This document shows positions 1 to 64,000 of a DNA stretch of 64,000 bases, piece by piece. The notes below the pieces were generated by a model, which saw only the letters and a list, made by a program, of their open reading frames with translations, ran no database searches and had not been told where the DNA came from. Origin of the DNA: Streptococcus thermophilus. GTDB taxonomy: Bacteria; Bacillota; Bacilli; Lactobacillales; Streptococcaceae. The position numbers were made by a program, and so were the translations under genes. The number at the start of each line of letters is the position of its first letter. The stretch's first letter is position 1. The stretch is from positions 62,001 through 126,000 of the forward strand of contig NZ_CP038020.1 of the NCBI RefSeq assembly GCF_010120595.1, given 5' to 3'.

Positions 1-840
1 ACGCACAATACGGATTTGCTCCATGAAGTTTTTACCAGAGTTATCATGATTTGTATCAACAAGAATAAATGGATTTTCTAAACCAAATTCACTATATTTA
101 TCCAAAGCCTTAACTAAGTCCTCGTAGTGGTAGTTAACCTCGTTTTGACCATATTCGTTACTAGAACCACGTAAAATAGCATGTGCTAATGGATTACCGT
201 CTGTTTTCACTTCATGGCCATTGTAGATAAACTCTTGCTCATTGTGAGCAGCATAGATAGCATTGAACATGACATTAAGATTTCCAGAAGTTGGATTTTT
301 CAACCCCGTTGGAACATCAAGCCCCGAAGCCACAAAACGATGTTCTTGATCTTCAACTGATCGAGCACCAATAGCATGGTAACTTAACAAATCTTCAAAA
401 TAGATCAGATTTGTCGGATATAGCATCTCATCAGCAAGCGGAAGTCCGGTTTCCCTAATAATGCGAGATTGTAGACGACGCACTGCCTTAATACCTGTTA
501 TAAGATCAGTAGCTCCTTCTGCATCAGGTTGGTGAACAAGTCCTTTATAACCATCACCATTTGTGCGTGGTTTAGCCGTATAAACACGCATAACAATGAA
601 AATCTTATCCTTGACTTCCTCTTGCAACTTAGATAGGCGATGAGCATAGTCAAGTACAGCTTTTTCATTATCTGACGAACATGGTCCAATAACTAAGAGA
701 AGACGATCATCCTCACCTTTAATTATCTTAGCTAAGGCACTATCATTAACCTGTTTTTTCGCCAAGTCATCTCCTGTAAGAGCATGTGCTTTTCTTACTT
801 CTGCTGTATCAATTAATGAACTAATTTTATGAATTCCCAT
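1..840 (-). CDS. aroF: 3-deoxy-7-phosphoheptulonate (DAHP) synthase, first paralogue, partial
   Basis: The gene reads from an ATG at 840 off the left edge, so only about 280 N-terminal residues are visible. The enzyme condenses phosphoenolpyruvate and erythrose-4-phosphate in the first step of the shikimate pathway. The frame is open throughout and carries the class I motifs seen in its neighbour: GPCSSDN, MRVYTAKPRT, KNPTSGN and VDTNHDNSGK. It is a close paralogue of the complete gene at 938-1969 and lies 97 bases downstream of it on the same strand. In streptococci secA is commonly followed by two such synthases, which fits here. Assigning aroF rather than aroG to this copy is by gene order only. 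Confidence 0.9.
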   Translation of the reverse strand, partial: MGIHKISSLIDTAEVRKAHALTGDDLAKKQVNDSALAKIIKGEDDRLLLVIGPCSSDNEKAVLDYAHRLSKLQEEVKDKIFIVMRVYTAKPRTNGDGYKGLVHQPDAEGATDLITGIKAVRRLQSRIIRETGLPLADEMLYPTNLIYFEDLLSYHAIGARSVEDQEHRFVASGLDVPTGLKNPTSGNLNVMFNAIYAAHNEQEFIYNGHEVKTDGNPLAHAILRGSSNEYGQNEVNYHYEDLVKALDKYSEFGLENPFILVDTNHDNSGKNFMEQIRIVR

Positions 841-877
841 TTCCCTATTCTCTACTTCCTATTTTAGATAAAGAGTC

Positions 878-906
878 GAGCCGTTTGGAAGATCCCAAAA
901 CGGCTC
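878..906 (-). terminator. hairpin between the two DAHP synthase genes
   Basis: A 9-bp perfect stem (GAGCCGTTT / AAACGGCTC) around an 11-base loop sits between the two genes. Only a short T-rich stretch follows on the minus strand, so it may be a weak terminator or an attenuating or processing hairpin rather than a full stop. Confidence 0.5.
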
Positions 907-937
907 AATTCTTTACATTCAGACTGTTTTCAAATTA

Positions 938-1969
938 TTATTTTGAAAGTGTTGCGTGAATTTCACGAATCAATTGCTCAGTATTATCCCAACCAAGACA
1001 TGGGTCAGTAATTGATTTTCCATAAACTTCTGGTGTGTCCTGACGACCATCTTCAAGATAAGACTCGATCATAAATCCACGTGCAAACTTATTGATTTTT
1101 TCATTCCAATCACGGTTAATCAAGGTCTGACGTACAATACGTACTTGCTCCAAGTAACGTTTACCAGAATTATCGTGGTTCGTATCAATCACGATAAATG
1201 GATTTTGAAGTCCCATCTTTTCATAGGTGTTAATAGTATCAAGGATATCATCATAGTAGAAATTAGGAATATTCTTCCCGTATTCATTTGTTGATCCACG
1301 AAGGATAGCGTGTGCTAACGGATTTCCAGATGTCTGAACTTCTTCACCGTTAAAGAGGAAGTCTTGTTTGTTTTGTGCAGCATAGATACCATTAAACATA
1401 ATGTTAAGGTTACCTGATGTTGGATTTTTCATTCCAGTTGGTACGTCAATACCCGACGCGACGAAACGGTGTTGTTGATCTTCTACAGAACGAGCACCGA
1501 TGGCAATGTAGGACACAAGGTCATCTACCAAAGGAAGGTTTTCCGGGTAAAGCATTTCGTCAGCAGTTGTGATACCAGTTTCTGTGATAACACGGTAGTG
1601 AAGATTACGTACAGCTTTGATACCATTAATTAGATTCGGTTTTCCTTCAGCATCAGGTTGGTGCACAAGCCCTTTATACCCATCACCGTTTGTACGAGGT
1701 TTAGCAGTATAAACACGCATAACCATAAATACTTTATCTTTCACTTCTTCTTGAAGTTTAGCCAAACGGTGTGCATAATCAAGAACTGCATCCTCATTAT
1801 CAGATGAACATGGACCAATCACCAAAAGTGTACGGTTGTCCTCACCCTTGATGATTGCCTCAAGCTCTTTATCACGAGCTTGCTTCTTGGCAAGGGCTTC
1901 TCCTGTCAATGTAGTTGATTCTTTAACTGCATCAAAATCAATTTTTTCACTTACTGCTTTAAAAACCAT
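938..1969 (-). CDS. aroG: 3-deoxy-7-phosphoheptulonate (DAHP) synthase, second paralogue
   Basis: A 343-residue class I (AroFGH-like) DAHP synthase, full length for the family, making the first dedicated intermediate of aromatic amino acid synthesis from PEP and erythrose-4-phosphate. Visible motifs are LLVIGPCSSDN near residue 50, MRVYTAKPRTNGDGYKG near 85, GARSVEDQQHR and KNPTSGNLN in the middle, and VIDTNHDNSGKRY in the C-terminal third. It starts 6 bases after the end of secA and is followed by its paralogue, so the three are probably cotranscribed. The two copies differ enough to suggest different feedback regulation, but the sequence does not show which effector each senses. Confidence 0.95.
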   Translation of the reverse strand: MVFKAVSEKIDFDAVKESTTLTGEALAKKQARDKELEAIIKGEDNRTLLVIGPCSSDNEDAVLDYAHRLAKLQEEVKDKVFMVMRVYTAKPRTNGDGYKGLVHQPDAEGKPNLINGIKAVRNLHYRVITETGITTADEMLYPENLPLVDDLVSYIAIGARSVEDQQHRFVASGIDVPTGMKNPTSGNLNIMFNGIYAAQNKQDFLFNGEEVQTSGNPLAHAILRGSTNEYGKNIPNFYYDDILDTINTYEKMGLQNPFIVIDTNHDNSGKRYLEQVRIVRQTLINRDWNEKINKFARGFMIESYLEDGRQDTPEVYGKSITDPCLGWDNTEQLIREIHATLSK

Positions 1970-1974
1970 TATAA

Positions 1975-4542
1975 TTACCTATTTCTTTTTATCTTAAACT
2001 GTTTACGACCGTGACAATTTTTGAATTTCTTACCAGAGCCACATGGACAGAAGTCATTACGACCAACCTTGCTAAAGTCAATCTCTTGACCATTAGCATC
2101 TGCTTGATGTGCTTGAATATTGCCTGTTGCTGTTGTTGAAACACGTTCATTAACATGTTCACGAGATTGTTCGTGGATTTGTGCTTTCATCATCGTACGA
2201 GTTACATCATACTCAATAGCACCAATCATATCTTGGAACATCTTGAAACTTTCAGATTGATACTCAACGATTGGGTTGTTTTGCGCATAACCACGCATAC
2301 CAACGGCGTTACGTAATTGATCAAGGGCATCAATGTGGTCTGTCCACTTATTATCAACAACCATCAAAATCAAGACTTTTTGGAATTCGCGAATAGCCTC
2401 CTCTGAACGCAATTTCTTAATTTGACGATCATAAACATTATCTGCTAACTCAGTCAGATAAACCTTGATAGCATCATAATTAACACTACGTTTAGTCACC
2501 TCTCCCACTTCTTTTAGATCTTCAAGCGAGATGGCATCCTCAGGAACCAAGGCCTGACGTGCAAAGTTCAAGATACCTTTAAGAGCTTCTTCTTGATCGT
2601 TACGACTGTGTCCATCAACCATACGGTTAATAGTACGCTTGATCATAGCCTTGATTTCAGGTTCAAGGTCACGTTCTGCTGTAATAACATCATAACGCTC
2701 AGCGTAGATGATTTCACGCTGTTCACGCATAACGTCATCGTACTGAAGGACTTGTTTACGAGTATCGTAGTTATTCCCTTCGACACGTTTTTGAGCTGAT
2801 TCCACTTGACGGGTCAACATACGTGATTTGATAACAATATCTTCGTCATCAGCGTTCAAACGTTCCAAGACATGCTTGATACGGTCAGAACCGAAACGAC
2901 GCATCAATTCGTCTTCAAGTGATAGGTAGAATTGAGACTCCCCTGGATCCCCTTGACGTCCCGAACGACCACGCAACTGGTTGTCGATACGACGACTTTC
3001 ATGACGCTCTGTACCAATGACACAAAGTCCACCAAGCTCCAGAACACCTTCACCAAGTTTGATGTCAGTACCACGACCGGCCATATTGGTCGCAATCGTA
3101 ACAGCACCACGTTGACCTGCATTCATGATAATATGCGCTTCTTTTTCGTGGTTCTTGGCATTAAGCACTTCGTGAGGAATACCTGCGTCAACCAACATCT
3201 TAGAAATCAAGTCAGATGTTTCAACGGCAACCGTACCAATAAGAACTGGTTGCCCCTTCTCATAACGATGCTTAACATCTTGTACCACAGCACGGAATTT
3301 AGCATCCAAAGTTGAGTACAGAAGGTCATCATGGTCAATACGTTGAATTGGACGGTTTGTTGGAATTGGGATGACTCGCATGTTATAGATTTCACGGAAT
3401 TCATCCTCTTCAGTCTTACCAGTACCAGTCATACCTGACAATTTCTTGTACATACGGAACATATTTTGGTAAGTGATTGAGGCAGAAGTCTTGGTTTCCT
3501 CTTGGACTGGTACACCTTCTTTAGCCTCAATGGCTTGGTGGAGCCCATCTGAAAAACGACGACCTTCCATGGTACGACCAGTAAATTGGTCAACAATAAG
3601 GATTTCTTGCTCAGGACTTACCACGTAGTCAATATCACGCAACATAATGTAGTTGGCACGAAGGGCATTGTCAATATAGTGAGTCAAGGCAACATTGTCA
3701 ATATCGTACAAATTTTCCAAGTTGAAGAACTCTTCAGCCTTGTCAATACCTGAGTCATTCAAACCAATTGTTTTTGTTGGAATATCAATCGCATAATCAT
3801 CTTCAGTCAATGTCTTAACAAAAGCATCCGCACGGTGATACAACTGATTAGTTTCTGAACTTACAGGCCCTGATACGATCAATGGTGTACGAGCTTCATC
3901 AATAAGAACCGAGTCAACCTCATCGACCAAGGCAAAGTTCAATGGGCGTTGTACCCTGTTTTCCTTACGAACAACCATGTTATCACGAAGATAGTCGAAA
4001 CCTACCTCTGAGCTGGTTGAGTAAGTGATGTCACAATTATAAGCTTCACGTTTTTCAGCTGGTGATTTAGATGAAAGGTTGATCCCTACTGACAAACCGA
4101 GCCAACTATAAAGCTCACCCATTTCAGTCGCATCACGCTCTGAAAGGTATTCGTTAACGGTGATAACGTGTACACCTTCACCTGAAATAGCATTCAAGTA
4201 GACAGGCATTGTCGCAGTAAGGGTTTTCCCTTCCCCTGTACGCATCTCCGCTACGTCACCATGGTGAAGCACAATACCACCCATAATTTGCACACGATAT
4301 GGGAAAAGTCCAAGGACACGTTTCGCTCCCTCACGAACAACCGCAAATGCCTCCGGCAAGAGCTGATCTAGACTTTCTCCGTTTTGATATCGTTGTTTAA
4401 ATTCTTCTGTTTTTGCCTGAAGTTCTTCATCTGAAAGAGCCGCCATTGCATCAGCATAGCTCTCAACTTTCTTGGCAGTTTTTTCTAGTTTTTTAATTTC
4501 GCCCTTATCATTTTCAATGATTTTGCGTAATATATTTGCCAT
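1975..4542 (-). CDS. secA: preprotein translocase ATPase SecA
   Basis: The 855-residue motor ATPase pushes unfolded preproteins through SecYEG at the membrane. The Walker A motif MRTGEGKT lies near residue 103, the DEAD-like Walker [17 protein letters not shown] near 205, and the helicase signature TNMAGRGTD near 490. The C-terminus carries the zinc-binding tail [16 protein letters not shown] that contacts SecB or ribosomes in other species, followed by a short basic end. Length and motif order match the canonical housekeeping SecA rather than the accessory SecA2 (inference). The ATG has an AAAGGAAAA ribosome binding site just upstream. Confidence 0.98.
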
Positions 4543-4724
4543 CTTTTTTCCTTTCGACAGTCCTTATCTCCGTATTTTACCACAAATGCCCCTTTTAAAC
4601 AAGAAATCACTCAAGTATTGACAAAGAAAAAAGCCCTAGTTTAAAGGCTTTCACAACAGATTAGCAAATAAACTAAAACTTCTTTATTAGATTCACTGAA
4701 AATATCGACAATAACACTTCAAGG

Positions 4725-5069
4725 CTATCCCTCAATGATTTCTTGATTCTCTAAGAAATCCTCAAAGTCGTGTAAGAGATTTTCAAAGGCCTGTTCAAAG
4801 AAAGCTCTATCACTACTACTATAATCCTTCATAATCATAGGGCTGGCCTCAAAATCCACGTAAAATTCGTATTCCAGGACACCATTTTCCCAGTAAAATT
4901 TGATACTAGGAGAGGCTGTCTTTTCACCACACATACCAGAAATTGCCCGTTGCAAACCATAAATGTGGTCTCCATAGTCTTTCAAACGATAATAAGCTCC
5001 CTCAAAATAATAGGATCATCCAATTTCAACACGCTCAAAAAGAGCTGATAATGCTTGTTCATTACTCAT
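4725..5069 (-). pseudogene. small conserved protein interrupted by a nonsense codon
   Basis: From the ATG at 5069 the frame reads MSNEQALSALFERVEIG and then hits TGA at 5016-5018, after which the same frame stays open for 97 codons to the stop at 4725. A single change from TGG (Trp) to TGA explains this. The downstream part is rich in Phe, Tyr and acidic residues (FYWENGVLEYEFYVDFEAS). The ATG lies 2 bases after manA, so it was probably translationally coupled to it. I do not recognise the family. A restart at the TTG codon at 4985 is possible but has no good ribosome binding site. Confidence 0.65.
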
Positions 5070-5071
5070 AC

Positions 5072-6019
5072 TCAAGCCTCGTTAGGGTGACTGACAATCA
5101 TCTCTAATTGTCCATCAATTTCCCAATCTGTAACATTATTTGGAAGAAGGAAGTGATCACCTTTTTTTAGACAATAAATGCGTGAATCGACAGTCAAAGT
5201 CCCATTACCAGAAAGTACTGAACAGAGCAAATAAGGGGCTGATTGCTTGAAATCAACTAATCCACTGAATTTCCATTTGTATACTGTGAAAAAGGCGTTT
5301 GATGTCAAACAAGTCATCTCTAACTGCATGGTCTTAACAGTTGATGGGACACTATTTTGGGGCTCCCCAAGATTCAGAACATCAAGAGACTGTTGGATGT
5401 GAAGCTCACGTTGATTGCCTTGATCATCTCTACGATCAAAGTCATATACACGATAAGTGGTATCGCTAGATTGTTGTGTTTCTAGGATAAGGATACCTGG
5501 ACCAATAGCATGCATGGTGCCGCTTGGTACAAAGAAAAAGTCACCTTTTTTTACAGGCGTTTTCGACAAAAGCCCATCCCAATCACCCGCTTCAATCAAA
5601 GTTGCCAGCTCTTCCTTGGTTTGAGCCTTGTGGCCATAGATAATTTCAGCGCCCTCTTCGGCGTCAATAATATACCAACACTCCGTCTTTCCTAGTTCAC
5701 CTTCATGCTCCATACCATAGGCATCGTCTGGGTGTACCTGCACTGACAGCCAATCATTAGCATCCAAAATCTTTGTCAACAAAGGAAATACACTCGCCTT
5801 TGGATGTCCAAAAAGTTCTGGTTTGTCTTTGTAAAGTTCTGCTAGATGAAAACCAGAATACTTCCCGTTCTTGACGTAAGATACACCATTAGGATGAGCA
5901 GAGATTGCCCAGTATTCTCCAGTGTGTTCACTAGGAATATCATAACCAAACTCTGTCTTAAGTCGATTACCTCCCCATATTTTTTCATGCATTGGCGAAT
6001 CTAAAAATAAAGGTTCCAT
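5072..6019 (-). CDS. manA: mannose-6-phosphate isomerase, class I
   Basis: A 315-residue cupin-type isomerase interconverting mannose-6-phosphate and fructose-6-phosphate, with a zinc ion in the active site. The metal-binding features are visible: SVQVHPDDAYG near residue 93, the Glu of GKTECWYI near 110, and VPSGTMHAIG near 168. The length matches the short Gram-positive form of ManA. It lies downstream of the fructokinase scrK on the same strand, 65 bases apart, an arrangement that lets both feed hexose into fructose-6-phosphate. Confidence 0.95.
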   Translation of the reverse strand: MEPLFLDSPMHEKIWGGNRLKTEFGYDIPSEHTGEYWAISAHPNGVSYVKNGKYSGFHLAELYKDKPELFGHPKASVFPLLTKILDANDWLSVQVHPDDAYGMEHEGELGKTECWYIIDAEEGAEIIYGHKAQTKEELATLIEAGDWDGLLSKTPVKKGDFFFVPSGTMHAIGPGILILETQQSSDTTYRVYDFDRRDDQGNQRELHIQQSLDVLNLGEPQNSVPSTVKTMQLEMTCLTSNAFFTVYKWKFSGLVDFKQSAPYLLCSVLSGNGTLTVDSRIYCLKKGDHFLLPNNVTDWEIDGQLEMIVSHPNEA

Positions 6020-6084
6020 TACATCCTCCTGTATAGAGCAAAACGCCTTAAGATCATGTCTTAAAGCGATTTTACATATTTGGG

Positions 6085-6978
6085 TTATTTGCGTGAGTAT
6101 TTGTCAGCTACATCTTTGGCAAGTGCAAAGTTACCAAGTGTTGCAGACCCATTACCTGAAACAGCCGGTGTCACAATATACTCAGTCACGTCTGGCACTG
6201 GAAGGTAACCATTCAACAGAGCTGTGAATTTTTCACGGACACGGCGAAGCATGTGTTCTTGTCCCATAACACCACCCCCAAAGACGATCACCTCTGGGCG
6301 GTAGAGCACAGTTGCTTGGACAGCAGCTTGAGCAATGTAGTAAGATTGAACATCCCAAACCTCAGAGTTTTGCTCAATCAATTCACCACGAATACCTGTA
6401 CGGGCTTCAAGCGATGGACCAGCAGCCAAACCTTCCAAACATCCGCGGTGGAATGGACACGTTCCGTTAAATTCATTGGCAACATCATTTGGGTGAAGTG
6501 GTACATAGACGTGACCCACCTCAGTATGACCTAAGCCACCAAGGAATTCTCCATTTTGAATAGCACCAGCACCAATACCAGTTCCGATAGTGTAATAAAC
6601 AAGACTCTTAACACCTTTACGAGCAAGTGTTTCACCATAAGCAGATGAATTCACATCAGTCGTAAAGTAGAACGGAACATTAAATTCCTTAGCGATTAAA
6701 CCAAGAAGGTCTATGTTTGACCAGTGTGGTTTTGGCGTTGAAGTTACAAAACCATATGTTTCTGAATTTGGATCAACATCTATCGGACCAAATGAACCAA
6801 TAGCGATTCCTTCCAACTGATCTTCATAACGTTTGAAAAATTCAACCGTACGATCAATTGTTTCGTAAGGTGTAGTTGTTGGGAATTGAGTTTTTTCAAT
6901 GACTTGGAATTTCTCATCACCAACAGCACAAACAAACTTTGTACCACCAGCTTCCAAGCTTCCGTATAGTTTAGCCAT
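6085..6978 (-). CDS. scrK: fructokinase (ROK family)
   Basis: A 297-residue ROK-family sugar kinase. The N-terminal phosphate-binding loop GSLEAGGTKFVCAVG starts at residue 5. The catalytic region FTTDVNSSAYGE is near 104 and the ROK signature GTGIGAGAIQNG near 133. The zinc-binding cluster GHTEVGHVYV ... CPFHRGCLEGLAAGPS lies at about 150-190. In the sucrose pathway it phosphorylates the fructose released when sucrose-6-phosphate is hydrolysed by ScrB. It sits next to scrA and has its own promoter, so it need not be strictly co-induced with the transporter. Confidence 0.93.
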   Translation of the reverse strand: MAKLYGSLEAGGTKFVCAVGDEKFQVIEKTQFPTTTPYETIDRTVEFFKRYEDQLEGIAIGSFGPIDVDPNSETYGFVTSTPKPHWSNIDLLGLIAKEFNVPFYFTTDVNSSAYGETLARKGVKSLVYYTIGTGIGAGAIQNGEFLGGLGHTEVGHVYVPLHPNDVANEFNGTCPFHRGCLEGLAAGPSLEARTGIRGELIEQNSEVWDVQSYYIAQAAVQATVLYRPEVIVFGGGVMGQEHMLRRVREKFTALLNGYLPVPDVTEYIVTPAVSGNGSATLGNFALAKDVADKYSRK

Positions 6979-7026
6979 ATGTAAAGCTAACTCCTTTTAT
7001 GATTAATAAATAACTATCTTGTCACT

Positions 7027-7055
7027 ATTATAAAGAAAAGCAAGATAAAAGACAA
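7027..7055 (-). promoter_or_regulatory. scrK promoter
   Basis: On the minus strand TTGTCT and TATAAT are separated by exactly 17 bases, 48 bases upstream of the scrK ATG. This is a good sigma-A promoter by sequence alone. Confidence 0.7.
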
Positions 7056-7126
7056 TCTAAATAAAAGCATATTTAAGCTGCTACCAACTTGGCTTCATAT
7101 CACTCTTCTTTATAAAACATTCAACT

Positions 7127-7151
7127 AAAAAAGCCGAAACAGCTTCGACTT
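7127..7151 (-). terminator. terminator downstream of scrA
   Basis: Imperfect stem AGTCGAA / TTCGGCT followed by a run of Ts on the minus strand, directly after the scrA stop. It separates scrA from scrK. Confidence 0.75.
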
Positions 7152-7161
7152 TTCTAGCTTA

Positions 7162-9063
7162 TTATTTAACTGCGATGAAGTCATCACCCTCAGCAACTGA
7201 ACCAGTTGCTACTGATGAAACATCTTCGTAGTCTGCAGTGTTTGTAACGATAACCATAGTTGTATCGTCAAGACCTGCTTCAGTGATAACTGAGCTATCG
7301 AAGGTAGCCAAGACATCACCTTTTTTAACACGTTGATTTGCTTGAACCTTAGCATCAAATCCTTTACCGTCAAGTGAGACAGTATCGATACCGATGTGGA
7401 TAAGCACTTCAGCACCTTTATCAGATTTTAGACCGTAAGCGTGACCTGTTGGGAAGGCAATTTGCACTTCACCATCAAATGGTGCAACAACTCGGTTACC
7501 TGAAGGTTTGATAGCGGAACCTTTACCCATAGCTCCTGAAGAGAAGACTGGGTCATTTACATTTTCCAAAGCTACAACTTCACCTTTAAGTGGTGCAGCA
7601 ATTGTTTCAGCTTGCAATGCAACTGGAGCAGAACCTGCTGAGGCGATATCTTCAGCAACAACTTCTGTTTGAGCTTCAACCTCTTCCTCTTTATATCCAA
7701 AGATCCAAGTAAGAGCGAAACCAAGAGTAAGTGTTACAAGTACCATGATTACATACTTAAGTACTTGACCATTTAGGTAGAGAAGAGTACCAGGAACGAT
7801 TGTTACACCAAATCCTGTACCAGCAAGGTTAAGGATTGATGCCAACCAACCACCAGCAGCACCAGCGATAAGACCCATGATAAATGGTTTACCGAAACGA
7901 AGGTTAACCCCGAAGATAGCTGGTTCAGTGATACCAAGTACTGCTGAAAGACTTGCAGGGAAAGCGAGAGCTTTCAACTTAGAGTCTTTAGTTTTAACAC
8001 CAACAGCAAGTGTTGCACCAGCTTGAGCAGTCATCGCAGCTGTGATGATAGCGTTAAGTGGGTCTTTACCTGTATTAGAAATAAGGTTAGCTTCAAGCAA
8101 GTTGAAAACGTGGTGAACCCCTGTAACGACGATAATTTGGTGAATACCACCTAGAACAAGACCTGCAAGACCAAATGGCAAGGCAAGAATCCACTCTGTA
8201 CCAGCAAGTACGTAGCTCTCAACTGTGTGGAAGACAGGACCAATGATAAAGAGGGCCAAAGCTGACATCACAGCAAAGACAACAAGTGGACGCAAGAGAA
8301 GGTCAAGAACATCTGGAACCCATTTACGAACCCATTGTTCAAACTTAGCACCAATCAAACCTACGAAGAAGGCTGGAAGGACTGAGTTTTGGTAACCAAC
8401 TACTGGAATAAAGTCAAAGAAGTAAATTGGTTTTGCAGCACCTGATACAACATCCCAAGCATTTGGAAGAACATTGTTAACCATCATCAAACCAAGAACC
8501 AAACCAAGAAGTGGTGAACCACCGAAAACGTTAAAGGCTGACCAACAGATCAAGGCTGGGAAGAAGGCAAAGGCTGTATCTGTCAATACAACTGTATAAG
8601 TGTAGAAATCAGTAGCAGCGAAGGCTTTAGATGTTGTACCAAAAAGAGCAAGAACTGTATCATTATTGATGGCTCCACGGATACCCATGAAAAGACCAGA
8701 CGCTACGATAGCTGGAAGCAATGGAACGAAAACGTCACCGAATGAACGGATGGCACGTTGGAACCAGTTCCCTTGTTTAGCAGCTTCTGCTTTTTGTTCG
8801 TCTTTAGATGCTGTTGGAAGACCTTGAGCAACGACTTCGTCGTAAATCTTGTTAACAGTACCTGTACCAAATATCATTTGGTATTGACCTGAGTTAAAGA
8901 AAGCACCTTGAACTTTTTCAATATTCTCAGCTTTTTCTTTATTGATTTTGTTTTCATCTTTAACCATAACACGTAGACGTGTCGCACAGTGAGCAACACT
9001 GTTAACATTTTCACGTCCACCGAGGGCTTCGATGACTTCTTTTGCAATTTGTTTGTAATTCAT
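7162..9063 (-). CDS. scrA: sucrose-specific PTS enzyme IIBCA
   Basis: A membrane permease that imports sucrose and phosphorylates it to sucrose-6-phosphate using the PEP phosphotransferase chain. The order is EIIB (phosphocysteine in AHCATRLRV, about residue 26), then EIIC with about ten hydrophobic segments (residues about 110-470), a flexible linker, and EIIA (active histidine in LIHIGIDTV, near 555). I place the start at the ATG at 9063, which follows AAGGAG; a TTG six bases earlier is also in frame. Its partner scrB is transcribed divergently, and ScrR-type operators lie in the shared intergenic region. Specificity for sucrose is inferred from the neighbours. Confidence 0.95.
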   Translation of the reverse strand: MNYKQIAKEVIEALGGRENVNSVAHCATRLRVMVKDENKINKEKAENIEKVQGAFFNSGQYQMIFGTGTVNKIYDEVVAQGLPTASKDEQKAEAAKQGNWFQRAIRSFGDVFVPLLPAIVASGLFMGIRGAINNDTVLALFGTTSKAFAATDFYTYTVVLTDTAFAFFPALICWSAFNVFGGSPLLGLVLGLMMVNNVLPNAWDVVSGAAKPIYFFDFIPVVGYQNSVLPAFFVGLIGAKFEQWVRKWVPDVLDLLLRPLVVFAVMSALALFIIGPVFHTVESYVLAGTEWILALPFGLAGLVLGGIHQIIVVTGVHHVFNLLEANLISNTGKDPLNAIITAAMTAQAGATLAVGVKTKDSKLKALAFPASLSAVLGITEPAIFGVNLRFGKPFIMGLIAGAAGGWLASILNLAGTGFGVTIVPGTLLYLNGQVLKYVIMVLVTLTLGFALTWIFGYKEEEVEAQTEVVAEDIASAGSAPVALQAETIAAPLKGEVVALENVNDPVFSSGAMGKGSAIKPSGNRVVAPFDGEVQIAFPTGHAYGLKSDKGAEVLIHIGIDTVSLDGKGFDAKVQANQRVKKGDVLATFDSSVITEAGLDDTTMVIVTNTADYEDVSSVATGSVAEGDDFIAVK

Positions 9064-9094
9064 TTGCAAAATTCTCCTTAATAAAATTTGTTTT

Positions 9095-9218
9095 TGAAAA
9101 CGTTTCGCTTTTCTTTACGATATTAATTTTAACATCTTTCTGTTATATGTCAAACGTTTAGCATATTTTTTTTTTTCTTATTATAAATCGTTGATTTTTC
9201 TAGGTAAAACGTTTACTA
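9095..9218. promoter_or_regulatory. ScrR operator cluster in the scrA-scrB intergenic region
   Basis: Three related palindromic cores carrying AAACGTTT occur at about 9096-9108 (GAAAACGTTTCG), 9150-9161 (TCAAACGTTTAG) and 9204-9218 (GTAAAACGTTTACTA). They resemble LacI/GalR-family operators. The second overlaps the scrA -35 box and the third overlaps the scrB -10 box, so binding of ScrR would block both divergent promoters. CcpA could also use these sites, because cre and ScrR motifs look alike. Confidence 0.8.
9126..9153 (-). promoter_or_regulatory. scrA promoter
   Basis: TTGACA (perfect) and TAAAAT, 16 bases apart, on the minus strand, 62 bases upstream of the scrA start and overlapped by the middle operator. 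Confidence 0.8.
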
Positions 9219-9219
9219 T
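9191..9219 (+). promoter_or_regulatory. scrB promoter
   Basis: TTGATT and TACTAT separated by 17 bases, 33 bases before the scrB ATG; the AAAACGTTTAC operator lies across the spacer and -10. A TTAGGAG ribosome binding site precedes the gene. Confidence 0.8.
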
Positions 9220-9252
9220 ATTACTAACAAATAAATTAGGAGATTACTAAAT

Positions 9253-10695
9253 ATGAATCTACCAACAGAAGTTCGTTACCGTCCATACACAGATTGGACA
9301 GACGGAGAAAAAACAAAGATTAAAGAGAATGTTGGCAAATCACCTTGGCGTGCAAGCTACCATATTGAACCAGAAACAGGACTTCTAAATGACCCAAACG
9401 GTTTTTCTTACTTTAATGGTAAGTTCCAACTTTTCTATCAAAGTTGGCCATTTGGAGCCACTCATGGTTTGAAACAATGGGTTCATACTGAATCTGAAGA
9501 TTTGGTTCACTTTACAGAAACTGGTGTCAAACTCTTGCCAGATCATGAAAATGACAGCCACGGTGCCTACTCAGGTTCTGCTTATCAAATCGGTGATAAA
9601 CTTTTTATCTTCTATACAGGTAATGTCCGTGATGAAAACTGGATTCGCGATCCACGTCAAATCGGTGCCTGGATGGATAAAAACTACAAAATCAAAAAAA
9701 TCGACAAGGTTCTTATCAAAAAACCTACTGACGTTACTGAGCACTTCCGTGACCCTCAAATCTTCGATTACAAGGGACAATTTTATGCTATCATAGGTGC
9801 TCAAAACCATGATAAACAAGGTTTTATCAAATTTTACAAAGCAGTTGATAATGATGTCGAAAACTGGGTTGAGGTTGGAGACCTCGACTTTGGTGGCACT
9901 GGCTCAGAATACATGATTGAGTGTCCAAATATTGTCTTTGTAGATGGCAAACCTGTTCTTCTCTATTGCCCACAAGGTCTTGATAAAGCTGAACTCGACT
10001 ATAACAATATTTATCCTAATACTTATAAGATTTTCCAAGATTTCGACCCTGAGAAAGCTGCCCTTGTTGGTGGTACACCAATCATCAACTTGGACTACGG
10101 GTTCGAAGCTTATGCTACTCAAGGATTTAACACTCCTGATGGTTGTGCGCTTATTGTTAGCTGGATTGGTCTCCCAGACGTGGACTATCCAACTGACAAA
10201 TACGACTACCAAGGTGCTATGAGCTTGGTTAAAGAATTATCTATCAAAGATGGAAAACTCTACCAATACCCAGTAGAAGCTATTACAAGCATACGTACTA
10301 GACAAGAAGATTTCTCTGAAAAAACGGCAACAACTAACACTTACGAGCTTGAACTTAACTTCCAAGCTAACACTCAAACAGAACTTGTCCTCTTCGCAGA
10401 CCAAGAAGGAAATGGCTTATCACTTACCGTTGATACTGCAAAAGGAAAAGTTATCCTTGACCGTTCTAAAGCTGGCGAACAGTACGCTACAGACTTTGGC
10501 ACAAGTCGTGAATGCACTCTTGATGCCGGACAAGCTGCAACAGCAAACATCTTTGTAGATAACTCAATTGTTGAAATTTTCTTCAACAAAGGTGAGAAAG
10601 TCTTCACTAGCCGCGTCTTCCCAAGTGCTGAACAAACTGGTATCAAAGTAGCATCAGGGAACGTTTCTGGTCACTACTTCGACTTAAAATACTAG
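9253..10695 (+). CDS. scrB: sucrose-6-phosphate hydrolase (GH32)
   Basis: A 480-residue cytoplasmic glycoside hydrolase family 32 enzyme splitting sucrose-6-phosphate into glucose-6-phosphate and fructose. The nucleophile motif HIEPETGLLNDPNGF is near residue 37, the transition-state stabiliser motif FRDPQIF near 165, and the acid/base motif ECPNIV near 223. The C-terminal beta-sandwich ends with the typical VEIFFNKGEKVFTSRVFP. It is divergent from scrA and followed 8 bases later by scrR, so scrBR forms an operon. Confidence 0.96.
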   Translation: MNLPTEVRYRPYTDWTDGEKTKIKENVGKSPWRASYHIEPETGLLNDPNGFSYFNGKFQLFYQSWPFGATHGLKQWVHTESEDLVHFTETGVKLLPDHENDSHGAYSGSAYQIGDKLFIFYTGNVRDENWIRDPRQIGAWMDKNYKIKKIDKVLIKKPTDVTEHFRDPQIFDYKGQFYAIIGAQNHDKQGFIKFYKAVDNDVENWVEVGDLDFGGTGSEYMIECPNIVFVDGKPVLLYCPQGLDKAELDYNNIYPNTYKIFQDFDPEKAALVGGTPIINLDYGFEAYATQGFNTPDGCALIVSWIGLPDVDYPTDKYDYQGAMSLVKELSIKDGKLYQYPVEAITSIRTRQEDFSEKTATTNTYELELNFQANTQTELVLFADQEGNGLSLTVDTAKGKVILDRSKAGEQYATDFGTSRECTLDAGQAATANIFVDNSIVEIFFNKGEKVFTSRVFPSAEQTGIKVASGNVSGHYFDLKY

Positions 10696-10703
10696 GGTGA
10701 TTT

Positions 10704-11669
10704 ATGGTCGCAAAGCTTACTGACGTTGCCGAACTGGCTGGTGTGAGCCCAACCACAGTTTCCCGCGTCATAAACAAAAAGGGCTACCTCTCACAAAAAA
10801 CCATTGACAAAGTACACGCTGCCATGCAGGAGCTGAATTACAAGCCTAATAATTTGGCTCGAGGTCTCAAAGGAAAATCAGCCAAGCTCGTTGGCTTGAT
10901 TTTTCCAAATATTTCCAACATTTTTTACGCTGAGCTTATCGAACGACTTGAGGACGAGCTCTTTAAGCAGGGTTATAAAAGCATCATTTGTAACAGTGAG
11001 CATGATCCCAACAAGGAAAAGGACTATTTGGAAATGCTTTCCGCCAACCAATGTGATGGTATCATCTCGTCTTTTCACAATCTTGGTATAGAAGATTATG
11101 AAAAGGTTGAAGCTCCTATCATTGCCTTCGACCGTAATCTGGCCCCAAAGATTCCTATTATCTCATCTGATAACTTTGAAGGAGGAAAATTAGCCGCAAA
11201 AACCTTGGTCAAGGCCGGTTGTCAGCGTATTGTCATGATTACAGGTAATGATAATTCAGATTCCCCAACTGGACTCCGTCAACTTGGATTTAATTACGAA
11301 TTGAATAAACAGGGTATTGTCTGTCCTGTCCCAAACGATTTATCTATCATGCGACGAGAATTAGAAATCAAATCTATTATTTGTCGTGAAAAGCCGGATG
11401 GTATCTTTGTCTCAGATGATTTAACAGCTATCTTAGTTATAAAAGTAGCTAGACAACTAGAACTTTCCATCCCAAATGACTTAAAAATCATCGGTTACGA
11501 CGGTACTGCCTTTATCCGACACTTCTATCCAGAGCTAGCAACCATCCAACAGCCTTTGGATGAAATTGCTAAACTTTGTGTCGAAATTCTATTGAAGAAA
11601 ATCAAAGGCGAAATAGTCAGTCGTGATTATGTGCTACCAATAAATTTGATTTCTGGTGCCAGTATATAA
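10704..11669 (+). CDS. scrR: sucrose operon repressor, LacI family
   Basis: A 321-residue LacI/GalR-family regulator. The N-terminal helix-turn-helix reads KLTDVAELAGVSPTTVSRVINKKGYLS, with the usual hinge KPNNLARGLKGKSAKLVGLIFP following, then a periplasmic-binding-protein-like sensor domain to the C-terminus (DDLTAILVIKVARQLELSIPNDLKIIGYDG). It probably binds the AAACGTTT palindromes at 9095-9218 and represses scrA and scrB in the absence of sucrose; which sugar acts as inducer is not visible. Its start is 8 bases after scrB. Confidence 0.93.
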   Translation: MVAKLTDVAELAGVSPTTVSRVINKKGYLSQKTIDKVHAAMQELNYKPNNLARGLKGKSAKLVGLIFPNISNIFYAELIERLEDELFKQGYKSIICNSEHDPNKEKDYLEMLSANQCDGIISSFHNLGIEDYEKVEAPIIAFDRNLAPKIPIISSDNFEGGKLAAKTLVKAGCQRIVMITGNDNSDSPTGLRQLGFNYELNKQGIVCPVPNDLSIMRRELEIKSIICREKPDGIFVSDDLTAILVIKVARQLELSIPNDLKIIGYDGTAFIRHFYPELATIQQPLDEIAKLCVEILLKKIKGEIVSRDYVLPINLISGASI

Positions 11670-11672
11670 ATA

Positions 11673-11706
11673 AAAGTCACAAGAAATCTGTACTTGCGAC
11701 TTTTTC
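11673..11706 (+). terminator. terminator of scrBR
   Basis: Stem AAGTC-CAAG / CTTG-GACTT with one bulged pair and a TTTTTC tail, immediately after the scrR stop. Confidence 0.8.
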
Positions 11707-11721
11707 TTGAGCTTAGTTATC

Positions 11722-11756
11722 AAAAAAAGAAGTTGAAACAGCAATCAACTTCTTTT
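11722..11756 (-). terminator. terminator of the efp-asp23-nusB group
   Basis: Perfect 10-bp stem AAGAAGTTGA / TCAACTTCTT followed by Ts on the minus strand, directly after nusB. Confidence 0.85.
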
Positions 11757-11758
11757 TC

Positions 11759-12193
11759 TTATGCTTCGTCTGTCACGAACTGACTAAGAACACCATTAAT
11801 AAACTTAGCAGATGTTTTATCAGAATATTTTTTAGCAATTTCAATAATTTCATTGATAGCCACACGTCCTGGTGTCTCTTCAAAAGACGTGATTTCATAA
11901 AGCCCCAAACGAAGGAGGGTACGGTCTGTCATAATCAAACGTGAGAGACTCCAACCTTCTTTCAATTTTTCTTCAATTTGACTATCCAGTTGAGGCAACT
12001 CTTCACGAACACCTGTTACTATACTAAGTAAAAAAGATGGTAGATCAACTTCTGTTTCTTCATCAATTGGCTTGTCGTAAGTGTAAGCAAAATAGGCTTG
12101 ATCTAAAGCTTCGCCACCAAACTCCAGGGCAAACAGCGTTTGAAAAGCACGCTCACGAAGGTCACGACGTGAATCTTTAAAGATATTAGTCAT
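11759..12193 (-). CDS. nusB: transcription antitermination factor NusB
   Basis: A 144-residue all-helical protein that binds boxA RNA with NusE (S10) and promotes processive transcription of rRNA operons. The family features are the N-terminal [18 protein letters not shown] and the C-terminal [30 protein letters not shown]. Its ATG overlaps the 3' end of the upstream asp23 gene by 8 bases, which suggests translational coupling. The order efp-asp23-nusB is common in streptococci. Confidence 0.95.
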
Positions 12194-12575
12194 TCAAAAA
12201 ATCCTCGTTAAACAATTCAGCCAAGTCTGGTTTTTGTGACTTTTCAGTGACAATAGATTCAACGTGAACGTTTACTTCTGAAATTAACACTTCGGCCATA
12301 TCGTAGACAGCTGTTTTAATAGCTTTTTGAATTTCAATTGAAACCGCAGGCACATTAACGCCATACTGAAGGGAAACGTAGATATCAACGTTTACTGTAC
12401 CATCTTCCTCAGTTTGAAGATAAACACCACGTCCCAAGCTTGTTTTGCTGAGACCATCCGTAACGTTTTTGTTTTGAAGGGCGTAAACACCGTCCACTTT
12501 AGTTGCAGCGATACCAGTAATCACCTCAAGAACACGAGGGGCAATTACGATTTCACCGATATTTTCTGTAGTCAT
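12186..12575 (-). CDS. Asp23/Gls24 family envelope stress response protein
   Basis: A 129-residue Asp23-domain protein. The start is placed at the ATG at 12575 because AAAGGAAAT precedes it by a proper distance; a longer frame to 12617 has no ribosome binding site. The domain shows the usual [28 protein letters not shown] start and [31 protein letters not shown] core. In other Gram-positives Asp23 proteins sit at the inner face of the membrane and respond to envelope stress. This copy, next to nusB, corresponds to the small housekeeping YqhY-type version (inference). Confidence 0.9.
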
Positions 12576-12645
12576 CGCATATTTCCTTTCCGTTAGTTTG
12601 GAAAATAAAGCTTTCAAACCAGTGGTTCGAAAGACTTAGTTAGGC

Positions 12646-13206
12646 TTAGGCACGTGATACGTAAGTACCTTCAGCTGTGTTGATAACCAATTTTTGACCA
12701 GCTTCGATAAAGTCTGGAACGTTAACCACAAGACCAGTTTCAAGTGTTGCAGGTTTACCTGAACCTGTAACTGTTGCACCTTTGATTGATGGTTGTGTTT
12801 CAGTAACTGTCAATTCAACAGTTGTTGGTACTTGCACACCGATAACTTCTGTTCCGTAGAATTGGATTTTTACGTCTGAGTTTTCAAGGATAAATTTCAA
12901 TTCTTCTTGAACGTTGACTACTGGAATTTCATATTGATCATATGTTTCAGTGTTCATGAAGTATGCAGTATCATCCATTTGGTACAAGTATTGTGCTGGT
13001 ACTGTTTCGATGATCGCTTGTTCAAATTTCTCTTCTGGACGGTAGCTGGTGTCAAAAGTTGAACCTGAGCGAACATCACGCAATTTCATACGCATGATTG
13101 TGTTACCTTTACCAGGTTTGTGGTGACTAGCTTCAAGAACTTTGAGCAATTTGCCATCATTTGTTACGAAAGTCATACCCGCACGGAGTTTACTTGCTTC
13201 AATCAT
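12646..13206 (-). CDS. efp: translation elongation factor P
   Basis: A 186-residue three-domain EF-P that relieves ribosome stalling at polyproline stretches. The N-terminal KOW-like domain contains the loop HHKPGKGNT, where the modifiable basic residue is Lys, around residue 32. The central and C-terminal OB domains end with the signature [24 protein letters not shown]. No EpmA/EpmB-type modification genes are next to it. It begins the efp-asp23-nusB group. Confidence 0.96.
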
Positions 13207-13318
13207 TATTAAATACCTCTTTGTAAAAATTATTATCAGTTTATTTTACCATAAATGACAGCATGGCTCAAATATTTTATAGAATCAAACCTAAACCCTA
13301 GGATTTTCCAAGGAGAAT

Positions 13319-13774
13319 CTAGTCATCCATCCCCAAGTGTACCTCTGGAACATCATGTTGCACATAAGAGACTCCCTTTTGTTCCATCAACTCAATCGCA
13401 AAGGCGTGGGGGCGATAATTAGCCTTATAAGTAATCTTAACAACGCCAGCCTGAAGGAGAGCTTTAGTGCAGTTAATACAAGGGAAATGGGTCACATAGA
13501 TTTCTGTATTTTTAGTAGAAATCCCCTCTTTGGCACACTGGATAAGAGCGTTCATCTCCGCATGGACCGTACGAATACAATGACCATCTTCCATGTAGTG
13601 ACCTACCTCATTACAGTTATCTGTCTCAGAGACTCCACCGTTATAACCTGTAGCAATAATACGCTTGTCCTTGACCAAAACAGCACCAACAAAAGCACGA
13701 TCACAGGTAGAACGCTTAGAAATCAGCTCTGCATTAGCCATAAAATAGTCTTGCCAAGATAGACGGTTTGTCAT
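13319..13774 (-). CDS. comEB: dCMP deaminase / ComE operon protein 2 family
   Basis: A 151-residue zinc-dependent deoxycytidylate deaminase supplying dUMP for thymidylate synthesis. The catalytic motif TVHAEMNAL and the zinc-binding pair PCINCTKAL are intact; an additional [14 protein letters not shown] near the start is typical of the family. The start at 13774 ([11 protein letters not shown]) follows GGAGGA by 8 bases and is preferred to an upstream TTG. It lies 4 bases after the start-distal end of the pepP-like gene. Confidence 0.9.
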
Positions 13775-13792
13775 AAAGTATTCCTCCAAATC

Positions 13793-14854
13793 TTAGAGCA
13801 CAATCAATTCCTTAGGTGCAAGCGTAATCACTTCGCAACCATTCTCAGTAATAATGATATCATCTTCAATACGAACACCGTATTTGTCAGCCAAATAAAT
13901 ACCTGGTTCATCCGTCAAGACCATACCAGCTTCGATAGTCTCATCAGAATTACCGAAGTAAGGAATCTCGTGAATGTCAAGACCGATACCATGTCCGATA
14001 CCATGTGTAAAGTAATCACCATAACCCGCTTCAACAATAACATTACGCGCAACCTTATCATAATCACGACGCGTCATGCCAGCTTTAGTCGCATCAATCA
14101 AAGCTCGATTTGAACGTAAGACGATATCATAAATTTCACGCTCCTCGTCAGTCGTTTCACCAATATGGATAGTACGAGTCATATCACTAACATAATGATT
14201 GTAGTAACAACCAAAGTCCATAGTCAAAGTTTCTCCTGACTGGATGACCTTGTCTGAAGCAACACCGTGAGGCATAGCTGAACGGTAACCTGAAGCAATG
14301 ATAGACTCAAAGGAAATACCTGAAGCTCCATATTCACGCATACGGAAATCTAGGAAGTTAGCCACTTGTAGTTCTGTTGTTTGACCTGGTTTGATAAAAT
14401 CAAGAACATCTGTAAAGGCACGATCTGAGATAGAACAAGCCTTACGGATAGTTGCCAATTCTTTCTCATCCTTAATCATACGCAACTCTTCCATGAAGTT
14501 GGTTTGCGGTGACAAGGTATAGCCTTCAAAAATCGCTTGAAGAGCTTGATAATAAGCGAATGACACCTGATTGTCAAAGCCTATTGTCTCAAGTTTATCT
14601 ACCTCGACAAATTTAACGATATCTTTTAGTGGATCCTTACTTTCGATAATATCAAAGCCGTGTACAGATTGTTTGGCAATAAGCATATAACGTGAATCAG
14701 TTAAAAAGAGACGACGATTTTTCGTAATGAAAACAGTCGCATTTGTCCCCCAGAAATCCGTCAAATAGTAAATATTATTTTGTCCTGTCACCAACAAGGC
14801 ATCTAGGCCTGATTGGACAAGTTTAGCATCAAATCGCTCAAGTCTACGTTGCAT
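13793..14854 (-). CDS. pepP: Xaa-Pro aminopeptidase / prolidase (M24 family)
   Basis: A 353-residue creatinase-type metallopeptidase that removes residues next to proline from peptides. The N-terminal creatinase-like domain (residues 1-125) precedes the pita-bread fold. The five metal ligands are recognisable in TMDFGCYYNHYVSDMTRT (two Asp), GHGIGLDIHE (His), LTDEPGIYL (Glu) and RIEDDIIIT (Glu). Whether it is an aminopeptidase (PepP) or a dipeptidase (PepQ) cannot be settled by eye; the length favours neither. Confidence 0.88.
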   Translation of the reverse strand: MQRRLERFDAKLVQSGLDALLVTGQNNIYYLTDFWGTNATVFITKNRRLFLTDSRYMLIAKQSVHGFDIIESKDPLKDIVKFVEVDKLETIGFDNQVSFAYYQALQAIFEGYTLSPQTNFMEELRMIKDEKELATIRKACSISDRAFTDVLDFIKPGQTTELQVANFLDFRMREYGASGISFESIIASGYRSAMPHGVASDKVIQSGETLTMDFGCYYNHYVSDMTRTIHIGETTDEEREIYDIVLRSNRALIDATKAGMTRRDYDKVARNVIVEAGYGDYFTHGIGHGIGLDIHEIPYFGNSDETIEAGMVLTDEPGIYLADKYGVRIEDDIIITENGCEVITLAPKELIVL

Positions 14855-14952
14855 TTGAATGACCCCTTTGTATTTTAGGTTAATTATATCAAATTTTCAG
14901 ATTTTAAAGAACGAAGTTGATGCTTTGGCGTATTTTTTTTGATGGCATTAAT

Positions 14953-14977
14953 AAAAAGCCAGATGAAACTCTGACTT
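14953..14977 (-). terminator. terminator after the decayed ABC transporter genes
   Basis: Stem GTCAGA / TCTGGC (one G-U pair) followed by TTTTT on the minus strand. Confidence 0.7.
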
Positions 14978-14985
14978 TATAAGTA

Positions 14986-15713
14986 CTATACATAGGCTCG
15001 CTTTTCGTAAATGGCTGGCGTCAAAAGGAGCAAAAATAGGGTTCAAGCAAACAAAACAAAGGCATCACGAAGACTAAAGAACTGTTGACCACTAGTAAAG
15101 ACCGCTCGCATAAAACTCAACGGAACGTAAGTCATTAGCTTAGTCATAGTATCTCCTAAACTAGCCAAATAGAGTGTAAAGAAGGTCATTCCTGTTACCC
15201 CAAAATAGACTGTTACAAAAGCTGTTAAGGTATTCTTTAAAAGTAAGATAATCAAAGTTGAAACCATATAAACAAAAGTCCCATAAGCTAGAAAATAAAC
15301 ATAGATTTGTCTGACATAAACCCACAAAGGAAAATCGACATGCTGCACATAGTACTTGTAAAAAATCAACTCTAAAACCAAGATAGTAGCTGCAAATATA
15401 GATAAAATAAGGAAGCTCAGAAGCTTTCGGAGAATCACTTCCCGACCAGATAAGTCACTCACCCGAATCATATTAATCGTTCAATTCTGAAATTCTCTTC
15501 CCAAACTGGATAAAGCTAAGTAAGCAAAGACAATATCCACCACACCATGATAGAATAGCTAGCTAAAATCGCAGATAGTCCAAGATAAGATCCCTTGTAA
15601 CCATCACATAAGATAACAATCGCACCAATCAGCCCTAGCAATACAAGACAAATAAAGGCACTCTTTGTCACACATTCTTGCTTTAAAAATACCGTTTTCA
15701 ATCTAGTCGCCAT
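14986..15713 (-). pseudogene. ABC-2 type permease, broken by frameshift and nonsense codon
   Basis: The ATG at 15713 (MATRLKTVFLKQE) begins a membrane protein with two hydrophobic segments; the frame then closes with TAG near 15516. Homologous-looking permease sequence resumes at 15471 in another frame (LSGREVILRKLLSFLILSIFAATILVLELIFY) with about four more membrane segments. That piece stops at TGA 15043-15045 and continues in frame through TLFLLLLTPAIYEKRAYV to 14986, so TGA probably replaces a Trp codon. It is the membrane partner of the ATPase remnant upstream, and was probably an immunity or export transporter for the adjacent bacteriocin locus. Confidence 0.75.
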
Positions 15714-16512
15714 AAAAAAGTACCTCACTCAATCCCGCTTTTTCATATGTGAAAAGAATTTCCCCTTGTCCCAAAACCTGTTTGATCTTTTCTATTCCTT
15801 TAACCAGAATATCATTCTTTTGACGTTCAAAAGCAAGGTCATTTAGTTTTAGTAGGGTCATCAAAGATTTCATGCTTAAATCCTCAGTGTAAATTTTATA
15901 TTTGGCATTCGCATCATCATCCAAACAAATCAATTTGTGATTCTTTAACAAATATTTTTTTGTACAAACCTGTTAAAGATTTGATAAGATGTGACTGGAA
16001 ATAATAAAAGTTAGACCATGATTTTTAGCTATCCTTTCAATCAAGATTAAAAGACTATTGATACCATTGGCATCCAAGCTAGGTAGGCTCATCAAGAAGA
16101 ATAAATTCATCTGATGCAATTAAAGCAATAAACAAACCTACACGTTGCTTCATACCCAAGGACAACTTGGAAGCCTTGCGTTTGAGATAGGTTGCTACCT
16201 CTAAATCTTCTTTATCGCAATCAATCGATGAATAATCTTTATGATAAAGTCTGCAATAAAACTTAAGGTTAGCCTCAAACGTCATGTTGGGATATAGAGC
16301 TGGAGCTTCAATCAAGACACCCACAGTTTTAGTATTTAAGTCAATAGTTCCATTAGGTCTCTCTAAGATACCCGAAATTAATTTCATTAAGGTCGTCTTT
16401 CCTGCACCATTATTGCCAATCAGACCAGCAATATTCCCCTTTTTCAAGGTTAGAGAGATATTATCCAAGACAGGTTGCTTTCCAAAATTGTAGTTTACCC
16501 CTCTACCTCTAG
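15703..16512 (-). pseudogene. ABC transporter ATPase of BcrA/lantibiotic-immunity type, broken
   Basis: The N-terminal half (16079-16468) keeps Walker A GNNGAGKTT, the signature LSLGMKQR and Walker B FILLDEPT. Right after DEPT two bases are missing, so the frame shifts; the H-loop region (LTFIISSHILSNL) is then found in another frame and ends at TAA near 15970. The C-terminal part (15703-15951) continues as an open frame and overlaps the permease start by 11 bases. The 5' end also lacks a clean start. Several independent lesions show it is dead rather than mis-sequenced. Confidence 0.8.
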
Positions 16513-16570
16513 TACTGTGATGTATTTCCTTTCTTTGCTTAATTATATTTTAAATATAAATCTTTAACAT

Positions 16571-16592
16571 CCAAGTGAACTATTCACTTGGA
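16571..16592 (-). terminator. hairpin downstream of bacteriocin peptide 3
   Basis: Perfect 9-bp stem CCAAGTGAA / TTCACTTGG with a 3-base loop. There is no long T run on either side, so it may be an RNA-stabilising or operator-like palindrome instead of a classical terminator. Confidence 0.45.
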
Positions 16593-16655
16593 CGATGAAA
16601 ACTTATAACAATTCTTCTTCATTAATTCTCATAAACATAAATATTTTCCAATATG

Positions 16656-16808
16656 CTATCTTATTTTTCTTAGTTTTAGAATCTCAACCGCAATATAACT
16701 TACCGGCCCTACTCCATAGCCAATATCATATGGTACATTTCCTCCAACAATTTCAGAAAGCTTATCAATAGACAAACCATCAAATTTATTTATTGTCATT
16801 ACATCCAT
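16656..16808 (-). CDS. double-glycine leader bacteriocin-like peptide (third in the group)
   Basis: A 50-residue precursor too short for ordinary gene calling. The leader MDVMTINKFDGLSIDKLSEIVGG ends in the double glycine typical of class II bacteriocins and pheromones cut by PCAT/ComA/BlpA-type exporters. The 27-residue core begins NVPYDIGYGVGPVSYIAV and has a basic tail (KLRKIR). The GxGxG spacing recalls two-peptide bacteriocins. GGAG lies 7-8 bases before the ATG. It follows the second peptide by 12 bases. No processing exporter is present in the window. Confidence 0.75.
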   Translation of the reverse strand: MDVMTINKFDGLSIDKLSEIVGGNVPYDIGYGVGPVSYIAVEILKLRKIR

Positions 16809-16820
16809 ATAAAATTCTCC

Positions 16821-16970
16821 TTAACCTCTAAATCCATCTACAAATCCATGGCCAAAATCATAGAAAGTGTGCCTAACAACCCCAATTCCATATCCTACAG
16901 ATGAGTAGACACTTCCTCCAAACACTGTTTCTAAATCTTTAACATCAACTTTTTGAAATTTATTCTTCAC
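16821..16970 (-). CDS. double-glycine leader bacteriocin-like peptide (second in the group)
   Basis: A 49-residue precursor with a GTG start preceded by AGGAGA. The leader MKNKFQKVDVKDLETVFGG ends in GG; the 30-residue core SVYSSVGYGIGVVRHTFYDF continues with a Gly-rich segment (GHGFVDGFRG). The GYGIG and GHGFVDG spacings resemble the GxxxG helix-contact motifs of class IIb two-peptide bacteriocins, so this and the next peptide may act as a pair (inference). Confidence 0.75.
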   Translation of the reverse strand: MKNKFQKVDVKDLETVFGGSVYSSVGYGIGVVRHTFYDFGHGFVDGFRG

Positions 16971-16998
16971 ATTCTCTCCTGTCTTTAATTAACAATAA

Positions 16999-17133
16999 CT
17001 ACCACGCTTGACGAAAACTTTTTACAAATTCATTAATAACGTACTTGCCATATTTTACCGAATTGAAACCACCAGTAATTTGCTCCAAGTCGGCATCGGA
17101 TAACACCTTAAATAATTGTTTTTCCTCTAATAT
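16999..17133 (-). CDS. double-glycine leader bacteriocin-like peptide (first in the group), unusual ATA start
   Basis: The frame encodes (M)LEEKQLFKVLSDADLEQITGG as leader and a 22-residue basic core FNSVKYGKYVINEFVKSFRQ plus AW. A perfect AAAGGAG lies 7 bases before an ATA codon at 17131-17133, exactly where a start codon should be, so either ATA is used or an ATG has mutated. The frame is also open from an ATG at 17178, 15 codons upstream, behind AGGGGGTG, which would give a 59-residue precursor with an oversized leader. The core is amphipathic-looking and cationic. Confidence 0.6.
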   Translation of the reverse strand: MLEEKQLFKVLSDADLEQITGGFNSVKYGKYVINEFVKSFRQAW

Positions 17134-17214
17134 TGCAAGACTCCTTTCTAAGTTAAACCATAAAGTTAGCTCTCTCATAAAGACTCTTACACCCCCTGTT
17201 CAAGCTATGAATCC

Positions 17215-17259
17215 ATTATAAAAGCTGAATAAAATAAAAAATAGTGACGTAAATGTCAC
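17215..17259 (-). promoter_or_regulatory. ComR-box-like promoter for the bacteriocin peptides
   Basis: On the minus strand a GTGAC-N6-GTCAC palindrome (17244-17259) is followed by a T-rich stretch and TATAAT (17215-17220), with 23 bases between palindrome and -10 and no -35 box. This is the layout described for ComR-activated promoters in the salivarius group, where ComR bound to the XIP pheromone activates competence and bacteriocin genes. The same geometry recurs at 17685-17729. Confidence 0.75.
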
Positions 17260-17282
17260 CCTGCACAAGAAAAAATGAAAAC

Positions 17283-17311
17283 AAAAAAAGACTGAGTTAG
17301 TAAGCTCAGCC
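17283..17311 (-). terminator. terminator of the immunity-like gene
   Basis: Stem GGCTGAG / CTCAGTC (one G-U) followed by TTTTTTT on the minus strand, between the immunity-like pseudogene and the bacteriocin promoter. Confidence 0.8.
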
Positions 17312-17325
17312 TAAAGCTAGTAAAA

Positions 17326-17540
17326 TCATCTTTCCTCCTTACTAGCTAGTCTAAGTGCAAACAAAGAGACAGCCAATGAAAGTGTTGCCCAGACAAGGCT
17401 ATGGTCAATAAAAGCGATGTCTTCTGTAAAACTTAAAGTGTAGCATTCATCACTACAATAAATAGCCATACAATCACAATAACAAGGGTCAACCCATTAA
17501 TAAGATTTACTCTTTGTTTATCCATATTTTTCTTCTCCAT
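17326..17540 (-). pseudogene. two-helix bacteriocin immunity-like membrane protein, frameshifted
   Basis: The ATG at 17540 follows AAAGGA by 7 bases. The frame encodes 35 residues with one membrane helix (LTLVIVIVWLFIVVMNATL) and stops at 17433. In the -1 frame the sequence continues without a break as LSFTEDIAFIDHSLVWATL and a second helix ending LRLASKEER at 17326. Joined, they give a protein of about 70 residues with two membrane segments, the size and form of small Blp/Pnc-type immunity proteins. A ComR-box promoter drives it. Either it is a recent frameshift or the two parts are made separately; the second part lacks its own ribosome binding site. Confidence 0.65.
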
Positions 17541-17684
17541 ATCTGGTCCTTTCAAAGGTGTCATTCTAATCCCTGATAACTCTAAAAATAGCTGTTCTTG
17601 AGTAATCTTTTAGATGAGATTTGAAGCCAAAAAAATACAGCTACTCTCTTATTTTTAGCAGCTAATTTTACAGAGCTTGACTTT

Positions 17685-17729
17685 ATTATAGAATCTCCCT
17701 TATCAAAAAAATAGTGACATAGATGTCAC
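17685..17729 (-). promoter_or_regulatory. second ComR-box-like promoter
   Basis: GTGACAT-AG-ATGTCAC (17714-17729) followed by a T-rich stretch and TATAAT (17685-17690), again with 23 bases between palindrome and -10. It points at the immunity-like pseudogene. The palindrome overlaps the last codons of the 90-residue gene upstream. Confidence 0.75.
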
Positions 17730-17998
17730 CATAAATAGCTACGAAAAAACAAGTCCTTATATGACTTGTCCAACAATCTTCTTATTTTACGATGTCTCAT
17801 AATAAGAAACAAAATCATTTCAAAAAGGAGAAGACTAACATAAACTCCCGAAACGTAAAGTAAGGTTTGCCATTTATCCGTTGTTGATTCAAAACGACCA
17901 TGATGATCAACTGTACGAATACTAATCAAAAGACAAATATCTAGAAATAGGACTAGAAAAATACCGTTAAATCCTATGAAAAAACGCTTTTTAACCAT
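17726..17998 (-). CDS. small membrane protein of unknown function
   Basis: A 90-residue protein with two hydrophobic segments (GIFLVLFLDICLLISI, residues about 12-27; YVSGVYVSLLLFEMILFLIM, about 48-67) and a very basic C-terminus (RHRKIRRLLDKSYKDLFF). I do not recognise it. It ends inside the ComR box of the next promoter. A decayed piece with a similar end (YRKIRQSGWDLYS) occurs at about 28,970-29,010, also beside a ComR-box-like palindrome, so the two probably derive from related bacteriocin-associated cassettes. The ribosome binding site is poor, which lowers confidence. Confidence 0.5.
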   Translation of the reverse strand: MVKKRFFIGFNGIFLVLFLDICLLISIRTVDHHGRFESTTDKWQTLLYVSGVYVSLLLFEMILFLIMRHRKIRRLLDKSYKDLFFRSYLW

Positions 17999-18063
17999 AG
18001 TATGACTCTTTTGTTTTTTCTTAACCGTAGAATAGCAAACTCAACTTAAACCAGACTAAAGCA

Positions 18064-18092
18064 AAAAAAAGACTCAGAGAGCCCTTTTCACT
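18064..18092 (-). terminator. uvrA terminator
   Basis: Short stem GGCTC-tct-GAGTC extended by flanking A/T pairs and a run of eight Ts on the minus strand, directly after the uvrA stop. Confidence 0.7.
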
Positions 18093-20918
18093 TTATTTCA
18101 ATTTTTCTTTCAAATATTGTCCTGTATAGCTTTTGGGGACGGCTACTACCTCTTCTGGAGTCCCTGTAGCTACGATAGTACCTCCACCAACACCACCTTC
18201 AGGACCCAAATCAATGATATGGTCTGCTGTCTTAATAACATCCAGATTGTGCTCAATCACGAGAACCGTGTTACCATCGTCCGCAAAACGCTGAAGCACC
18301 TTCAAGAGACGAGCAATGTCATCTGTATGGAGACCAGTCGTAGGCTCATCGAGAATGTAGAAAGACTTCCCAGTAGAGCGTTTGTGAAGTTCACTAGCCA
18401 GTTTCATACGCTGTGCCTCACCCCCTGATAGGGTTGTTGCTGATTGCCCCAAAGTCACATACCCGAGCCCCACATCCTTGATTGTCTGCACCTTACGAGC
18501 AATCTTAGGGATAGCCGCAAAGAAATCAACCGCGTCATCAACTGTCATATCCAGAATTTCAGCAATATTCTTCCCTTTATAACGAACTTCTAAGGTCTCA
18601 GAATTATAGCGTGTGCCATGGCAAACCTCACAAGGTACATAAACATCAGGCAAGAAGTGCATCTCAATCTTGATAATCCCATCACCAGAGCAGGCTTCAC
18701 AACGGCCACCTTTGACATTGAAAGAGAAACGTCCCTTCTTATAACCGCGAATCTTGGCCTCATTGGTTTGAGCAAAAAGATCGCGAATATCGTCGAAGAC
18801 GCCTGTGTAGGTTGCAGGGTTGGAACGTGGAGTACGCCCGATTGGACTTTGATCAATATCAATCAAACGCTCGATATTCTCGATTCCAGTCACCGATTTA
18901 TGTTTCCCAGGTTTCTCACTGTTTCGATTAAGCTCTTGGGCAATCTTTTTCTTGAGAATACTGTTAACCAAAGTTGACTTTCCAGAACCAGAAACGCCTG
19001 TCACTGCGATTAATTTTCCAAGTGGGAACTTGACAGACACATTTTTAAGATTATTTTCACTGGCTCCTTTAACCTCGATAAAACAGCCGTTTCCTACACG
19101 GCGTTCCGTCGGTACAGGAATTGATTTAGCACCTGACAGGTACTGACCAGTAATTGATTTCTTATTTTTAGCAACTGCTTCTGGGGTTCCTGAAGCTATG
19201 ATTTGTCCACCAAAGGCACCGGCGCCAGGTCCTACATCGATAAGCCAGTCAGCTTCACGCATGGTATCTTCATCATGCTCCACCACAATTAAGGTATTGC
19301 CCAAATCACGCATCTTTTTAAGACTTGAAATCAAGCGATCATTATCACGCTGATGAAGCCCTATAGAGGGCTCATCCAAAACATAAAGGACTCCAGAAAG
19401 GTTGGAGCCAATCTGTGTCGCCAAACGGATACGCTGACTCTCACCACCTGAAAGTGTTCCGGCCATACGAGAGAGAGTCAAGTAATTAAGGCCGACATTG
19501 TTTAAGAAAGTCAGACGATCCTTGATTTCCTTGATAATTGGACGGGCAATCAATTCTTCATTCTCACCTAATTCAAGGCGATCTATTTCTTGAAGATGAT
19601 CAGAAATAGACAGCTCAGAAATTTGACCAATATTTAAGCCATCCTCACCACCAACACGAACCGAGAGTGCTGCTTCGTTAAGACGATAGCCATGACAAGT
19701 TGGACATGACAGTTCATTCATATAACCACGCATGACATTGCGGGTGAAATCACTGTTAGTCTCATGATAGCGTCGATTGATATTAGTCACAACCCCTTCA
19801 AAAGGAATGTCAATATCACGCACCCTACCAAAATCATTAACATAATGGAAATGGAACTCGCGGTCACCAGATCCGTAGAGAATCAAATCTTGTTCTTCTT
19901 TTTTAAGATTTTCAAATGGCGTATCCATATCCACGCCAAACTGTTCCATGGCCTGCTCAAGCATGGCAGGATAGTAGTTGGATGAGATAGGATTCCAAGG
20001 CGCTAGTGCACCTTCACGCAAGGTCTTACTAGGGTCAGGAATGACCAAATCAATATCAACTTCTAGTTTATTTCCTAAACCGTCACAGGTCGGACAAGAA
20101 CCAAATGGTGCATTGAAGGAAAAGAGACGCGGCTCCAACTCAGGCACTGTAAAACCACAAACTGGACAAGAATAATGCTCCGAGTAGAGCAATTCATTAT
20201 CATCCATAGTATCCACAATCAAGTAGCCATCCGTTAAACGTAGCGCTGCCTCGACTGAGTCAAAGAGACGACTACGGATACCTTCCTTATTAACCAAACG
20301 GTCCACAACCACCTCAATATTATGCATCTTCGACTTGGATAGCTCAGGGACTTCCGTCACATCGTATATCTCACCATCCACACGAACACGAACATAACCG
20401 TCCTTCTGCACGCGCTCAAAAATCGCCTTGTGTTGCCCCTTTCGACGACGGACAATCGGCGCTAAAATCTGCATACGTGTCCGTTCAGGAAGGGCTAAAA
20501 CCTCATCTACAATCTGTTCCACTGATGACGACTGAATGGCTCCATGCCCATTGATACAATAAGGCACACCCACACGCGCATAAAGGAGACGAAGATAGTC
20601 ATTAATCTCCGTTACAGTTCCCACAGTCGAACGAGGGTTCTTACTCGTTGTTTTCTGATCAATGGAGATGGCAGGACTCAAGCCATCAATCGAGTCCACA
20701 TCAGGTTTCTCCATATTTCCCAAGAATTGGCGGGCATAAGCTGAGAGACTTTCAACATAACGGCGCTGACCCTCTGCATAAATTGTATCAAAAGCCAAAG
20801 AAGACTTACCAGACCCCGACAACCCCGTCACGACGACGAGCTTGTCACGAGGAATCTCTACATCAATATTTTTTAAATTGTGAGCTCTTGCTCCGCGAAT
20901 CACTAACTTATCTTGCAT
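18093..20918 (-). CDS. uvrA: excinuclease ABC subunit A
   Basis: A 941-residue nucleotide-excision-repair damage sensor with two ABC-type ATPase modules. The first Walker [11 protein letters not shown] is near residue 33 and the second [10 protein letters not shown] near 642. Both signature motifs ([24 protein letters not shown]) and Walker B motifs ([20 protein letters not shown]) are intact. The zinc modules CPVCGF...CPTC and CEAC...CEVC are present. It works with UvrB, which is not in this window. Full length for the family. Confidence 0.98.
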
Positions 20919-21220
20919 ATTTTTAAGAGGCCTAGACCTAAAGCCACTGCCACTCCTTTCTACAGACGGATGGGAACACCATCCCTAGTCTCTTTCATAA
21001 TTATAACAAAATTTCAATTTATCCAACCCAAAAATGTTTCAAATATAGTATAATGGTTGAGTGTGTAAAAAAGGCAAAGAGAATAGTCTCTAGGCCTCAA
21101 TTGATATCACTAAAAAGCTAAGAGCTGCTTATTTATCTGACTTTTTCTGGTCCAAAAACGGACAAGACATTTTCAGATAATAACGCCAACACTTAACGAA
21201 TGACAAAGGAGGGGTTCCCA
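20919..21220 (+). other. intergenic region with the corA promoter and long untranslated leader
   Basis: Divergent region between uvrA and the CorA-type gene. A TATAAT at 21049-21054 faces the CorA gene but has no good -35 box. The resulting leader of about 160 bases contains a small hairpin (GGTCC-N6-GGAC, about 21,150-21,165) and no riboswitch that I recognise. The uvrA side has GAAAGGAGTGG but no obvious promoter. Confidence 0.4.
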
Positions 21221-22165
21221 TTGAAACAAATGTTCTTATCCACCGGAAAAGAATTCAAAGAAATTGAAACATTCGAGCCTGGTGCTTGGATTCATTTGAT
21301 AAACCCTTCCCAGGAAGAAGCCTTAAAGGTTGCAGAACGTTTTAACATTGATATCCAAGATCTCCGCGCCCCTCTGGACGTGGAAGAAACATCACGTATC
21401 GATGTCGAAGATGACTACACCCTAATCCTGGTCGACATCCCAACCCAAGAAGAGCGTAATAACAAAAGTTATTACGTTACCATTCCATTGGGTATCATCG
21501 TTACCGATGAGGTAGTCGTAACTACCTGCCTCGAGAACATCAGCCTTATGGACGACTTCCTCAATCACCGTGTACGTAACTTCTATACCTTCATGAAGAC
21601 ACGCTTTGTCTTCCAAATTCTCTATCGCAATGCTCAACATTACCTAACCGCCCTACGTTCTATCGACCGTCAAAACGATAAATTGGAAGCTCAGTTGGAA
21701 AATTCGACAAAGAATGAACACTTGATTGACATGATGGAATTGGAAAAATCCATTGTCTATCTAAAAGCCTCACTTAAGATGAATGAGCGAATTGTCAAAA
21801 AACTAACAGGTAATGCCTCTAGCTTGAAGAAATATATCGAGGACGAGGATCTCTTGGAAGATACCTTAGTCGAAACCCAACAGGCCATTGAGATGGCAGG
21901 CATCTATGAAAATGTCTTGAACGCCATGACCGAAACCTCAGCCTCTATCATCAATAACAACCAGAACACTATCATGAAAACACTCGCTCTCATGACTATG
22001 GCTCTGGACATCCCAACCGTTATCTTCTCCGCTTACGGTATGAACTTTAAAAACAATTCTATGCCACTAAACGATTTAGATAACGCCTTTTGGATCATTT
22101 TCTTCATTGCGGCTTTCGGGTCATCTTGCGTTGTTATCTACTTTATCAGAAAAAAATGGTTCTAA
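21221..22165 (+). CDS. CorA-family divalent cation transporter
   Basis: A 314-residue membrane transporter of the CorA/MIT family, normally a pentamer carrying Mg2+ (or Co2+). The large cytoplasmic domain covers residues 1-250 and two membrane helices lie at the C-terminus. The pore signature appears here as YGMNFKNN, i.e. the family GMN motif at the end of the first helix, and the protein ends with the basic RKKWF. I place the start at the TTG at 21221 because AAAGGAGGGG precedes it by 6 bases; an ATG at 21200 has no ribosome binding site. Confidence 0.9.
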   Translation: MKQMFLSTGKEFKEIETFEPGAWIHLINPSQEEALKVAERFNIDIQDLRAPLDVEETSRIDVEDDYTLILVDIPTQEERNNKSYYVTIPLGIIVTDEVVVTTCLENISLMDDFLNHRVRNFYTFMKTRFVFQILYRNAQHYLTALRSIDRQNDKLEAQLENSTKNEHLIDMMELEKSIVYLKASLKMNERIVKKLTGNASSLKKYIEDEDLLEDTLVETQQAIEMAGIYENVLNAMTETSASIINNNQNTIMKTLALMTMALDIPTVIFSAYGMNFKNNSMPLNDLDNAFWIIFFIAAFGSSCVVIYFIRKKWF

Positions 22166-22234
22166 CATAGAGCCCCTCTTCTTTTCTCTAAACTTCAACA
22201 CTAAAAATAATATTAATTATCGAAAGGTCATCTC

Positions 22235-22906
22235 ATGGACATCCAAAAACTCACCAAGAAAAACCAAGAATTTATTCACATAGCAACTAACCAACTTATC
22301 AAAGATGGTAAGTCAGACCAAGAAATCAAAGATATCCTTAGCGATGTTATTCCTGAACTTATCAAAAATCAGAAAAAAGGAATCACAGGCCGTGGATTCC
22401 TTGGTGCTCCAACTGTTTGGGCAGCTAGCTTCTCTCCTGAAAAGCACCAACAAGCTGTTTCTGGAAAACCTAGCAAAGAAATTCCAGAAACAGACAAAAC
22501 TCCTTGGAAGATGTGGCTTGATACCTCATTATTCCTTCTATCCATTGTTGCTATTATGAACGCAATCTTTGGTTTCTCGGGAACACAAACAAGCTACGGC
22601 CTCACAACCCTTCTTTCAGTCTCATTTATTGGTGGCCTTGCTATGTATACCCCTTACCACTATATCTATCGTCATAATAACAAACCAAAAGAAGAACGTC
22701 CTAAATGGTGGTTTAGCATGACCATCATTACACTTTCTTTCATTGCATGGTTTGCCCTCTTTAGTCTTACAGCCCTTCTTCCAACTTACCTCAATCCTGG
22801 GCTTTCTCCAATTGTAACCCTTATTATTGGTGTTATCGCTGGTGTTGCCAAATATTTCTTCAAACGTCATTACAACGTTCAAAGCACTTACGCACCAGTA
22901 TCTTAA
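22235..22906 (+). CDS. DUF1129-type membrane protein
   Basis: A 223-residue protein with a soluble helical N-terminal part (residues 1-95, beginning MDIQKLTKKNQEFIHIATNQ) and four hydrophobic segments in the second half. The architecture matches the DUF1129 family often found next to corA in streptococci; function unknown. It is 70 bases downstream of the CorA gene on the same strand and ends at a strong terminator, so the two probably form a transcription unit. Confidence 0.75.
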   Translation: MDIQKLTKKNQEFIHIATNQLIKDGKSDQEIKDILSDVIPELIKNQKKGITGRGFLGAPTVWAASFSPEKHQQAVSGKPSKEIPETDKTPWKMWLDTSLFLLSIVAIMNAIFGFSGTQTSYGLTTLLSVSFIGGLAMYTPYHYIYRHNNKPKEERPKWWFSMTIITLSFIAWFALFSLTALLPTYLNPGLSPIVTLIIGVIAGVAKYFFKRHYNVQSTYAPVS

Positions 22907-22918
22907 TCAACCGATACC

Positions 22919-22945
22919 TCAAGCACCCACAAGGGTGCTTTTTTG
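22919..22945 (+). terminator. terminator of the corA unit
   Basis: Perfect 8-bp stem AAGCACCC / GGGTGCTT with a short loop and TTTTTTG tail. Confidence 0.9.
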
Positions 22946-23022
22946 CGTCAGAAATCTTGACATAGCTGGCTGTTCTATACTAAAATATTAAAGCTAATAG
23001 ACAAAAGAAAGAACTCCAATAG

Positions 23023-23904
23023 ATGCGTATCAAATTTCCTTTATTTATCATCTCTTGCTGCCTATTACTGATGGCTTGCGGCCACAAGACTAGTCAAAAA
23101 AGCTATCAGGCTTACTATAATTTCAACAATGTGACAATTCCAACTCAGGTAAAGCAGCTAGCTAAAGATTTAAAAAACAAGGGTATTCCAACAAAAGACT
23201 GGGATAATCTAGTTCCTTATATCAACCGCTACAATCAGGAAAACACAAATCTTCAACCTGTTGTCAAAAAATGGACCACAAGCAAAATCGGTAAGGATCA
23301 AAATCAATTTGTCACCTTCCTTAACGAAAAAACTTTCGAAGATAATAAATCTCACTTCACCGATGATTTGAACTGCCGACGGACGTCCTTCCTCATCCTT
23401 CACGACCTCATTACAAGTTCGGAGGGCCTTACTAAATTGGACCTCCCCCTTCAAAATGAATTTCTTGATCTCAAGTCCCGTCACAAAGAGCTAAACGCCA
23501 AGGATCAAGCCCTCTACAGCCTCCTCTTTGGGGATAATATCAGCTACCAGTCTACAGATGACCTCCTGAAAGCTTGGAAAGAAGCTGGACTCAAGTTTCT
23601 AGAAAATGTAAAACTCCTCTCCGTCTTTCAAAATAGCCCTGGTGATGTTAGTAACTTCCATACAGCTATAGCTTACGAAAAAGATGGTAGTATCTATATT
23701 TTTGAAAAACAAGATCCAACACTTCCTTACCGCTGGAGTCGTTTCAACAATTGGGCCGATATCAAAGCACACTGGTTAGGCAATCGTTTCAAGGTTTTCA
23801 AAGACAATGTTGATATCCTCGTTAATGATCAGAAATTTGATGATTTCTTAGAAAATACATTCTTTATACCACAGAACAACCAACTAGCTCCTCAAGATAA
23901 ATGA
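23023..23904 (+). CDS. lipoprotein of unknown function (possibly DUF4300-like)
   Basis: A 293-residue protein with a lipoprotein signal peptide: basic start, hydrophobic core FPLFIISCCLLL and lipobox LLMACGH, so the mature N-terminus is Cys20. The mature part is soluble and rich in charged and aromatic residues, with a segment (DDLNCRRTSFLILHDLI) that resembles the DUF4300 family; this is recalled similarity and not tested. A promoter TTGACA-N18-TAAAAT lies about 40 bases before the ATG. It appears to be a single-gene unit. Confidence 0.75.
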   Translation: MRIKFPLFIISCCLLLMACGHKTSQKSYQAYYNFNNVTIPTQVKQLAKDLKNKGIPTKDWDNLVPYINRYNQENTNLQPVVKKWTTSKIGKDQNQFVTFLNEKTFEDNKSHFTDDLNCRRTSFLILHDLITSSEGLTKLDLPLQNEFLDLKSRHKELNAKDQALYSLLFGDNISYQSTDDLLKAWKEAGLKFLENVKLLSVFQNSPGDVSNFHTAIAYEKDGSIYIFEKQDPTLPYRWSRFNNWADIKAHWLGNRFKVFKDNVDILVNDQKFDDFLENTFFIPQNNQLAPQDK

Positions 23905-24003
23905 GAAGACCAGTTGATTTTTCTTTTACCCTAAAGCACAAGATTAAATCTCTCCACTCTTAGCCCTAGAAATGACAAAAATCTACAAAATTAAGACAGA
24001 AAA

Positions 24004-24028
24004 AACACCCTCAGATGAGGGCATTATT
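24004..24028 (-). terminator. terminator of rpsF-ssb-rpsR
   Basis: Stem GCCCTC / GAGGGTG (with a G-U pair) followed by TTTTTTC on the minus strand, immediately after rpsR. Confidence 0.85.
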
Positions 24029-24029
24029 T

Positions 24030-24269
24030 TTAATCTTCGTTTACGTAAGGCATAAGTGCCATAACGCGAGCGCGTTTAATAGCTGTTGTTACTTTACGTT
24101 GGTTTTTAGCTGAAGTTCCTGTTACACGACGTGGAAGAATTTTACCACGTTCTGAAACGAAACGGCTAAGAAGCTCAGTATCTTTGTAATCAACATATTC
24201 GATTTTGTTAGCTGCGATGTAATCAAATTTTTTACGGCGTTTGAATCCGCCACGACGTTGTTGAGCCAT
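24030..24269 (-). CDS. rpsR: 30S ribosomal protein S18
   Basis: A 79-residue S18 with the typical basic start ([12 protein letters not shown]) and the family signature [43 protein letters not shown]. It ends the conserved rpsF-ssb-rpsR operon and binds 16S rRNA together with S6. Confidence 0.98.
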
Positions 24270-24310
24270 GTTTATTTCTCCTTTATATATTTAATTCGTT
24301 TTGCCCATTC

Positions 24311-24829
24311 TTAGAATGGAAGATCGTCATCTGAAATATCCATTGGATTTGAATTACCAAATGGACTTTCATCACGACCGAAGTTTGGTGTAGATTGTGC
24401 AGGTTGTGATTCACCAAACGAACCACCAGTGGAAGCTCCACCACCGAATGAATTTGAGTTATCAAATCCTCCAACGTTGTATGAACCACCACTATGACCT
24501 TCACGTGCCGCACGGCTTTCCAACATTTGGAAATTATCAGCGACAACTTCAGTTACGTAAACACGTTGACCTTGTTGATTTTCATAGTTACGGGTCTGAA
24601 TACGACCTGTAATTCCAACCAATGCACCTTTCTTAGCCCAGTTAGCCAAATTTTCAGCCTGCTGGCGCCAGATAACACAGTTAATAAAGTCAGTTTCACG
24701 TTCACCATTAGCACCTTTAAAGTTACGATTAACCGCAAGGCTGAATGTTGCAACAGCAACATTACTTGGTGTGTAACGAAGCTCCGCATCACGGGTCATG
24801 CGACCAACGAGTACGACATTATTAATCAT
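24311..24829 (-). CDS. ssb: single-stranded DNA-binding protein
   Basis: A 172-residue SSB. The OB fold occupies residues 1-105 ([35 protein letters not shown]...). A Gly/Asn/Ser-rich linker follows and the acidic tip DISDDDLPF recruits repair and replication proteins. The full tail and the rpsF-rpsR context mark it as the essential chromosomal SSB. Confidence 0.98.
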
Positions 24830-24840
24830 AATTTACCTTC

Positions 24841-25131
24841 TTACGCGTCAAGTTTAACGATCATGTGACGAAGAATATCGCCGTTGATTTTTGAAAGACG
24901 GTCGAACTCATTAAGAGCTGTAGCGTCGTTTGCTTCAACGTTTACGACGTGGTAAAGTCCTTCACGGAAATCTTGGATTTCATATGCAAGACGACGTTTT
25001 TCCCAATCTTTTGATTCAACAACAGTTGCACCGTTGTCAGTCAAGATAGAATCGAAACGTGCTACCAAAGCGTTTTTAGCTTCTTCTTCAATGTTTGGAC
25101 GAATGATATAAAGAATTTCGTATTTAGCCAT
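24841..25131 (-). CDS. rpsF: 30S ribosomal protein S6
   Basis: A 96-residue S6. The start at 25131 ([13 protein letters not shown]) is preceded by GAGGAGGAAA; a frame extension to 25218 is unsupported. The protein partners S18 on the platform of the small subunit. Imperfect self-complementary GTGC/GCAC sequence upstream (about 25,170-25,200, ACTCATGGTCTTTCGCCACGAG) is a possible S6:S18-binding or attenuator leader, which I cannot confirm. Confidence 0.97.
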
Positions 25132-25334
25132 TGATATTTTCCTCCTCTTTTGGTCTAATGACTCATGGTCTTTCGCCACGAGTAAGTGAGGTGCACTCAC
25201 GAGAAATAATTTTACCAAAGAATAAGTGATAATGCAAGGAAAAAGTCAATGTGTCTGCTCTATTTTTGTGAGACTTAAAAATCACTCAGAAAATACTAAG
25301 CCCTATCTGTTATCTTTTCTCAGGTCAAACTTCA

Positions 25335-25343
25335 TGCTAAAAT
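25335..25343 (+). promoter_or_regulatory. extended -10 promoter with predicted leaderless start
   Basis: TGCTAAAAT ends 6 bases before the ATG at 25350, so transcription should begin at or next to the start codon; no ribosome binding site is present. Confidence 0.6.
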
Positions 25344-25349
25344 AATAGA

Positions 25350-26303
25350 ATGCTTTACCGTAAAAATAAACTGGGAGAGGAACTAGAGCTTCCGATCTTT
25401 AACCACTACTATAATATTTCTATCACTGCTCTTGAATTTTACCTTAAAAACCCGGGACAGAGTGATACCTACATCATTACTTTCAAACAGGACAACAACC
25501 TCTTTATTGTTGATATGACACATGATCTTGGTCACACCAGTCACTTTGATGCCGCCTCTCTATTTACAAAAGACAAGCTCCTATCAGGTATCGCAGCTGT
25601 ACCCCTAGCGTCTGTCTACAGCATCCAGATCTTTGCTTTTCCAAAGGAGTTACACTCTCTGGCACCCAGTCAGTATCTTAAAAATCTAGTCGCTCTATAC
25701 TTTAAAGACCCAGAAACCATGCGTTACCTCAAGACGACAAAAAATATAGGTGACCAGGTAACAAGGTACCAACTGGAGTCGGAGAAACTAGAAAGACAAG
25801 GTAAGGTTTTTGAATTTTTCAAGTACACCAGTCGAGGCAAGGTGAAAGAAGAAAACAACTTGTCCGAGGTGTCTAGCAAAGACTACGATTTTCTCCCTGA
25901 TTTCCATCCCTTTTTAAGCTCACCACGAAACCATCAGGTCCTGAGTATACCTGTGACCTACTTTGATGATAAAACTGGACAGACTGCCAAAATCGACATC
26001 ATGGGCTGGTATATTAAAGATCAACAGCTTAAGATCCGTTGGAAACCTAAATACATGCGCAAACGCCGTTGGCGATCTTCACGTATTTCTGTTGACATCG
26101 TGACTAATAACTACTTCTTTCAGGGTCAAATTTACAGAGATAGTAGTGCACCGATTTTTCTGGACAACTTAAGTTTTGATAGCAAAATTCCCAAGAGTTT
26201 CCTGCCACATCTTCAAAAACAATACCAAATTTTTTTATCTCTAGTAGAGGAACAAAAAAGACTAGCCTTGCTTCGAAAGGTTCAGTTAAACAATAAGGAC
26301 TAA
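25350..26303 (+). CDS. conserved protein of unknown function
   Basis: A 317-residue soluble protein without signal peptide or membrane segment. It is rich in aromatic residues, has a basic stretch YMRKRRWRSSRISVDIV near residue 240, and ends in a charged helix (EEQKRLALLRKVQLNNKD). I do not recognise the family. The gene stands alone between the divergent rpsF operon and the short-peptide array that converges on it. Its -10 box lies 6 bases before the ATG, so the message is probably leaderless. Confidence 0.75.
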   Translation: MLYRKNKLGEELELPIFNHYYNISITALEFYLKNPGQSDTYIITFKQDNNLFIVDMTHDLGHTSHFDAASLFTKDKLLSGIAAVPLASVYSIQIFAFPKELHSLAPSQYLKNLVALYFKDPETMRYLKTTKNIGDQVTRYQLESEKLERQGKVFEFFKYTSRGKVKEENNLSEVSSKDYDFLPDFHPFLSSPRNHQVLSIPVTYFDDKTGQTAKIDIMGWYIKDQQLKIRWKPKYMRKRRWRSSRISVDIVTNNYFFQGQIYRDSSAPIFLDNLSFDSKIPKSFLPHLQKQYQIFLSLVEEQKRLALLRKVQLNNKD

Positions 26304-26330
26304 GAATCTTTCGCCAAAATAAACATATCA

Positions 26331-26364
26331 AAAAGCTCATTCTTACACACTAAAATGAGCTTTT
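26331..26364. terminator. bidirectional terminator shared with the short-peptide operon
   Basis: Perfect 11-bp stem AAAAGCTCATT / AATGAGCTTTT. It can stop the plus-strand gene at 25350 and the minus-strand peptide operon. A tiny 6-codon frame (MTIEKS, 26363-26383) precedes it on the minus strand. Confidence 0.8.
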
Positions 26365-26431
26365 AAGATTTTTCAATTGTCATTAGAACATCCTTTAGGA
26401 ATTTTGTAAAAAATATTTTCATAAGGAAGAG

Positions 26432-26467
26432 CTATTGTGTGTCACCATTTTTATACCTAGCAATCAT
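26432..26467 (-). CDS. YKNGD short peptide, last of the array
   Basis: MIARYKNGDTQ, 11 residues, with GGAGG 7 bases before the ATG. Shares the RYKNGD core with the other peptides in this operon but uses AGG TAT AAA AAT GGT GAC codons. Confidence 0.6.
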   Translation of the reverse strand: MIARYKNGDTQ

Positions 26468-26542
26468 AAATTACCTCCATCAACTTATAAATGATTTTTA
26501 ACCATTTTAAAATTTTCTATTACATTGGTATCACTCCCTAAG

Positions 26543-26602
26543 CTATTTTGTGCAATAACTTGAAGTATCTCCATTTTTATAACGTCCTAAGTTCATCATC
26601 AT
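26543..26602 (-). CDS. YKNGD short peptide, second copy of the 19-residue form
   Basis: MMMNLGRYKNGDTSSYCTK, in the downstream copy of the 253-bp tandem repeat. AGGGG precedes the ATG cluster. It differs from the other copy only by Arg in place of His before YKNGD. Confidence 0.6.
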   Translation of the reverse strand: MMMNLGRYKNGDTSSYCTK

Positions 26603-26662
26603 AGCAACAACCCCTGATTCTTGTGATTTAGACCTATCTCCCCACTGACCACTCAATGAGGA

Positions 26663-26707
26663 TTACTTATCGCTGTTCTTATAACGACTTACATCAAACA
26701 TCAACAT
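26663..26707 (-). CDS. YKNSD short peptide, second copy of the 14-residue form
   Basis: MLMFDVSRYKNSDK; GAGGTGA lies upstream and overlaps the stop of the preceding 21-residue frame, which suggests translational coupling. Same sequence as the copy at 26916-26960. Confidence 0.55.
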   Translation of the reverse strand: MLMFDVSRYKNSDK

Positions 26708-26712
26708 AATCG

Positions 26713-26778
26713 TCACCTCGGTACTTTGTTACAAGATTTCAGCATTAAACTTTTGTCGATAGTTAACTTGTTTGGCAT
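26713..26778 (-). CDS. 21-residue frame between YKNGD peptides, second copy
   Basis: Begins MPNKLTIDKSLMLKSC and ends NKVPR, behind GGGAG. It lacks the YKNGD motif; an in-frame GTG 9 bases earlier could also start it. It may serve to couple translation to the next peptide. Confidence 0.4.
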   Translation of the reverse strand: MPNKLTIDKSLMLKSCNKVPR

Positions 26779-26795
26779 TGGTATCACTCCCTAAG

Positions 26796-26855
26796 CTATT
26801 TTGTGCAATAACTTGAAGTATCTCCATTTTTATAATGTCCTAAGTTCATCATCAT
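26796..26855 (-). CDS. YKNGD short peptide, first copy of the 19-residue form
   Basis: MMMNLGHYKNGDTSSYCTK, with His in place of the usual Arg before YKNGD. Lies in the promoter-proximal copy of the 253-bp repeat. Confidence 0.6.
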   Translation of the reverse strand: MMMNLGHYKNGDTSSYCTK

Positions 26856-26915
26856 AGCAACAACCCCTGATTCTTGTGATTTAGACCTATCTCCCCACTG
26901 ACAACTCAATGAGGA

Positions 26916-26960
26916 TTACTTATCGCTGTTCTTATAACGACTTACATCAAACATCAACAT
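26916..26960 (-). CDS. YKNSD short peptide, first copy of the 14-residue form
   Basis: MLMFDVSRYKNSDK, 14 residues, behind CCGAGGTGA. Ser replaces Gly in the motif, and the codons are CGT TAT AAG AAC AGC GAT. Confidence 0.55.
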   Translation of the reverse strand: MLMFDVSRYKNSDK

Positions 26961-26965
26961 AATCG

Positions 26966-27031
26966 TCACCTCGGTACTTTGTTACAAGATTTCAGCATTA
27001 AACTTTTGTCGATAGTTAACTTGTTTGGCAT
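26966..27031 (-). CDS. 21-residue frame between YKNGD peptides, first copy
   Basis: Same 21 codons as 26713-26778, behind AAGGAG. No YKNGD motif; its stop overlaps the ribosome binding site of the next peptide. Confidence 0.4.
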   Translation of the reverse strand: MPNKLTIDKSLMLKSCNKVPR

Positions 27032-27065
27032 TGGTATCACTCCTTAAGCTATTTTACACAACTGC

Positions 27066-27104
27066 TTAAGTATCTCCATTTTTATACCTACTAACATTTC
27101 TCAT
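27066..27104 (-). CDS. YKNGD short peptide, 12 residues
   Basis: MRNVSRYKNGDT. The ribosome binding site is weak (GAAGTAAAG). It is followed by the recurrent spacer AAAATAGCTTAAGGAGTGAT, also seen in variant forms after the other peptides. Confidence 0.55.
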   Translation of the reverse strand: MRNVSRYKNGDT

Positions 27105-27200
27105 GAGCTTTACTTCACTTTTTTCGTAAGTTAATGGATTTGATTTTAGCTTTCAACTTCTGGCGGTATCACTCCCTTGTAGCTATTTTATGCGACTTAA

Positions 27201-27233
27201 TTAATCCCCATTCTTATAACGCCCCACTGTCAT
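27201..27233 (-). CDS. YKNGD short peptide, 10 residues
   Basis: MTVGRYKNGD, the shortest member, behind TGAGGAGCG. Motif codons CGT TAT AAG AAT GGG GAT differ at four of six positions from those of the first peptide. Confidence 0.6.
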   Translation of the reverse strand: MTVGRYKNGD

Positions 27234-27290
27234 GTGACCACGCTCCTCAGAGATGATTGGTAAAGTTATTTGTTTTGCCTACTATTTTGT

Positions 27291-27341
27291 TTAGATATCT
27301 TGGTCTCCGTTTTTATACCTTGAAATATTGATTCTCACCAT
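27291..27341 (-). CDS. YKNGD short peptide, first of the array
   Basis: MVRINISRYKNGDQDI, 16 residues, with a strong AAGGAGG 8 bases before the ATG and a good promoter 44 bases upstream. Motif codons AGG TAT AAA AAC GGA GAC. Confidence 0.65.
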   Translation of the reverse strand: MVRINISRYKNGDQDI

Positions 27342-27384
27342 GGCTTTTACCTCCTTGATGAATCCTTATCTTCTTTACATTTTT

Positions 27385-27413
27385 ATTATAATGTAAACGC
27401 TTACTTTTATCAA
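27385..27413 (-). promoter_or_regulatory. promoter of the short-peptide operon, overlapped by a cre-like site
   Basis: TTGATA and TATAAT separated by 17 bases on the minus strand. The spacer contains ATGTAAACGCTTACTT (27391-27406), which matches the CcpA cre consensus except near its last positions, so carbon catabolite repression is plausible. Confidence 0.75.
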
Positions 27414-27458
27414 TCTTTTTCTCTAGGAAATGCAAGATTTTTTGAAAAAAGATTTCTT

Positions 27459-27467
27459 TGCTACAAT
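27459..27467 (+). promoter_or_regulatory. extended -10 promoter of mutY, predicted leaderless
   Basis: TGCTACAAT ends 6 bases before the mutY ATG; no Shine-Dalgarno sequence is present between them. Confidence 0.6.
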
Positions 27468-27473
27468 AGATAT

Positions 27474-28625
27474 ATGTTAGATTTAAAAGAATATGGCATT
27501 GTTATGTGGGATGCTGAGAAAATTGTATCTTTTCGTCGCACCCTCCTGGACTGGTACGATCGTGAAAAACGGGACCTACCTTGGCGTCGAATTAAGAATC
27601 CCTACTATATCTGGGTCAGTGAAATCATGTTACAACAAACTCAAGTGCAGACTGTCATTCCCTATTACGAGCGCTTTTTAGACTGGTTTCCAACAGTTAA
27701 GGATTTGGCTGAGGCTCCAGAAGAAAAACTCCTCAAAGCTTGGGAGGGTCTAGGTTACTACTCACGTGTCCGAAACATGCAAAAGGCTGCACAACAAATC
27801 ATGACTGACTTTGCTGGTCAGTTCCCAGATACTTATGACAATATTGCAAAACTCAAGGGGATCGGCCCCTATACTGCTGGTGCTATTTCTAGCATCGCTT
27901 TTGATCTCCCTGAACCTGCTGTTGATGGGAATGTTATGCGAGTCATGGCTCGCCTCTTTGAAGTTAACTATGACATCGGAGACCCTAAGAATCGTAAGAT
28001 TTTCCAAGCTATTATGGAAATTTTGATTGATCCTGACCGTCCAGGTGACTTCAATCAGGCGCTTATGGACCTCGGGTCCGATATCGAATCGGCTAAAAAT
28101 CCAAGACCAGACGAAAGTCCTATTCGCTTTTTCTGTGCAGCCTATCTCAATGGAACCTATGACAAATACCCCATCAAATTGCCAAAGAAAAAGCCCAAAC
28201 CTGTGCAAATTCAGGCTTTTATTATCAGAAATATGAAGGGTGAATTTCTTCTAGAAAAAAATATCGACGGGCGCCTACTAGGTGGTTTCTGGACTTTCCC
28301 TATCATAGAGACGGACTTTATTGGCCAACAACTCAGTCTTTTTAAAAAGGATAATTGTGCCCTCGAAACCGTTTCACAAAAAGCTATTTTCGAGGAAAAT
28401 TATGCTCTTAAACCAGTCTGGGCAGACAATAACTTTACACCCGTAAAACATACCTTCAGCCACCAAAAATGGACCATCGAAATAGTGGAAGGTATTGTTA
28501 AAGATGACAAACTCCCTACCCACAAGGAGCTATGCTGGGTAACGACTGAGGACTTTAACCAGTTCCCAATGGCCACACCACAGAAAAAAATGATTAAAAC
28601 TTATGAAGATAGCAAAAAAGGGTAG
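27474..28625 (+). CDS. mutY: A/G-specific adenine glycosylase lacking iron-sulfur ligands
   Basis: A 383-residue MutY that removes adenine mispaired with 8-oxoguanine. The catalytic Glu lies in the EIMLQQTQVQTV segment near residue 50, and the helix-hairpin-helix LKGIGPYTAGAISSIAF with the following VDGNVMRV (catalytic Asp) is intact. The C-terminal NUDIX-like recognition domain begins near residue 240. The usual four-Cys cluster loop is LGSDIESAKNPRPDESPIRFFC here, with only the last Cys kept, so this is a clusterless MutY. Such forms are known in some lactic acid bacteria. Confidence 0.93.
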   Translation: MLDLKEYGIVMWDAEKIVSFRRTLLDWYDREKRDLPWRRIKNPYYIWVSEIMLQQTQVQTVIPYYERFLDWFPTVKDLAEAPEEKLLKAWEGLGYYSRVRNMQKAAQQIMTDFAGQFPDTYDNIAKLKGIGPYTAGAISSIAFDLPEPAVDGNVMRVMARLFEVNYDIGDPKNRKIFQAIMEILIDPDRPGDFNQALMDLGSDIESAKNPRPDESPIRFFCAAYLNGTYDKYPIKLPKKKPKPVQIQAFIIRNMKGEFLLEKNIDGRLLGGFWTFPIIETDFIGQQLSLFKKDNCALETVSQKAIFEENYALKPVWADNNFTPVKHTFSHQKWTIEIVEGIVKDDKLPTHKELCWVTTEDFNQFPMATPQKKMIKTYEDSKKG

Positions 28626-28646
28626 CATCGCGCTAGCCTTTTTCTT
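28617..28646 (+). terminator. mutY terminator
   Basis: Stem AAGGgTAGC / GCTAgCCTT with one mismatch and TTTTTC tail, overlapping the mutY stop codon. Confidence 0.75.
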
Positions 28647-28720
28647 ATGCGCCAAGTTTATCGTACTTACGGCTATGACCCTTAATATAACCAATCAAAA
28701 TAATAGTGCTATCATAAGAG

Positions 28721-28846
28721 TCAGTAAATAGCTTTCCTCTGTTTACTTGACTTATATTTTTTAAGATAGGATATAATTGACCTATCAAAAAGAGTCAACA
28801 AACCCATACAAACCATCCCTATTATATAACTTTTCAAATCAAACAT
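28721..28846 (-). CDS. 41-residue membrane peptide behind a ComR-box-like promoter
   Basis: The ATG at 28846 has AAAAGGAGAACCC directly before it. The peptide begins MFDLKSYIIGMVCMGLLTLF, with one likely membrane helix, and ends in a basic tail (KKYKSSKQRKAIY). Size and form resemble small bacteriocin immunity or accessory peptides, but I do not recognise it. A degenerate GTGAC-type palindrome lies about 90 bases upstream. Confidence 0.5.
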   Translation of the reverse strand: MFDLKSYIIGMVCMGLLTLFDRSIISYLKKYKSSKQRKAIY

Positions 28847-28903
28847 GGGTTCTCCTTTTGCTTTTTTAAGCTCCTATCACAGCTTCTGGTTCCTCTTTTA
28901 TTT

Positions 28904-28952
28904 ATGATAGATTGCAAGAATAAGTGCATAAAAATAATAACATAAATGTCAC
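28904..28952 (-). promoter_or_regulatory. degenerate ComR-box-like promoter
   Basis: GTGACATTTATGTTAT (minus strand, 28937-28952) keeps one half-site fully and the other in part; a T-rich stretch and TATCAT (28904-28909) follow. The spacing to the -10 is 27 bases, not the 23 of the two better boxes, so activity is doubtful. Confidence 0.4.
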
Positions 28953-29305
28953 TATGGGGAACAAAGCCATTGAGAATACAAATCCCAACCGCTTTGTCTT
29001 ATTTTACGATAATGAAAATCAGATGATTGACCTAACTCAAGATCACTTTGTGTTCCTAAAAGTCTATCTTTATTATTATCAGATTCGTTATTGTCTAGAA
29101 TAGAAACTCCCGAAGAAATCATAAAAAGTTGTGAACTTCCTACAGATTCCCCCGCCCAACTATACTCCTTCAAAATACAGCCTTTTACTTCTCCGAATTT
29201 CAATATAATAATTGTACCAGATTGTGTGACTCTATCCTTGCTAAATACAATAGTGTCTCCTCTTCCATTTTCTCAAGTTCCTTCCAGAATACTAAAATCA
29301 CCATC
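28953..29305 (-). other. gene-free stretch with remnants of a bacteriocin-associated gene
   Basis: No convincing gene. Near 28,970-29,010 the minus strand encodes YRKIRQSGWDLYS, similar to the C-terminus of the 90-residue protein at 17726-17998 (HRKIRRLLDKSYKDLFF); the DNA shares TCTTATTTTACGAT. The rest of the 83-codon frame does not resemble anything I know. Confidence 0.35.
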
Positions 29306-29986
29306 CTAAATAGCATCGATATCTATTCCAGTCTCTTTGCTTGACTTACTGTTGCTACTACTTTCTTCTGTATTGTCAGTCGCTACTTGAGTCATCAAAG
29401 TCGTACCAGTCTTCGGAAAACAAGTCCAAGGTCTGAACGTCTCCCAGGCTAACCTTACTTGCACCATCTGTCGTCTCAGATATGCTGAAATCAACCGATT
29501 GAAGCTGATTAAAGGTACCATCTTTATAGCATTTCATAGTGCTCAAGCTTAGCAAAGGTTCCAGCACTTTTGGCAAATACAAGCTCATCATCATTATTAA
29601 GATAATATAATGCATGAACACTGTCAGGAGTATCAATCAAAACCTCAGCCGAGCCATCATTATTGATATCTACATAGCTATATTGGACTTTTTCACCCAC
29701 TCTATTGGCTTCAAAAATCGTATTAGTTGAATAAGCTTCCTCAGTTGAGAGGTTGCTTGGAACAGCTGATGTATCACGGTTTAAGGCAATAGATCGATAG
29801 AGGTCCAAGACCAAAGCATAGAGCTCATCGTAGCTCACTTCCTCGGTTTCGGACGAATCGCCACTCACTTGCTCAGACTTAGCAGTACCGTCTCCTGATC
29901 CTGAACCATCCGTATGTGTTGCGTTTACAAGCTGTCAGCAAGAACAAACTTGATAAGAGCGCAAATCCTGTTAATTTCTTTTTCAT
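29306..29986 (-). pseudogene. lipoprotein with several frameshifts
   Basis: The ATG at 29986 opens a lipoprotein signal peptide (KKKLTGFALLSSLFLLTAC). One extra base right after the lipobox Cys shifts the frame; in the corrected frame the sequence runs CNATHTDGSGSGDGTAKSEQ into an open frame to 29524 (SYDELYALVLDLYRSIALNRDTS, YVDINNDGSAEVLIDT). A second shift near 29,550 leads to KDGTFNQLQSVDFSISETTD, and a third frame carries the Ser-rich end SSKETGIDIDAI at 29306. The NNDGSAEVLI segment suggests an extracellular repeat-type domain. Function unknown. Confidence 0.75.
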
Positions 29987-30241
29987 AACTATTCTTTCAT
30001 AAAAAATGACCTAATAAAAACATTAAATCACTTAAATCTCTTTAGTATTACATCAACAATTACACAGGTGATAAGTTAAGTATTTTTTTGAGAAATCAAT
30101 CTATATTTTTATATCTCTAATCGTTTATACAATTGGACTAAATGCTATGTTTTAGCAATTCTAAACTAGATTAAATTAGAAGATTAATTAAATTATCTAT
30201 AGATTAAGCAATAATCCTTTATAATTACAAGTAGTTCTACC
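29987..30241. other. AT-rich intergenic region
   Basis: About 250 bases of A/T-rich sequence. I see no gene, strong promoter or conserved structure here. Confidence 0.5.
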
Positions 30242-30269
30242 AAAAAAGCCGGACCTCAGTCCAGCTTTT
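30242..30269 (-). terminator. terminator downstream of polA
   Basis: Stem GCTGGAC / GTCCGGC (one G-U) with loop TGAG and TTTTTT on the minus strand. Confidence 0.85.
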
Positions 30270-30399
30270 ATCTGTCTATTTCTACTTGGTCATAAAGTAG
30301 GTGATAATCACCAATACTGCTACGATACCCCAGGACAACGGCTAGAAACCCCAGCATATAACGCAGGAGAAAATAGGTAAATGGGAGATTTTCTTTCAT
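30268..30399 (-). pseudogene. tiny membrane protein downstream of polA, probably frameshifted
   Basis: The 43-codon frame from the ATG at 30399 begins MKENLPFTYFLLRYMLGFLA and then loses hydrophobicity. At the GGGG run (about 30,330) a one-base shift would continue as GIVAVLVIITYFMTK and stop at 30282, giving a small protein of about 38 residues with a proper membrane helix. The shifted reading looks more natural, so a one-base insertion in the G run is likely. Confidence 0.45.
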
Positions 30400-30402
30400 G
30401 CT

Positions 30403-33042
30403 TTACTTTGCCTCATACCATGTACAGCCCTCATTTTCATCTGCGATGAGTGGGACAGCGAGTTCTACTGCAGATTCCATGGTTTCTTTAACCAAAGCTT
30501 TCATAGCTAAAAGTTCGTCGCTTGGCACCTCAAGGACGATTTCATCGTGTACTTGGAGGAGCATCTTGGTTTTATAGCCACCTTCTACCAGAGCCTTGTC
30601 TAAGTTAATCATAGCAATCTTGAGGATATCAGCAGCACTTCCTTGGATAGGAGAGTTTATGGCTGTTCGCTCTGCGAAGTTACGGACATTAAAGTTACGA
30701 GAATTGATATCTGGCAACTCACGACGGCGGTGGAAGAGGGTTGATACATATCCTTTATCCTTGGCTTCACGAACCACATTATCCATATAAGCCTTAATAC
30801 CAGGATAACGCTCAAAATAGGTGTCAATATACTCCTTGGCCTTCTTACGGCTAATACCAAGGTTGTTAGAAAGACCAAAGTCAGAAATACCATAAACGAT
30901 ACCGAAGTTAACAGCCTTAGCGTTACGACGGTCGTTAGGTGTGACATCCTCTGGCTTTTCAATACCAAAGACACGCATGGCTGTAGAGGTATGGATATCC
31001 GCCCCCTCCTTAAAGGCTGCAATCAAATGCTCATCTCCCGAAATGTGGGCAAGCACGCGCAACTCAATTTGTGAGTAATCCGAGCTTAGTAGCACTGCGT
31101 CCTTAGTCGATGGGACAAAGGCCTTACGGATGAGACGACCCTGCTCCAAGCGAACGGGGATATTTTGCAAGTTAGGATCCACAGATGAGAGTCGACCTGT
31201 CTGGGTCAAATCTTGCATGTAACGGGTATGGATCTTACCATCCTCAAGGATATAATCCTGAAGCCCCAAGACATAGGTAGACTGAAGCTTAGTGATTTGG
31301 CGGTACTCTAAAATCTTAGCTACTATTGGAGCAATTGGTGCCAAACGTTCAAGGACATCCACTGCCGTTGAATAACCTGTCTTGGTTTTCTTAGTGTATT
31401 CCAAAGGTAGACCCATTTTTTCAAAGAGGATAACACCCAACTGTTTAGGCGAGTTAATATTGAATTCTTCGCCCGCCATTTCGTAGATGTCTTGGGTCAA
31501 TTTGTCGATGACTGCTTGGTTTTCCACTGCCATCTCGTTAAGGGTTTGTCCATCGACCTTAATACCAGCCATTTCCATCTTGGCTAACACATTTGCCAAT
31601 GGTAATTCCATGTCAAAGAGAAGCTCTGATTGGCCATGTTCAGCTAACTTTTCTAGCATGACCGGTTTGGCAACCTGAAGGACCTTGACTTTTTTTGCCA
31701 GGTGGCTGAGCAAGACCTCTTTTTCAGGAATGGCACGCTTAGCTCCCTTACCATAGACTACCTCATCTGTTTCCAGTGATAAATCTGTGTAGAGACGAGC
31801 AATTGTTGACAATTCATTGTCCTCAACAGTTGAGAGCAAATACTTGGCCAAACGGGCATCAAAATTAGCTGTCGGCAAGTCAATACCTAGATGGCTCAAA
31901 AGGACCTTACTGCGCTTGAAATCGTAGATATTAACAGCCTTAGAAAGAGCTGCTTGGAATGCTTCTGATTTGAGTAGGTCAGTATCTGTAGACGCATAAA
32001 TCTGCTTTTCATTTCCCCAAGCAAAACCGATGATAGGTTCTGTGTGATAATTGTCACCGAGGATTTCAAAATAGAAGAAATCTTCAGAGCTAAAGTGATC
32101 CGCTGTCACTTGGCTAGGCTCTACATAGGCCACATCAAAATCCTGTGGGACAGCCTCTCCGCGAAGAGCATTTTTGAAATGAACAAAGCCCATCTCGTCA
32201 TAAAAGGCTAGCAATTTTTCAAGGTTAGGTCCCTTAAAGGCCGTATCATCTAGGCCAATTTCAATAGGTGACTGTGTATCAATGGTCGCCAAGGTCTTAG
32301 AAAGGAAGGCTTGTTCCTTGTCGTTGATGAGATTTTCCTTCATTTTGGACTTTTTCATCTCATCAATGTGGTCATAGATGCCTTCAAGGGAACCGTGTTC
32401 CAAGAGGAGCTTGAGACCAGTCTTTTCACCTATCTTAGTAACCCCTGGAATATTGTCGGACTTGTCACCCATGAGGGCCTTAAGATCGACGAATTGAGCT
32501 GGAGTAATCCCCATTTTCTCCATGAGATAGTCAGGAGTGAAGGCCTCAAACTCAGCTACGCCTTTCTTCGAAATCTCAACGACTGTATTTTCATCAGTCA
32601 GCTGAATCAAGTCTTTATCCCCAGAAACAACAGTAATTTGAAAGGCCTCACTAGTATTTTCAGCCATCTTAGCTAAGGTACCGATAATGTCATCTGCTTC
32701 GTACTGAGCCAAGTCATAATAGGCAATGCCACGTGCAGCCAACATCTCACGGATATAAGGGAGCTGTTCACGGAATTCCTCTGGAGTCTTGGCACGACCA
32801 GCCTTATAGTCCGCAAACATCTCTGTACGAAAAGTTGTTTTTCCCGCATCAAAAGCTACTAAGACATGGGTCGGCTGAATACGCTCAAGTAGGTTGTCCA
32901 ACATAAGGTGAAAGCCGTAGATGGCATTGGTATGAAGGCCGTTATTGTTACGAAAACGGTCAATTTGATTATAGAGTGCGAAAAAAGCACGAAAGGCAAC
33001 GGACGAACCGTCGATTAATAGTAATTTTTTTTGATTAGTCAT
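30403..33042 (-). CDS. polA: DNA polymerase I
   Basis: An 879-residue Pol I for gap filling and primer removal. The 5' nuclease domain (residues 1-290) has its acidic residues in LLLIDGSSVAF, QYEADDIIGT and VVSGDKDLIQL. The central exonuclease-like domain lacks the DTET-type catalytic motif (FYFEILGDNYH in its place), as is common in Gram-positive Pol I, so no proofreading is expected. Polymerase motifs A (DYSQIELRVLAH), B (RRNAKAVNFGIVYG) and C (QVHDEIVLEV) are intact. Transcription probably starts at the ATG. Confidence 0.98.
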   Translation of the reverse strand: MTNQKKLLLIDGSSVAFRAFFALYNQIDRFRNNNGLHTNAIYGFHLMLDNLLERIQPTHVLVAFDAGKTTFRTEMFADYKAGRAKTPEEFREQLPYIREMLAARGIAYYDLAQYEADDIIGTLAKMAENTSEAFQITVVSGDKDLIQLTDENTVVEISKKGVAEFEAFTPDYLMEKMGITPAQFVDLKALMGDKSDNIPGVTKIGEKTGLKLLLEHGSLEGIYDHIDEMKKSKMKENLINDKEQAFLSKTLATIDTQSPIEIGLDDTAFKGPNLEKLLAFYDEMGFVHFKNALRGEAVPQDFDVAYVEPSQVTADHFSSEDFFYFEILGDNYHTEPIIGFAWGNEKQIYASTDTDLLKSEAFQAALSKAVNIYDFKRSKVLLSHLGIDLPTANFDARLAKYLLSTVEDNELSTIARLYTDLSLETDEVVYGKGAKRAIPEKEVLLSHLAKKVKVLQVAKPVMLEKLAEHGQSELLFDMELPLANVLAKMEMAGIKVDGQTLNEMAVENQAVIDKLTQDIYEMAGEEFNINSPKQLGVILFEKMGLPLEYTKKTKTGYSTAVDVLERLAPIAPIVAKILEYRQITKLQSTYVLGLQDYILEDGKIHTRYMQDLTQTGRLSSVDPNLQNIPVRLEQGRLIRKAFVPSTKDAVLLSSDYSQIELRVLAHISGDEHLIAAFKEGADIHTSTAMRVFGIEKPEDVTPNDRRNAKAVNFGIVYGISDFGLSNNLGISRKKAKEYIDTYFERYPGIKAYMDNVVREAKDKGYVSTLFHRRRELPDINSRNFNVRNFAERTAINSPIQGSAADILKIAMINLDKALVEGGYKTKMLLQVHDEIVLEVPSDELLAMKALVKETMESAVELAVPLIADENEGCTWYEAK

Positions 33043-33048
33043 AGGTTT

Positions 33049-33057
33049 ATTATAGCA
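33049..33057 (-). promoter_or_regulatory. extended -10 promoter of polA, predicted leaderless
   Basis: TGCTATAAT (perfect extended -10) ends 6 bases before the polA ATG on the minus strand; there is no room for a ribosome binding site. Confidence 0.7.
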
Positions 33058-33232
33058 TAGATGGGTGCATTGGTTTTGATTGAAAATCTCTTATTTTGAG
33101 AAGACTGTTTTGTAAAATAAACATTCATAAATAATAAGCCATAAGGAAAATTGTCCATCGACAAATTTTAGAACGAATCAGTCAACAGTATTGTTACAGG
33201 TATTTCCCAGCTCCACGTCCTATAGTAAAATA

Positions 33233-33241
33233 TGCTATAAT
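33233..33241 (+). promoter_or_regulatory. extended -10 promoter of mutS2, predicted near-leaderless
   Basis: TGCTATAAT ends 7 bases before the mutS2 ATG. An AGGAG occurs between them, but it would lie at or upstream of the predicted transcript start. Confidence 0.65.
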
Positions 33242-33248
33242 AGGAGCT

Positions 33249-35600
33249 ATGAACACAAAGATTTTAGACCAATTAGAATTTAACAAGGTCAAAGACCAGT
33301 TCACAGAATACCTGCAGACCGAACAGGCTCAGGCGGAGTTACGTGACTTGGTGCCTATGACCAATCCAGAAAGAATTCAAAACCAATTTACAGAAATCCA
33401 AGAAATGTCTGAGATTTTCGTAGAGCATCATGGCTTTGCCATTGGTAGCTTAAGAGATATTTCTGAGCCCTTGCGTCGCTTGGAACTGGATGCTGACCTC
33501 AACATCCAGGAGCTCATTGCTATCAAGAAGGTCTTGCAAGCTTCAGCTGACCTTAGCCGCTTCTACGCTGACCTTGAAAATGTTGAACTCATCGCTCTTA
33601 AACGTCTTTTTGAAAAGATTGAGGCCTTTCCAAGGCTACAAGGTAGTCTTCAAAGTATTAATGATGGTGGTTTTATTGAGCATTTTGCTAGTCCTGAGTT
33701 GCAAAATATCCGTCGTCAACTTAAGGCTTGTGATGATGCCATTCGCCAGACCTTGCAAGACATTCTCAAGAAATCTGGGCACATGTTAGCTGAGAACTTA
33801 ATTGCTAGTCGTAATGGCCGTTCAGTGCTTCCTGTCAAAAATACCTACCGTAACCGTATTGCGGGGGTTGTTCATGACATCTCAAGCTCTGGGAACACAG
33901 TGTATATCGAGCCACGAGCCGTTATCCAGCTTAACGAAAAAATTACACAATTACGTGCAGACGAGCGCCATGAGATGGCACGTATCCTACATGAACTGTC
34001 TGATCAACTCCGTCCACATACTGCTGCCATCGCTAACAACGCTTGGATTTTGGGCCATATGGACTTCATTAGAGGAAAATACCTCTATCTCCATGATAAA
34101 AAGGCAATTATTCCAGAGATTAGTGACAACCAAACACTCCAACTGCTTAACGTTCGTCACCCTCTTTTAATCAATCCAGTAGCCAACGATTTGCGCTTTG
34201 ATGAGGATCTCACGGTCATTGTCATTACAGGTCCCAATACTGGTGGTAAAACGGTCATGCTTAAAACTCTAGGACTAGCTCAACTAATGGCTCAATCTGG
34301 TCTGCCAATTTTGGCTGATAAGGGCAGTCGTGTAGCCATTTTCCAAGAGATTTTTGCGGATATCGGAGACGAACAGTCTATCGAACAGAGCTTGTCAACT
34401 TTCTCTAGTCACATGACGCACATTGTCGAGATTTTGAACACTGCCGACAGCAATAGCTTGGTCTTGGTCGATGAGCTTGGGGCTGGTACCGACCCTCAGG
34501 AAGGGGCTAGTCTAGCCATGGCAATCCTAGAGCACCTCCGTTTGAGCCAGATTAAGACCATGGCTACTACTCACTATCCTGAGCTTAAGGCCTATGGGAT
34601 TGAGACACAACATGTGGAAAATGCTAGCATGGAGTTTGACACAGCAACTCTAAGACCTACCTATCGCTTTATGCAAGGGGTTCCTGGTCGCTCTAACGCC
34701 TTTGAGATTGCTCGCCGCCTCGGTTTGAATGAGATTATTGTCAAGGAAGCAGAAAACCTCACTGATACGGATAGTGATGTCAACCGTATCATCGAGCAAC
34801 TTGAAGCCCAAACTGTGGAAACACAAAAACGTCTGGAGCACATCAAGGACGTTGAGCAAGAGAACCTTAAATTCAACCGTGCGGTCAAGAAACTCTATAA
34901 TGAATTCTCCCATGAGTACGACAAGGAACTCGAAAAGGCTCAAAAAGAAATTCAAGAGATGGTAGATACAGCTTTAGCTGAAAGCGATAGTATTCTCAAA
35001 AATCTCCATGATAAGAGTCAACTCAAGCCTCATGAAGTTATCGACGCCAAAGGGAAACTTAAGAAACTTGCCGCACAAGTCGACCTTTCTAAGAACAAGG
35101 TTCTTCGTAAAGCCAAGAAAGAAAAGGCTGCGCGTGCCCCTCGTGTCGGTGATGATATCATCGTTACTGCCTATGGGCAACGTGGTACGCTCACCAGTCA
35201 AGCCAAAAATGGTAACTGGGAAGCTCAAGTGGGTCTCATCAAGATGAGCCTAAAGGCAGACGAATTTACTCTGGTTCGTGCCCAAGCAGAAGCACAACAA
35301 CCCAAGAAAAAACAAATTAATGTGGTTAAAAAAGCCAAGAAGACATCTTCTGATGGGCCTCGTGCCCGTCTAGACCTTCGTGGGAAACGTTACGAAGAAG
35401 CCATGCAAGAGCTCGATGCCTTTATTGACCAAGCTCTACTTAACAACATGAGTCAGGTGGAAATCATCCACGGTATTGGTACCGGTGTCATCCGAGATGC
35501 TGTAACCAAATATCTCCGCCGTCATCGCCATGTTAAAAATTTTGAATATGCCCCACAAAGTGCTGGTGGTTCCGGATGTACCATCGCAACCTTGGGTTAA
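33249..35600 (+). CDS. mutS2: endonuclease MutS2
   Basis: A 783-residue MutS-family ATPase. In Gram-positives it acts on branched DNA and on collided ribosomes rather than in mismatch repair. The Walker [17 protein letters not shown] lies near residue 328, Walker [18 protein letters not shown] near 405, and a long coiled coil covers about 515-640. The C-terminal Smr nuclease domain ([12 protein letters not shown]...[14 protein letters not shown]) is complete. It is divergent from polA and convergent with cvpA-zapA. Confidence 0.97.
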
Positions 35601-35612
35601 AACTAATTAAGA

Positions 35613-35643
35613 GAGACTGAGACACTATGTCCAGTCTTTTTCA
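35613..35643 (+). terminator. mutS2 terminator
   Basis: Stem GACTG / CAGTC (extended weakly by flanking bases) and TTTTT tail after the mutS2 stop. Confidence 0.7.
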
Positions 35644-35662
35644 TATATCTCAAATCCAAACA

Positions 35663-35692
35663 CAAAAAAGTCTCCCTTAAGCAAGGAAGACG
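35663..35692 (-). terminator. cvpA terminator
   Basis: Stem GTCTTCCTT / AAGGGAGAC with a GCTTA loop (one G-U pair) and TTTTTTG on the minus strand. Confidence 0.8.
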
Positions 35693-35700
35693 TCTGTTTT

Positions 35701-36243
35701 CTATATCACACTTGTCCACAAGTGTTGGATAATCTGGCTAACTGGAAAATTCCAATTAATTAAAAGACGCAAAAACCAGCTAGATGACAAGACCGTTTGA
35801 ATATTGTTTATGGGAACGGTCGCAAGGATATTCCCCAACATCGTCAAAGGTACCAGACTTACCAAGGAAGCAAAAACACCGCCTATCACTTTGAACCGTG
35901 TCTGATCAAGGCGCTCAATTCTCACAAAATGGAAGAAAATCCCAAGAAAACGCAAACCATAATAGGCCACACAATAAATGGCGAAGTAGGCGACGCCCGC
36001 ATAATAGACACGGTCAAGTGAGAAGATATTCTGGTCTGTAAAAAAAGCTACACTGGCATCTTTGGTTGGATTAGTATAAGGTACCCAAAGATTGATAGCC
36101 TCTCCCAGAGACTTATAAAAGTAGGCCGCGACGCACATGGCGATAATGACTGAAACCACGTAATAGGCTTGCATAAAGAGACCTCTTCGGTAGCCAATAT
36201 AGAAATTCCAAGCCATGAGGGCTAAGACAAGAAGTCCAATCAT
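35701..36243 (-). CDS. cvpA: CvpA family membrane protein
   Basis: A 180-residue inner-membrane protein with four hydrophobic segments, beginning MIGLLVLALMAWNFYIGYRRGLF, the CvpA/colicin V production family start. The role in Gram-positives is not settled; it is linked to envelope stress in other bacteria. The ATG overlaps the zapA stop by 4 bases, so translation is coupled. The zapA-cvpA pair convergent with mutS2 is typical of streptococci. Confidence 0.9.
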   Translation of the reverse strand: MIGLLVLALMAWNFYIGYRRGLFMQAYYVVSVIIAMCVAAYFYKSLGEAINLWVPYTNPTKDASVAFFTDQNIFSLDRVYYAGVAYFAIYCVAYYGLRFLGIFFHFVRIERLDQTRFKVIGGVFASLVSLVPLTMLGNILATVPINNIQTVLSSSWFLRLLINWNFPVSQIIQHLWTSVI

Positions 36244-36557
36244 GCGTCATCCTCATCGTCATCACTTTGAGCTGTCGCCTTGACCTTAAGTTGTTCGAGT
36301 TGCTTAGCTCTCAAAATTTCCAACTCTTTTTCCATATCTTCAACTTGAATTTCACGTTCCAACTGAGTCGACAAAGAGTTGATGGCCATTAGGATAGCAA
36401 TCGTTTCATTATCAGCATTTTTCATCTGCTTTTTGATAATTTTATATTTTTCATAAGCAACACGCTCCACCTCTTCCATGAATAAGTTGTCCTTATCAGT
36501 TGTTAGCGTGAGATTTTTTTCTCCAAAATGAAATTTGTAACGGTTTTTGTTTGCCAT
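36240..36557 (-). CDS. zapA: cell division protein ZapA
   Basis: A 105-residue FtsZ-associated protein that bundles Z-ring filaments. It begins NRYKFHFGEKNLTLTTDKD and has a long central coiled coil (VERVAYEKYKIIKKQMKN...LEREIQVEDMEKELEIL), with an acidic tail DDDEDDA. A mobile element is inserted just upstream of its promoter, but the -35 and -10 boxes and the leader remain intact. Confidence 0.9.
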   Translation of the reverse strand: MANKNRYKFHFGEKNLTLTTDKDNLFMEEVERVAYEKYKIIKKQMKNADNETIAILMAINSLSTQLEREIQVEDMEKELEILRAKQLEQLKVKATAQSDDDEDDA

Positions 36558-36738
36558 TTGCTTATTAACTGCCTAATCAATGGTGGACATGGAGTCTCCA
36601 CCGCAGCTTCTCCTTATTTTTGTTTTTAGCACCCTTTTTAGTCAGATTTTAACACCTTCTCCAGGGCGTGTTCGACACATAAATACCAACTGACTCCTCC
36701 AATCATCGAAAAAAAGAGCAGAATTTGGCATTCTCTTT
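36558..36738 (-). ncRNA. structured 5' leader of zapA (candidate cis-acting RNA)
   Basis: About 180 bases between the predicted start of transcription and the ATG. The RNA has AGUCAG pairing with CUGACU (36690-36695 / 36640-36645), an inner stem AACAC/GUGUU, a possible pseudoknot CGCCCU with AGGGUG (36663-36668 / 36630-36635), and a hairpin GGUGGA/UCCACC (36582-36602) near the gene. I know no named RNA family with this arrangement. No strong ribosome binding site precedes the ATG. Confidence 0.45.
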
Positions 36739-36744
36739 CTAATC

Positions 36745-36773
36745 ATTATATCCTAAATTTTAAATTTCGTAAA
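36745..36773 (-). promoter_or_regulatory. zapA promoter
   Basis: TTTACG and a perfect TATAAT separated by 17 bases on the minus strand. The -35 box begins 16 bases from the edge of the integrated element at 36790. Confidence 0.75.
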
Positions 36774-36780
36774 TTTTAGA

Positions 36781-36789
36781 CTTTGTTCT
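36781..36789. repeat. left target-site duplication CTTTGTTCT
   Basis: Nine bases directly repeated at 62847-62855 on the other side of the element, immediately outside the terminal inverted repeats. Confidence 0.9.
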
Positions 36790-36818
36790 GAGTGTGTCTG
36801 TTTTTGGGAGAAAATGAA
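36790..36818 (+). repeat. left terminal inverted repeat
   Basis: Begins GAGTGTGTC and contains TTGGGAGAA at the same spacing as the right end; about two thirds of the first 24 bases match the complement of 62818-62846. Confidence 0.8.
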
Positions 36819-36877
36819 AAATCATCAATCGAACGCAAATAAAGACCGAAACTTTCAACTTTTTCCCTGTCCCAGTC

Positions 36878-36906
36878 TTGATTTATCGTCTTGATGATGA
36901 TACAAT
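36878..36906 (+). promoter_or_regulatory. promoter of a small RNA at the left end of the element
   Basis: TTGATT-N17-TACAAT on the plus strand, opposite to every annotated gene of the element. Confidence 0.55.
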
Positions 36907-36912
36907 ACTATT

Positions 36913-36985
36913 ACTGATTGAACAAGTGGTAGTTGTTTAATCGGTTGGCGTTTAGGTGTTGTCGCACCTAGCGCCTTTTCTTCGT
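36913..36985 (+). ncRNA. candidate small RNA near the left end of the element
   Basis: Downstream of the plus-strand promoter, about 70 bases end in a strong hairpin GGCG-TT-TAGGTG / CACCTA-G-CGCC (36947-36975) followed by TTTTCTTC. There is no open frame. It would be antisense to the 3' extension of the transposase message. A regulatory or copy-control RNA is possible; nothing shows its target. Confidence 0.45.
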
Positions 36986-37057
36986 GTTTTTCTATAACTC
37001 TATTATATCATAATTAGATTCAAATGCAAGCAATTTCTATAATTTTTTTACAAGAAG

Positions 37058-37080
37058 CCTTGACAATTCAAGGTTTTTTT
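37058..37080 (+). terminator. hairpin next to the transposase stop
   Basis: CCTTGA-CAAT-TCAAGG followed by seven Ts on the plus strand; it faces against the transposase, so it would stop plus-strand transcripts entering the gene (and may end the transposase message weakly). Confidence 0.7.
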
Positions 37081-37084
37081 GTTT

Positions 37085-38434
37085 TTAGTCCCGTTCCTCT
37101 ATCATATGTTCTCCCCATTTTTTCTTAACGTTCGTCCGTTTGAGTTGTGGCAAGGTATAGTTTTTATTTTCATCATGACAAGGCAGACCAGAAGTATTTT
37201 TCTCTTGGTCTTTCATTGTGTCAAAGTGACTTCTCCACTCACCGAAAAAGAGGTCTCTCAACTCTCCTGTGTGGCTTAAAAGAATAGTCTGACTCATGGC
37301 GTTAGCCCCCTTCTTACTCCAATACATCCCCCTGTTTTTCATCCTATACGTGATTTTTCGGTGTTGCGATTCCATGATACCTATACCATTTGAACTCAAT
37401 CCAAAAGACTCAGGCTTGTCCGTAAACCTGAAATTTTTCATCAGTTGCCTGCTGAAGCGTTGAAAGGCTTCTAATCTCTCATCCGACTCAATCAATGATT
37501 CTGCGGTATCAAGCACCGTCTTCAACCCTGACTTGTCTCGGTTTTTGATCGCTTTAAAGGCTTGATTGACCAAACCTGAAGGAAAAGGACTCAGGTTCTT
37601 TTTCAAGGCTTGATTCACGTGAAAAGCATCCCAAAAATGAAAGTGTTTTTTGGGATTGAAAGCATCTGCAAGCTCCTTAAATACTTTGGGAGAATAGCCC
37701 TTACCACCATCTGAATTAGTAACAATCAAGGTATTAGAATCAATATCATAATGCTGATAAATAAGGTCTAGGAGTTTATCTTTTGCACGTTGATAGTGTG
37801 TTGATACTACTTCTAGTTTATCCATCAGGACATTTCTTTTGCCTTTTTTACTTCCTGAATGGACGACAAAGTGAGTCAATTCAAGGGATTTTTTCTTCTT
37901 GTCCGTTGAACGTTTAACCCAAACCCCATCACCTTCAACATACAAAATTTTGGGCTTGACCTTCTCTTTTTCTTCCTCGGTCCAACTTTGAACAGATAGA
38001 GAGTCATATTCTTCTTTCTCGTTAATCAGTTGCCCTGCCACCTCTAAGGCGTGCTGAACGGTGTTTTTAGTGATATAGATTTTCTTCAGCAACTCCATCA
38101 CAGCAACTACTTTCCGATAAGGCATATAATTTGATAGCTCAGTAATCTGATAAAGAAGCTCCTGGGAGAAGCGTTGACGTGGTTCTAAACCTAACTTTTC
38201 ATCAACAGGGATTCTAACCGTATCTCCCTTCTTCCATCTGCTACGTATAAAGGTCATTTCACCAAAGGAGAAAATCACAGTACGTTCTTTTTGGTTAATT
38301 CTTTTATATCCCTGCGCTCTCATGCTAGGCGCAATCTTTTTCTCATAGGCTTCAATCATCTTGAGGAATGCACGCTGATTATTTTGGTTCAACTGTTTTG
38401 AAAATTCTCTTTCGTCAAGAATAGCTTCATCCAT
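37085..38434 (-). CDS. ISLre2/Mutator-like DDE transposase of the integrative element
   Basis: A 449-residue transposase of the UPF0236/ISLre2 group. The N-terminal third carries a zinc-finger-free, basic DNA-binding part (MRAQGYKRINQKERTVIFSFGEMTFIRSRW). The catalytic core shows KILYVEGDGVWVK (first Asp), TLIVTNSDGGKGYSP (second Asp) and the Mutator-type WDAFHV segment (D-x2-H). It stands next to the left end, as the transposase does in TnGBS elements, where it carries out excision and integration with 9-bp-type duplications. Intact. Confidence 0.88.
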   Translation of the reverse strand: MDEAILDEREFSKQLNQNNQRAFLKMIEAYEKKIAPSMRAQGYKRINQKERTVIFSFGEMTFIRSRWKKGDTVRIPVDEKLGLEPRQRFSQELLYQITELSNYMPYRKVVAVMELLKKIYITKNTVQHALEVAGQLINEKEEYDSLSVQSWTEEEKEKVKPKILYVEGDGVWVKRSTDKKKKSLELTHFVVHSGSKKGKRNVLMDKLEVVSTHYQRAKDKLLDLIYQHYDIDSNTLIVTNSDGGKGYSPKVFKELADAFNPKKHFHFWDAFHVNQALKKNLSPFPSGLVNQAFKAIKNRDKSGLKTVLDTAESLIESDERLEAFQRFSRQLMKNFRFTDKPESFGLSSNGIGIMESQHRKITYRMKNRGMYWSKKGANAMSQTILLSHTGELRDLFFGEWRSHFDTMKDQEKNTSGLPCHDENKNYTLPQLKRTNVKKKWGEHMIEERD

Positions 38435-38654
38435 CTACTTCACCCCACTTTGAAATAATAAAGCCTATTATAGCGATAAGTCAGGATTTTGGGTATTAAA
38501 AAAATGACCTCTCCATCTGGAAAGGTCTATTAAACTTATCTTCAATTTCATCTCTTTTTAGTAACTGATAACATTTTTTCACGGACATTTCCATGTATTG
38601 GCAATCCTTATTCTATATTATTTTAAGTTTGATTAAATTATCACTCTTTATCAT

Positions 38655-38680
38655 CATTATAAACATAATTATGTTTATAA
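38655..38680. repeat. AT-rich palindromic repeat, copy 1
   Basis: AAACATAATTATGTTTATAA, a palindrome overlapping the stop of the small DNA-binding gene. The same motif recurs around parA and before the LPXTG gene. Confidence 0.6.
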
Positions 38681-38890
38681 ATTTTTGAAATAGTCGTTAA
38701 TATATGAAGATGCTGAGCGATAGCCTTTCTCTTTTGCCAGGCTGTCAATTTTTTCACGGACTGATGGCTGAAGAGTAAACTGATATTGTTTGGTACGTTC
38801 AAACGTCTCAACTGCTGAAGGTGTCTTAATTTCTTTCAAGGTTTCCTGAAGGGATTTGCTGATTTGTTTTTTCTTAGATTCAAATGCCAT
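38675..38890 (-). CDS. small DNA-binding partner of ParA (ribbon-helix-helix type)
   Basis: A 71-residue basic protein. The C-terminal half (YQFTLQPSVREKIDSLAKEKGYRSASSYINDYF) fits a ribbon-helix-helix fold: a beta strand followed by two helices with the typical SASSYIND second helix. Downstream of parA on the same strand, it is the probable ParB-like centromere-binding protein and autorepressor. AT-rich palindromes that could be its sites flank the gene on both sides. Confidence 0.7.
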   Translation of the reverse strand: MAFESKKKQISKSLQETLKEIKTPSAVETFERTKQYQFTLQPSVREKIDSLAKEKGYRSASSYINDYFKNL

Positions 38891-38904
38891 GGTATCTCCT
38901 TTAT

Positions 38905-38940
38905 CAATATATTTATAACTATATTTATAATGATATTTTA
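38905..38940. repeat. AT-rich repeat, copy 2, between parA and its partner gene
   Basis: Contains ATATTTATAATGATATTT (38921-38938), which is identical over 18 bases to 51920-51937 in front of the LPXTG gene. Confidence 0.65.
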
Positions 38941-39722
38941 TCAGTTATTTTCTGAAAAGTAAAGTCAATATCCTTGAAAAATTCCTTATTGACCCTGGTC
39001 AGGTCTTTGTCCTTCATCATATCTGAAAGAGAGACTTTATCAAGCGTTGACCTATTAAAGAGTTCTTTTTGAGGAATCATTGCAAGGACATTTTCCTCAT
39101 TCGTAAGAGATGCTACCAATTCTTTGGATGATTTGGTATTGTGCTTAATCATATTTCCTAAAAAGAAAAGTTCTGCTGTCACATAGCTTTCACGGGTTTT
39201 AAAATCGAACGCTTCAGCTTTAAATTCTTCTAGTCGCTCCTGAAGGTTAAATTTTGCCTGGTAACCATGCTCTGACGGAATCACAGGACTTAACACTGCA
39301 TGGCTAACAATGATAGCGTTACGAGTTGCCGTTGAAAAATCAGGATGGCAATCTATGATGACATAATCGTACTTCTCAATTCCTTTATCATCATAGTTAT
39401 CCTCTAACCACATATAGAGTAACATATCTTTATAGGCTTTGGTCTCAAGTTCTTTTTCTAACCTATCAAGACGGAGATAGCCTGGAATTAAGTCAATGTT
39501 CTCCTTAACATTCAAAAGAGCAACATCACCTTTCCCTCTAAAAATATTAGCGACTGTTCCCTCGTTATTAAAAACATCATAAGTTTGGGTTAAGTTGCAT
39601 TGATGGTCAAGGTCAATAAACAAGACCTGCTTTCCTTTACTAGCTAACCACTCACCATAATTATAGGCAAGAGTTGTCTTCCCAACCCCACCCTTGATAG
39701 CTGAAAATGTAATAATCTTCAT
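38925..39722 (-). CDS. parA: ParA-family partition ATPase
   Basis: A 265-residue deviant-Walker ATPase. The motif is KGGVGKTTLAYNYG at residues 10-23, Walker A' (VLFIDLDHQCNLTQ) near 33, and the nucleotide-binding DYVIIDCHPDFS near 120. It distributes plasmid copies at division. Its presence, with a RepA gene, shows that the element can replicate as a plasmid-like circle. The start follows GGAGGG. Confidence 0.92.
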   Translation of the reverse strand: MKIITFSAIKGGVGKTTLAYNYGEWLASKGKQVLFIDLDHQCNLTQTYDVFNNEGTVANIFRGKGDVALLNVKENIDLIPGYLRLDRLEKELETKAYKDMLLYMWLEDNYDDKGIEKYDYVIIDCHPDFSTATRNAIIVSHAVLSPVIPSEHGYQAKFNLQERLEEFKAEAFDFKTRESYVTAELFFLGNMIKHNTKSSKELVASLTNEENVLAMIPQKELFNRSTLDKVSLSDMMKDKDLTRVNKEFFKDIDFTFQKITDKISL

Positions 39723-39759
39723 CAGAAATCCCTCCTGTTTTCTATACTTCTATTATACC

Positions 39760-39812
39760 ACTATAATTATATTTGTCAACATAATTATGTTTATAATTAT
39801 AATTATGTTTAT
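39760..39812. repeat. AT-rich repeats, copy 3, in the parA promoter region
   Basis: Two copies of ATAATTATGTTTAT plus further ATAATTATA half-repeats lie between parA and the resolvase. The most likely centromere or operator of the ParA system. Confidence 0.65.
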
Positions 39813-40393
39813 CTTTTTATCTTATGCTTTTCACGATACCGCCTAAAAGTACGTTCGTTGATACCTGTTAGCTTGGCAACGTCTTTATCTGATAGACCTT
39901 CAAGGTAAAGGTCAAAGGCATGAAGAAGCCTGCTGTCATCTTCTGAAAAAATGGCTTTTCTGCCTTTGTACTTTCCTTGAGTCTTGGCAATAGCTATCCC
40001 TTGGCGTTGCCGTTCCTTTATGCGTTCCCTTTCAGCTTGTGCCTGGTACTTGTAGAGTTCCAGGATAAGATTGTTCAAGAGCCGTCTCAGGTTGTCATCC
40101 TCAATCCCTCGAAGAGTGGGAAGATTTAAGACTTCCAAGGTTGCCCCCTTGGCTTGAATATCATTCATGACCTCAGTTAGCTCCTTGTTATTCCTACCCA
40201 GGCGTTCTAATTCTGTCACAACCACTATATCACCTTCACGTATATAAGCAAGCATAGCTTGTAACTGAGGGCGGTTTTTATTAGCTCCACTGATAGTTTC
40301 TTGAAAAAGTTTATCTACCTGGTTAAGCTGTTCTAATTGCCTTGCCATGTTTTGGTCAGATGTACTGATACGTGCATAACCAATTCTTGTCAT
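39809..40393 (-). CDS. serine resolvase
   Basis: A 194-residue small serine recombinase. The catalytic Ser is in GYARISTSDQNMARQ (residue 10), followed by the VVTELERLGRNNKEL and AERERIKERQRQGI motifs. A C-terminal helix-turn-helix (GLSDKDVAKLTGINERTFRRY) ends the protein. Plasmid resolvases of this kind turn multimers into monomers. Repeated TATTGTCC motifs just upstream could be its res site. Confidence 0.9.
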   Translation of the reverse strand: MTRIGYARISTSDQNMARQLEQLNQVDKLFQETISGANKNRPQLQAMLAYIREGDIVVVTELERLGRNNKELTEVMNDIQAKGATLEVLNLPTLRGIEDDNLRRLLNNLILELYKYQAQAERERIKERQRQGIAIAKTQGKYKGRKAIFSEDDSRLLHAFDLYLEGLSDKDVAKLTGINERTFRRYREKHKIKR

Positions 40394-40410
40394 TTATAGT
40401 CTCCTTTTTT

Positions 40411-40494
40411 GCCTAACTCTATTGTCCACCTTCTCAGACCTGGTAAATCAATAAATGAACAATAGGACAATAAGGCATACTCTATTGTCCACGT
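40411..40494. other. res-like recombination site
   Basis: Three copies of TATTGTCC, two direct (40420-40427, 40483-40490, both in ACTCTATTGTCCAC context) and one inverted (GGACAATA, 40465-40472), directly upstream of the resolvase gene. The layout resembles a multi-subsite res region. Confidence 0.6.
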
Positions 40495-40512
40495 TATTTA
40501 ATAAAATAAATA

Positions 40513-40552
40513 GAAAATGACCATATCTAATAGACATGACCATTTTTCTATT
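40513..40552 (-). terminator. hairpin downstream of the relaxase gene
   Basis: An imperfect long stem (AATAGAAAA / TTTTTCTATT with bulges) between the relaxase and the resolvase; no clean T run. Confidence 0.45.
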
Positions 40553-40674
40553 TACAAAATAAAATACATATCCCATGTAGGAATTTTTATTTAAAAGTTT
40601 ATAATCTCCTTGCCTTGTTTTAGAATTTTATTTCACCGAAAAATCGATCGCCGTTGGCGGTGATTTTTCTTAGC

Positions 40675-42315
40675 CTATCTTTCTATTTCTTCAGGGTCAT
40701 TTTTCTGTGGAGAAATTTCTTGTCTTCTTGCTTGAGCGTGTTTCTCAAGTTTTTCATATTGAGTAAAGTCTTTAACAATACTATCAAATTTTTCCTTCAG
40801 GGCTTTCCGTTCGATTGAAACCTCAACAACCTGTTTTTCAATCTCTTTTGGATTGACTGAAGGTGAAATATTGAGTTCTTCCAAAACTTGATAAGCTACT
40901 TTTGCATCAATCGGACTTTCTGAATGAATATCTTCAAGCGCTGAAGCAATTTTGTTCAAGCGTTCCACTTTGTCATCAAGCCTATCTAATGAATCTTGTG
41001 TTTCTTCAATTTGAGCAATAAAGCGGTCACGTAGTTCATGAAACTGGTCAGAATCAGATACATTATGACTGACTAGGTAATTATATTCCTTGACCAGTAA
41101 ATCCAACTTGGAAATATTAGGGTTCTTGGTCAAGATATATTCTCCACTCTCATAAGCAAGCTGATTGATAAGCGTTGACCCTTTCATAAATTTGTTACTT
41201 GCTGAATTGTCAGGATTGATGAAATAGAAAAAATCAGATTTCTTGATAAAGACATCAAAGCTCCCGTCATCCTGTTTATCAACTAAGCGACTTGGAATTT
41301 TAACTGTTCCTTGATTGGCTATCCCATACTGCATTTGAAGATAAATCCCTGTGTCTGTTTCATGCTCGACCTGCCACGGTTCAATCTTGACCCTGATTTC
41401 AAAATCTTCAGCTTTCTCGGCTTGTAATTTGTCATACTCGCTTTTAATTGACTGTAGCGGATGCACGATTTTATTTTTAGCTATTCGCTCTTGAATTTGT
41501 TCCAAAGAGTAACGTCCCTTTTTTGACAAGGTGCTGTCACGAGTATTTCTCTTTTGGTCTTTATCAAGTAATTTATACTTGGCATATTTGCCTGAAAAGT
41601 CCACTGCAAGATTAAGCGCCTTTGCCTTCTCTTGAAAGTCCCCTAGACTGGTTGAGTGTTTCAAAAGAAATTCAAGACGGGACTTGATTTCTAATTTGAA
41701 GACATTTTCTTTCTGATATGCTGAGTATTCTTTGTGACCAAATTGATTTTTATTTTCAAGGATTTTTGCTCCTGCTAAATCAGCATACTTATCAGAAATT
41801 TGCTCCAGGGCTTTTTTTGTGCCCTTCTGCCATCTGAATTTATTAAGAGTTACTGAGTTAGTGGAATTGATATAAATGTGATTGTGTAGATGCCCCTTGT
41901 CCATGTGAGTAGCAATCACAAATTGATGACTTCCACCTGTCAACTCAAGTGCCGTCTTTCGTCCAATTTCATGTACCTGTTCAGGTGTCAGATTATCTTC
42001 AGGGGAAAATGATTGAATAACATGGTGGGCTAAAACGTCATTTTTGACCAACTCCTCATTATTGATTGGTCTGCCTTTTTCTAAATTGGCAAGTTGCTTC
42101 AGTTGCATCATTTCTGAATAAGCAGACTCAACATCAATTATCATATTTCCTGAAACCAACTGAGAGACAGGTTGACCATTTACAAACTTGATAGGAAAGT
42201 TTAAATCTGAATCAAGCAATTCAGCTCCAATGGTTTTAGCACCATCTTCAATATACTTGATACCATCAGATAATTTATTGACCGATTTTATCTGTTTGAC
42301 TTTTGTTACTACCAA
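40675..42315 (-). CDS. conjugative relaxase, MobP type
   Basis: A 546-residue relaxase that nicks the element at oriT and leads the strand into the recipient. The metal-binding three-His motif is ATHMDKGHLHNHIYIN near residue 137; the candidate catalytic Tyr lies in the N-terminal 25 residues (IKYIEDGAK). The C-terminal half is helical and coiled coil (LDRLDDKVERLNKIASALED). It follows the MobC-like gene by 6 bases. Assignment to the MobP group is by motif form only. Confidence 0.85.
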   Translation of the reverse strand: MVVTKVKQIKSVNKLSDGIKYIEDGAKTIGAELLDSDLNFPIKFVNGQPVSQLVSGNMIIDVESAYSEMMQLKQLANLEKGRPINNEELVKNDVLAHHVIQSFSPEDNLTPEQVHEIGRKTALELTGGSHQFVIATHMDKGHLHNHIYINSTNSVTLNKFRWQKGTKKALEQISDKYADLAGAKILENKNQFGHKEYSAYQKENVFKLEIKSRLEFLLKHSTSLGDFQEKAKALNLAVDFSGKYAKYKLLDKDQKRNTRDSTLSKKGRYSLEQIQERIAKNKIVHPLQSIKSEYDKLQAEKAEDFEIRVKIEPWQVEHETDTGIYLQMQYGIANQGTVKIPSRLVDKQDDGSFDVFIKKSDFFYFINPDNSASNKFMKGSTLINQLAYESGEYILTKNPNISKLDLLVKEYNYLVSHNVSDSDQFHELRDRFIAQIEETQDSLDRLDDKVERLNKIASALEDIHSESPIDAKVAYQVLEELNISPSVNPKEIEKQVVEVSIERKALKEKFDSIVKDFTQYEKLEKHAQARRQEISPQKNDPEEIER

Positions 42316-42321
42316 ATCAAT

Positions 42322-42693
42322 TTACTCCTTTCTTTCCTTCAAGACTTTTTCAATATGGGCAATTTCTCGGTTAAAATTTTCATCAACCAAGCGTTTAACC
42401 TCTGCTAACGATTCCTGCAAAGTTCGATAATTTTCAAGACTAACTTCTTCATTCGTGTTGATATATTTTACAAGTTGGTTGATATTTGTACCAATTCTAT
42501 TTATCTCTGTTCTCAATTTTATCAACTCAGAATAATCAACTGTTACCACCTCACCAGTCAAAAGCATATAACGAGCATAAGTGTTAAAATTTTTAAATCC
42601 ATGAAGTGCCATTCTTTCTTTTATCAGGTCATTTTCTCTTGGAGTCACTCTCATTTTTCGCTGAATCTCTCTATATCGTTTCTCGTTTGTCAT
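42322..42693 (-). CDS. MobC-like relaxosome accessory protein
   Basis: A 123-residue basic protein with the family features RVTPRENDLIKERMALHGFKNFNTYARYMLLTGE and LRTEINRIGTNINQLVKYIN. Such proteins bind oriT and open the DNA for the relaxase. The start is taken at 42693, where AAAGGAAAA precedes the ATG. It lies directly upstream of the relaxase and downstream of the candidate oriT. Confidence 0.85.
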   Translation of the reverse strand: MTNEKRYREIQRKMRVTPRENDLIKERMALHGFKNFNTYARYMLLTGEVVTVDYSELIKLRTEINRIGTNINQLVKYINTNEEVSLENYRTLQESLAEVKRLVDENFNREIAHIEKVLKERKE

Positions 42694-42763
42694 TGAAATT
42701 TTCCTTTCATTTTTCTTGACAAGTACACTCTTATCCCCTAAACTTTTCAAACTGGCAAGCATA

Positions 42764-42896
42764 GCATTTGGGTACCCAAATGCAATATTTAAAAGATTTT
42801 CCCAAAACCCAAAACTGGCAAAGTGCCAATTTTGAGCGGGTCAATCTTTCAAAGTTTTGGGGAATATCCCCAAGCCCCTAAGTCGTCCTTCAGACC
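42764..42896. other. candidate origin of transfer (oriT)
   Basis: The stretch holds a perfect 20-bp palindrome GCATTTGGGTACCCAAATGC (42764-42783) and a hairpin AAAACTGGC-N3-GTGCCAATTTT (about 42,813-42,835), followed by GAGCGGGTC. Position just upstream of the MobC/relaxase genes and nested inverted repeats are typical of oriT. The nick site cannot be assigned. Confidence 0.5.
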
Positions 42897-43157
42897 TTAA
42901 TTGACTTCAACTTGTTGAAGCAATTCTTCTTTTTTGGTTTGATACTCTTCATCAGAAAGAGTTTCAAGATAGCTGATTGTCTCAGCATATTCTTGAGCTA
43001 ATTCAGGGTCAATGTCTTTTAGCTCGTCAGCATCTTCATCTAAAAGAGCAATCGCTTTTCTGCGCTTGGCTTCGATAAAATTTTCATTCTTGGTATATGT
43101 GCCATTCTCAAAATAGAATAGGTTCAAAAGTAATGTTGCTTCGATTGTTTCATTCAT
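42897..43157 (-). CDS. small acidic protein of unknown function
   Basis: An 86-residue acidic protein (NETIEATLLLNLFYFENGTYTKN at the start; LDEDADELKDIDPELAQEYAETISYLETLSDEEYQTKKEELL later), predicted helical. It follows the large primase-like gene by 66 bases. Not recognised; possibly an antirestriction or regulatory accessory gene of the conjugation module, on context only. Confidence 0.65.
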   Translation of the reverse strand: MNETIEATLLLNLFYFENGTYTKNENFIEAKRRKAIALLDEDADELKDIDPELAQEYAETISYLETLSDEEYQTKKEELLQQVEVN

Positions 43158-43223
43158 GGTTTTATTCCTCCGATTGTTTTCTTCGACTCATAAAGCCTGC
43201 TGATAATTGAGCGACAAGGTCTT

Positions 43224-46200
43224 TTACAGGCTCATCTCGTTGTCGCTCTTTTGTGCTTTTTTTGGCGAATCTTTCGCCTGCTCTTTCTCTTTAGGCTCAA
43301 CTGTCTTTTCTTTATCTTTGTTTTTCAGTCGGTCAATTTTTTCCTGAAAAGCATCTTTTTTTAGTTCCTTACTTTGATACTTTTCAAGCGATTTATCAAT
43401 TCTTGAAATCAAACTATCTGCTTCTTTTTGGACAATTTTGATTTGTGCTTCTAGGTCTGAAAGTCCTTCAGGGTCTTGTGACCATGTTGCCAAATAACCA
43501 AAACTGTAATCACTTGTGTCTAACCCATAGTGACTAGCAACAACAAAAGCGACTGACTCCGCCTGCAATTCTGCGGTACTTCGTTTCAATGGTTCTTCTT
43601 GCAACTTTTCTAAATTGTGTAAATCTGAATGTGCCATTTCATGGAAGATTGTTTTTAAAGTTTGTTGCTCAGACATCCCTTGCTTAATCACAATATGATT
43701 TTCTTTTGGAGAGTAATAACCATTGGCAGTTCCTGTGTCATTGCTGAAAGAAAGAGGAACGCCATTAGCTTCTGAAACCTCTTTAGCCGACTTATAAAGG
43801 TTGCCATAATCTTGATAAGTCCCTTCGAGTTCATAAATAGGCTTTGCTAATTCTTTTCCGTTTGTTTGGGAAATATCAAAGACAGGAACAAGTTTAAAGG
43901 ACGTGTAGGTTTGTTCATTTCCATTTTCATCAAGAAGGGGTTCATGCGTTTTAGGGTCTTTCTTTTTAAGGGTAATTGGCGCAAAAATCCGTAGCGCCTT
44001 CTCGCCTTTATTGACACTTCTTTCAAAGTCATCCTTCCACTTTTTGAAAGATGCTACGTGGGAAGCATCAGGATTTTGCATTACAATCAACTGAATATTT
44101 CTTGGGGAATAGCTGTGAAACTTGCTCATTGTTTCAAGGTATTGTTTATACGTATCTGATTCAAAATAATCATTGACACCGTCCTTCAATAATTGCGAAA
44201 GCCCTTTACTGTCTTTTGCTTCAATCAGTTCAGCAACAGTTTTTGTTGGTTCTGAAGAAGGGGTATTTTGAGAATTTGGATGCTCAGCATCAACTGGATT
44301 TGACCCATATACAATTTCTTCATTATCCGATTTCCCGTCTCCATCTGTATCTGCATTGTAAGGACTTGTCCCTTGATTTTTCTCTTGTTCATCAGAAAGA
44401 CCGTCACCATCTGAATCCCGTTCCAGTTCTTCTTGTTGATGTTGTTCAATCTTTTTTTGCTCTTCTTCTCTAAGAGTTTGGTCAAGCTGATTTCTTAAAT
44501 TTTGGTCTTGATTTGTTGACATTATATGCCCTCCATCTTGTAAATTTATTTCTTCTTTAAGCGGTGTAACTTCTTTATTTTTCTGTAAAGTCTCAAGCAT
44601 TTCTTTTCCATTATCCGTGATAAATTCATTATTAAGAGATAGAATTTTTATTTGATTATTCTTTTCAGCAAATACACCTAAGATAATTTTTTCTTGATTC
44701 AATGCATCTAGTTCAATGTTTAAGGCTGTATTTGGTTTTAAAAGCGTTGCAGGGAAAGATGAATTGTCATCAGTCCTAAAAGCTAATAATATATCTTTAT
44801 CATCAGAACGAATAGAGCTTGAGACATCGAGTCGTCCCATTTTTTCAACTGAGGATAAATCATCAAAAACAAATGAATCTGTTTCAAATATTTCAGGTAG
44901 TAAAGGTAATAATTTTGCTTTATCTCTAAACCCTGTTCCAACGGATAAGTTAGCAAAGTTTCCGTTTCCTGAAGCTATATCTTCGATAAACTGCTCTGAT
45001 AGATTGTCCGCCCATTCCTGGTAAACAGGAGCTAGTCCTGTTAAGTGCATCCAATTTTTCTTCTCAAAGTCAATCTGAAGCATTTTAATTTCGTCAAGGT
45101 CTTGATAGAAATAAGTGACCTTGCTATCAGCAAGCTCATTCAAATACCAGGATGCTGACTTTTGAAACTCTTCAGCATATCTATTAAGAAAACGAATATC
45201 TTTGTCTGTTGCATAATGATAGCCATTTCTAAGCCCAACACTTGACTCTTTAGACCTATCAATGTTAAAATATAAGTAAACATTGGCAGGAAAATCAGGT
45301 TGAGTCATTGACTCTTCGGGTTGCAGTGCTATCCCTGAAACTTCGGTTTCTAAAGAACTGAAATTGCGATTAAAAAGTTCGCCCCCAATGTTAGACAGCT
45401 CTTGACTTCGGTCAGGAGCTTTTTCTTTGTTCTCAACCGTTGGATGCTTATAATTTTTTAGATAATCATTCCAGTCCATTTTTTCCAGTCCTTCTGCTAT
45501 TGGTGGAAGGTCAAGAGTAAGTCCAATTTGTTTTGCGGTTAAACGCTGAATGAAGGCATGCCCTGCCTCATCATTATCAACGGCAAGGGTAATTAAATCC
45601 TGGTGTTTTCCATCTTCAAAGAAAGTGGTTACTCTAGCCATGTCAGCCAGGAAGGAAGATTTTTTCTCCTGGTCAACCTCGCCATTAAGTTCACCAATCT
45701 CAGTCAAAAGTTCTGCCACGTGACGACTCACAGTTGATTCTTTTAAGCCATCCATAGCAACTAAACGGACATCCTGAAGGGAGTCCTTTTTGAGTTCATA
45801 GTAGCTCATAAGGTCTATTGGAGCTTCAGCAAAAACTAGACGGGATGGTGTCCCAATATCAACGTGCATCCCTGTCAAGCCATCTGAAGCCCTCATTATT
45901 TGTTTTAAGCGCCCTCTTTCGTACAAGTCTAAGTTTTCCCTTATCCCTTGCAAAGAAGCTCCTATAACCTCATTTTGAGTGTCCAGGCTTTTGAAAACAA
46001 TGACAGGTTCAAAATAATCACCTGTCTTTTTAGTGGCTTGTGATAAGACGCCTTTTTCTGCGAAAAAATCGATCGTCTCATCAGACAAGCCCCTGATTTC
46101 CTTCAAATATTCTCTACCCTCCTTGAATTCAGTTTCATAGGGTTCAAGATAATAATGAAAAGGTTCTTTTTCAGGAATAATAGTTGCATCCACTACATCA

Positions 46201-46466
46201 AAGCTCCCCTCTTCCAGGAAATGTTTAGCTTGCTTAAAAGAGACAGATTCTCCTGTCATTTCTTCTTGGACTATCTGAACCATTTTTATCACGTCACCAC
46301 CAATAGAACGGGCAAACCAATTGAAATAATTATCCCTGGTATTGATAGTAAAGGAATCATGCTCTTGCCAGGCGTAAGTATGGCTTCCTGTTCGGTGTAG
46401 TTGCATTCCTAGGCTCTCAGCTACCTCTAAAATGGATAACTGCTTCAGTTCTTCGATACTTGCCAT
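43224..46466 (-). CDS. fusion of an LtrC/primase-like protein with an ArdC-type antirestriction domain
   Basis: A 1080-residue protein. The N-terminal part (1-110) resembles the CHC2-less primase start seen in LtrC proteins; a TOPRIM-like segment follows (LVFAEAPIDLMSYYELKK near 215; TLAVDNDEAGHAFIQRL near 300). Residues about 650-735 hold a Gln/Glu-rich linker and three DxDGDG-type calcium-binding repeats. The C-terminus (about 740-1010) is an ArdC-like domain with the zincin motif TIFHEMAHSDLH near 943. An internal ATG at codon 649 has its own GGAGGG, so a separate C-terminal product is possible. Confidence 0.82.
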   Translation of the reverse strand: MASIEELKQLSILEVAESLGMQLHRTGSHTYAWQEHDSFTINTRDNYFNWFARSIGGDVIKMVQIVQEEMTGESVSFKQAKHFLEEGSFDVVDATIIPEKEPFHYYLEPYETEFKEGREYLKEIRGLSDETIDFFAEKGVLSQATKKTGDYFEPVIVFKSLDTQNEVIGASLQGIRENLDLYERGRLKQIMRASDGLTGMHVDIGTPSRLVFAEAPIDLMSYYELKKDSLQDVRLVAMDGLKESTVSRHVAELLTEIGELNGEVDQEKKSSFLADMARVTTFFEDGKHQDLITLAVDNDEAGHAFIQRLTAKQIGLTLDLPPIAEGLEKMDWNDYLKNYKHPTVENKEKAPDRSQELSNIGGELFNRNFSSLETEVSGIALQPEESMTQPDFPANVYLYFNIDRSKESSVGLRNGYHYATDKDIRFLNRYAEEFQKSASWYLNELADSKVTYFYQDLDEIKMLQIDFEKKNWMHLTGLAPVYQEWADNLSEQFIEDIASGNGNFANLSVGTGFRDKAKLLPLLPEIFETDSFVFDDLSSVEKMGRLDVSSSIRSDDKDILLAFRTDDNSSFPATLLKPNTALNIELDALNQEKIILGVFAEKNNQIKILSLNNEFITDNGKEMLETLQKNKEVTPLKEEINLQDGGHIMSTNQDQNLRNQLDQTLREEEQKKIEQHQQEELERDSDGDGLSDEQEKNQGTSPYNADTDGDGKSDNEEIVYGSNPVDAEHPNSQNTPSSEPTKTVAELIEAKDSKGLSQLLKDGVNDYFESDTYKQYLETMSKFHSYSPRNIQLIVMQNPDASHVASFKKWKDDFERSVNKGEKALRIFAPITLKKKDPKTHEPLLDENGNEQTYTSFKLVPVFDISQTNGKELAKPIYELEGTYQDYGNLYKSAKEVSEANGVPLSFSNDTGTANGYYSPKENHIVIKQGMSEQQTLKTIFHEMAHSDLHNLEKLQEEPLKRSTAELQAESVAFVVASHYGLDTSDYSFGYLATWSQDPEGLSDLEAQIKIVQKEADSLISRIDKSLEKYQSKELKKDAFQEKIDRLKNKDKEKTVEPKEKEQAKDSPKKAQKSDNEMSL

Positions 46467-48194
46467 CTATCCTGCTCCTTTCTCTAATTGTGCTCTTATG
46501 GCTTTTTTGGTTTGCTCGATAAACCAATCTTTAGACTTTTGACCTTGACCAACTAACTGAAGGGCTGTTTCCCACTTTCCAGTTGTTTCAGGATTGGTGT
46601 ACATCACTTCAAGATTATCCAGGAAAAGGACAAGCATTTTCCCCCTATCTGTTGGGAAAAATTGACCTGTCTTCTTGTCACGTGTGATATAGTCACGGTC
46701 AATAATGGTCTTAATGATGCCTGCTCGTGTTGCAGGTGTTCCTAAATTGTACTTAGGAAGCACGTCATCAAGCAGACTGCTTTCTGTTAGCCTTGCAGGT
46801 GGTTTTGTCTTATCTTCCTTAATTTGGGCTTCAGTGGCTATTCTAGCCCCCTCCTGGTAGATAGGTAAGACGGAATCCTTATTTTCCTTTTCAGCTAGTT
46901 CTGTCCACCCCTCATTAGTCATCACATTTCCTTTAGCGCTGAAGGTATTCCCATTGTTATCAAGTGTCACTTGTGTTGCTTGGTAACGGTAATCAGAAGC
47001 AAACATCAAGAGCGTTCTCTTGAGGATTTCCGTATAGATGATTTTTTCATCTCCTTCAAGTGAACTCACGTCTGACATGTTTTCCGTTGGGATGATGGCA
47101 TAGTGTTCCATCTGTTTATCTTGCACATACTTCTTCCGTGGCTTAACGTTAGGTAAATCAGCTTCAATACCCAGGATAGCTTTATAATCGTCAAGGTGTT
47201 TAACCAGGTATTCAAATTCATTAGGGGTAATCAATTTGTGGTCAGTACGTGGATAAGACGTAACCCCTTTTTGATAGAGCTTTTGAGCTATTTCAAGGGT
47301 ATAAGCTGAATCAAAGTGATATTTCTTACTCATTTCTGATTGAAGACTTGTCAAATGGTATAAATTTGGCGCAGAAACCGCCTTATTTTCGCTTTGAATA
47401 GATTGAACGACCGAATATCCCCCAAGAACCTTTAGAGCCTCCTGTGCGCTCTCTAGGGTCTCAAATTTGGTGTTGTTTTTGAAGATTGTCCCTATATCAT
47501 CAATCAGTTCTACCTTCCAAAACGGTTTAGGCTCAAAAGAATCAATAGCCAGGTCATTTTCAACGATTAGAGAAACAATCGGTGTCTGTACTCGACCAAC
47601 TGAAAACTTCTTCTCCTTCTCCCCTAAATAACCTAACTCCTGGAGCTTCAATGATGTCCAAGGGCTAAAATTAAAGCCGACCAACCAATCTGATTTGGCA
47701 CGTGCTTCAGCTTCTTCAGCATATTGTCGGGTTTCTTCAGCAGGTCTCAGGCTTTTGAAGGCTTTGACAATTCCTGAATCCGTCAGAGAGTTGACCCATA
47801 ACCTATATTTGACCTTCTTCAGAGCATTTGGAATCAGTCTCAAAATCAAATAAGCGATAGACTCACCCTCACGGTCTGCATCTGTCCCTATGATGATGCA
47901 ATCTGCTTGATTGACCTCACGTTTTATCAGGTTAAATTGCTTTTTCTTATCCGCCTTAACCTCATACTCGAAGGTCTCAGGAAAAGCGGGCAAGTTTGCC
48001 AAGTCCCAATTTTCATAGTTCTGATAAGGATTCTTTATCTCGACCAAGTGACCAACGGCTGAAACCACCGTCACTTGACCGTCTATCAAGTTTGTTGTGA
48101 CTTTCCAAGCCCCTTTTTCATTCTTAGCTTGTCCGAGGGCATGAGCATATTTCTTGGCTTGGTCAGGCTTTTCAGCCAGTACCAGGTATTTCAT
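46467..48194 (-). CDS. topB: DNA topoisomerase III
   Basis: A 575-residue type IA topoisomerase. The TOPRIM domain starts VLAEKPDQAKKYA and contains IIGTDADREGESIAYLI near residue 100. The active-site Tyr is in GVTSYPRTDHKLI near 308. C-terminal zinc fingers are missing, as in other element-borne versions such as PcfY/LtrC-neighbour topoisomerases. It ends 1 base before the primase-like gene, so the two are cotranscribed. It probably relaxes or decatenates DNA during transfer or replication. Confidence 0.93.
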   Translation of the reverse strand: MKYLVLAEKPDQAKKYAHALGQAKNEKGAWKVTTNLIDGQVTVVSAVGHLVEIKNPYQNYENWDLANLPAFPETFEYEVKADKKKQFNLIKREVNQADCIIIGTDADREGESIAYLILRLIPNALKKVKYRLWVNSLTDSGIVKAFKSLRPAEETRQYAEEAEARAKSDWLVGFNFSPWTSLKLQELGYLGEKEKKFSVGRVQTPIVSLIVENDLAIDSFEPKPFWKVELIDDIGTIFKNNTKFETLESAQEALKVLGGYSVVQSIQSENKAVSAPNLYHLTSLQSEMSKKYHFDSAYTLEIAQKLYQKGVTSYPRTDHKLITPNEFEYLVKHLDDYKAILGIEADLPNVKPRKKYVQDKQMEHYAIIPTENMSDVSSLEGDEKIIYTEILKRTLLMFASDYRYQATQVTLDNNGNTFSAKGNVMTNEGWTELAEKENKDSVLPIYQEGARIATEAQIKEDKTKPPARLTESSLLDDVLPKYNLGTPATRAGIIKTIIDRDYITRDKKTGQFFPTDRGKMLVLFLDNLEVMYTNPETTGKWETALQLVGQGQKSKDWFIEQTKKAIRAQLEKGAG

Positions 48195-48195
48195 T

Positions 48196-48531
48196 TCACA
48201 TCACCTCTATTTCCTCCTGAAGAAGTCTGTCTATGTTGTCCTTCAGATGACTCAGGTCTTCTTTTGAAGCCCCAACCGATTCTACCTCCAGGCTTCCTTC
48301 ATAGTGTCTAGGGTAGCTGAAGAGTTGCGGAGCAACTGCCTGAAATTCTTCAAGCTCTAAAGTCTTTATCAGCGTACTGATAAAGCCATTTAAAACCTCG
48401 CCCTTATTACTTTTTTCAGTTACCTGGTGTCCCAGGGCAAATTGTTTGAGTGCTTCAGCCATAGTCTCCATTTCAACGGCTGAAAAGAGGGTTTCAAAGT
48501 ATCCTATTCCTCTTGTTTCTTGTCTTGTCAT
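48196..48531 (-). CDS. conjugation-module protein of unknown function
   Basis: A 111-residue acidic, mainly helical protein (IGYFETLFSAVEMETMAEALKQF ... LSHLKDNIDRLLQEEIEVM). It sits between virD4 and topB with its stop 1 base from topB. Not recognised. Confidence 0.65.
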   Translation of the reverse strand: MTRQETRGIGYFETLFSAVEMETMAEALKQFALGHQVTEKSNKGEVLNGFISTLIKTLELEEFQAVAPQLFSYPRHYEGSLEVESVGASKEDLSHLKDNIDRLLQEEIEVM

Positions 48532-48591
48532 TGTATTTCCTCCAAAAATAACAAAACCTGCTAGGTTTTCCTAAAAGGTTTTCTCATTTGC

Positions 48592-50433
48592 TTAAGAAGC
48601 TAGACTAAAAGGCAAGTCAGCTTCTAAGACTTGTTTTTCTGTGGTGTTAATCACCCTATCATGGTTCACGTTAGCATCCCAATCATCCATATCTGACATG
48701 GTGCGAATGTAACGATACCAATTACCATCACTTGGGCTATTTGCCAGTTCTTTTGCCCGTGGATGCTGAAGAACGTTGGTCTTCTTATCCCTGAAGACAT
48801 TTTGTTTTGAGATGAAGATAAGTGCTTCATCAACTCCTATACGGGCAACCTCATCAGGTGTCAAGAGGTCACGTTGGATGGTTTGAATAGACTGACTGCT
48901 TGAGCCTTGCGCCCCCCTGGTTTGGGACTGATTCTTGACATTGATAGTCTGTTTACCACTCCGCATGGAGAAGTAATTCATTGTTTCCTTGTCATTTGTT
49001 CCCAGGTAAACCAGGGTAGCGCAGTTATTGAAGATAGTTTCCCACTGGTCTTTATAAAGTGTTTTCAGTTGGCTGATAGCCTGAATGATAATATCAATAG
49101 AAATTTCACGTGAACGAACTGAAGAGAGCGTTTCTGTAAAATTTGGAAATCGTCCAAAGTTGGCAAACTCATCTAAGATAAGTCTAATATGGAGTAGGTC
49201 TTCAGGTTCACAAGTGGGGTGATTTCCCTGAAGAATTTCATCGGCGGTCATTGGTAGTTGCCTAAACATCATGGCAAACATGGTAGTTGCAATAAAGTTG
49301 AAAGATTTGTCTGTTTCAGGGATTGCAATAAAGACCGCTGTTTTCTCCGTCTGCCATTTTTCCATTTCCATTGAGTCACGGGCAGTCAGTTTCCTTACTG
49401 CTTCATGGTCAAAAGATGAAAAAACTGTTGAAGAGATAAATCTAACTGAACTAGCTGTCTTTCCTTCAGCATTTTTAATAAATAGTTCCCATTGTCTGTT
49501 TGCATAATTACCTGGTAATTCCTCCTCTAACTCTTCAAACATTCTTTCAACTGGACTTGGAATATCCTCGTCTTCACGTTGGATATTTCGAAGCAAATCT
49601 GAAACCTGACCGATATTTGGCTCATATTTTCCTAAAACTTTACCATCAAAATAGAGATAGCCTATCAAAGCACGCATCAAAAGAATTTCAGCCTTGTTCC
49701 AAAAGTCTTCTCCTATGTTGTCTGAAACTTTTGTCCCTTCCTTAATAGCAGAAGCAACCCTATCAATATCTAATTCATCGTGCATATAGTGAAAGACATT
49801 AAACTGATTAGAATTAGTCAGGTTTACCAGGTCAAAGACCTTGATTTTATAGCCGTTAGCTTCAAGCATCTTACCTGTTTCTCGGACAAGAAGTCCTTTA
49901 GGGTCTGTGATGACAAATGAACTGTTCATCTGCATCAGGTTGGGCTTTACAAAGGTAAAGGTTTTACCATCACCAGGCAGACCAACTGTCAAAGTATTTT
50001 TGTTGAGTTGACGGTTAAAAGGAAGTCGCTTATTAAATAACCCCATCCGTGCATTTTGGCTGAAAATCATATCATTTTCAGAGTCTTTATCTCTGAAGGA
50101 AGCTATCTCCTTACTCGTTGCGTAACGTGCCGACCCGTATTCCTCGCCGTAGCGGTAACGCCCTTTGTCGTTGACTCGAAAGTAAAACATCAGGACGATA
50201 AAGAAAGCAATCCCCCCACCATATAGGCTAGATTGAGTGACCGAAAAATCAATCAAAGACTTGCTTGACCAGTTAGCTGTCATCCAGTCTAAACGGGCTT
50301 CATCAAAAAAGATGACCCCTTCTGTCGCAGGGGCTAGGTCATAAAGTTTAACCAACCAATGCACCACATAGAAGAGAAGCAACCCCACAATAAAGTAAGG
50401 GAGAAATTTACGTTTTTTCTGTTCTGTAATCAT
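48592..50433 (-). CDS. VirD4/TraG-type coupling protein
   Basis: A 613-residue type IV coupling ATPase that links the relaxosome to the secretion channel. Two N-terminal membrane segments (FLPYFIVGLLLFYVVHWLV; GGIAFFIVLMFYFRV) are followed by the ATPase. Walker A is TVGLPGDGKTFTFVKPNL near residue 150 and Walker B LRLILDEFANFGRFPNF near 420. The start lies directly after the PcfB-like gene stop. Confidence 0.93.
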   Translation of the reverse strand: MITEQKKRKFLPYFIVGLLLFYVVHWLVKLYDLAPATEGVIFFDEARLDWMTANWSSKSLIDFSVTQSSLYGGGIAFFIVLMFYFRVNDKGRYRYGEEYGSARYATSKEIASFRDKDSENDMIFSQNARMGLFNKRLPFNRQLNKNTLTVGLPGDGKTFTFVKPNLMQMNSSFVITDPKGLLVRETGKMLEANGYKIKVFDLVNLTNSNQFNVFHYMHDELDIDRVASAIKEGTKVSDNIGEDFWNKAEILLMRALIGYLYFDGKVLGKYEPNIGQVSDLLRNIQREDEDIPSPVERMFEELEEELPGNYANRQWELFIKNAEGKTASSVRFISSTVFSSFDHEAVRKLTARDSMEMEKWQTEKTAVFIAIPETDKSFNFIATTMFAMMFRQLPMTADEILQGNHPTCEPEDLLHIRLILDEFANFGRFPNFTETLSSVRSREISIDIIIQAISQLKTLYKDQWETIFNNCATLVYLGTNDKETMNYFSMRSGKQTINVKNQSQTRGAQGSSSQSIQTIQRDLLTPDEVARIGVDEALIFISKQNVFRDKKTNVLQHPRAKELANSPSDGNWYRYIRTMSDMDDWDANVNHDRVINTTEKQVLEADLPFSLAS

Positions 50434-50973
50434 CTATAACCCCTTTTCATCTTTAGCAATCGCCTTTTTAGGCGTTGGAACTTTAACCTGGTTTTTAGTT
50501 TTAATATCAGCCTTGACCTGCTTCTTGTAATAAGTGAGTTTTTCCTTCACGGTCATATTTTTAGGACTTTTAACCAGGTTATAGGATAGCTTCTCAGCCT
50601 TGTCAGGATTCGTTAAATCATTGATGATACCCTTGAAACTTGCTTCAAGCGCCTTCACATTTTTGGCATCGATAGCAATGGTGTTTGTCCCATTTCCATT
50701 GTCCTTGATGGAAAAACCCACGTCATAACCTTTCAGGTATTGTTCCAGGCGTTCTGTGTTGACTTCATGATTCATAAAGGTTTCAAAATGCTTGGTTTCC
50801 TTAGTTGCCATGAACTGATTCCAGTTAGTCTTGTCTGAGAAAACCTTGTTTTCACTGTGGCTTTTGATTGTTTGATAGCCATTTTCCATAGCATAATAGA
50901 GAGCCTTCAGCATCAATTCTCCTGTGAGTTTGTAAACCTCACCAACCTTCATTCCAACTCGTTCTTGGTCCAT
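50434..50973 (-). CDS. PcfB-like (DUF3801) conjugation protein
   Basis: A 179-residue soluble protein beginning VGEVYKLTGELMLKALYYAMENG and ending in a basic tail (KVPTPKKAIAKDEKGL). This matches the PcfB/DUF3801 family, which in pCF10 binds the coupling protein and relaxase. Adjacent to virD4, as in that system. Confidence 0.75.
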   Translation of the reverse strand: MDQERVGMKVGEVYKLTGELMLKALYYAMENGYQTIKSHSENKVFSDKTNWNQFMATKETKHFETFMNHEVNTERLEQYLKGYDVGFSIKDNGNGTNTIAIDAKNVKALEASFKGIINDLTNPDKAEKLSYNLVKSPKNMTVKEKLTYYKKQVKADIKTKNQVKVPTPKKAIAKDEKGL

Positions 50974-50996
50974 TTTTACCTCCTTTTTCTAAAAAG

Positions 50997-51027
50997 AAAA
51001 GCGGTGAGGATGTTGACCTACCGCTGT
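50997..51027 (-). terminator. terminator of the LPXTG gene
   Basis: Stem AGCGGTAGG / CCTCACCGCT (one bulge) followed by TTTCTTTTT on the minus strand. Confidence 0.8.
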
Positions 51028-51033
51028 CATATC

Positions 51034-51891
51034 TTAGTTGCTTTTAAGTGTTCTTTTCTTGAAGAAATACGCCATCAGTCCTGCAAGAATACTTGTCCCT
51101 GCAAGAGTCATCAACGCTTCTTCTTTCTCGCCCGTGTGTGGCAAGGTCTTCATTTCACCTGTTTGGTCTGTGATGCTGATGGTCTTATCAGCATTAACTG
51201 TCCCTCCCACTGCTTCAGGGGCAAGAGTGCTTGTTGAACCATCTGAATAAGCGACAATCACTTGACTATCTTGAGTTGTTACAATCTGATAGCCTGTGTT
51301 TGTATAAACTGGTGCTGATGGGGCTACATTTGAGACCACTTGACCTGTGACAGTTGAAGTTGTACCAACTTGACTAGCTCCTGCATCTACTGCTGTTTGA
51401 GCTGAAATATTAGGATTGTTAGTTGGAACAGTGACATCAGGAGTCAGAGTCGTTGACCCACCATCAATTGTTGGAACGGTCACCGTGTTTTTTTCCGCAG
51501 GCTCATTTGTGTTTGGTTCAGTTGTCGTGTCAGCATCTTGGGTAGGTGCTTCAGTTGAAGATGGCTCACTAGCTGAATTGTCTTCAGTCGAAGGAAGAGA
51601 GGTCTCTTCAGTTGATGGCGGTGTGACTTCAGTTGAAGGTGTTGTTTCCGCAGGCTCATTTGTGTTTGGTTCAGGTGTGCTTGGTGTTTCAGTTGGGGTT
51701 TCAGGAACAGTTGGAACAACGGTATCATCTGAAGGCGCTGAAGAGGTATCCGTTGGCACTTCAGGCGTGGTCACAACCGCAGGCACATCAGACGTTACAG
51801 GGGCGTTTTCATCTGCAAATGCAGTCAGAGGGCTTGCTGAAGCAAGCACCGCTACTGATGATAAAGTGATAAGTTTTGTCCATTTTTTCAT
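51034..51891 (-). CDS. LPXTG-anchored surface protein
   Basis: A 285-residue cell-wall protein. Signal peptide residues 1-26 (WTKLITLSSVAVLASASPLTAFA), then a Thr/Pro/Ser/Glu-rich stalk with a repeated EPNTNEPAE motif, a small C-terminal domain, and a sortase signal LPHTGEKEE followed by a membrane helix and KKRTLKSN. In other conjugative elements such proteins assist mating contact or surface exclusion. Its promoter region carries the same AT-rich repeats as the par genes. The long plus-strand frame opposite is a by-product of its biased codons. Confidence 0.88.
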   Translation of the reverse strand: MKKWTKLITLSSVAVLASASPLTAFADENAPVTSDVPAVVTTPEVPTDTSSAPSDDTVVPTVPETPTETPSTPEPNTNEPAETTPSTEVTPPSTEETSLPSTEDNSASEPSSTEAPTQDADTTTEPNTNEPAEKNTVTVPTIDGGSTTLTPDVTVPTNNPNISAQTAVDAGASQVGTTSTVTGQVVSNVAPSAPVYTNTGYQIVTTQDSQVIVAYSDGSTSTLAPEAVGGTVNADKTISITDQTGEMKTLPHTGEKEEALMTLAGTSILAGLMAYFFKKRTLKSN

Positions 51892-51904
51892 GTTGATACT
51901 CCTG

Positions 51905-51950
51905 TTTATAATTATGTTTATATTTATAATGATATTTATAGCTATTTAAA
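51905..51950. repeat. AT-rich repeats, copy 4, in the LPXTG gene promoter
   Basis: TATAATTATGTTTATA and ATATTTATAATGATATTT, the latter identical to 38921-38938 between parA and its partner gene. Confidence 0.65.
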
Positions 51951-51959
51951 TCACTATGT

Positions 51960-52910
51960 TTATTCAGCAAAACTTGAAAAATTTGGCTGACCAACCAGGA
52001 CATAGCCATACTTGGATTTTTTATCTTCCTTGAAGGGAAGCGTAAGACGAACGGTCTTAATGTTGCTGTCATCATCTCCCTTGGTTGTCACGATAAAAGT
52101 TACTTTGATAGTATCTTTTGATGATGACAGCGTTTCATAGATGGATGATTGAACCTGAGTCGCTTTTTTAGCTTCTACACCTTCAGCCTTCAAGTCCTTA
52201 CTCAAGAAGTCTGACAGATTGTCTGAGTTTCCTGAGTAATAGTTGGCAATGAAGAACCTCCCAACCACTTCAACTTTTCCCTGGTCAGCTTCAACCGACA
52301 AACGATTTTCAAAGCTTTGAAGTTTTTGATTTTGGGACTGTATCAGGCTAAAAGCAAAGACCGACATTCCCAAAGCTCCCAGAGATAGCAACTTCCAAAT
52401 CAGCCCATTTGTGAGGATGTTTCCTCCTGGAGCTTTTTGAGTTTTTGGTTTTTTTGGTGCTACTGCTTGTTTTGGTTTTGAAACCTTTTGAGCCTTCTTT
52501 TCTTTTTTAGGTTTTTCAGTGGGCTTGACCAGGTCTTTTTTAGAAGCAGGTGCTTCTTCCTTCTCAATCTGAGGTGCTGAGATTGGCTCTACAAGCTCAT
52601 CTTCAGTTTTTTGTGTGACCTCTTCTGCGGAAACGCTCGCCTGTGGCTTACGCTGAAGCAAAGAGAAGCCTTTTTTCTCACGCTTCAATCCGAAGTTGGA
52701 AAGGGCTTCTTCTACAATTTCCTGAAGGGGAAGGGTAAGAGTCATATTGTCCAGGAGTGAGCCATCTTCAGCAACTTGTTCAAGCTGAAGAGTGAAAGAC
52801 TCATGCCTATCTTCAGCCCAAACGGATTTTTCGTTGATAATTGATAACAGTTCATCTCGGTTAGGACAAGTTTCTTGCTGACGGGTTTGAATATTAGTAA
52901 TCCGAAACAT
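51960..52910 (-). CDS. TcpC-like conjugation protein (larger)
   Basis: A 316-residue protein. The start is placed at the ATG at 52910 (MFRITNIQTRQ), which overlaps the stop of the preceding coiled-coil gene and follows GGTGGTGA. A soluble N-terminal region with a Lys/Pro/Glu-rich linker (about 105-165) precedes one membrane helix (IWKLLSLGALGMSVFAFSLI, about 175-195). The C-terminal extracellular part carries RFFIANYYSGNSDNLSDFLSKDL, the pattern of TcpC/VirB8-like mating channel proteins. The second related gene lies at 53180. Confidence 0.7.
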   Translation of the reverse strand: MFRITNIQTRQQETCPNRDELLSIINEKSVWAEDRHESFTLQLEQVAEDGSLLDNMTLTLPLQEIVEEALSNFGLKREKKGFSLLQRKPQASVSAEEVTQKTEDELVEPISAPQIEKEEAPASKKDLVKPTEKPKKEKKAQKVSKPKQAVAPKKPKTQKAPGGNILTNGLIWKLLSLGALGMSVFAFSLIQSQNQKLQSFENRLSVEADQGKVEVVGRFFIANYYSGNSDNLSDFLSKDLKAEGVEAKKATQVQSSIYETLSSSKDTIKVTFIVTTKGDDDSNIKTVRLTLPFKEDKKSKYGYVLVGQPNFSSFAE

Positions 52911-53154
52911 GACCGTCACCACCATTCTCAGCAACTGTCTCAGTCTTGGAAAAGAGTTCCAGGTCTTCAATAGACTTGCCTGATTCTGCCATCAAAGCGA
53001 CAATATAATCAGCCTTAGCTGTTTTAAGCTGTTTGTTTAGCTCTCTTTCCTTGTTAGCTAACTGTGTTTTTTGGTCTTTGATTTTTTCAAGTTCAGCATC
53101 AAATTTATTGATTTTTGCTTTAAGTGTTTCTGTTTGTGATTTTCTAGTAACCAT
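52894..53154 (-). CDS. small coiled-coil protein (DUF4315-like)
   Basis: An 86-residue protein, mostly a coiled coil rich in Lys, Glu and Gln (LKAKINKFDAELEKIKDQKTQLANKERELNKQLK). It resembles the DUF4315 family common in conjugation modules of Gram-positive elements. Its stop lies 17 bases inside the next gene. Confidence 0.7.
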   Translation of the reverse strand: MVTRKSQTETLKAKINKFDAELEKIKDQKTQLANKERELNKQLKTAKADYIVALMAESGKSIEDLELFSKTETVAENGGDGHVSDY

Positions 53155-53179
53155 TCTTTTTCTCCTTTTCGGTAGCTAG

Positions 53180-53857
53180 TTAAGAAGCAACTTCTTCAGA
53201 GCTTGCTTCCACTTTGTCTTGTGATTCTTTTGATTCTTCTTTGTCTTCTAAAGACTCTTCTGTTTTTTCATCTTCTTCAGACAAAATAGTATTATCCAAG
53301 ATGCCATAATCACCTGATTGGTCTGTGAGAATGATTGACTCAATCTTATTGACCTTGAGTGTGCCATTATCATTAACGTAGGTCAGACGAAGCGTGAGCT
53401 TATTCATGACATCTTTTTGAGCGGTGTCATAGTTCTTCTTTTCATCAAGCAAAGTATTGACATAGTTTACCTGAGTGATGACGGATAAGCTGTTCTGATT
53501 GATGAAGATTTCTGAAGACTTATATTCAAAATCAACCACAAAGCCTTTGTAAGTCTGACTGACTGGTTCATCTTCTTTAGCAACCTCTTGATTATAAAGC
53601 GCATCAGTCATATATTCCTTATAACGCTTGCGGTTTTCACCCAGGTCTTTCTTGGTGAAATAGTTCAACAGAAATTCTTCGACCTTGTCTTGTGTGAGAA
53701 CTTCTTCTTTTGGGCTTTGTTTGGTTTCAGATGCCCCCGTCTTTGTTGTTTTACCTGATGAGGTTTGACCAATCCCTACTCCGACAAAGACTGCAATCAC
53801 AACTAAAAAAACGTAACCAATTATTTTCAAATACCTGATTTTTGTTTCATCTAACAT
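53180..53857 (-). CDS. TcpC-like conjugation protein (smaller)
   Basis: A 225-residue membrane-anchored protein: N-terminal helix YLKIIGYVFLVVIAVFVGVGI, a Ser/Thr/Lys linker, then an extracellular domain with VEEFLLNYFTKKDLGENRKRYKEYMTDALY, again TcpC/VirB8-like. The C-terminal end is strongly acidic (EEDEKTEESLEDKEESKESQ). Two such proteins in one element suggest a hetero-oligomeric channel scaffold (inference). Confidence 0.7.
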   Translation of the reverse strand: MLDETKIRYLKIIGYVFLVVIAVFVGVGIGQTSSGKTTKTGASETKQSPKEEVLTQDKVEEFLLNYFTKKDLGENRKRYKEYMTDALYNQEVAKEDEPVSQTYKGFVVDFEYKSSEIFINQNSLSVITQVNYVNTLLDEKKNYDTAQKDVMNKLTLRLTYVNDNGTLKVNKIESIILTDQSGDYGILDNTILSEEDEKTEESLEDKEESKESQDKVEASSEEVAS

Positions 53858-53877
53858 ATTTTTCCTATCTTTCTACT

Positions 53878-56460
53878 TTATTTTGGTGGAATAGCAAAAG
53901 TAAAATACGTTTGGTTAGTCCATACAGCCCAATGAATTTTATTTTGAATCCCACTCACATTACATTCTGAGATAAGGAATGTTCCATCCTCATTAACATA
54001 TTCCACGTAGGCTACATGTCCATATTGTGGAAGCGTATATCCAAATCCTCCTGCTACTGATACAACAGAACCTGCAACTGGTTTGTCACTGAATATCCAT
54101 CCTCTAGCGACTAGTCCTCTCACCCAATCTTGACCATTTCCAAGCCAATTATAGTGCGGTGAACCTGCTTCCACAAGACGATTATAGACATACCAGGTAC
54201 ATTGACCGATTGGATAAGTATTGCCATCAAGCAAAGCGGACACGGTTGCTGAAGAAGGATAGCTTTTAAGTTTTGAAGCATACTCTTGAGGGAATCCCCA
54301 GGAGCTTTGTAGGGTTGAGCTTCCGCCTTTGGTACTGCCACCCGTTGGATTTTTAAGGTAGGCAAGCACTTGTTGAGCGTTGTTCTGACGTTGAACTAAC
54401 TTATCCCCTGAATTTCCTTCCCAATAGACCAGGAAGGTTGTTGTCAATGAATTGACATCCTCATTAGAATGTAGCACGTCATTCAGGATTTTAATGTAAT
54501 AAGGGCTATCCCCGTGAAGCATGAAATCAAGCTGAAGCTCTAAATCGTACCACTTTTTACCTTTTGACTTAGCATAGTTCAGAAGGGCTGTGTGACGGGT
54601 TGAACCGTCTGCCGTATCTGTCCATTGACCAAGTCCTAGTCCTCTATGAACGATATTAGGATACTTACCGCCATAGACTTCCATGCTTAACCAATTAGGG
54701 TCATCCCAAGAAGTTGCTGAAGCACCAACAGGGGGGCTGAGATAGTCTCCTTCAGCCCGTTTGGCTGTGATGGAGGATTCTGTCCAAAAGTTCCCTAACA
54801 TAGCTGAAACGCCGTTTTTGGTTACTTTAGGGTCTTGTTTCTTCAGATAGTTATAGATATTATTGATTTTCTCGGCAATATCGCCCTCAATATTCATATC
54901 TGAAATGACTGACGTTGTTTGATTGTACTCCACTTTAGGAAGGTAAAAGCCAACGTTGACCCAAGCCCATTCCTTCTTTTTCTTGTCCTTGAGTTTCTTA
55001 TAATAGACCTCTTGACCTGATGACTCGCTGACCTCACCAATCTCATCACCTGCTTTGACCAAATCACCATTTTTCACTCGAAGGCGTGCCACCTTTTTAT
55101 AAGTGAACTCTGCAGAACTGGTCTTAATGGTAACATCTGTCCCCTCGATTGTGACCTTGCCACTCATGACGGCATAAAGTTTGTCTCCCTGGTTCGCTTG
55201 TAAAATCGAACCGTTATACATTTTGTTTTTTGAAACGTAGCCAAAGCGCTTGTCAATTCGGATAGGGTCTAGCTTCTCATCATCAGCCTCATTAGTAAAA
55301 GGGTTGTCCAGGTCATTATAGGTTACATAGTAGCCAACTTCTTTTGCCTGTTCCAAGATTTCATCATAGTCCTTTATCTCATCTTTGCTAAGTTTGAGAT
55401 ATTTATTGTTGGTTGTCGTGTAAATATCAGCCATAGTCTTCAGATTGTCTTTGTCACCGTTCAGGTCTTTCCAAAGGTCAGACAAAAGTTCCTTATAAGA
55501 ATGTTTGAACTGATACCACTTCTTATCCTTGGAATCATAATTGCTATTAAGGGTAAAGTCTTCATGCTTATATCCCATGAACATCATAATTTCGTCAATG
55601 TTTGTCCAATAGTCCACCTTGTCATTCGACTTCTCACGGTCAATCTTGGAAAGGTATGTCCAGGTTTCCGTCAAGTCAAATTCATTCTGTGAAACCGTTG
55701 AGCTTCCGCCACCTGTGACGACTCCTAGAAGGGCGATAATCAGGAAGCCTAAAAACATAATCAGATAAGCTTTAGCAGATAGCGGATTCTTGAGAACGGT
55801 CAAGATAGGTTTGCTGACAGTGCTTGCAACCTTCTTAGTGGTTCTAGCGGTCTTGCCTGCTTTTGATATTCTTAATCTGGCACGCAACCGCTGATACTTG
55901 TTTTTAAATTTGGTTTCCCATCGATTAGAAACGGGAGTCCTGGTAAACCCACGACCACGGGCAAGATTATAGGTGTGGTTTCCCGCCCCATAAACGCCCC
56001 TAGTCGCTCCTTTACCTATCTTGACAGTGTAACTGCCAATCTTCTTAGCTTGCCTGATTTCAGCGTGTGTGCGCCTGATATTTTGACGTGCTGAAGTAAT
56101 ATCTTCAAGAACGTCATTATCTTCAAAAGCAGAATCAACAAAGTGAGAAGCCTGGTAATGCGCAACCCTTCCGACCTTCTGAACGCCAGTCCCACCGTTA
56201 CGTTGGATGGCTTGGCGCTTTTTGGTCTTAGTCGTTTTCTTCTTTTCTTTCAGGGTAGCTAATTCTTTGCTAGCAACCTGCCGTCTTGCCTTTTGTTTCT
56301 GCCCCAAGTACCGCTTTTCAGCATCCGTCTTGGGTTTTAGAAGCCTAAACTCCCTCTTTTCAGCCTGCTTATAGCCGTTTTTCGTTGTCTTGAGGTCAGA
56401 CTTGGCTTCCTTGTAGTCACGCTTGGCATCTCGGAGGTCTTGTCTTGTTTTTCTTGACAA
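53878..56460 (-). CDS. cell-wall hydrolase of the conjugation apparatus (VirB1-like)
   Basis: An 860-residue protein. Residues 1-230 are very basic with a coiled coil; one membrane helix lies at about 235-255 (LIMFLGFLIIALLGVVTGG). A beta-rich domain resembling an inactive M23/biotinyl-lipoyl fold follows (QANQGDKLYAVMSGKV...VKNGDLVKAGDEIGEV, 410-470). Next is a phage-tail-type lysozyme domain (SAMLGNFWTESSI...GLGLGQWTDTADGSTRH, about 540-700). The C-terminus is a CHAP amidase/endopeptidase (GQCTWYVYNRL with the Cys; YGHVAYVEYVN with the His). It opens peptidoglycan for the mating channel. Confidence 0.87.
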   Translation of the reverse strand: MSRKTRQDLRDAKRDYKEAKSDLKTTKNGYKQAEKREFRLLKPKTDAEKRYLGQKQKARRQVASKELATLKEKKKTTKTKKRQAIQRNGGTGVQKVGRVAHYQASHFVDSAFEDNDVLEDITSARQNIRRTHAEIRQAKKIGSYTVKIGKGATRGVYGAGNHTYNLARGRGFTRTPVSNRWETKFKNKYQRLRARLRISKAGKTARTTKKVASTVSKPILTVLKNPLSAKAYLIMFLGFLIIALLGVVTGGGSSTVSQNEFDLTETWTYLSKIDREKSNDKVDYWTNIDEIMMFMGYKHEDFTLNSNYDSKDKKWYQFKHSYKELLSDLWKDLNGDKDNLKTMADIYTTTNNKYLKLSKDEIKDYDEILEQAKEVGYYVTYNDLDNPFTNEADDEKLDPIRIDKRFGYVSKNKMYNGSILQANQGDKLYAVMSGKVTIEGTDVTIKTSSAEFTYKKVARLRVKNGDLVKAGDEIGEVSESSGQEVYYKKLKDKKKKEWAWVNVGFYLPKVEYNQTTSVISDMNIEGDIAEKINNIYNYLKKQDPKVTKNGVSAMLGNFWTESSITAKRAEGDYLSPPVGASATSWDDPNWLSMEVYGGKYPNIVHRGLGLGQWTDTADGSTRHTALLNYAKSKGKKWYDLELQLDFMLHGDSPYYIKILNDVLHSNEDVNSLTTTFLVYWEGNSGDKLVQRQNNAQQVLAYLKNPTGGSTKGGSSTLQSSWGFPQEYASKLKSYPSSATVSALLDGNTYPIGQCTWYVYNRLVEAGSPHYNWLGNGQDWVRGLVARGWIFSDKPVAGSVVSVAGGFGYTLPQYGHVAYVEYVNEDGTFLISECNVSGIQNKIHWAVWTNQTYFTFAIPPK

Positions 56461-56471
56461 CGTTACACCTC

Positions 56472-58853
56472 CTAAACATCTGTGGTCACAAGTTCATAAA
56501 GTCTTGTGTGATTAGGGATAGGATTTTCAAAAGGAACAACAATCTGACCTGCAACAATCAAGCCCGTTCCCTTTGCTTTTGGTTTTTCAATGTACCTGAT
56601 AAGAGTTGGGGTCAACGTAATAGCTTTTGATAGTGCTAAAAGGTCAGATTTCTTATGTTTCAAGAGTATCATGAACTCACTATTTGAAACGAGCTTACGT
56701 CCTTCTTCCTTGTTCATCAAGGTTTCAATGTTCTGAGTGATGGCTGTAGCAATCGCTCCATATTTACGAACCCGTGAATACAATTCAGTAAAGAAGATAG
56801 CTTGTGCTTCTTCTTTAAAGAAAAGCTGAACTTCATCAAAGTAGATGCGAGTTGTCAATTTTCCTTGAGAAGCAACAACCTGATTCCAAATATAGTCTTG
56901 AATAACCATCATAGCAAATGGTTTAAGTTTACCTGACAGACGTTTTAAGTTAAAGACTACGAAAAGGTCAGTAATATCAACATTTGTCTCATGTGCAAAG
57001 ATATTTTGCGACCCTTTAGCATAGATTTCTGATTTAAGCGCTAGCTCCTGGGCTTCAGGTTCAGGCTGTTCTTCCAAAATATCATGCCAATCTTTAAGGG
57101 TTGGGGTCTTATCACTACCTGCAAAGTGCTTGTAGGTCTCACGGGTGACACGGTCAATGATGGTATATTGAACGTCCCCAACTTCATCAAGGATAGACTC
57201 AAACAGACCCATGAGCAAGTTTGACTTGTCACCGATAGGGTCATCATCCCCATCCTTCAGTTGACTGACATCAGGCAAATCCATCAGGTTCAAGTGAGAT
57301 TTTGAACCAATGTAAATATCAACCAACTGCGCTCCAAATTCTCGCCCAATATCTGAATACTCATCTTCAGGGTCAACAATAATGATACGGTCTTCAGGAT
57401 TCTTCAGATAGGTTGGGATAATTTCCATAGTCTTCACGGTAACAGATTTCCCTGAACCTGAAGAACCAAGAACCACTCCCGAACCAGTATTGAGGTCAGC
57501 CTTACGGTCAACTGTGATAACGTTGTTGGACAGTTGATTTTGACCATAATAGAGCGCCCGTTCACTTTCTGACTTGAGGTCAACATTGGTAAACGGCACT
57601 TGAGTTGCAAGGTTAGCTGTGGTCATATCACGGACAAAACGGCGTTTCACATTTAGGAATATATGACCAATTGGAAGGATAGTGTTCAGTCCTTCTTCCT
57701 GGTAATAGTAACAATCCTGGAAGTCAACCCCAACCTTACGAGAAGCCGTCTGAACCTTATCAGTAATGCTTGAGAGTTCTTCTTCACTATCTGCCTTGAA
57801 ATATACAGCAATCAGTCCTGAGAAGGCTTTTTGGTCATTGTCGTCAATTTCTTCTTTCCAACGTCTTGTAGATTCTGAAATTTCACGTGCTCGACCGCTG
57901 ACCGCCAATTCTTGATCGACACCTTCTTGAGCACCTGAACGCTGTGCTTTGACCATTTCAGCCTTTATGGTTGTGTCAGCGTTGTTAATCTTCTTCAGGA
58001 AGCCTGAAGGTTCATAGGGTTCAGCTTGAACCGTAATAGCCAACTCAACCCCAATATCCGTCAAGTTTTTAATCATGCGGTCTGTCAGGAAGGTTGGATA
58101 GTTCCTTGCATACATGACTTTAGCAACCCCTTCATTGATTCGGAAACGATTTTCCAAAAAATGAATCCTGTTAGGTGCAATAAAGTCCTTGGTGTGCAAT
58201 TCTGACAAGGCAACATCCTTAAAAGTATAAGGGAGTTTACGCTTACCAATAAGCAACTCCGCAAACACGTCCAGACGTTCTTTCCCATCCATTTCCTCAA
58301 AAGAAATATCCATCTGAGAATACTGATTTTCAAGCGAGTTTCCAAGTTCGCTTAAGTTTGCATCTGCTTGACCTCTGTTATAGGCTTCTGTCTTCAGCGT
58401 GACATACTTTTCAACCTGGAAATTTTTTGAGTCACTAGAGAAGCGAGATTCAATCATTTCATTGTATTCCCTGCGGAAATTATCGAAGCCGTCCCCGACC
58501 TCTTCAAATTTGATTTGGTCAACGGCATTGTCTTCAATTCTGCGATTGATGACCAAAATCTGATAAGTAGTCCCTGCATCTAATGAATTGAGTACTTCAG
58601 CGTGTGTATCAATCACGTCAATTTTTTCTTCCTGGTTAGCTGAGATATAAGCAACATCTCCCAGGCGATAAGTCCGAGACCATTCATTTTTGGCAATGTG
58701 CATCACCCCATTTTCAAAAAGACTGTTATATTTAATTGTGTTTTGTGTCGAAGCCTTTAAAGAACGTTTCAGGCGTGCCTTACGTTCCTTTTCAGCTTTC
58801 GTCAAATTCTTTGACTTTTTTCCAAGATTTAAAATCATCTTTTGTAAACTCAT
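56472..58853 (-). CDS. VirB4-type conjugation ATPase
   Basis: A 793-residue AAA+ ATPase powering the type IV secretion channel. Walker A is VVLGSSGSGKSVTVKTM near residue 460, Walker B TRIYFDEVQLFF near 670, and the arginine-finger region TAITQNIETLM near 705. The start is placed at ATG 58853, with GAGG six bases upstream; a TTG four codons earlier is in frame. It overlaps the preceding PrgI-like gene by 62 bases, unusual for this otherwise compact operon. Confidence 0.93.
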   Translation of the reverse strand: MSLQKMILNLGKKSKNLTKAEKERKARLKRSLKASTQNTIKYNSLFENGVMHIAKNEWSRTYRLGDVAYISANQEEKIDVIDTHAEVLNSLDAGTTYQILVINRRIEDNAVDQIKFEEVGDGFDNFRREYNEMIESRFSSDSKNFQVEKYVTLKTEAYNRGQADANLSELGNSLENQYSQMDISFEEMDGKERLDVFAELLIGKRKLPYTFKDVALSELHTKDFIAPNRIHFLENRFRINEGVAKVMYARNYPTFLTDRMIKNLTDIGVELAITVQAEPYEPSGFLKKINNADTTIKAEMVKAQRSGAQEGVDQELAVSGRAREISESTRRWKEEIDDNDQKAFSGLIAVYFKADSEEELSSITDKVQTASRKVGVDFQDCYYYQEEGLNTILPIGHIFLNVKRRFVRDMTTANLATQVPFTNVDLKSESERALYYGQNQLSNNVITVDRKADLNTGSGVVLGSSGSGKSVTVKTMEIIPTYLKNPEDRIIIVDPEDEYSDIGREFGAQLVDIYIGSKSHLNLMDLPDVSQLKDGDDDPIGDKSNLLMGLFESILDEVGDVQYTIIDRVTRETYKHFAGSDKTPTLKDWHDILEEQPEPEAQELALKSEIYAKGSQNIFAHETNVDITDLFVVFNLKRLSGKLKPFAMMVIQDYIWNQVVASQGKLTTRIYFDEVQLFFKEEAQAIFFTELYSRVRKYGAIATAITQNIETLMNKEEGRKLVSNSEFMILLKHKKSDLLALSKAITLTPTLIRYIEKPKAKGTGLIVAGQIVVPFENPIPNHTRLYELVTTDV

Positions 58854-59148
58854 CTCCTTCCTCAAATTCTGTTAGAAAGGCTCTTTTCTGAACCTTGAGA
58901 TTAAACATGACCTTGTCCTTAACAACTTCATCAAAGCCTAACCCATAGATAATGAAGGGTGGGGCAATGATAAGTGTTACAAGATACGTAAAAATATCTG
59001 AGAGTTCCATCAAGGAAATTGTAATTGTTAAAGAAACAACTATTGCTATTCCTAAAAACAAAACCAGTAAGCGTTTAGTTAACCCAAAGGCTACTGGTCT
59101 TTCGTAGTTGTCAAACTCTTTCAGGAACTCACTTCCTAATTTATTCAT
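58792..59148 (-). CDS. PrgI/VirB3-like membrane protein
   Basis: A 118-residue protein with two membrane segments (LLVLFLGIAIVVSLTITISL; IFTYLVTLIIAPPFIIYGLGF) and a charged C-terminus. The PrgI/TcpE form and position immediately before virB4 match VirB3-like subunits. Confidence 0.75.
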   Translation of the reverse strand: MNKLGSEFLKEFDNYERPVAFGLTKRLLVLFLGIAIVVSLTITISLMELSDIFTYLVTLIIAPPFIIYGLGFDEVVKDKVMFNLKVQKRAFLTEFEEGDEFTKDDFKSWKKVKEFDES

Positions 59149-59217
59149 ACAACCTCTTTCTAGCTAAAATAAAAACACATTGCCGTGCAAAGTGTTTGTT
59201 CAACATATTCAGTTTTT

Positions 59218-59631
59218 CTAGTCTCTGATTCGTCCAATGGTTGCCATGATTGCAAAAATCAAGGAAATAACTAAAAGTATTGGTATTGAGGTATTATTAA
59301 AGACTAAATTTGTATCAACTTCATAGTTCAAAATCATATTATAATAAATGATACCTGCAAGCATCCAAAAAATAGAAAGTCCAATAAACGAAAATATCCA
59401 ATTCCATAAGACTCCTAAAATGAAAAAGGGAGTTGCTATCAGAAAACCAAAAATCATTATAATTCCTGAAAAAAGAATCCCAAAGAACGAGCCAATTCTA
59501 GACAAAATTGAGCGCTTAACTCGTTTAGGTGCTATTGATTCAATCGGGGTAAGTTGAGTCGTCACTTCTCGAACAGAAGTAACTTTGACGTGGTTGCCTT
59601 CCCGTTTAAAGTGGTATTTAGTTTCTGACAT
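59218..59631 (-). CDS. membrane protein of the conjugation module, unknown function
   Basis: A 137-residue protein with a basic N-terminal part (KYHFKREGNHVKVTSVREV) and about four hydrophobic segments. The start at 59631 follows GGAGGTGAG. Not recognised; it lies between VirB6-like and PrgI-like genes. Confidence 0.65.
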   Translation of the reverse strand: MSETKYHFKREGNHVKVTSVREVTTQLTPIESIAPKRVKRSILSRIGSFFGILFSGIIMIFGFLIATPFFILGVLWNWIFSFIGLSIFWMLAGIIYYNMILNYEVDTNLVFNNTSIPILLVISLIFAIMATIGRIRD

Positions 59632-59675
59632 ATTCTCACCTCCTATCATTCTATTGTACCAAATTATACTTAATT

Positions 59676-60407
59676 TTACATGGCATTTAATAACGTCTTA
59701 GCTAAACGTTGACTACCAAATAAAGCGACGATATAGACAATGCTTTTTGCGATAGATGCAAATGCTGTTGCCCAATCACCTGAAGAAGCCTTAAATAAAT
59801 CATCCGTTACCAAAGCGGGATATAGTTTCACAATAATAACAAGCAGAAGCCCTTGAAAGGCGTAAGCTGTAAAATGTTTCAAGAAATTGATAGCAACTGG
59901 TTTTGTCTGCTCTGACATAAAGAAAGCGACAATTAGCGGTGACACTGCTTTTAAAAGATACATTTGAAAAAATCTCATAAAAACTAAAAGTTTAGCACAA
60001 ACATCCGCAATGAGTTCAGTAAAATTACCGACAAGATTGACAATTTGTTTAGCTATCCACCCGTTGACACCTGAAGTATCCATATTTGATTTAAAGGATT
60101 TATTTGGTAAAACAGCATTAACTAGAGCAATTCCCCTGTTAAAGACAAATACGATAAAATCAAAGATTTCTGAAATATTGTAAACCAGGATAAAGGCGAT
60201 TATATAACCCAAGGCTACTTCCATCCAAAGTTGGGCTGTCAAGCCCCCTCCTTCTTGTCCTAACCTTCTATTCCATGACAGAATATCAAAGAGAAAGAAG
60301 GTCAGAATCAAGACGGATGCAACTGGTAATAATGCATTATTGATTTTATCTGAATACTGATTAACTGTTGAACTATATTCAGCTAGAGAATTTGTGATAT
60401 TATCCAT
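59676..60407 (-). CDS. VirB6/TrbL-like membrane protein
   Basis: A 243-residue polytopic membrane protein with about six hydrophobic segments, ending IVALFGSQRLAKTLLNAM. Central FMRFFQMYLLKAVSPLIVAFFMSEQTKPVAINFLKHF is typical of VirB6/TrbL/PrgH-like channel subunits. It follows the pilin-like small gene. Confidence 0.78.
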   Translation of the reverse strand: MDNITNSLAEYSSTVNQYSDKINNALLPVASVLILTFFLFDILSWNRRLGQEGGGLTAQLWMEVALGYIIAFILVYNISEIFDFIVFVFNRGIALVNAVLPNKSFKSNMDTSGVNGWIAKQIVNLVGNFTELIADVCAKLLVFMRFFQMYLLKAVSPLIVAFFMSEQTKPVAINFLKHFTAYAFQGLLLVIIVKLYPALVTDDLFKASSGDWATAFASIAKSIVYIVALFGSQRLAKTLLNAM

Positions 60408-60428
60408 TCACTCTAGCTCCTTTCAGCC

Positions 60429-60653
60429 TTAGCTAATTGTACCAAGCAAAGCGATAATTGCTTGACAAACTGAAGTACCGATAAGACCAATAGCACCACC
60501 ATTGACCATACCGTTTGAGCCTTTTTCTTGGCGCATTGAGTCATTATTGTTACGACCACCGAAGAAGTCAAGAGCTCCTGAAAGAACCCATACAAGACCT
60601 GTTACACCTACGACTATTTGAACTACACGAAATACATAAATTGCTGTTGCCAT
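60429..60653 (-). CDS. VirB2/PrgF-like small membrane protein
   Basis: A 74-residue protein with two hydrophobic segments (IYVFRVVQIVVGVTGLVWVLSGALDF; GGAIGLIGTSVCQAIIALLGTI) separated by a polar loop with a run of Asn. Length and form match VirB2-pilin-like or PrgF subunits, and the place directly before a VirB6-like gene supports it. Confidence 0.68.
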   Translation of the reverse strand: MATAIYVFRVVQIVVGVTGLVWVLSGALDFFGGRNNNDSMRQEKGSNGMVNGGAIGLIGTSVCQAIIALLGTIS

Positions 60654-60658
60654 AAGAA

Positions 60659-60973
60659 TTACTCCTTTTTCTTTTCTTCTAAGTTTTGTATTGCATTTGC
60701 GAGGACTTTCATTTCATCCTCAAAAAGTGTGACACCTTTGCCTACTCGTGAATAGTCATCTTTCCATGACCTAATATCATATTTTGGCTCGGCATCATTC
60801 CATGAAACTTTATTTAATTCTTTATGCCATCCTGTTTCACTGGCTGATAACGTGGCAATATGTTCTACAACCTCGAAACGGATAGGTTCATCATTATCTT
60901 TTGTTGGATAACGGCTTGACTGATTTTTGTCTTGTTGGTCTTTCCAACATTTTTCTGCTTGCCAATCCGTCAT
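60659..60973 (-). CDS. soluble protein of unknown function in the conjugation operon
   Basis: A 104-residue protein rich in Trp, Lys and Asp (WQAEKCWKDQQDKNQSSRY ... WKDDYSRVGKGVTLFEDEMKVLANAIQNLEEKKKE). The start overlaps the stop of the upstream gene by 4 bases. Not recognised; C-terminal pattern resembles single-strand-binding-like transcription cofactor (PC4) folds only vaguely. Confidence 0.6.
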   Translation of the reverse strand: MTDWQAEKCWKDQQDKNQSSRYPTKDNDEPIRFEVVEHIATLSASETGWHKELNKVSWNDAEPKYDIRSWKDDYSRVGKGVTLFEDEMKVLANAIQNLEEKKKE

Positions 60974-61308
60974 TTACCGCCTCCTGTTTTATCTTTTCTA
61001 GTGCGGTGATAGCCTGTACCAGTTAATCTAAGAACGCTAGTCAGTCCAAACCGACATCTTCTCGCAACTAAAATTCCATTTCTTTCAATCGTACGAATTG
61101 CTGAGAAAACGTCTTTATATTCAACTTTCAACTCAACGGTCATAGAATTTCCAGCTACATAACCTTTTCTTGAGACCGTGCCATACTTTGGTTTCAATAC
61201 CATGATTTCACCTGTATCAAGATAGGCTGAAGCACCACCTTCACGACCTAACTGTTTTAAATCTCTTATACAAACGTCATTGTTTGCTAGTTCTTTAAAT
61301 TTATTCAT
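60970..61308 (-). CDS. basic protein of unknown function in the conjugation operon
   Basis: A 112-residue basic protein (DVCIRDLKQLGREGGASAYLDTGEIMVLKPKYGTVSRKG in the N-terminal half; RTRKDKTGGGK at the end). The upstream 16-codon frame overlaps its start, suggesting coupled translation. Not recognised. Confidence 0.65.
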   Translation of the reverse strand: MNKFKELANNDVCIRDLKQLGREGGASAYLDTGEIMVLKPKYGTVSRKGYVAGNSMTVELKVEYKDVFSAIRTIERNGILVARRCRFGLTSVLRLTGTGYHRTRKDKTGGGK

Positions 61309-61351
61309 TCTTTTCTCCTTCTCGAATAAATTTAGGTTGATTTACACCCAT
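61301..61351 (-). CDS. 16-residue leader peptide coupled to the conjugation operon
   Basis: MGVNQPKFIREGEKNE behind a strong AAGGAGG; its stop overlaps the ATG region of the next gene, so ribosomes finishing it can restart there. Confidence 0.5.
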   Translation of the reverse strand: MGVNQPKFIREGEKNE

Positions 61352-61567
61352 GCTGTATAACCTCCTTGGTTATATCCGTATTTCATACGCACCGTTTAAG
61401 GTCAAAACGGCAAACCTGCGATAATGCAATGTGTGACTGAGACTAGATTACTAGCTTTACACTCCACCCCCAATTTTGTATCTCATAGTCACGCTGTATC
61501 AGGGCAGAGGGGATATTCAGTTGTCGATGAACTCAAGTAGTTTAATGACTTGCTCAGGTCAAAGTAT

Positions 61568-61666
61568 CTATTTCTTTCTGTTCTTGAATTTTCTGATAAG
61601 GAAATCTGGTAAGAACAACCAAATCAGAACTCCTGCGATAATGAGAGGTAATGCAATCAATTCCAT
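61568..61666 (-). CDS. 32-residue membrane peptide downstream of repA
   Basis: Begins MELIALPLIIAGVLIWLFLP and ends in a basic tail (RKFKNRKK), one membrane helix. The ATG overlaps the repA stop (TGATG) and GGGGTGA precedes it, so it is probably translated with repA. Function unknown. Confidence 0.6.
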   Translation of the reverse strand: MELIALPLIIAGVLIWLFLPDFLIRKFKNRKK

Positions 61667-62556
61667 CAGCTCACCCCTTTAGCTTGTTGTTTTCTAACTG
61701 CTTGGTTCCATTCTGACATGATGCCATTAAAGACATATTCAGCAACCATTTCTGATGAACGGGCAAATTTCATATTTTCTAAAGCATACTGATAGCGGTT
61801 ATCAAAATGAATCATAGCGTAATCTGCAACTGAAGGTGATAAGTTTTCTTTGAGGAGTTGGTCATGAACCAAATCCCAAATATAGTCTTTATCATACTTG
61901 GTCACTTTATCAACTTTCCTAGAAAGTGAATCTTGATTTTTTTCTTCAGGATTTTGAGTTGATTTCTCTTCCTCATCCTCAGAATAATTTACTTTAATAT
62001 CACTCTCTTTAGTCTCACTCTTTTTAATATAAGTTGAGTCGGAATTCACGACTTCTGGAAGTCGATTTTTACGACTTCTGGAAGTCGATTTTTGCGACTT
62101 CTGGAAGTCGGATTTTGCGACTTCCATTGATTTTACTGGATTTACCAGGTCTTTAGCTTCTTCAAATTCCATATTTAGGATTTGAATATCCGTAATAACA
62201 TTCTTCACATAAATACGGTTAGCCTTATTTAAACCTTGTCTGACTTCATCAATCAAGCCGTATTTGATAAGTTCTTTTTTTAGCTTCATAACTTTATCAC
62301 GACCACAACCCAAGTCTTCAGCTAGGTCTTCGATGGCGTAATAAATGAAAATATCACCTAAGTCATCCACAAATCTTAAATCACCTTTACGGGTGCTATC
62401 CAGTGAAGCACTTAAACGGTCACGACAGAGCATAAACATCAATTTAGCTTCAGCCTTTAGTTTACGATAATATCTAGTACCAATAATCACTTTTGGTAGT
62501 TGATAAAAATTATCACTATTCAAAGCTTGCTCTAAAGAAATTCTTCCGTAAGCCAT
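61666..62556 (-). CDS. repA: RepA_N-type replication initiator
   Basis: A 296-residue protein. The N-terminal RepA_N domain (residues 1-115: GRISLEQALNSDNFYQLPKVI, LKAEAKLMFMLCRDRLSASL, EDLAEDLGCGRDKVMKLKKELIKYGLIDEVRQGLNKANRIYVKN) is a winged-helix initiator of theta-replicating plasmids. A repetitive basic Ser/Lys/Gln stretch at about 145-170 is encoded by the iterons. The C-terminal domain (residues 215-296, DYIWDLVHDQLLKENLS) is host-specific in this family. It lets the excised circle replicate. Confidence 0.88.
   Translation of the reverse strand: MAYGRISLEQALNSDNFYQLPKVIIGTRYYRKLKAEAKLMFMLCRDRLSASLDSTRKGDLRFVDDLGDIFIYYAIEDLAEDLGCGRDKVMKLKKELIKYGLIDEVRQGLNKANRIYVKNVITDIQILNMEFEEAKDLVNPVKSMEVAKSDFQKSQKSTSRSRKNRLPEVVNSDSTYIKKSETKESDIKVNYSEDEEEKSTQNPEEKNQDSLSRKVDKVTKYDKDYIWDLVHDQLLKENLSPSVADYAMIHFDNRYQYALENMKFARSSEMVAEYVFNGIMSEWNQAVRKQQAKGVS
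62048..62126. repeat. iterons, probable origin of replication inside repA
   Basis: Three exact-spaced 23-bp direct repeats (62048-62070, 62071-62093, 62094-62116), plus a partial fourth; each contains the palindrome CGACTTCTGGAAGTCG. In RepA_N plasmids the origin lies within the rep gene, so these are probable initiator binding sites. Confidence 0.8.
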
Positions 62557-62748
62557 CTATCTCACCTCACCAACTTTAAGCATCATGCCACCCTGTTTAG
62601 GAAATTTAATCATGTTAAATTCTTCAAGCTCATTTATAGATGCTACAACCCTTTCACGTGACCAACCCGTTTCATTCATTAGTGACGTAATCACCAGATT
62701 TCTTGATTGACGTTGTTTAGCACGTAATTTTTTTGATTTTTGATTCAT
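62557..62748 (-). CDS. small basic protein, probable replication regulator
   Basis: A 63-residue basic protein (NQKSKKLRAKQRQSRNLVITSL) followed by a winged-helix-like segment (NETGWSRERVVASINELEEFNMIKF). The start at 62748 follows GGAGG. It immediately precedes repA (stop adjacent to the repA ATG), so it is probably part of the replication unit. Confidence 0.65.
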   Translation of the reverse strand: MNQKSKKLRAKQRQSRNLVITSLMNETGWSRERVVASINELEEFNMIKFPKQGGMMLKVGEVR

Positions 62749-62774
62749 GGATATTTCCTCCGAGGACATTTGAG

Positions 62775-62807
62775 TAAAACAAAAGAGAACGCTTTTCACG
62801 TTCTCTT
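62775..62807 (-). terminator. attenuator-like hairpin in the leader of the replication genes
   Basis: Perfect 9-bp stem AAGAGAACG / CGTTCTCTT followed by TTTTGTTTT on the minus strand, about 27 bases before the first gene of the unit and inside the element end. Its position upstream of rather than after a gene suggests attenuation of rep expression. Confidence 0.65.
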
Positions 62808-62817
62808 AATGTTATTT

Positions 62818-62846
62818 ATTCAATTCTCCCAATTCGGGACACATAC
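62818..62846 (-). repeat. right terminal inverted repeat
   Basis: Read from the outside it begins GTATGTGTC and contains TTGGGAGAA at the same spacing as the left end. Confidence 0.8.
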
Positions 62847-62855
62847 CTTTGTTCT
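62847..62855. repeat. right target-site duplication CTTTGTTCT
   Basis: Identical to 36781-36789. Confidence 0.9.
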
Positions 62856-62920
62856 TCTCCAGAAAAATCATTTTTCAAGGATTCCTAACCTGTAAAATAT
62901 CTACCAATTTTCCTTTTTTG

Positions 62921-62929
62921 TGCTAAAAT
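62921..62929 (+). promoter_or_regulatory. extended -10 promoter of rnhC, predicted leaderless
   Basis: TGCTAAAAT ends 7 bases before the rnhC ATG; there is no ribosome binding site. The position expected for a -35 box is weak (CTACCA). Confidence 0.65.
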
Positions 62930-62936
62930 AGATTCC

Positions 62937-63827
62937 ATGGGCACAATCGTATTAAAAATGACAGCAGAGCAGATTTCAGTACTCCAGAAGGATCTAGCAA
63001 GCTATGCAACTGCGACTAAAAATCCATACGCTTTTTTTTCAGCCAAGGTCGATGGAACAAGTGTCATCGCCTATACTTCAGGCAAGGTGACCTTCCAGGG
63101 TGCTAAACCAGAAATCCTAGCTAGCCGTTTTGGTTACCAAGCTGAGCCTAAGCAGTCACCTGATGGGCAAAATCTAGCCCTAATTGGATCAGACGAAGTC
63201 GGAAACGGCTCCTATTTTGGTGGTTTGGCTGTTGTAGCTAGCCTAGTTACTCCCGCTGACCATGCTTTTTTGAAATCTCTAGGAGTCGACGATTCTAAAA
63301 ATCTAAATGATAGCAAGATTCGTCAGATTGCACCTCTCTTGGAGGAGAAAATTCCCCACAAAGCACTCCTACTTTCTCCTAGAAAGTACAATGAGGTAGT
63401 TGGAGACGGTAAAGCTCACAATGCTGTATCCGTCAAAGTAGCCCTCCACAATCAGGCTATTTTCCTACTATTACAATCTGGTGCTAAACCAGATAAGATT
63501 GTCATTGATGCTTTTATCAGTGAGAAGAATTATCAAAAATACCTCAAGAACGAACGCAATCACTTTGAATTCCCCATCACTCTAGAAGAAAAGGCTGAAG
63601 GTAAATACTTGGCCGTCGCGGTGAGCTCTATCATTGCTCGCAACCTCTTCCTGGAAAATCTGGATAAACTCAGCCAAGAGGTGGGTTACACCCTTCCTTC
63701 AGGTGCTGGTGCCAAGTCAGACCAGGTCGCTGCTAAACTCCTTCAAGCTTATGGAGACCAGGCTCTCCAGACTACTGCTAAATATCATTTTGCCAATACT
63801 AAAAAAGCCTACCAACGCTTAAAATAA
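62937..63827 (+). CDS. rnhC: ribonuclease HIII
   Basis: A 296-residue RNase H type 2 family nuclease that removes RNA from RNA-DNA hybrids. The N-terminal TBP-like substrate-binding domain (1-75) is followed by the catalytic domain: [13 protein letters not shown] (first acidic residues, near 84), LGVDDSKNL (near 120), VIDAF (near 190) and [11 protein letters not shown] (near 225). The start is the first ATG, consistent with other streptococcal RnhC proteins beginning MxTxVLK. Divergent from zapA before the element came between them. Confidence 0.96.
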
Positions 63828-63845
63828 ACCTGAAAGGCCTTAACT

Positions 63846-64000
63846 ATGCAAAACAAATGGACCCGATATTTCCTCACTTTTCTTCATGAATGGGGACTCT
63901 TCATTCTCTTTATCAGTTTCCTCCTCTTGACCCGTCTCTTCCTCTGGCTCCCTGTTCAGGTTGAAGGACACTCAATGGATCCCACCCTAGCAGATGGACA
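63846..64000 (+). CDS. lepB: signal peptidase I, partial
   Basis: The first 51 residues before the window edge: a short cytoplasmic start, one membrane anchor (LFILFISFLLLTRLFLWL) and the catalytic Ser motif VEGHSMDPTL. Signal peptidase I cuts signal peptides from exported proteins. It lies 18 bases after rnhC, the usual streptococcal pair. Confidence 0.93.
   Translation, partial: MQNKWTRYFLTFLHEWGLFILFISFLLLTRLFLWLPVQVEGHSMDPTLADG

What the first reader, a model, noticed from the sequence alone, without database searches (positions are those of the whole stretch)
26331..27413. Operon of seven or more tiny genes encoding a repeated (R/H)YKN(G/S)D peptide
On the minus strand a good promoter is followed, over about 1 kb, by at least eight frames of 10-19 codons. 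Six of them carry RYKNGD or a one-residue variant (MVRINISRYKNGDQDI, MTVGRYKNGD, MRNVSRYKNGDT, MLMFDVSRYKNSDK, MMMNLGRYKNGDTSSYCTK, MIARYKNGDTQ), and two forms are present twice. Nearly all have their own ribosome binding site. The motif codons vary at synonymous positions (AGG/CGT, AAA/AAG, AAT/AAC, GGA/GGG/GGT, GAT/GAC) while flanking sequence is unrelated, which indicates selection on the peptide and not on DNA or RNA. No maturase, exporter or receptor gene is adjacent. I know no described system like this; a secreted or internal signalling peptide, a tiny toxin, or a regulatory decoy peptide are all open.
Basis: partly seen in the sequence, partly recalled or inferred. Interest (0 to 1): 0.9.

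Follow-up and report, generated by a model that had tools for sequence, protein, structure and literature searches.

The report
Arrays of tiny RYKNGD peptide genes
Many streptococci carry a probably sugar-controlled string of two to eight miniature genes that all encode the same six-residue peptide core, and single copies of the same miniature gene sit in front of secreted-protein genes in distant bacteria, which points to an undescribed peptide-based control element.

Summary
On the minus strand at 27413-26333 there is a promoter, eight mini-ORFs of 10-19 codons and a terminator. Five carry RYKNGD, two RYKNSD, one HYKNGD; 2000 shuffles gave none. In Streptococcus 42 of 197 genomes have two or more matches on one strand. 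I fetched 33 as arrays of 2-8 copies; 32 of these lie divergent from mutY. Among 139 copies RYKNGD is nearly invariant while synonymous codons vary freely, and in the two best-resolved groups motif codon positions 1+2 change far less than third positions or spacers. Selection is on the peptide. In 32 of 33 arrays a CcpA-type cre-like site lies between -35 and -10. Outside these arrays, single mini-ORFs (often NPQRYKNGD) precede genes with signal peptides: 32 of 37, against 37 of 183 background; further sets gave 13 of 16 and 16 of 20. No Pfam, NCBIfam, PDB, Rfam or literature match was found. How it works is unresolved. I favour a nascent-chain effect on the ribosome (about 0.35) over a free peptide with a protein target (about 0.33). 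Classical attenuation finds no support in silico.

The parts
27385..27413 (-). sigma-70 type promoter TTGATA-17-TATAAT of the array
   Evidence: 11 of 12 matches; same architecture in 32 of 33 arrays by eye
27391..27406 (-). cre-like operator (CcpA site) in the -35/-10 spacer, AAGTAAGCGTTTACAT
   Evidence: 13 of 14 consensus positions; CcpA control itself is inferred
27291..27341 (-). mini-ORF 1 MVRINISRYKNGDQDI, SD AGGAGG
27259..27282 (-). recurring non-coding element GTAGGCAA...ACTTTAC after the first mini-ORF
   Evidence: an element beginning GTAGGC in 29 of 33 arrays by eye
27201..27233 (-). mini-ORF 2 MTVGRYKNGD, SD GAGGAG
27066..27104 (-). mini-ORF 3 MRNVSRYKNGDT, weak SD here
   Evidence: relatives have GAGGT at this place
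26916..26960 (-). mini-ORF 4 MLMFDVSRYKNSDK, SD GAGG
26796..26855 (-). mini-ORF 5 MMMNLGHYKNGDTSSYCTK, weak SD
26663..26707 (-). mini-ORF 6, duplicate of 4
26543..26602 (-). mini-ORF 7 MMMNLGRYKNGDTSSYCTK, duplicate of 5
26520..26538 (-). start-stop element: SD GGGAG...ATGTAA
   Evidence: present in 13 of 33 arrays
26432..26467 (-). mini-ORF 8 MIARYKNGDTQ, SD GGAGG
26333..26362 (-). intrinsic terminator of the array
   Evidence: a predicted terminator follows 28 of 33 arrays (no shuffle control run for this count)
26523..27028 (-). 253-bp tandem duplication (26523-26775 and 26776-27028)

Best explanation
SHOWN IN SEQUENCE: a self-contained mini-operon (promoter with a cre-like site, mini-ORFs, terminator) encodes eight variants of one strongly selected micropeptide core, mostly N-[VIL]-[SGA]-R-Y-K-N-G-D. 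The same core heads operons for exported proteins in other Bacillota.

INFERRED: CcpA represses the array while glucose is present, so the RNA is made and the mini-ORFs translated when preferred sugar runs out.

INFERRED MECHANISM: the core works as a nascent chain inside the ribosome. When Asp reaches the P site, RYKNGD lies in the upper exit tunnel and slows or arrests the next step, either peptide bond formation or termination. ErmBL does this, with a macrolide bound, through its last residues R-N-V-D. Each mini-ORF would then park a ribosome. Ahead of an operon, a parked ribosome would tune or protect the transcript in cis. In the array, a string of parked ribosomes would give a long-lived, ribosome-holding RNA when glucose is gone. 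The sequence-level part I hold at about 0.95, the ribosome mechanism at about 0.35.
For: Peptide-level selection. cre-like site in the promoter spacer in 32 of 33 arrays. Stand-alone transcript: 28 of 33 arrays have a predicted terminator. The same hexapeptide occurs in mini-ORFs of Streptococcus, Erysipelotrichaceae, Lachnospiraceae, Tissierellia and others. A target conserved at residue level over that range fits rRNA well.

Constraint is one-sided and largely ends at Asp outside Streptococcus: information content at -3, -2, -1 is 2.9, 1.5, 2.0 bits in Streptococcus and 3.1, 2.1, 2.4 bits elsewhere, then 0.9 and 0.03 bits at +1. That is expected if the chain acts before later residues are made. 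At the Asp there are about 9 or more residues; ErmBL stalls at codon 10, Asp (abstract starts of PMC8274638 and PMC9178857). Its contacts are mostly through its last four residues, Arg7-Asp10, and most Asp10 changes abolish stalling (passages of PMC4935803). The CmlA and Cat-86 leaders, which as I recall also stall at Asp, come from memory and from no call.

Operons in one genome each have their own copy directly in front: 10 loci in one 1.3 Mb assembly, control 0. That looks like a cis element.
Against: No experiment shows stalling. ErmBL stalling needs a bound drug; its critical residues are Arg7 and Val9-Lys11, so its Asn8 is not among them and its A-site Lys is, whereas here Asn is nearly invariant (138 of 139) and the residue after Asp varies. 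No RNA switch is predicted between mini-ORF and next gene (mean z -0.07 over 30 pairs, SD accessibility 0.56 against 0.57), so a known attenuation scheme does not apply. A stand-alone array with no downstream gene has nothing to control in cis. The residue after Asp in Streptococcus is not fully free (0.9 bits), positions +3 to +6 carry 0.7-2.7 bits in those arrays that extend so far, and +2 carries 0.87 bits elsewhere. Spacing does not decide: over 33 pairs the motif-to-start distance rises 1.48 nt per extra C-terminal residue, between the 0 of a motif-anchored model (p 0.044 against 0) and the 3 of a stop-anchored one (p 0.02). The report I read on ermB RNA stability finds it independent of stalling (PMC5118997).
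Confidence: 0.35

Rival explanations
1. A free micropeptide acts in trans inside the cell. The nine-residue core is a short linear motif that binds a cytosolic protein conserved in Bacillota; arrays raise the dose when glucose is gone, and head-of-operon copies make the peptide together with an exported protein.
For: Arrays are stand-alone transcripts, 28 of 33 with a predicted terminator, which fits a product acting in trans. Copies share little beyond the core. SR1P of Bacillus (a small protein from a dual-function RNA that interacts with GapA; listings of PMC8152036 and PMC8501984) and VcdP of Vibrio (listing of PMC8672173) are precedents for small proteins tied to central metabolism.
Against: No partner gene found. 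Many operons in one genome each keep their own copy, which a trans-acting peptide does not need. A profile of 30 forms matched one solved chain, over seven residues at E 1.1.
Confidence: 0.33
2. A leaderless secreted signalling peptide (like SIP of S. pyogenes) whose core is released, re-imported and read by a cytosolic receptor.
For: In two relatives it lies beside quorum-sensing parts: in L072 between a TprA-like regulator with a PhrA-like ORF and a bacteriocin operon, in L071 behind a TprA-like regulator (names by eye and recall). Leaderless peptides exist (listings of PMC10518010 and PMC6565748). Downstream genes are mostly secreted proteins.
Against: The core is the same across classes, whereas pheromone codes generally diverge. 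Peptides are short and mostly polar with no evident export signal. In L072 the TprA-like regulator already has its own PhrA-like peptide. Upstream regulators differ from locus to locus (by eye from the sequences). No receptor gene is shared by the mutY arrays (by eye).
Confidence: 0.12
3. A dual-function RNA in which base pairing is the main activity and the peptides are secondary.
For: A non-coding element beginning GTAGGC recurs in 29 of 33 arrays, and the terminator loop often reads GTGTGCA or similar. A dual-function RNA of carbon control is known in Vibrio (listing of PMC8672173).
Against: The strongest conservation is the peptide core, and the spacers diverge. No Rfam family matches the array. 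No target was searched.
Confidence: 0.1
4. Classical attenuation leader: stalling opens a hairpin that hides the next ribosome binding site.
For: Position and spacing like a leader ORF outside Streptococcus.
Against: No excess structure and no mean change of SD accessibility in 30 pairs; single pairs such as L080 and L136 do change. The arrays have no gene to attenuate.
Confidence: 0.04
5. Artefact or non-translated repeat DNA.
For: One array half is a tandem duplication; some SD sites in the window are weak.
Against: Codon-level selection over species, 8 against 0 in shuffles, no trace of an array beside mutY in 30 of 30 genomes without a match.
Confidence: 0.01

Closest known systems
ErmBL and related drug-sensing arrest leader peptides
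   Same: Mini-ORF with stalling at an early Asp codon; a basic-Asn-x-Asp stretch (R-N-V-D against K-N-G-D); contacts mostly through the last four residues (PMC4935803 passages).
   Different: No drug known, no RNA switch found, no resistance gene, stand-alone arrays of up to eight, a shared six-residue core over classes of bacteria; ErmBL needs its A-site Lys and not its Asn.
Copper-responsive upstream ORF of PMC9426467
   Same: A new upstream ORF exerting posttranscriptional control (title and start of abstract only).
   Different: Different signal; described in a three-gene operon, not as arrays.
Dual-function RNAs: SR1/SR1P, VcdRP/VcdP, Spot 42/SpfP
   Same: A small RNA gene that also encodes a small protein, linked to central metabolism (listings; catabolite control of SR1 and Spot 42, and SpfP, are recalled).
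   Different: Those hold one ORF, 29 residues in VcdP; here two to eight mini-ORFs with one shared core.
SIP/LCP leaderless peptides and SHP, PhrA pheromones
   Same: Very short ORFs in streptococci; single RYKNGD copies can lie beside TprA/Phr-like genes.
   Different: Same core across classes, polar, no receptor gene shared by the arrays, many loci per genome in some other families.
Lactococcin 972 operons (Pfam PF09683, NCBIfam TIGR03608)
   Same: Some RYKNGD mini-ORFs head such operons (of 70 downstream-operon proteins scanned, 2 match PF09683 and 3 match ABC_tran and TIGR03608).
   Different: The mini-ORF is not part of that family, and most downstream proteins matched other families or none.

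Membership tests
ribosome-arrest leader peptides (ErmBL type) | short translated ORF directly upstream of a regulated gene | tested here: inconclusive
   position met outside Streptococcus (37 of 42 mini-ORFs have a same-strand gene within 450 nt), not met for the arrays, which end in a predicted terminator in 28 of 33
ribosome-arrest leader peptides (ErmBL type) | conserved stalling residues next to the peptidyl transferase centre | tested here: inconclusive
   conservation mostly on the N-terminal side of Asp and K-N-G-D resembling R-N-V-D; no stalling assay
ribosome-arrest leader peptides (ErmBL type) | alternative RNA structures that hide and free the next ribosome binding site | tested here: not met
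   30 pairs, mean z -0.07, mean accessibility 0.56 against 0.57
ribosome-arrest leader peptides (ErmBL type) | ribosome stalls on the leader | not testable with these tools
   needs toeprinting or ribosome profiling
RRNPP pheromones and leaderless communication peptides | cognate TPR receptor gene adjacent | tested here: not met
   no such gene among the families shared by the 33 arrays, read by eye; a TprA-like gene lies beside 2 of 5 single-copy Streptococcus loci fetched, in L072 with its own PhrA-like peptide
RRNPP pheromones and leaderless communication peptides | signal export or activity in supernatant | not testable with these tools
   -
carbon-controlled dual-function small RNAs | catabolite-controlled promoter | tested here: inconclusive
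   cre-like site of at least 10 of 14 positions in the -35/-10 spacer in 32 of 33 arrays; 27 of 33 have at least 12 (shuffles: 11 or more in 10.3%, 12 or more in 2.2%; the arrays are homologous, so not independent). Binding by CcpA and expression not tested
carbon-controlled dual-function small RNAs | conserved base-pairing region with targets | tested here: inconclusive
   element beginning GTAGGC in 29 of 33 arrays; targets not searched
lactococcin 972 bacteriocins and other named protein families | profile match of the mini-ORF | tested here: not met
   no NCBIfam match for 4 queries and no Pfam match for 3, all of 25-37 residues (one NCBIfam query was lengthened by me); the ordinary 10-19 residue forms are too short to scan
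Rfam families | covariance-model match | tested here: not met
   no match in the array, only two sub-threshold hits inside mutY

The most novel reading that the evidence does not exclude
An undescribed class of ribosome-acting mini-ORFs, defined by the nascent core N-x-x-R-Y-K-N-G-D, is shared across Bacillota. As single copies it works as a modular peptide element at the head of operons for exported proteins, up to ten per small genome. In streptococci it has been multiplied into stand-alone, catabolite-repressed arrays whose only products are these nascent peptides and a ribosome-loaded RNA.
Probability: 0.33. Interest if true: 0.95.

Novelty: categorically new. Interest (0 to 1): 0.86.

Why it matters
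A six-residue sequence kept letter for letter in mini-ORFs from streptococci to clostridial families must have a very conserved partner, and genes this short are easily missed by annotation. If it acts on the ribosome, it adds an arrest motif used as a movable regulatory part ahead of secreted-protein operons, and a kind of operon made only of such parts. If it acts as a free peptide, it is a conserved micropeptide regulator, probably tied to sugar control in streptococci. Either way the question is now directly testable in harmless strains.

Tried and rejected
Mimicry of the A-loop of MacB-type ABC ATPases (some Streptococcus ATPases read ..NINKSYKNGDQ..): only YKNGD is shared, the neighbouring residues do not fit, and in a scan of ATPase frames in the fetched loci 3 of 16 held a motif of this kind. 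Rejected.

TprA-like regulator as receptor: in L072 the regulator has its own PhrA-like peptide, and the window's genome has only a weak match (E 2.4e-4). Rejected as a general answer.

CcpA control of the copies outside the arrays: in 42 loci the best cre scores are near shuffled values except in 7 that reach 12 or more, among them Granulicatella, Eggerthia and three single-copy Streptococcus loci. Attenuation hairpins: none on average. Motif-anchored spacing: undecided.

Solved structures: one seven-residue match at E 1.1, taken as chance. Plasmid search with one 32-residue form: no match. Viral contigs: 7 stretches; of these L198 is a true copy, with a small XRE gene upstream and a secreted-protein gene downstream, and the other 6 are inside longer frames or without a start.

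A first look upstream of mutY in array-negative genomes read the wrong side of 13 minus-strand loci. It was redone with the right strand. The mutY tree holds two rows, L210 and L234, as very long branches, probably misread frames; two arrays had no usable mutY row. A script failed.

Rows dropped: of the 80 loci listed, 25 are Streptococcus. Of the other 55 I used 39 and left out 16: six with the motif inside long frames, three without an ATG start, one SYKNGD frame of 42 residues, one 18-residue ORF in a Pirellulales assembly that I took for chance, and five mini-ORFs that were at the end of a stretch, repeats of another locus or a QSYKNGD variant. In the test set, five motif hits without an SD-preceded start were left out. 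Of 40 stretches fetched were arrays, 5 single copies and 2 chance matches inside long frames.
Full report
What is there. Read on the minus strand, the stretch begins with TTGATA-17-TATAAT at 27413-27385 and ends with a hairpin and T-run at 26364-26331. Between them are eight in-frame mini-ORFs: MVRINISRYKNGDQDI, MTVGRYKNGD, MRNVSRYKNGDT, MLMFDVSRYKNSDK, MMMNLGHYKNGDTSSYCTK, then MLMFDVSRYKNSDK and MMMNLGRYKNGDTSSYCTK again, and MIARYKNGDTQ. The repeated pair lies in a 253-bp tandem duplication. Eight motif matches stand against none in 2000 shuffles. mutY (named by eye) starts divergently at 27474, and a gene on the plus strand, 25350-26303, converges on the array. In the whole 2.10 Mb genome all eight matches lie here. 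The mutY tree places the window with L063, L066 and L067 (support 94/100). L063 comes from a contig of 222,532 bases, the length of a named S. vestibularis contig, so I take the host as a salivarius-group streptococcus (inference).

How widespread. An exact 18-base degenerate pattern for [RS]YKNGD matched 72 of 197 Streptococcus genomes; many single matches lie in ordinary genes. By my count from that table, 42 of 197 have two or more matches on one strand, while the reversed control pattern reaches two on one strand in 2 of 197. Of these 42, I fetched 33 as arrays including the window; one (G045) has its two matches on different contigs, and eight were not fetched. In all I fetched 40 stretches: 33 arrays, 5 single copies and 2 chance hits in long frames. 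Of the 33 arrays, 32 lie divergent from mutY, and 25 of the 40 stretches hold rpsF-ssb-rpsR (gene names by eye). Thirty genomes without a match were checked: all 30 have mutY. None has a YKNGD frame within 900 nt of its start (L207 has one RYKSGD in a frame whose length I did not check), and none has a cre match within 500 nt by a pattern stricter than the score used for the arrays. On a mutY tree of 31 array and 30 non-array rows, the trait needs 5 changes against about 21 in shuffles, and 22 of the 30 negatives form one clade. That fits vertical descent with a few gains or losses.

Selection on the peptide. A tolerant search (up to two mismatches) found 139 mini-ORFs in the 33 arrays; 126 are exactly RYKNGD, and 6 of the 139 have no SD-preceded start by my rule. 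Asp is invariant (139 of 139), Asn 138, Arg 137. Arg uses CGT 36, CGC 29, AGG 28, CGG 25, AGA 18 and CGA 1; Asn AAT 70 and AAC 68; Asp GAC 75 and GAT 64. Asn, Asp or His stands at -3 in 126 of 139. The stop follows Asp directly in 47 of 139. In aligned relatives of the window (4 arrays), motif positions 1+2 differ at 11 of 462, third positions at 46 of 252 and spacers at 574 of 4348. In a second group (6 arrays) the figures are 30 of 495, 96 of 270 and 1862 of 6660. A third group (5 arrays) gives 25 of 561, 22 of 306 and 1332 of 6986, a weak contrast within the motif. A fourth (3 arrays) shows no change in either motif class, 0 of 66 and 0 of 36, against 196 of 694 in spacers (the first base of the Arg codon is counted apart).

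Promoter and transcript. In 32 of 33 arrays the -35/-10 spacer holds a cre-like site with at least 10 of 14 consensus positions, its place judged by eye from the printed contexts; 27 of 33 have at least 12. Shuffled upstream stretches reach 11 or more in 10.3% and 12 or more in 2.2%. L060 is the exception. The arrays are homologous, so these are not independent. A predicted terminator of -7 kcal/mol or better follows the last mini-ORF within 330 nt in 28 of 33; no shuffle control was run for this. CcpA repression and its release without glucose are inferred from general knowledge of cre sites overlapping promoters; no expression data were available. A non-coding element beginning GTAGGC is seen in 29 of 33 arrays by eye, and a start-stop ORF (SD, ATG, stop) in 13 of 33.

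Outside the arrays. Besides 25 Streptococcus loci there are Anaerococcus, Peptoniphilus, Ezakiella, Parvimonas, Peptostreptococcus, Tissierella, Catonella, Lachnoanaerobaculum, Granulicatella, Eggerthia and several Erysipelotrichaceae and Lachnospiraceae, often as M..NPQRYKNGD or M..N[VI]SRYKNGD. Eleven of the 55 other loci were judged not to be such mini-ORFs. Of the 38 stretches held but not listed, 10 hold two or more copies, 24 one mini-ORF and 4 a longer frame or variant (organisms not shown). The NPQ form was found in 7 of 391 genomes of one class, two of them already known to carry it, so it is accessory there. At order level 25 of 295 genomes match; more than two matches in one genome were seen only in Streptococcus, and one other genome (G314) has two. 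Some genomes hold many loci: 10 in a 1.3 Mb Erysipelotrichaceae assembly and 9 in another, with 0 control matches in both.

What follows the single copies. Of 42 mini-ORFs in 39 loci, 37 have a same-strand gene within 450 nt, and 32 of those 37 proteins carry a signal peptide by a simple rule, against 37 of 183 other genes in the same loci (Fisher p 2e-14). Two mini-ORFs of L091 share one gene, so 31 of 36 distinct genes. The rule is crude and also accepts some membrane anchors. A further set of 19 mini-ORFs gave 13 of 16. The 24 single-copy stretches gave 16 of 20, four of the 20 being places also met in other calls. Some downstream genes in these sets are related to each other. In the 10-locus genome 9 of 10 starts lie 60-84 nt after the motif, and 8 of 10 next genes pass the rule. 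Downstream families are diverse: of 70 proteins scanned, Lactococcin_972 matched 2 and ABC_tran 3, and single matches include Amidase_6, CHAT, sortase and M24 peptidase. Regulators upstream differ, as judged by eye from sequences: small XRE genes, PadR-like, BlaI-like, a response regulator, TprA-like.

Mechanism. Two facts pull apart. Each operon having its own copy in front, several times per genome, looks like a cis element. A stand-alone array with its own terminator looks like something acting in trans. What unites them is a partner conserved over classes of bacteria, and the ribosome is the plainest such partner. The constraint is lopsided: about 3 bits at -3 and 1.5-2.4 bits at -2 and -1, then 0.03 bits just after Asp outside Streptococcus (0.87 at +2) and 0.9 bits inside; Streptococcus arrays that extend further show up to 2.7 bits at +5, perhaps from shared descent. 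ErmBL contacts the tunnel mostly through its last four residues, Arg7-Asp10, and most Asp10 changes abolish stalling; but its critical residues are Arg7 and Val9-Lys11, not Asn8, and a drug is needed (PMC4935803, passages). Its R-N-V-D compares with K-N-G-D here. Against the reading, no RNA switch is predicted and spacing does not decide. mRNA stabilisation is named as one means of ermB induction (abstract start of PMC9178857), while PMC5118997 (abstract and outline) reports ermB expression tied to mRNA stability independently of stalling. Protection of the transcript by a parked ribosome is therefore my inference, only partly backed by precedent. I hold the ribosome reading at 0.35 and the free-peptide reading at 0.33.

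Novelty. No match in NCBIfam (4 queries) or Pfam (3 queries), all of 25-37 residues, none in the PDB beyond a seven-residue hit at E 1.1 and none in Rfam for the array. Ten full-text searches were made. One search looked for the letters themselves and returned 4 papers on other matters; the others looked for related systems and precedents, and I read their listings, with passages or abstracts of four papers. Letters held only in figures, supplements or subscription papers would escape these searches. The pneumococcal ribosome-profiling set of 114 small ORFs (PMC9426450, passages) was not read in full, but its main text was covered and did not come up.

Noticed in passing
window 26520-26538 (minus strand) and 12 other arrays: A start-stop ORF (ribosome binding site, ATG, stop) with similar surroundings, GGAGTGATACCAATGTAA or close, in 13 of 33 arrays; function unknown.
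   Followed up: partly
window 27259-27282 (minus strand); arrays in 28 other loci: Recurring non-coding element beginning GTAGGC, mostly after the first mini-ORF; possible base-pairing or processing site.
   Followed up: partly
terminators of many arrays, e.g. window 26333-26362, L041, L044, L054: The terminator loop often reads GTGTGCA or similar, as if kept for a reason.
   Followed up: no
L072 about 7480-8150 (oriented): A single RYKNGD ORF follows a PhrA-like ORF ending SNGLDVGKAD beside a TprA-like regulator, ahead of a YcaO/thiazole-type bacteriocin cluster (names by eye and recall).
   Followed up: partly
L073, L074 (G021, G026) and L142, L117, L096: A single MSRYKNGD-type ORF behind a cre-like promoter ahead of a PTS gene and, where seen, lipoprotein-like esterases in S. 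merionis, S. moroccensis and S. ovuberis (gene names by eye).
   Followed up: partly
L133, L139, L154, L157, L198: A small XRE regulator of about 75-80 residues lies just upstream of the NPQRYKNGD ORF in several Tissierellia-type genomes and a viral-collection contig; in the first four its end is Cys-rich.
   Followed up: no
L303 (G463 contig 20): Three RYKNGD leaders within 5 kb with very similar upstream sequences including a terminator-like hairpin, as if a leader module had been copied.
   Followed up: no
L105 (S. hillyeri): Three near-identical tandem copies of MC[VI]ARYKNGDN.. at 135-nt spacing: a recent expansion of an array.
   Followed up: no
window 25350-26303: A 317-residue protein gene, not assigned to a family here, found in only 3 of the 40 fetched stretches, each time converging on the array.
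   Followed up: no
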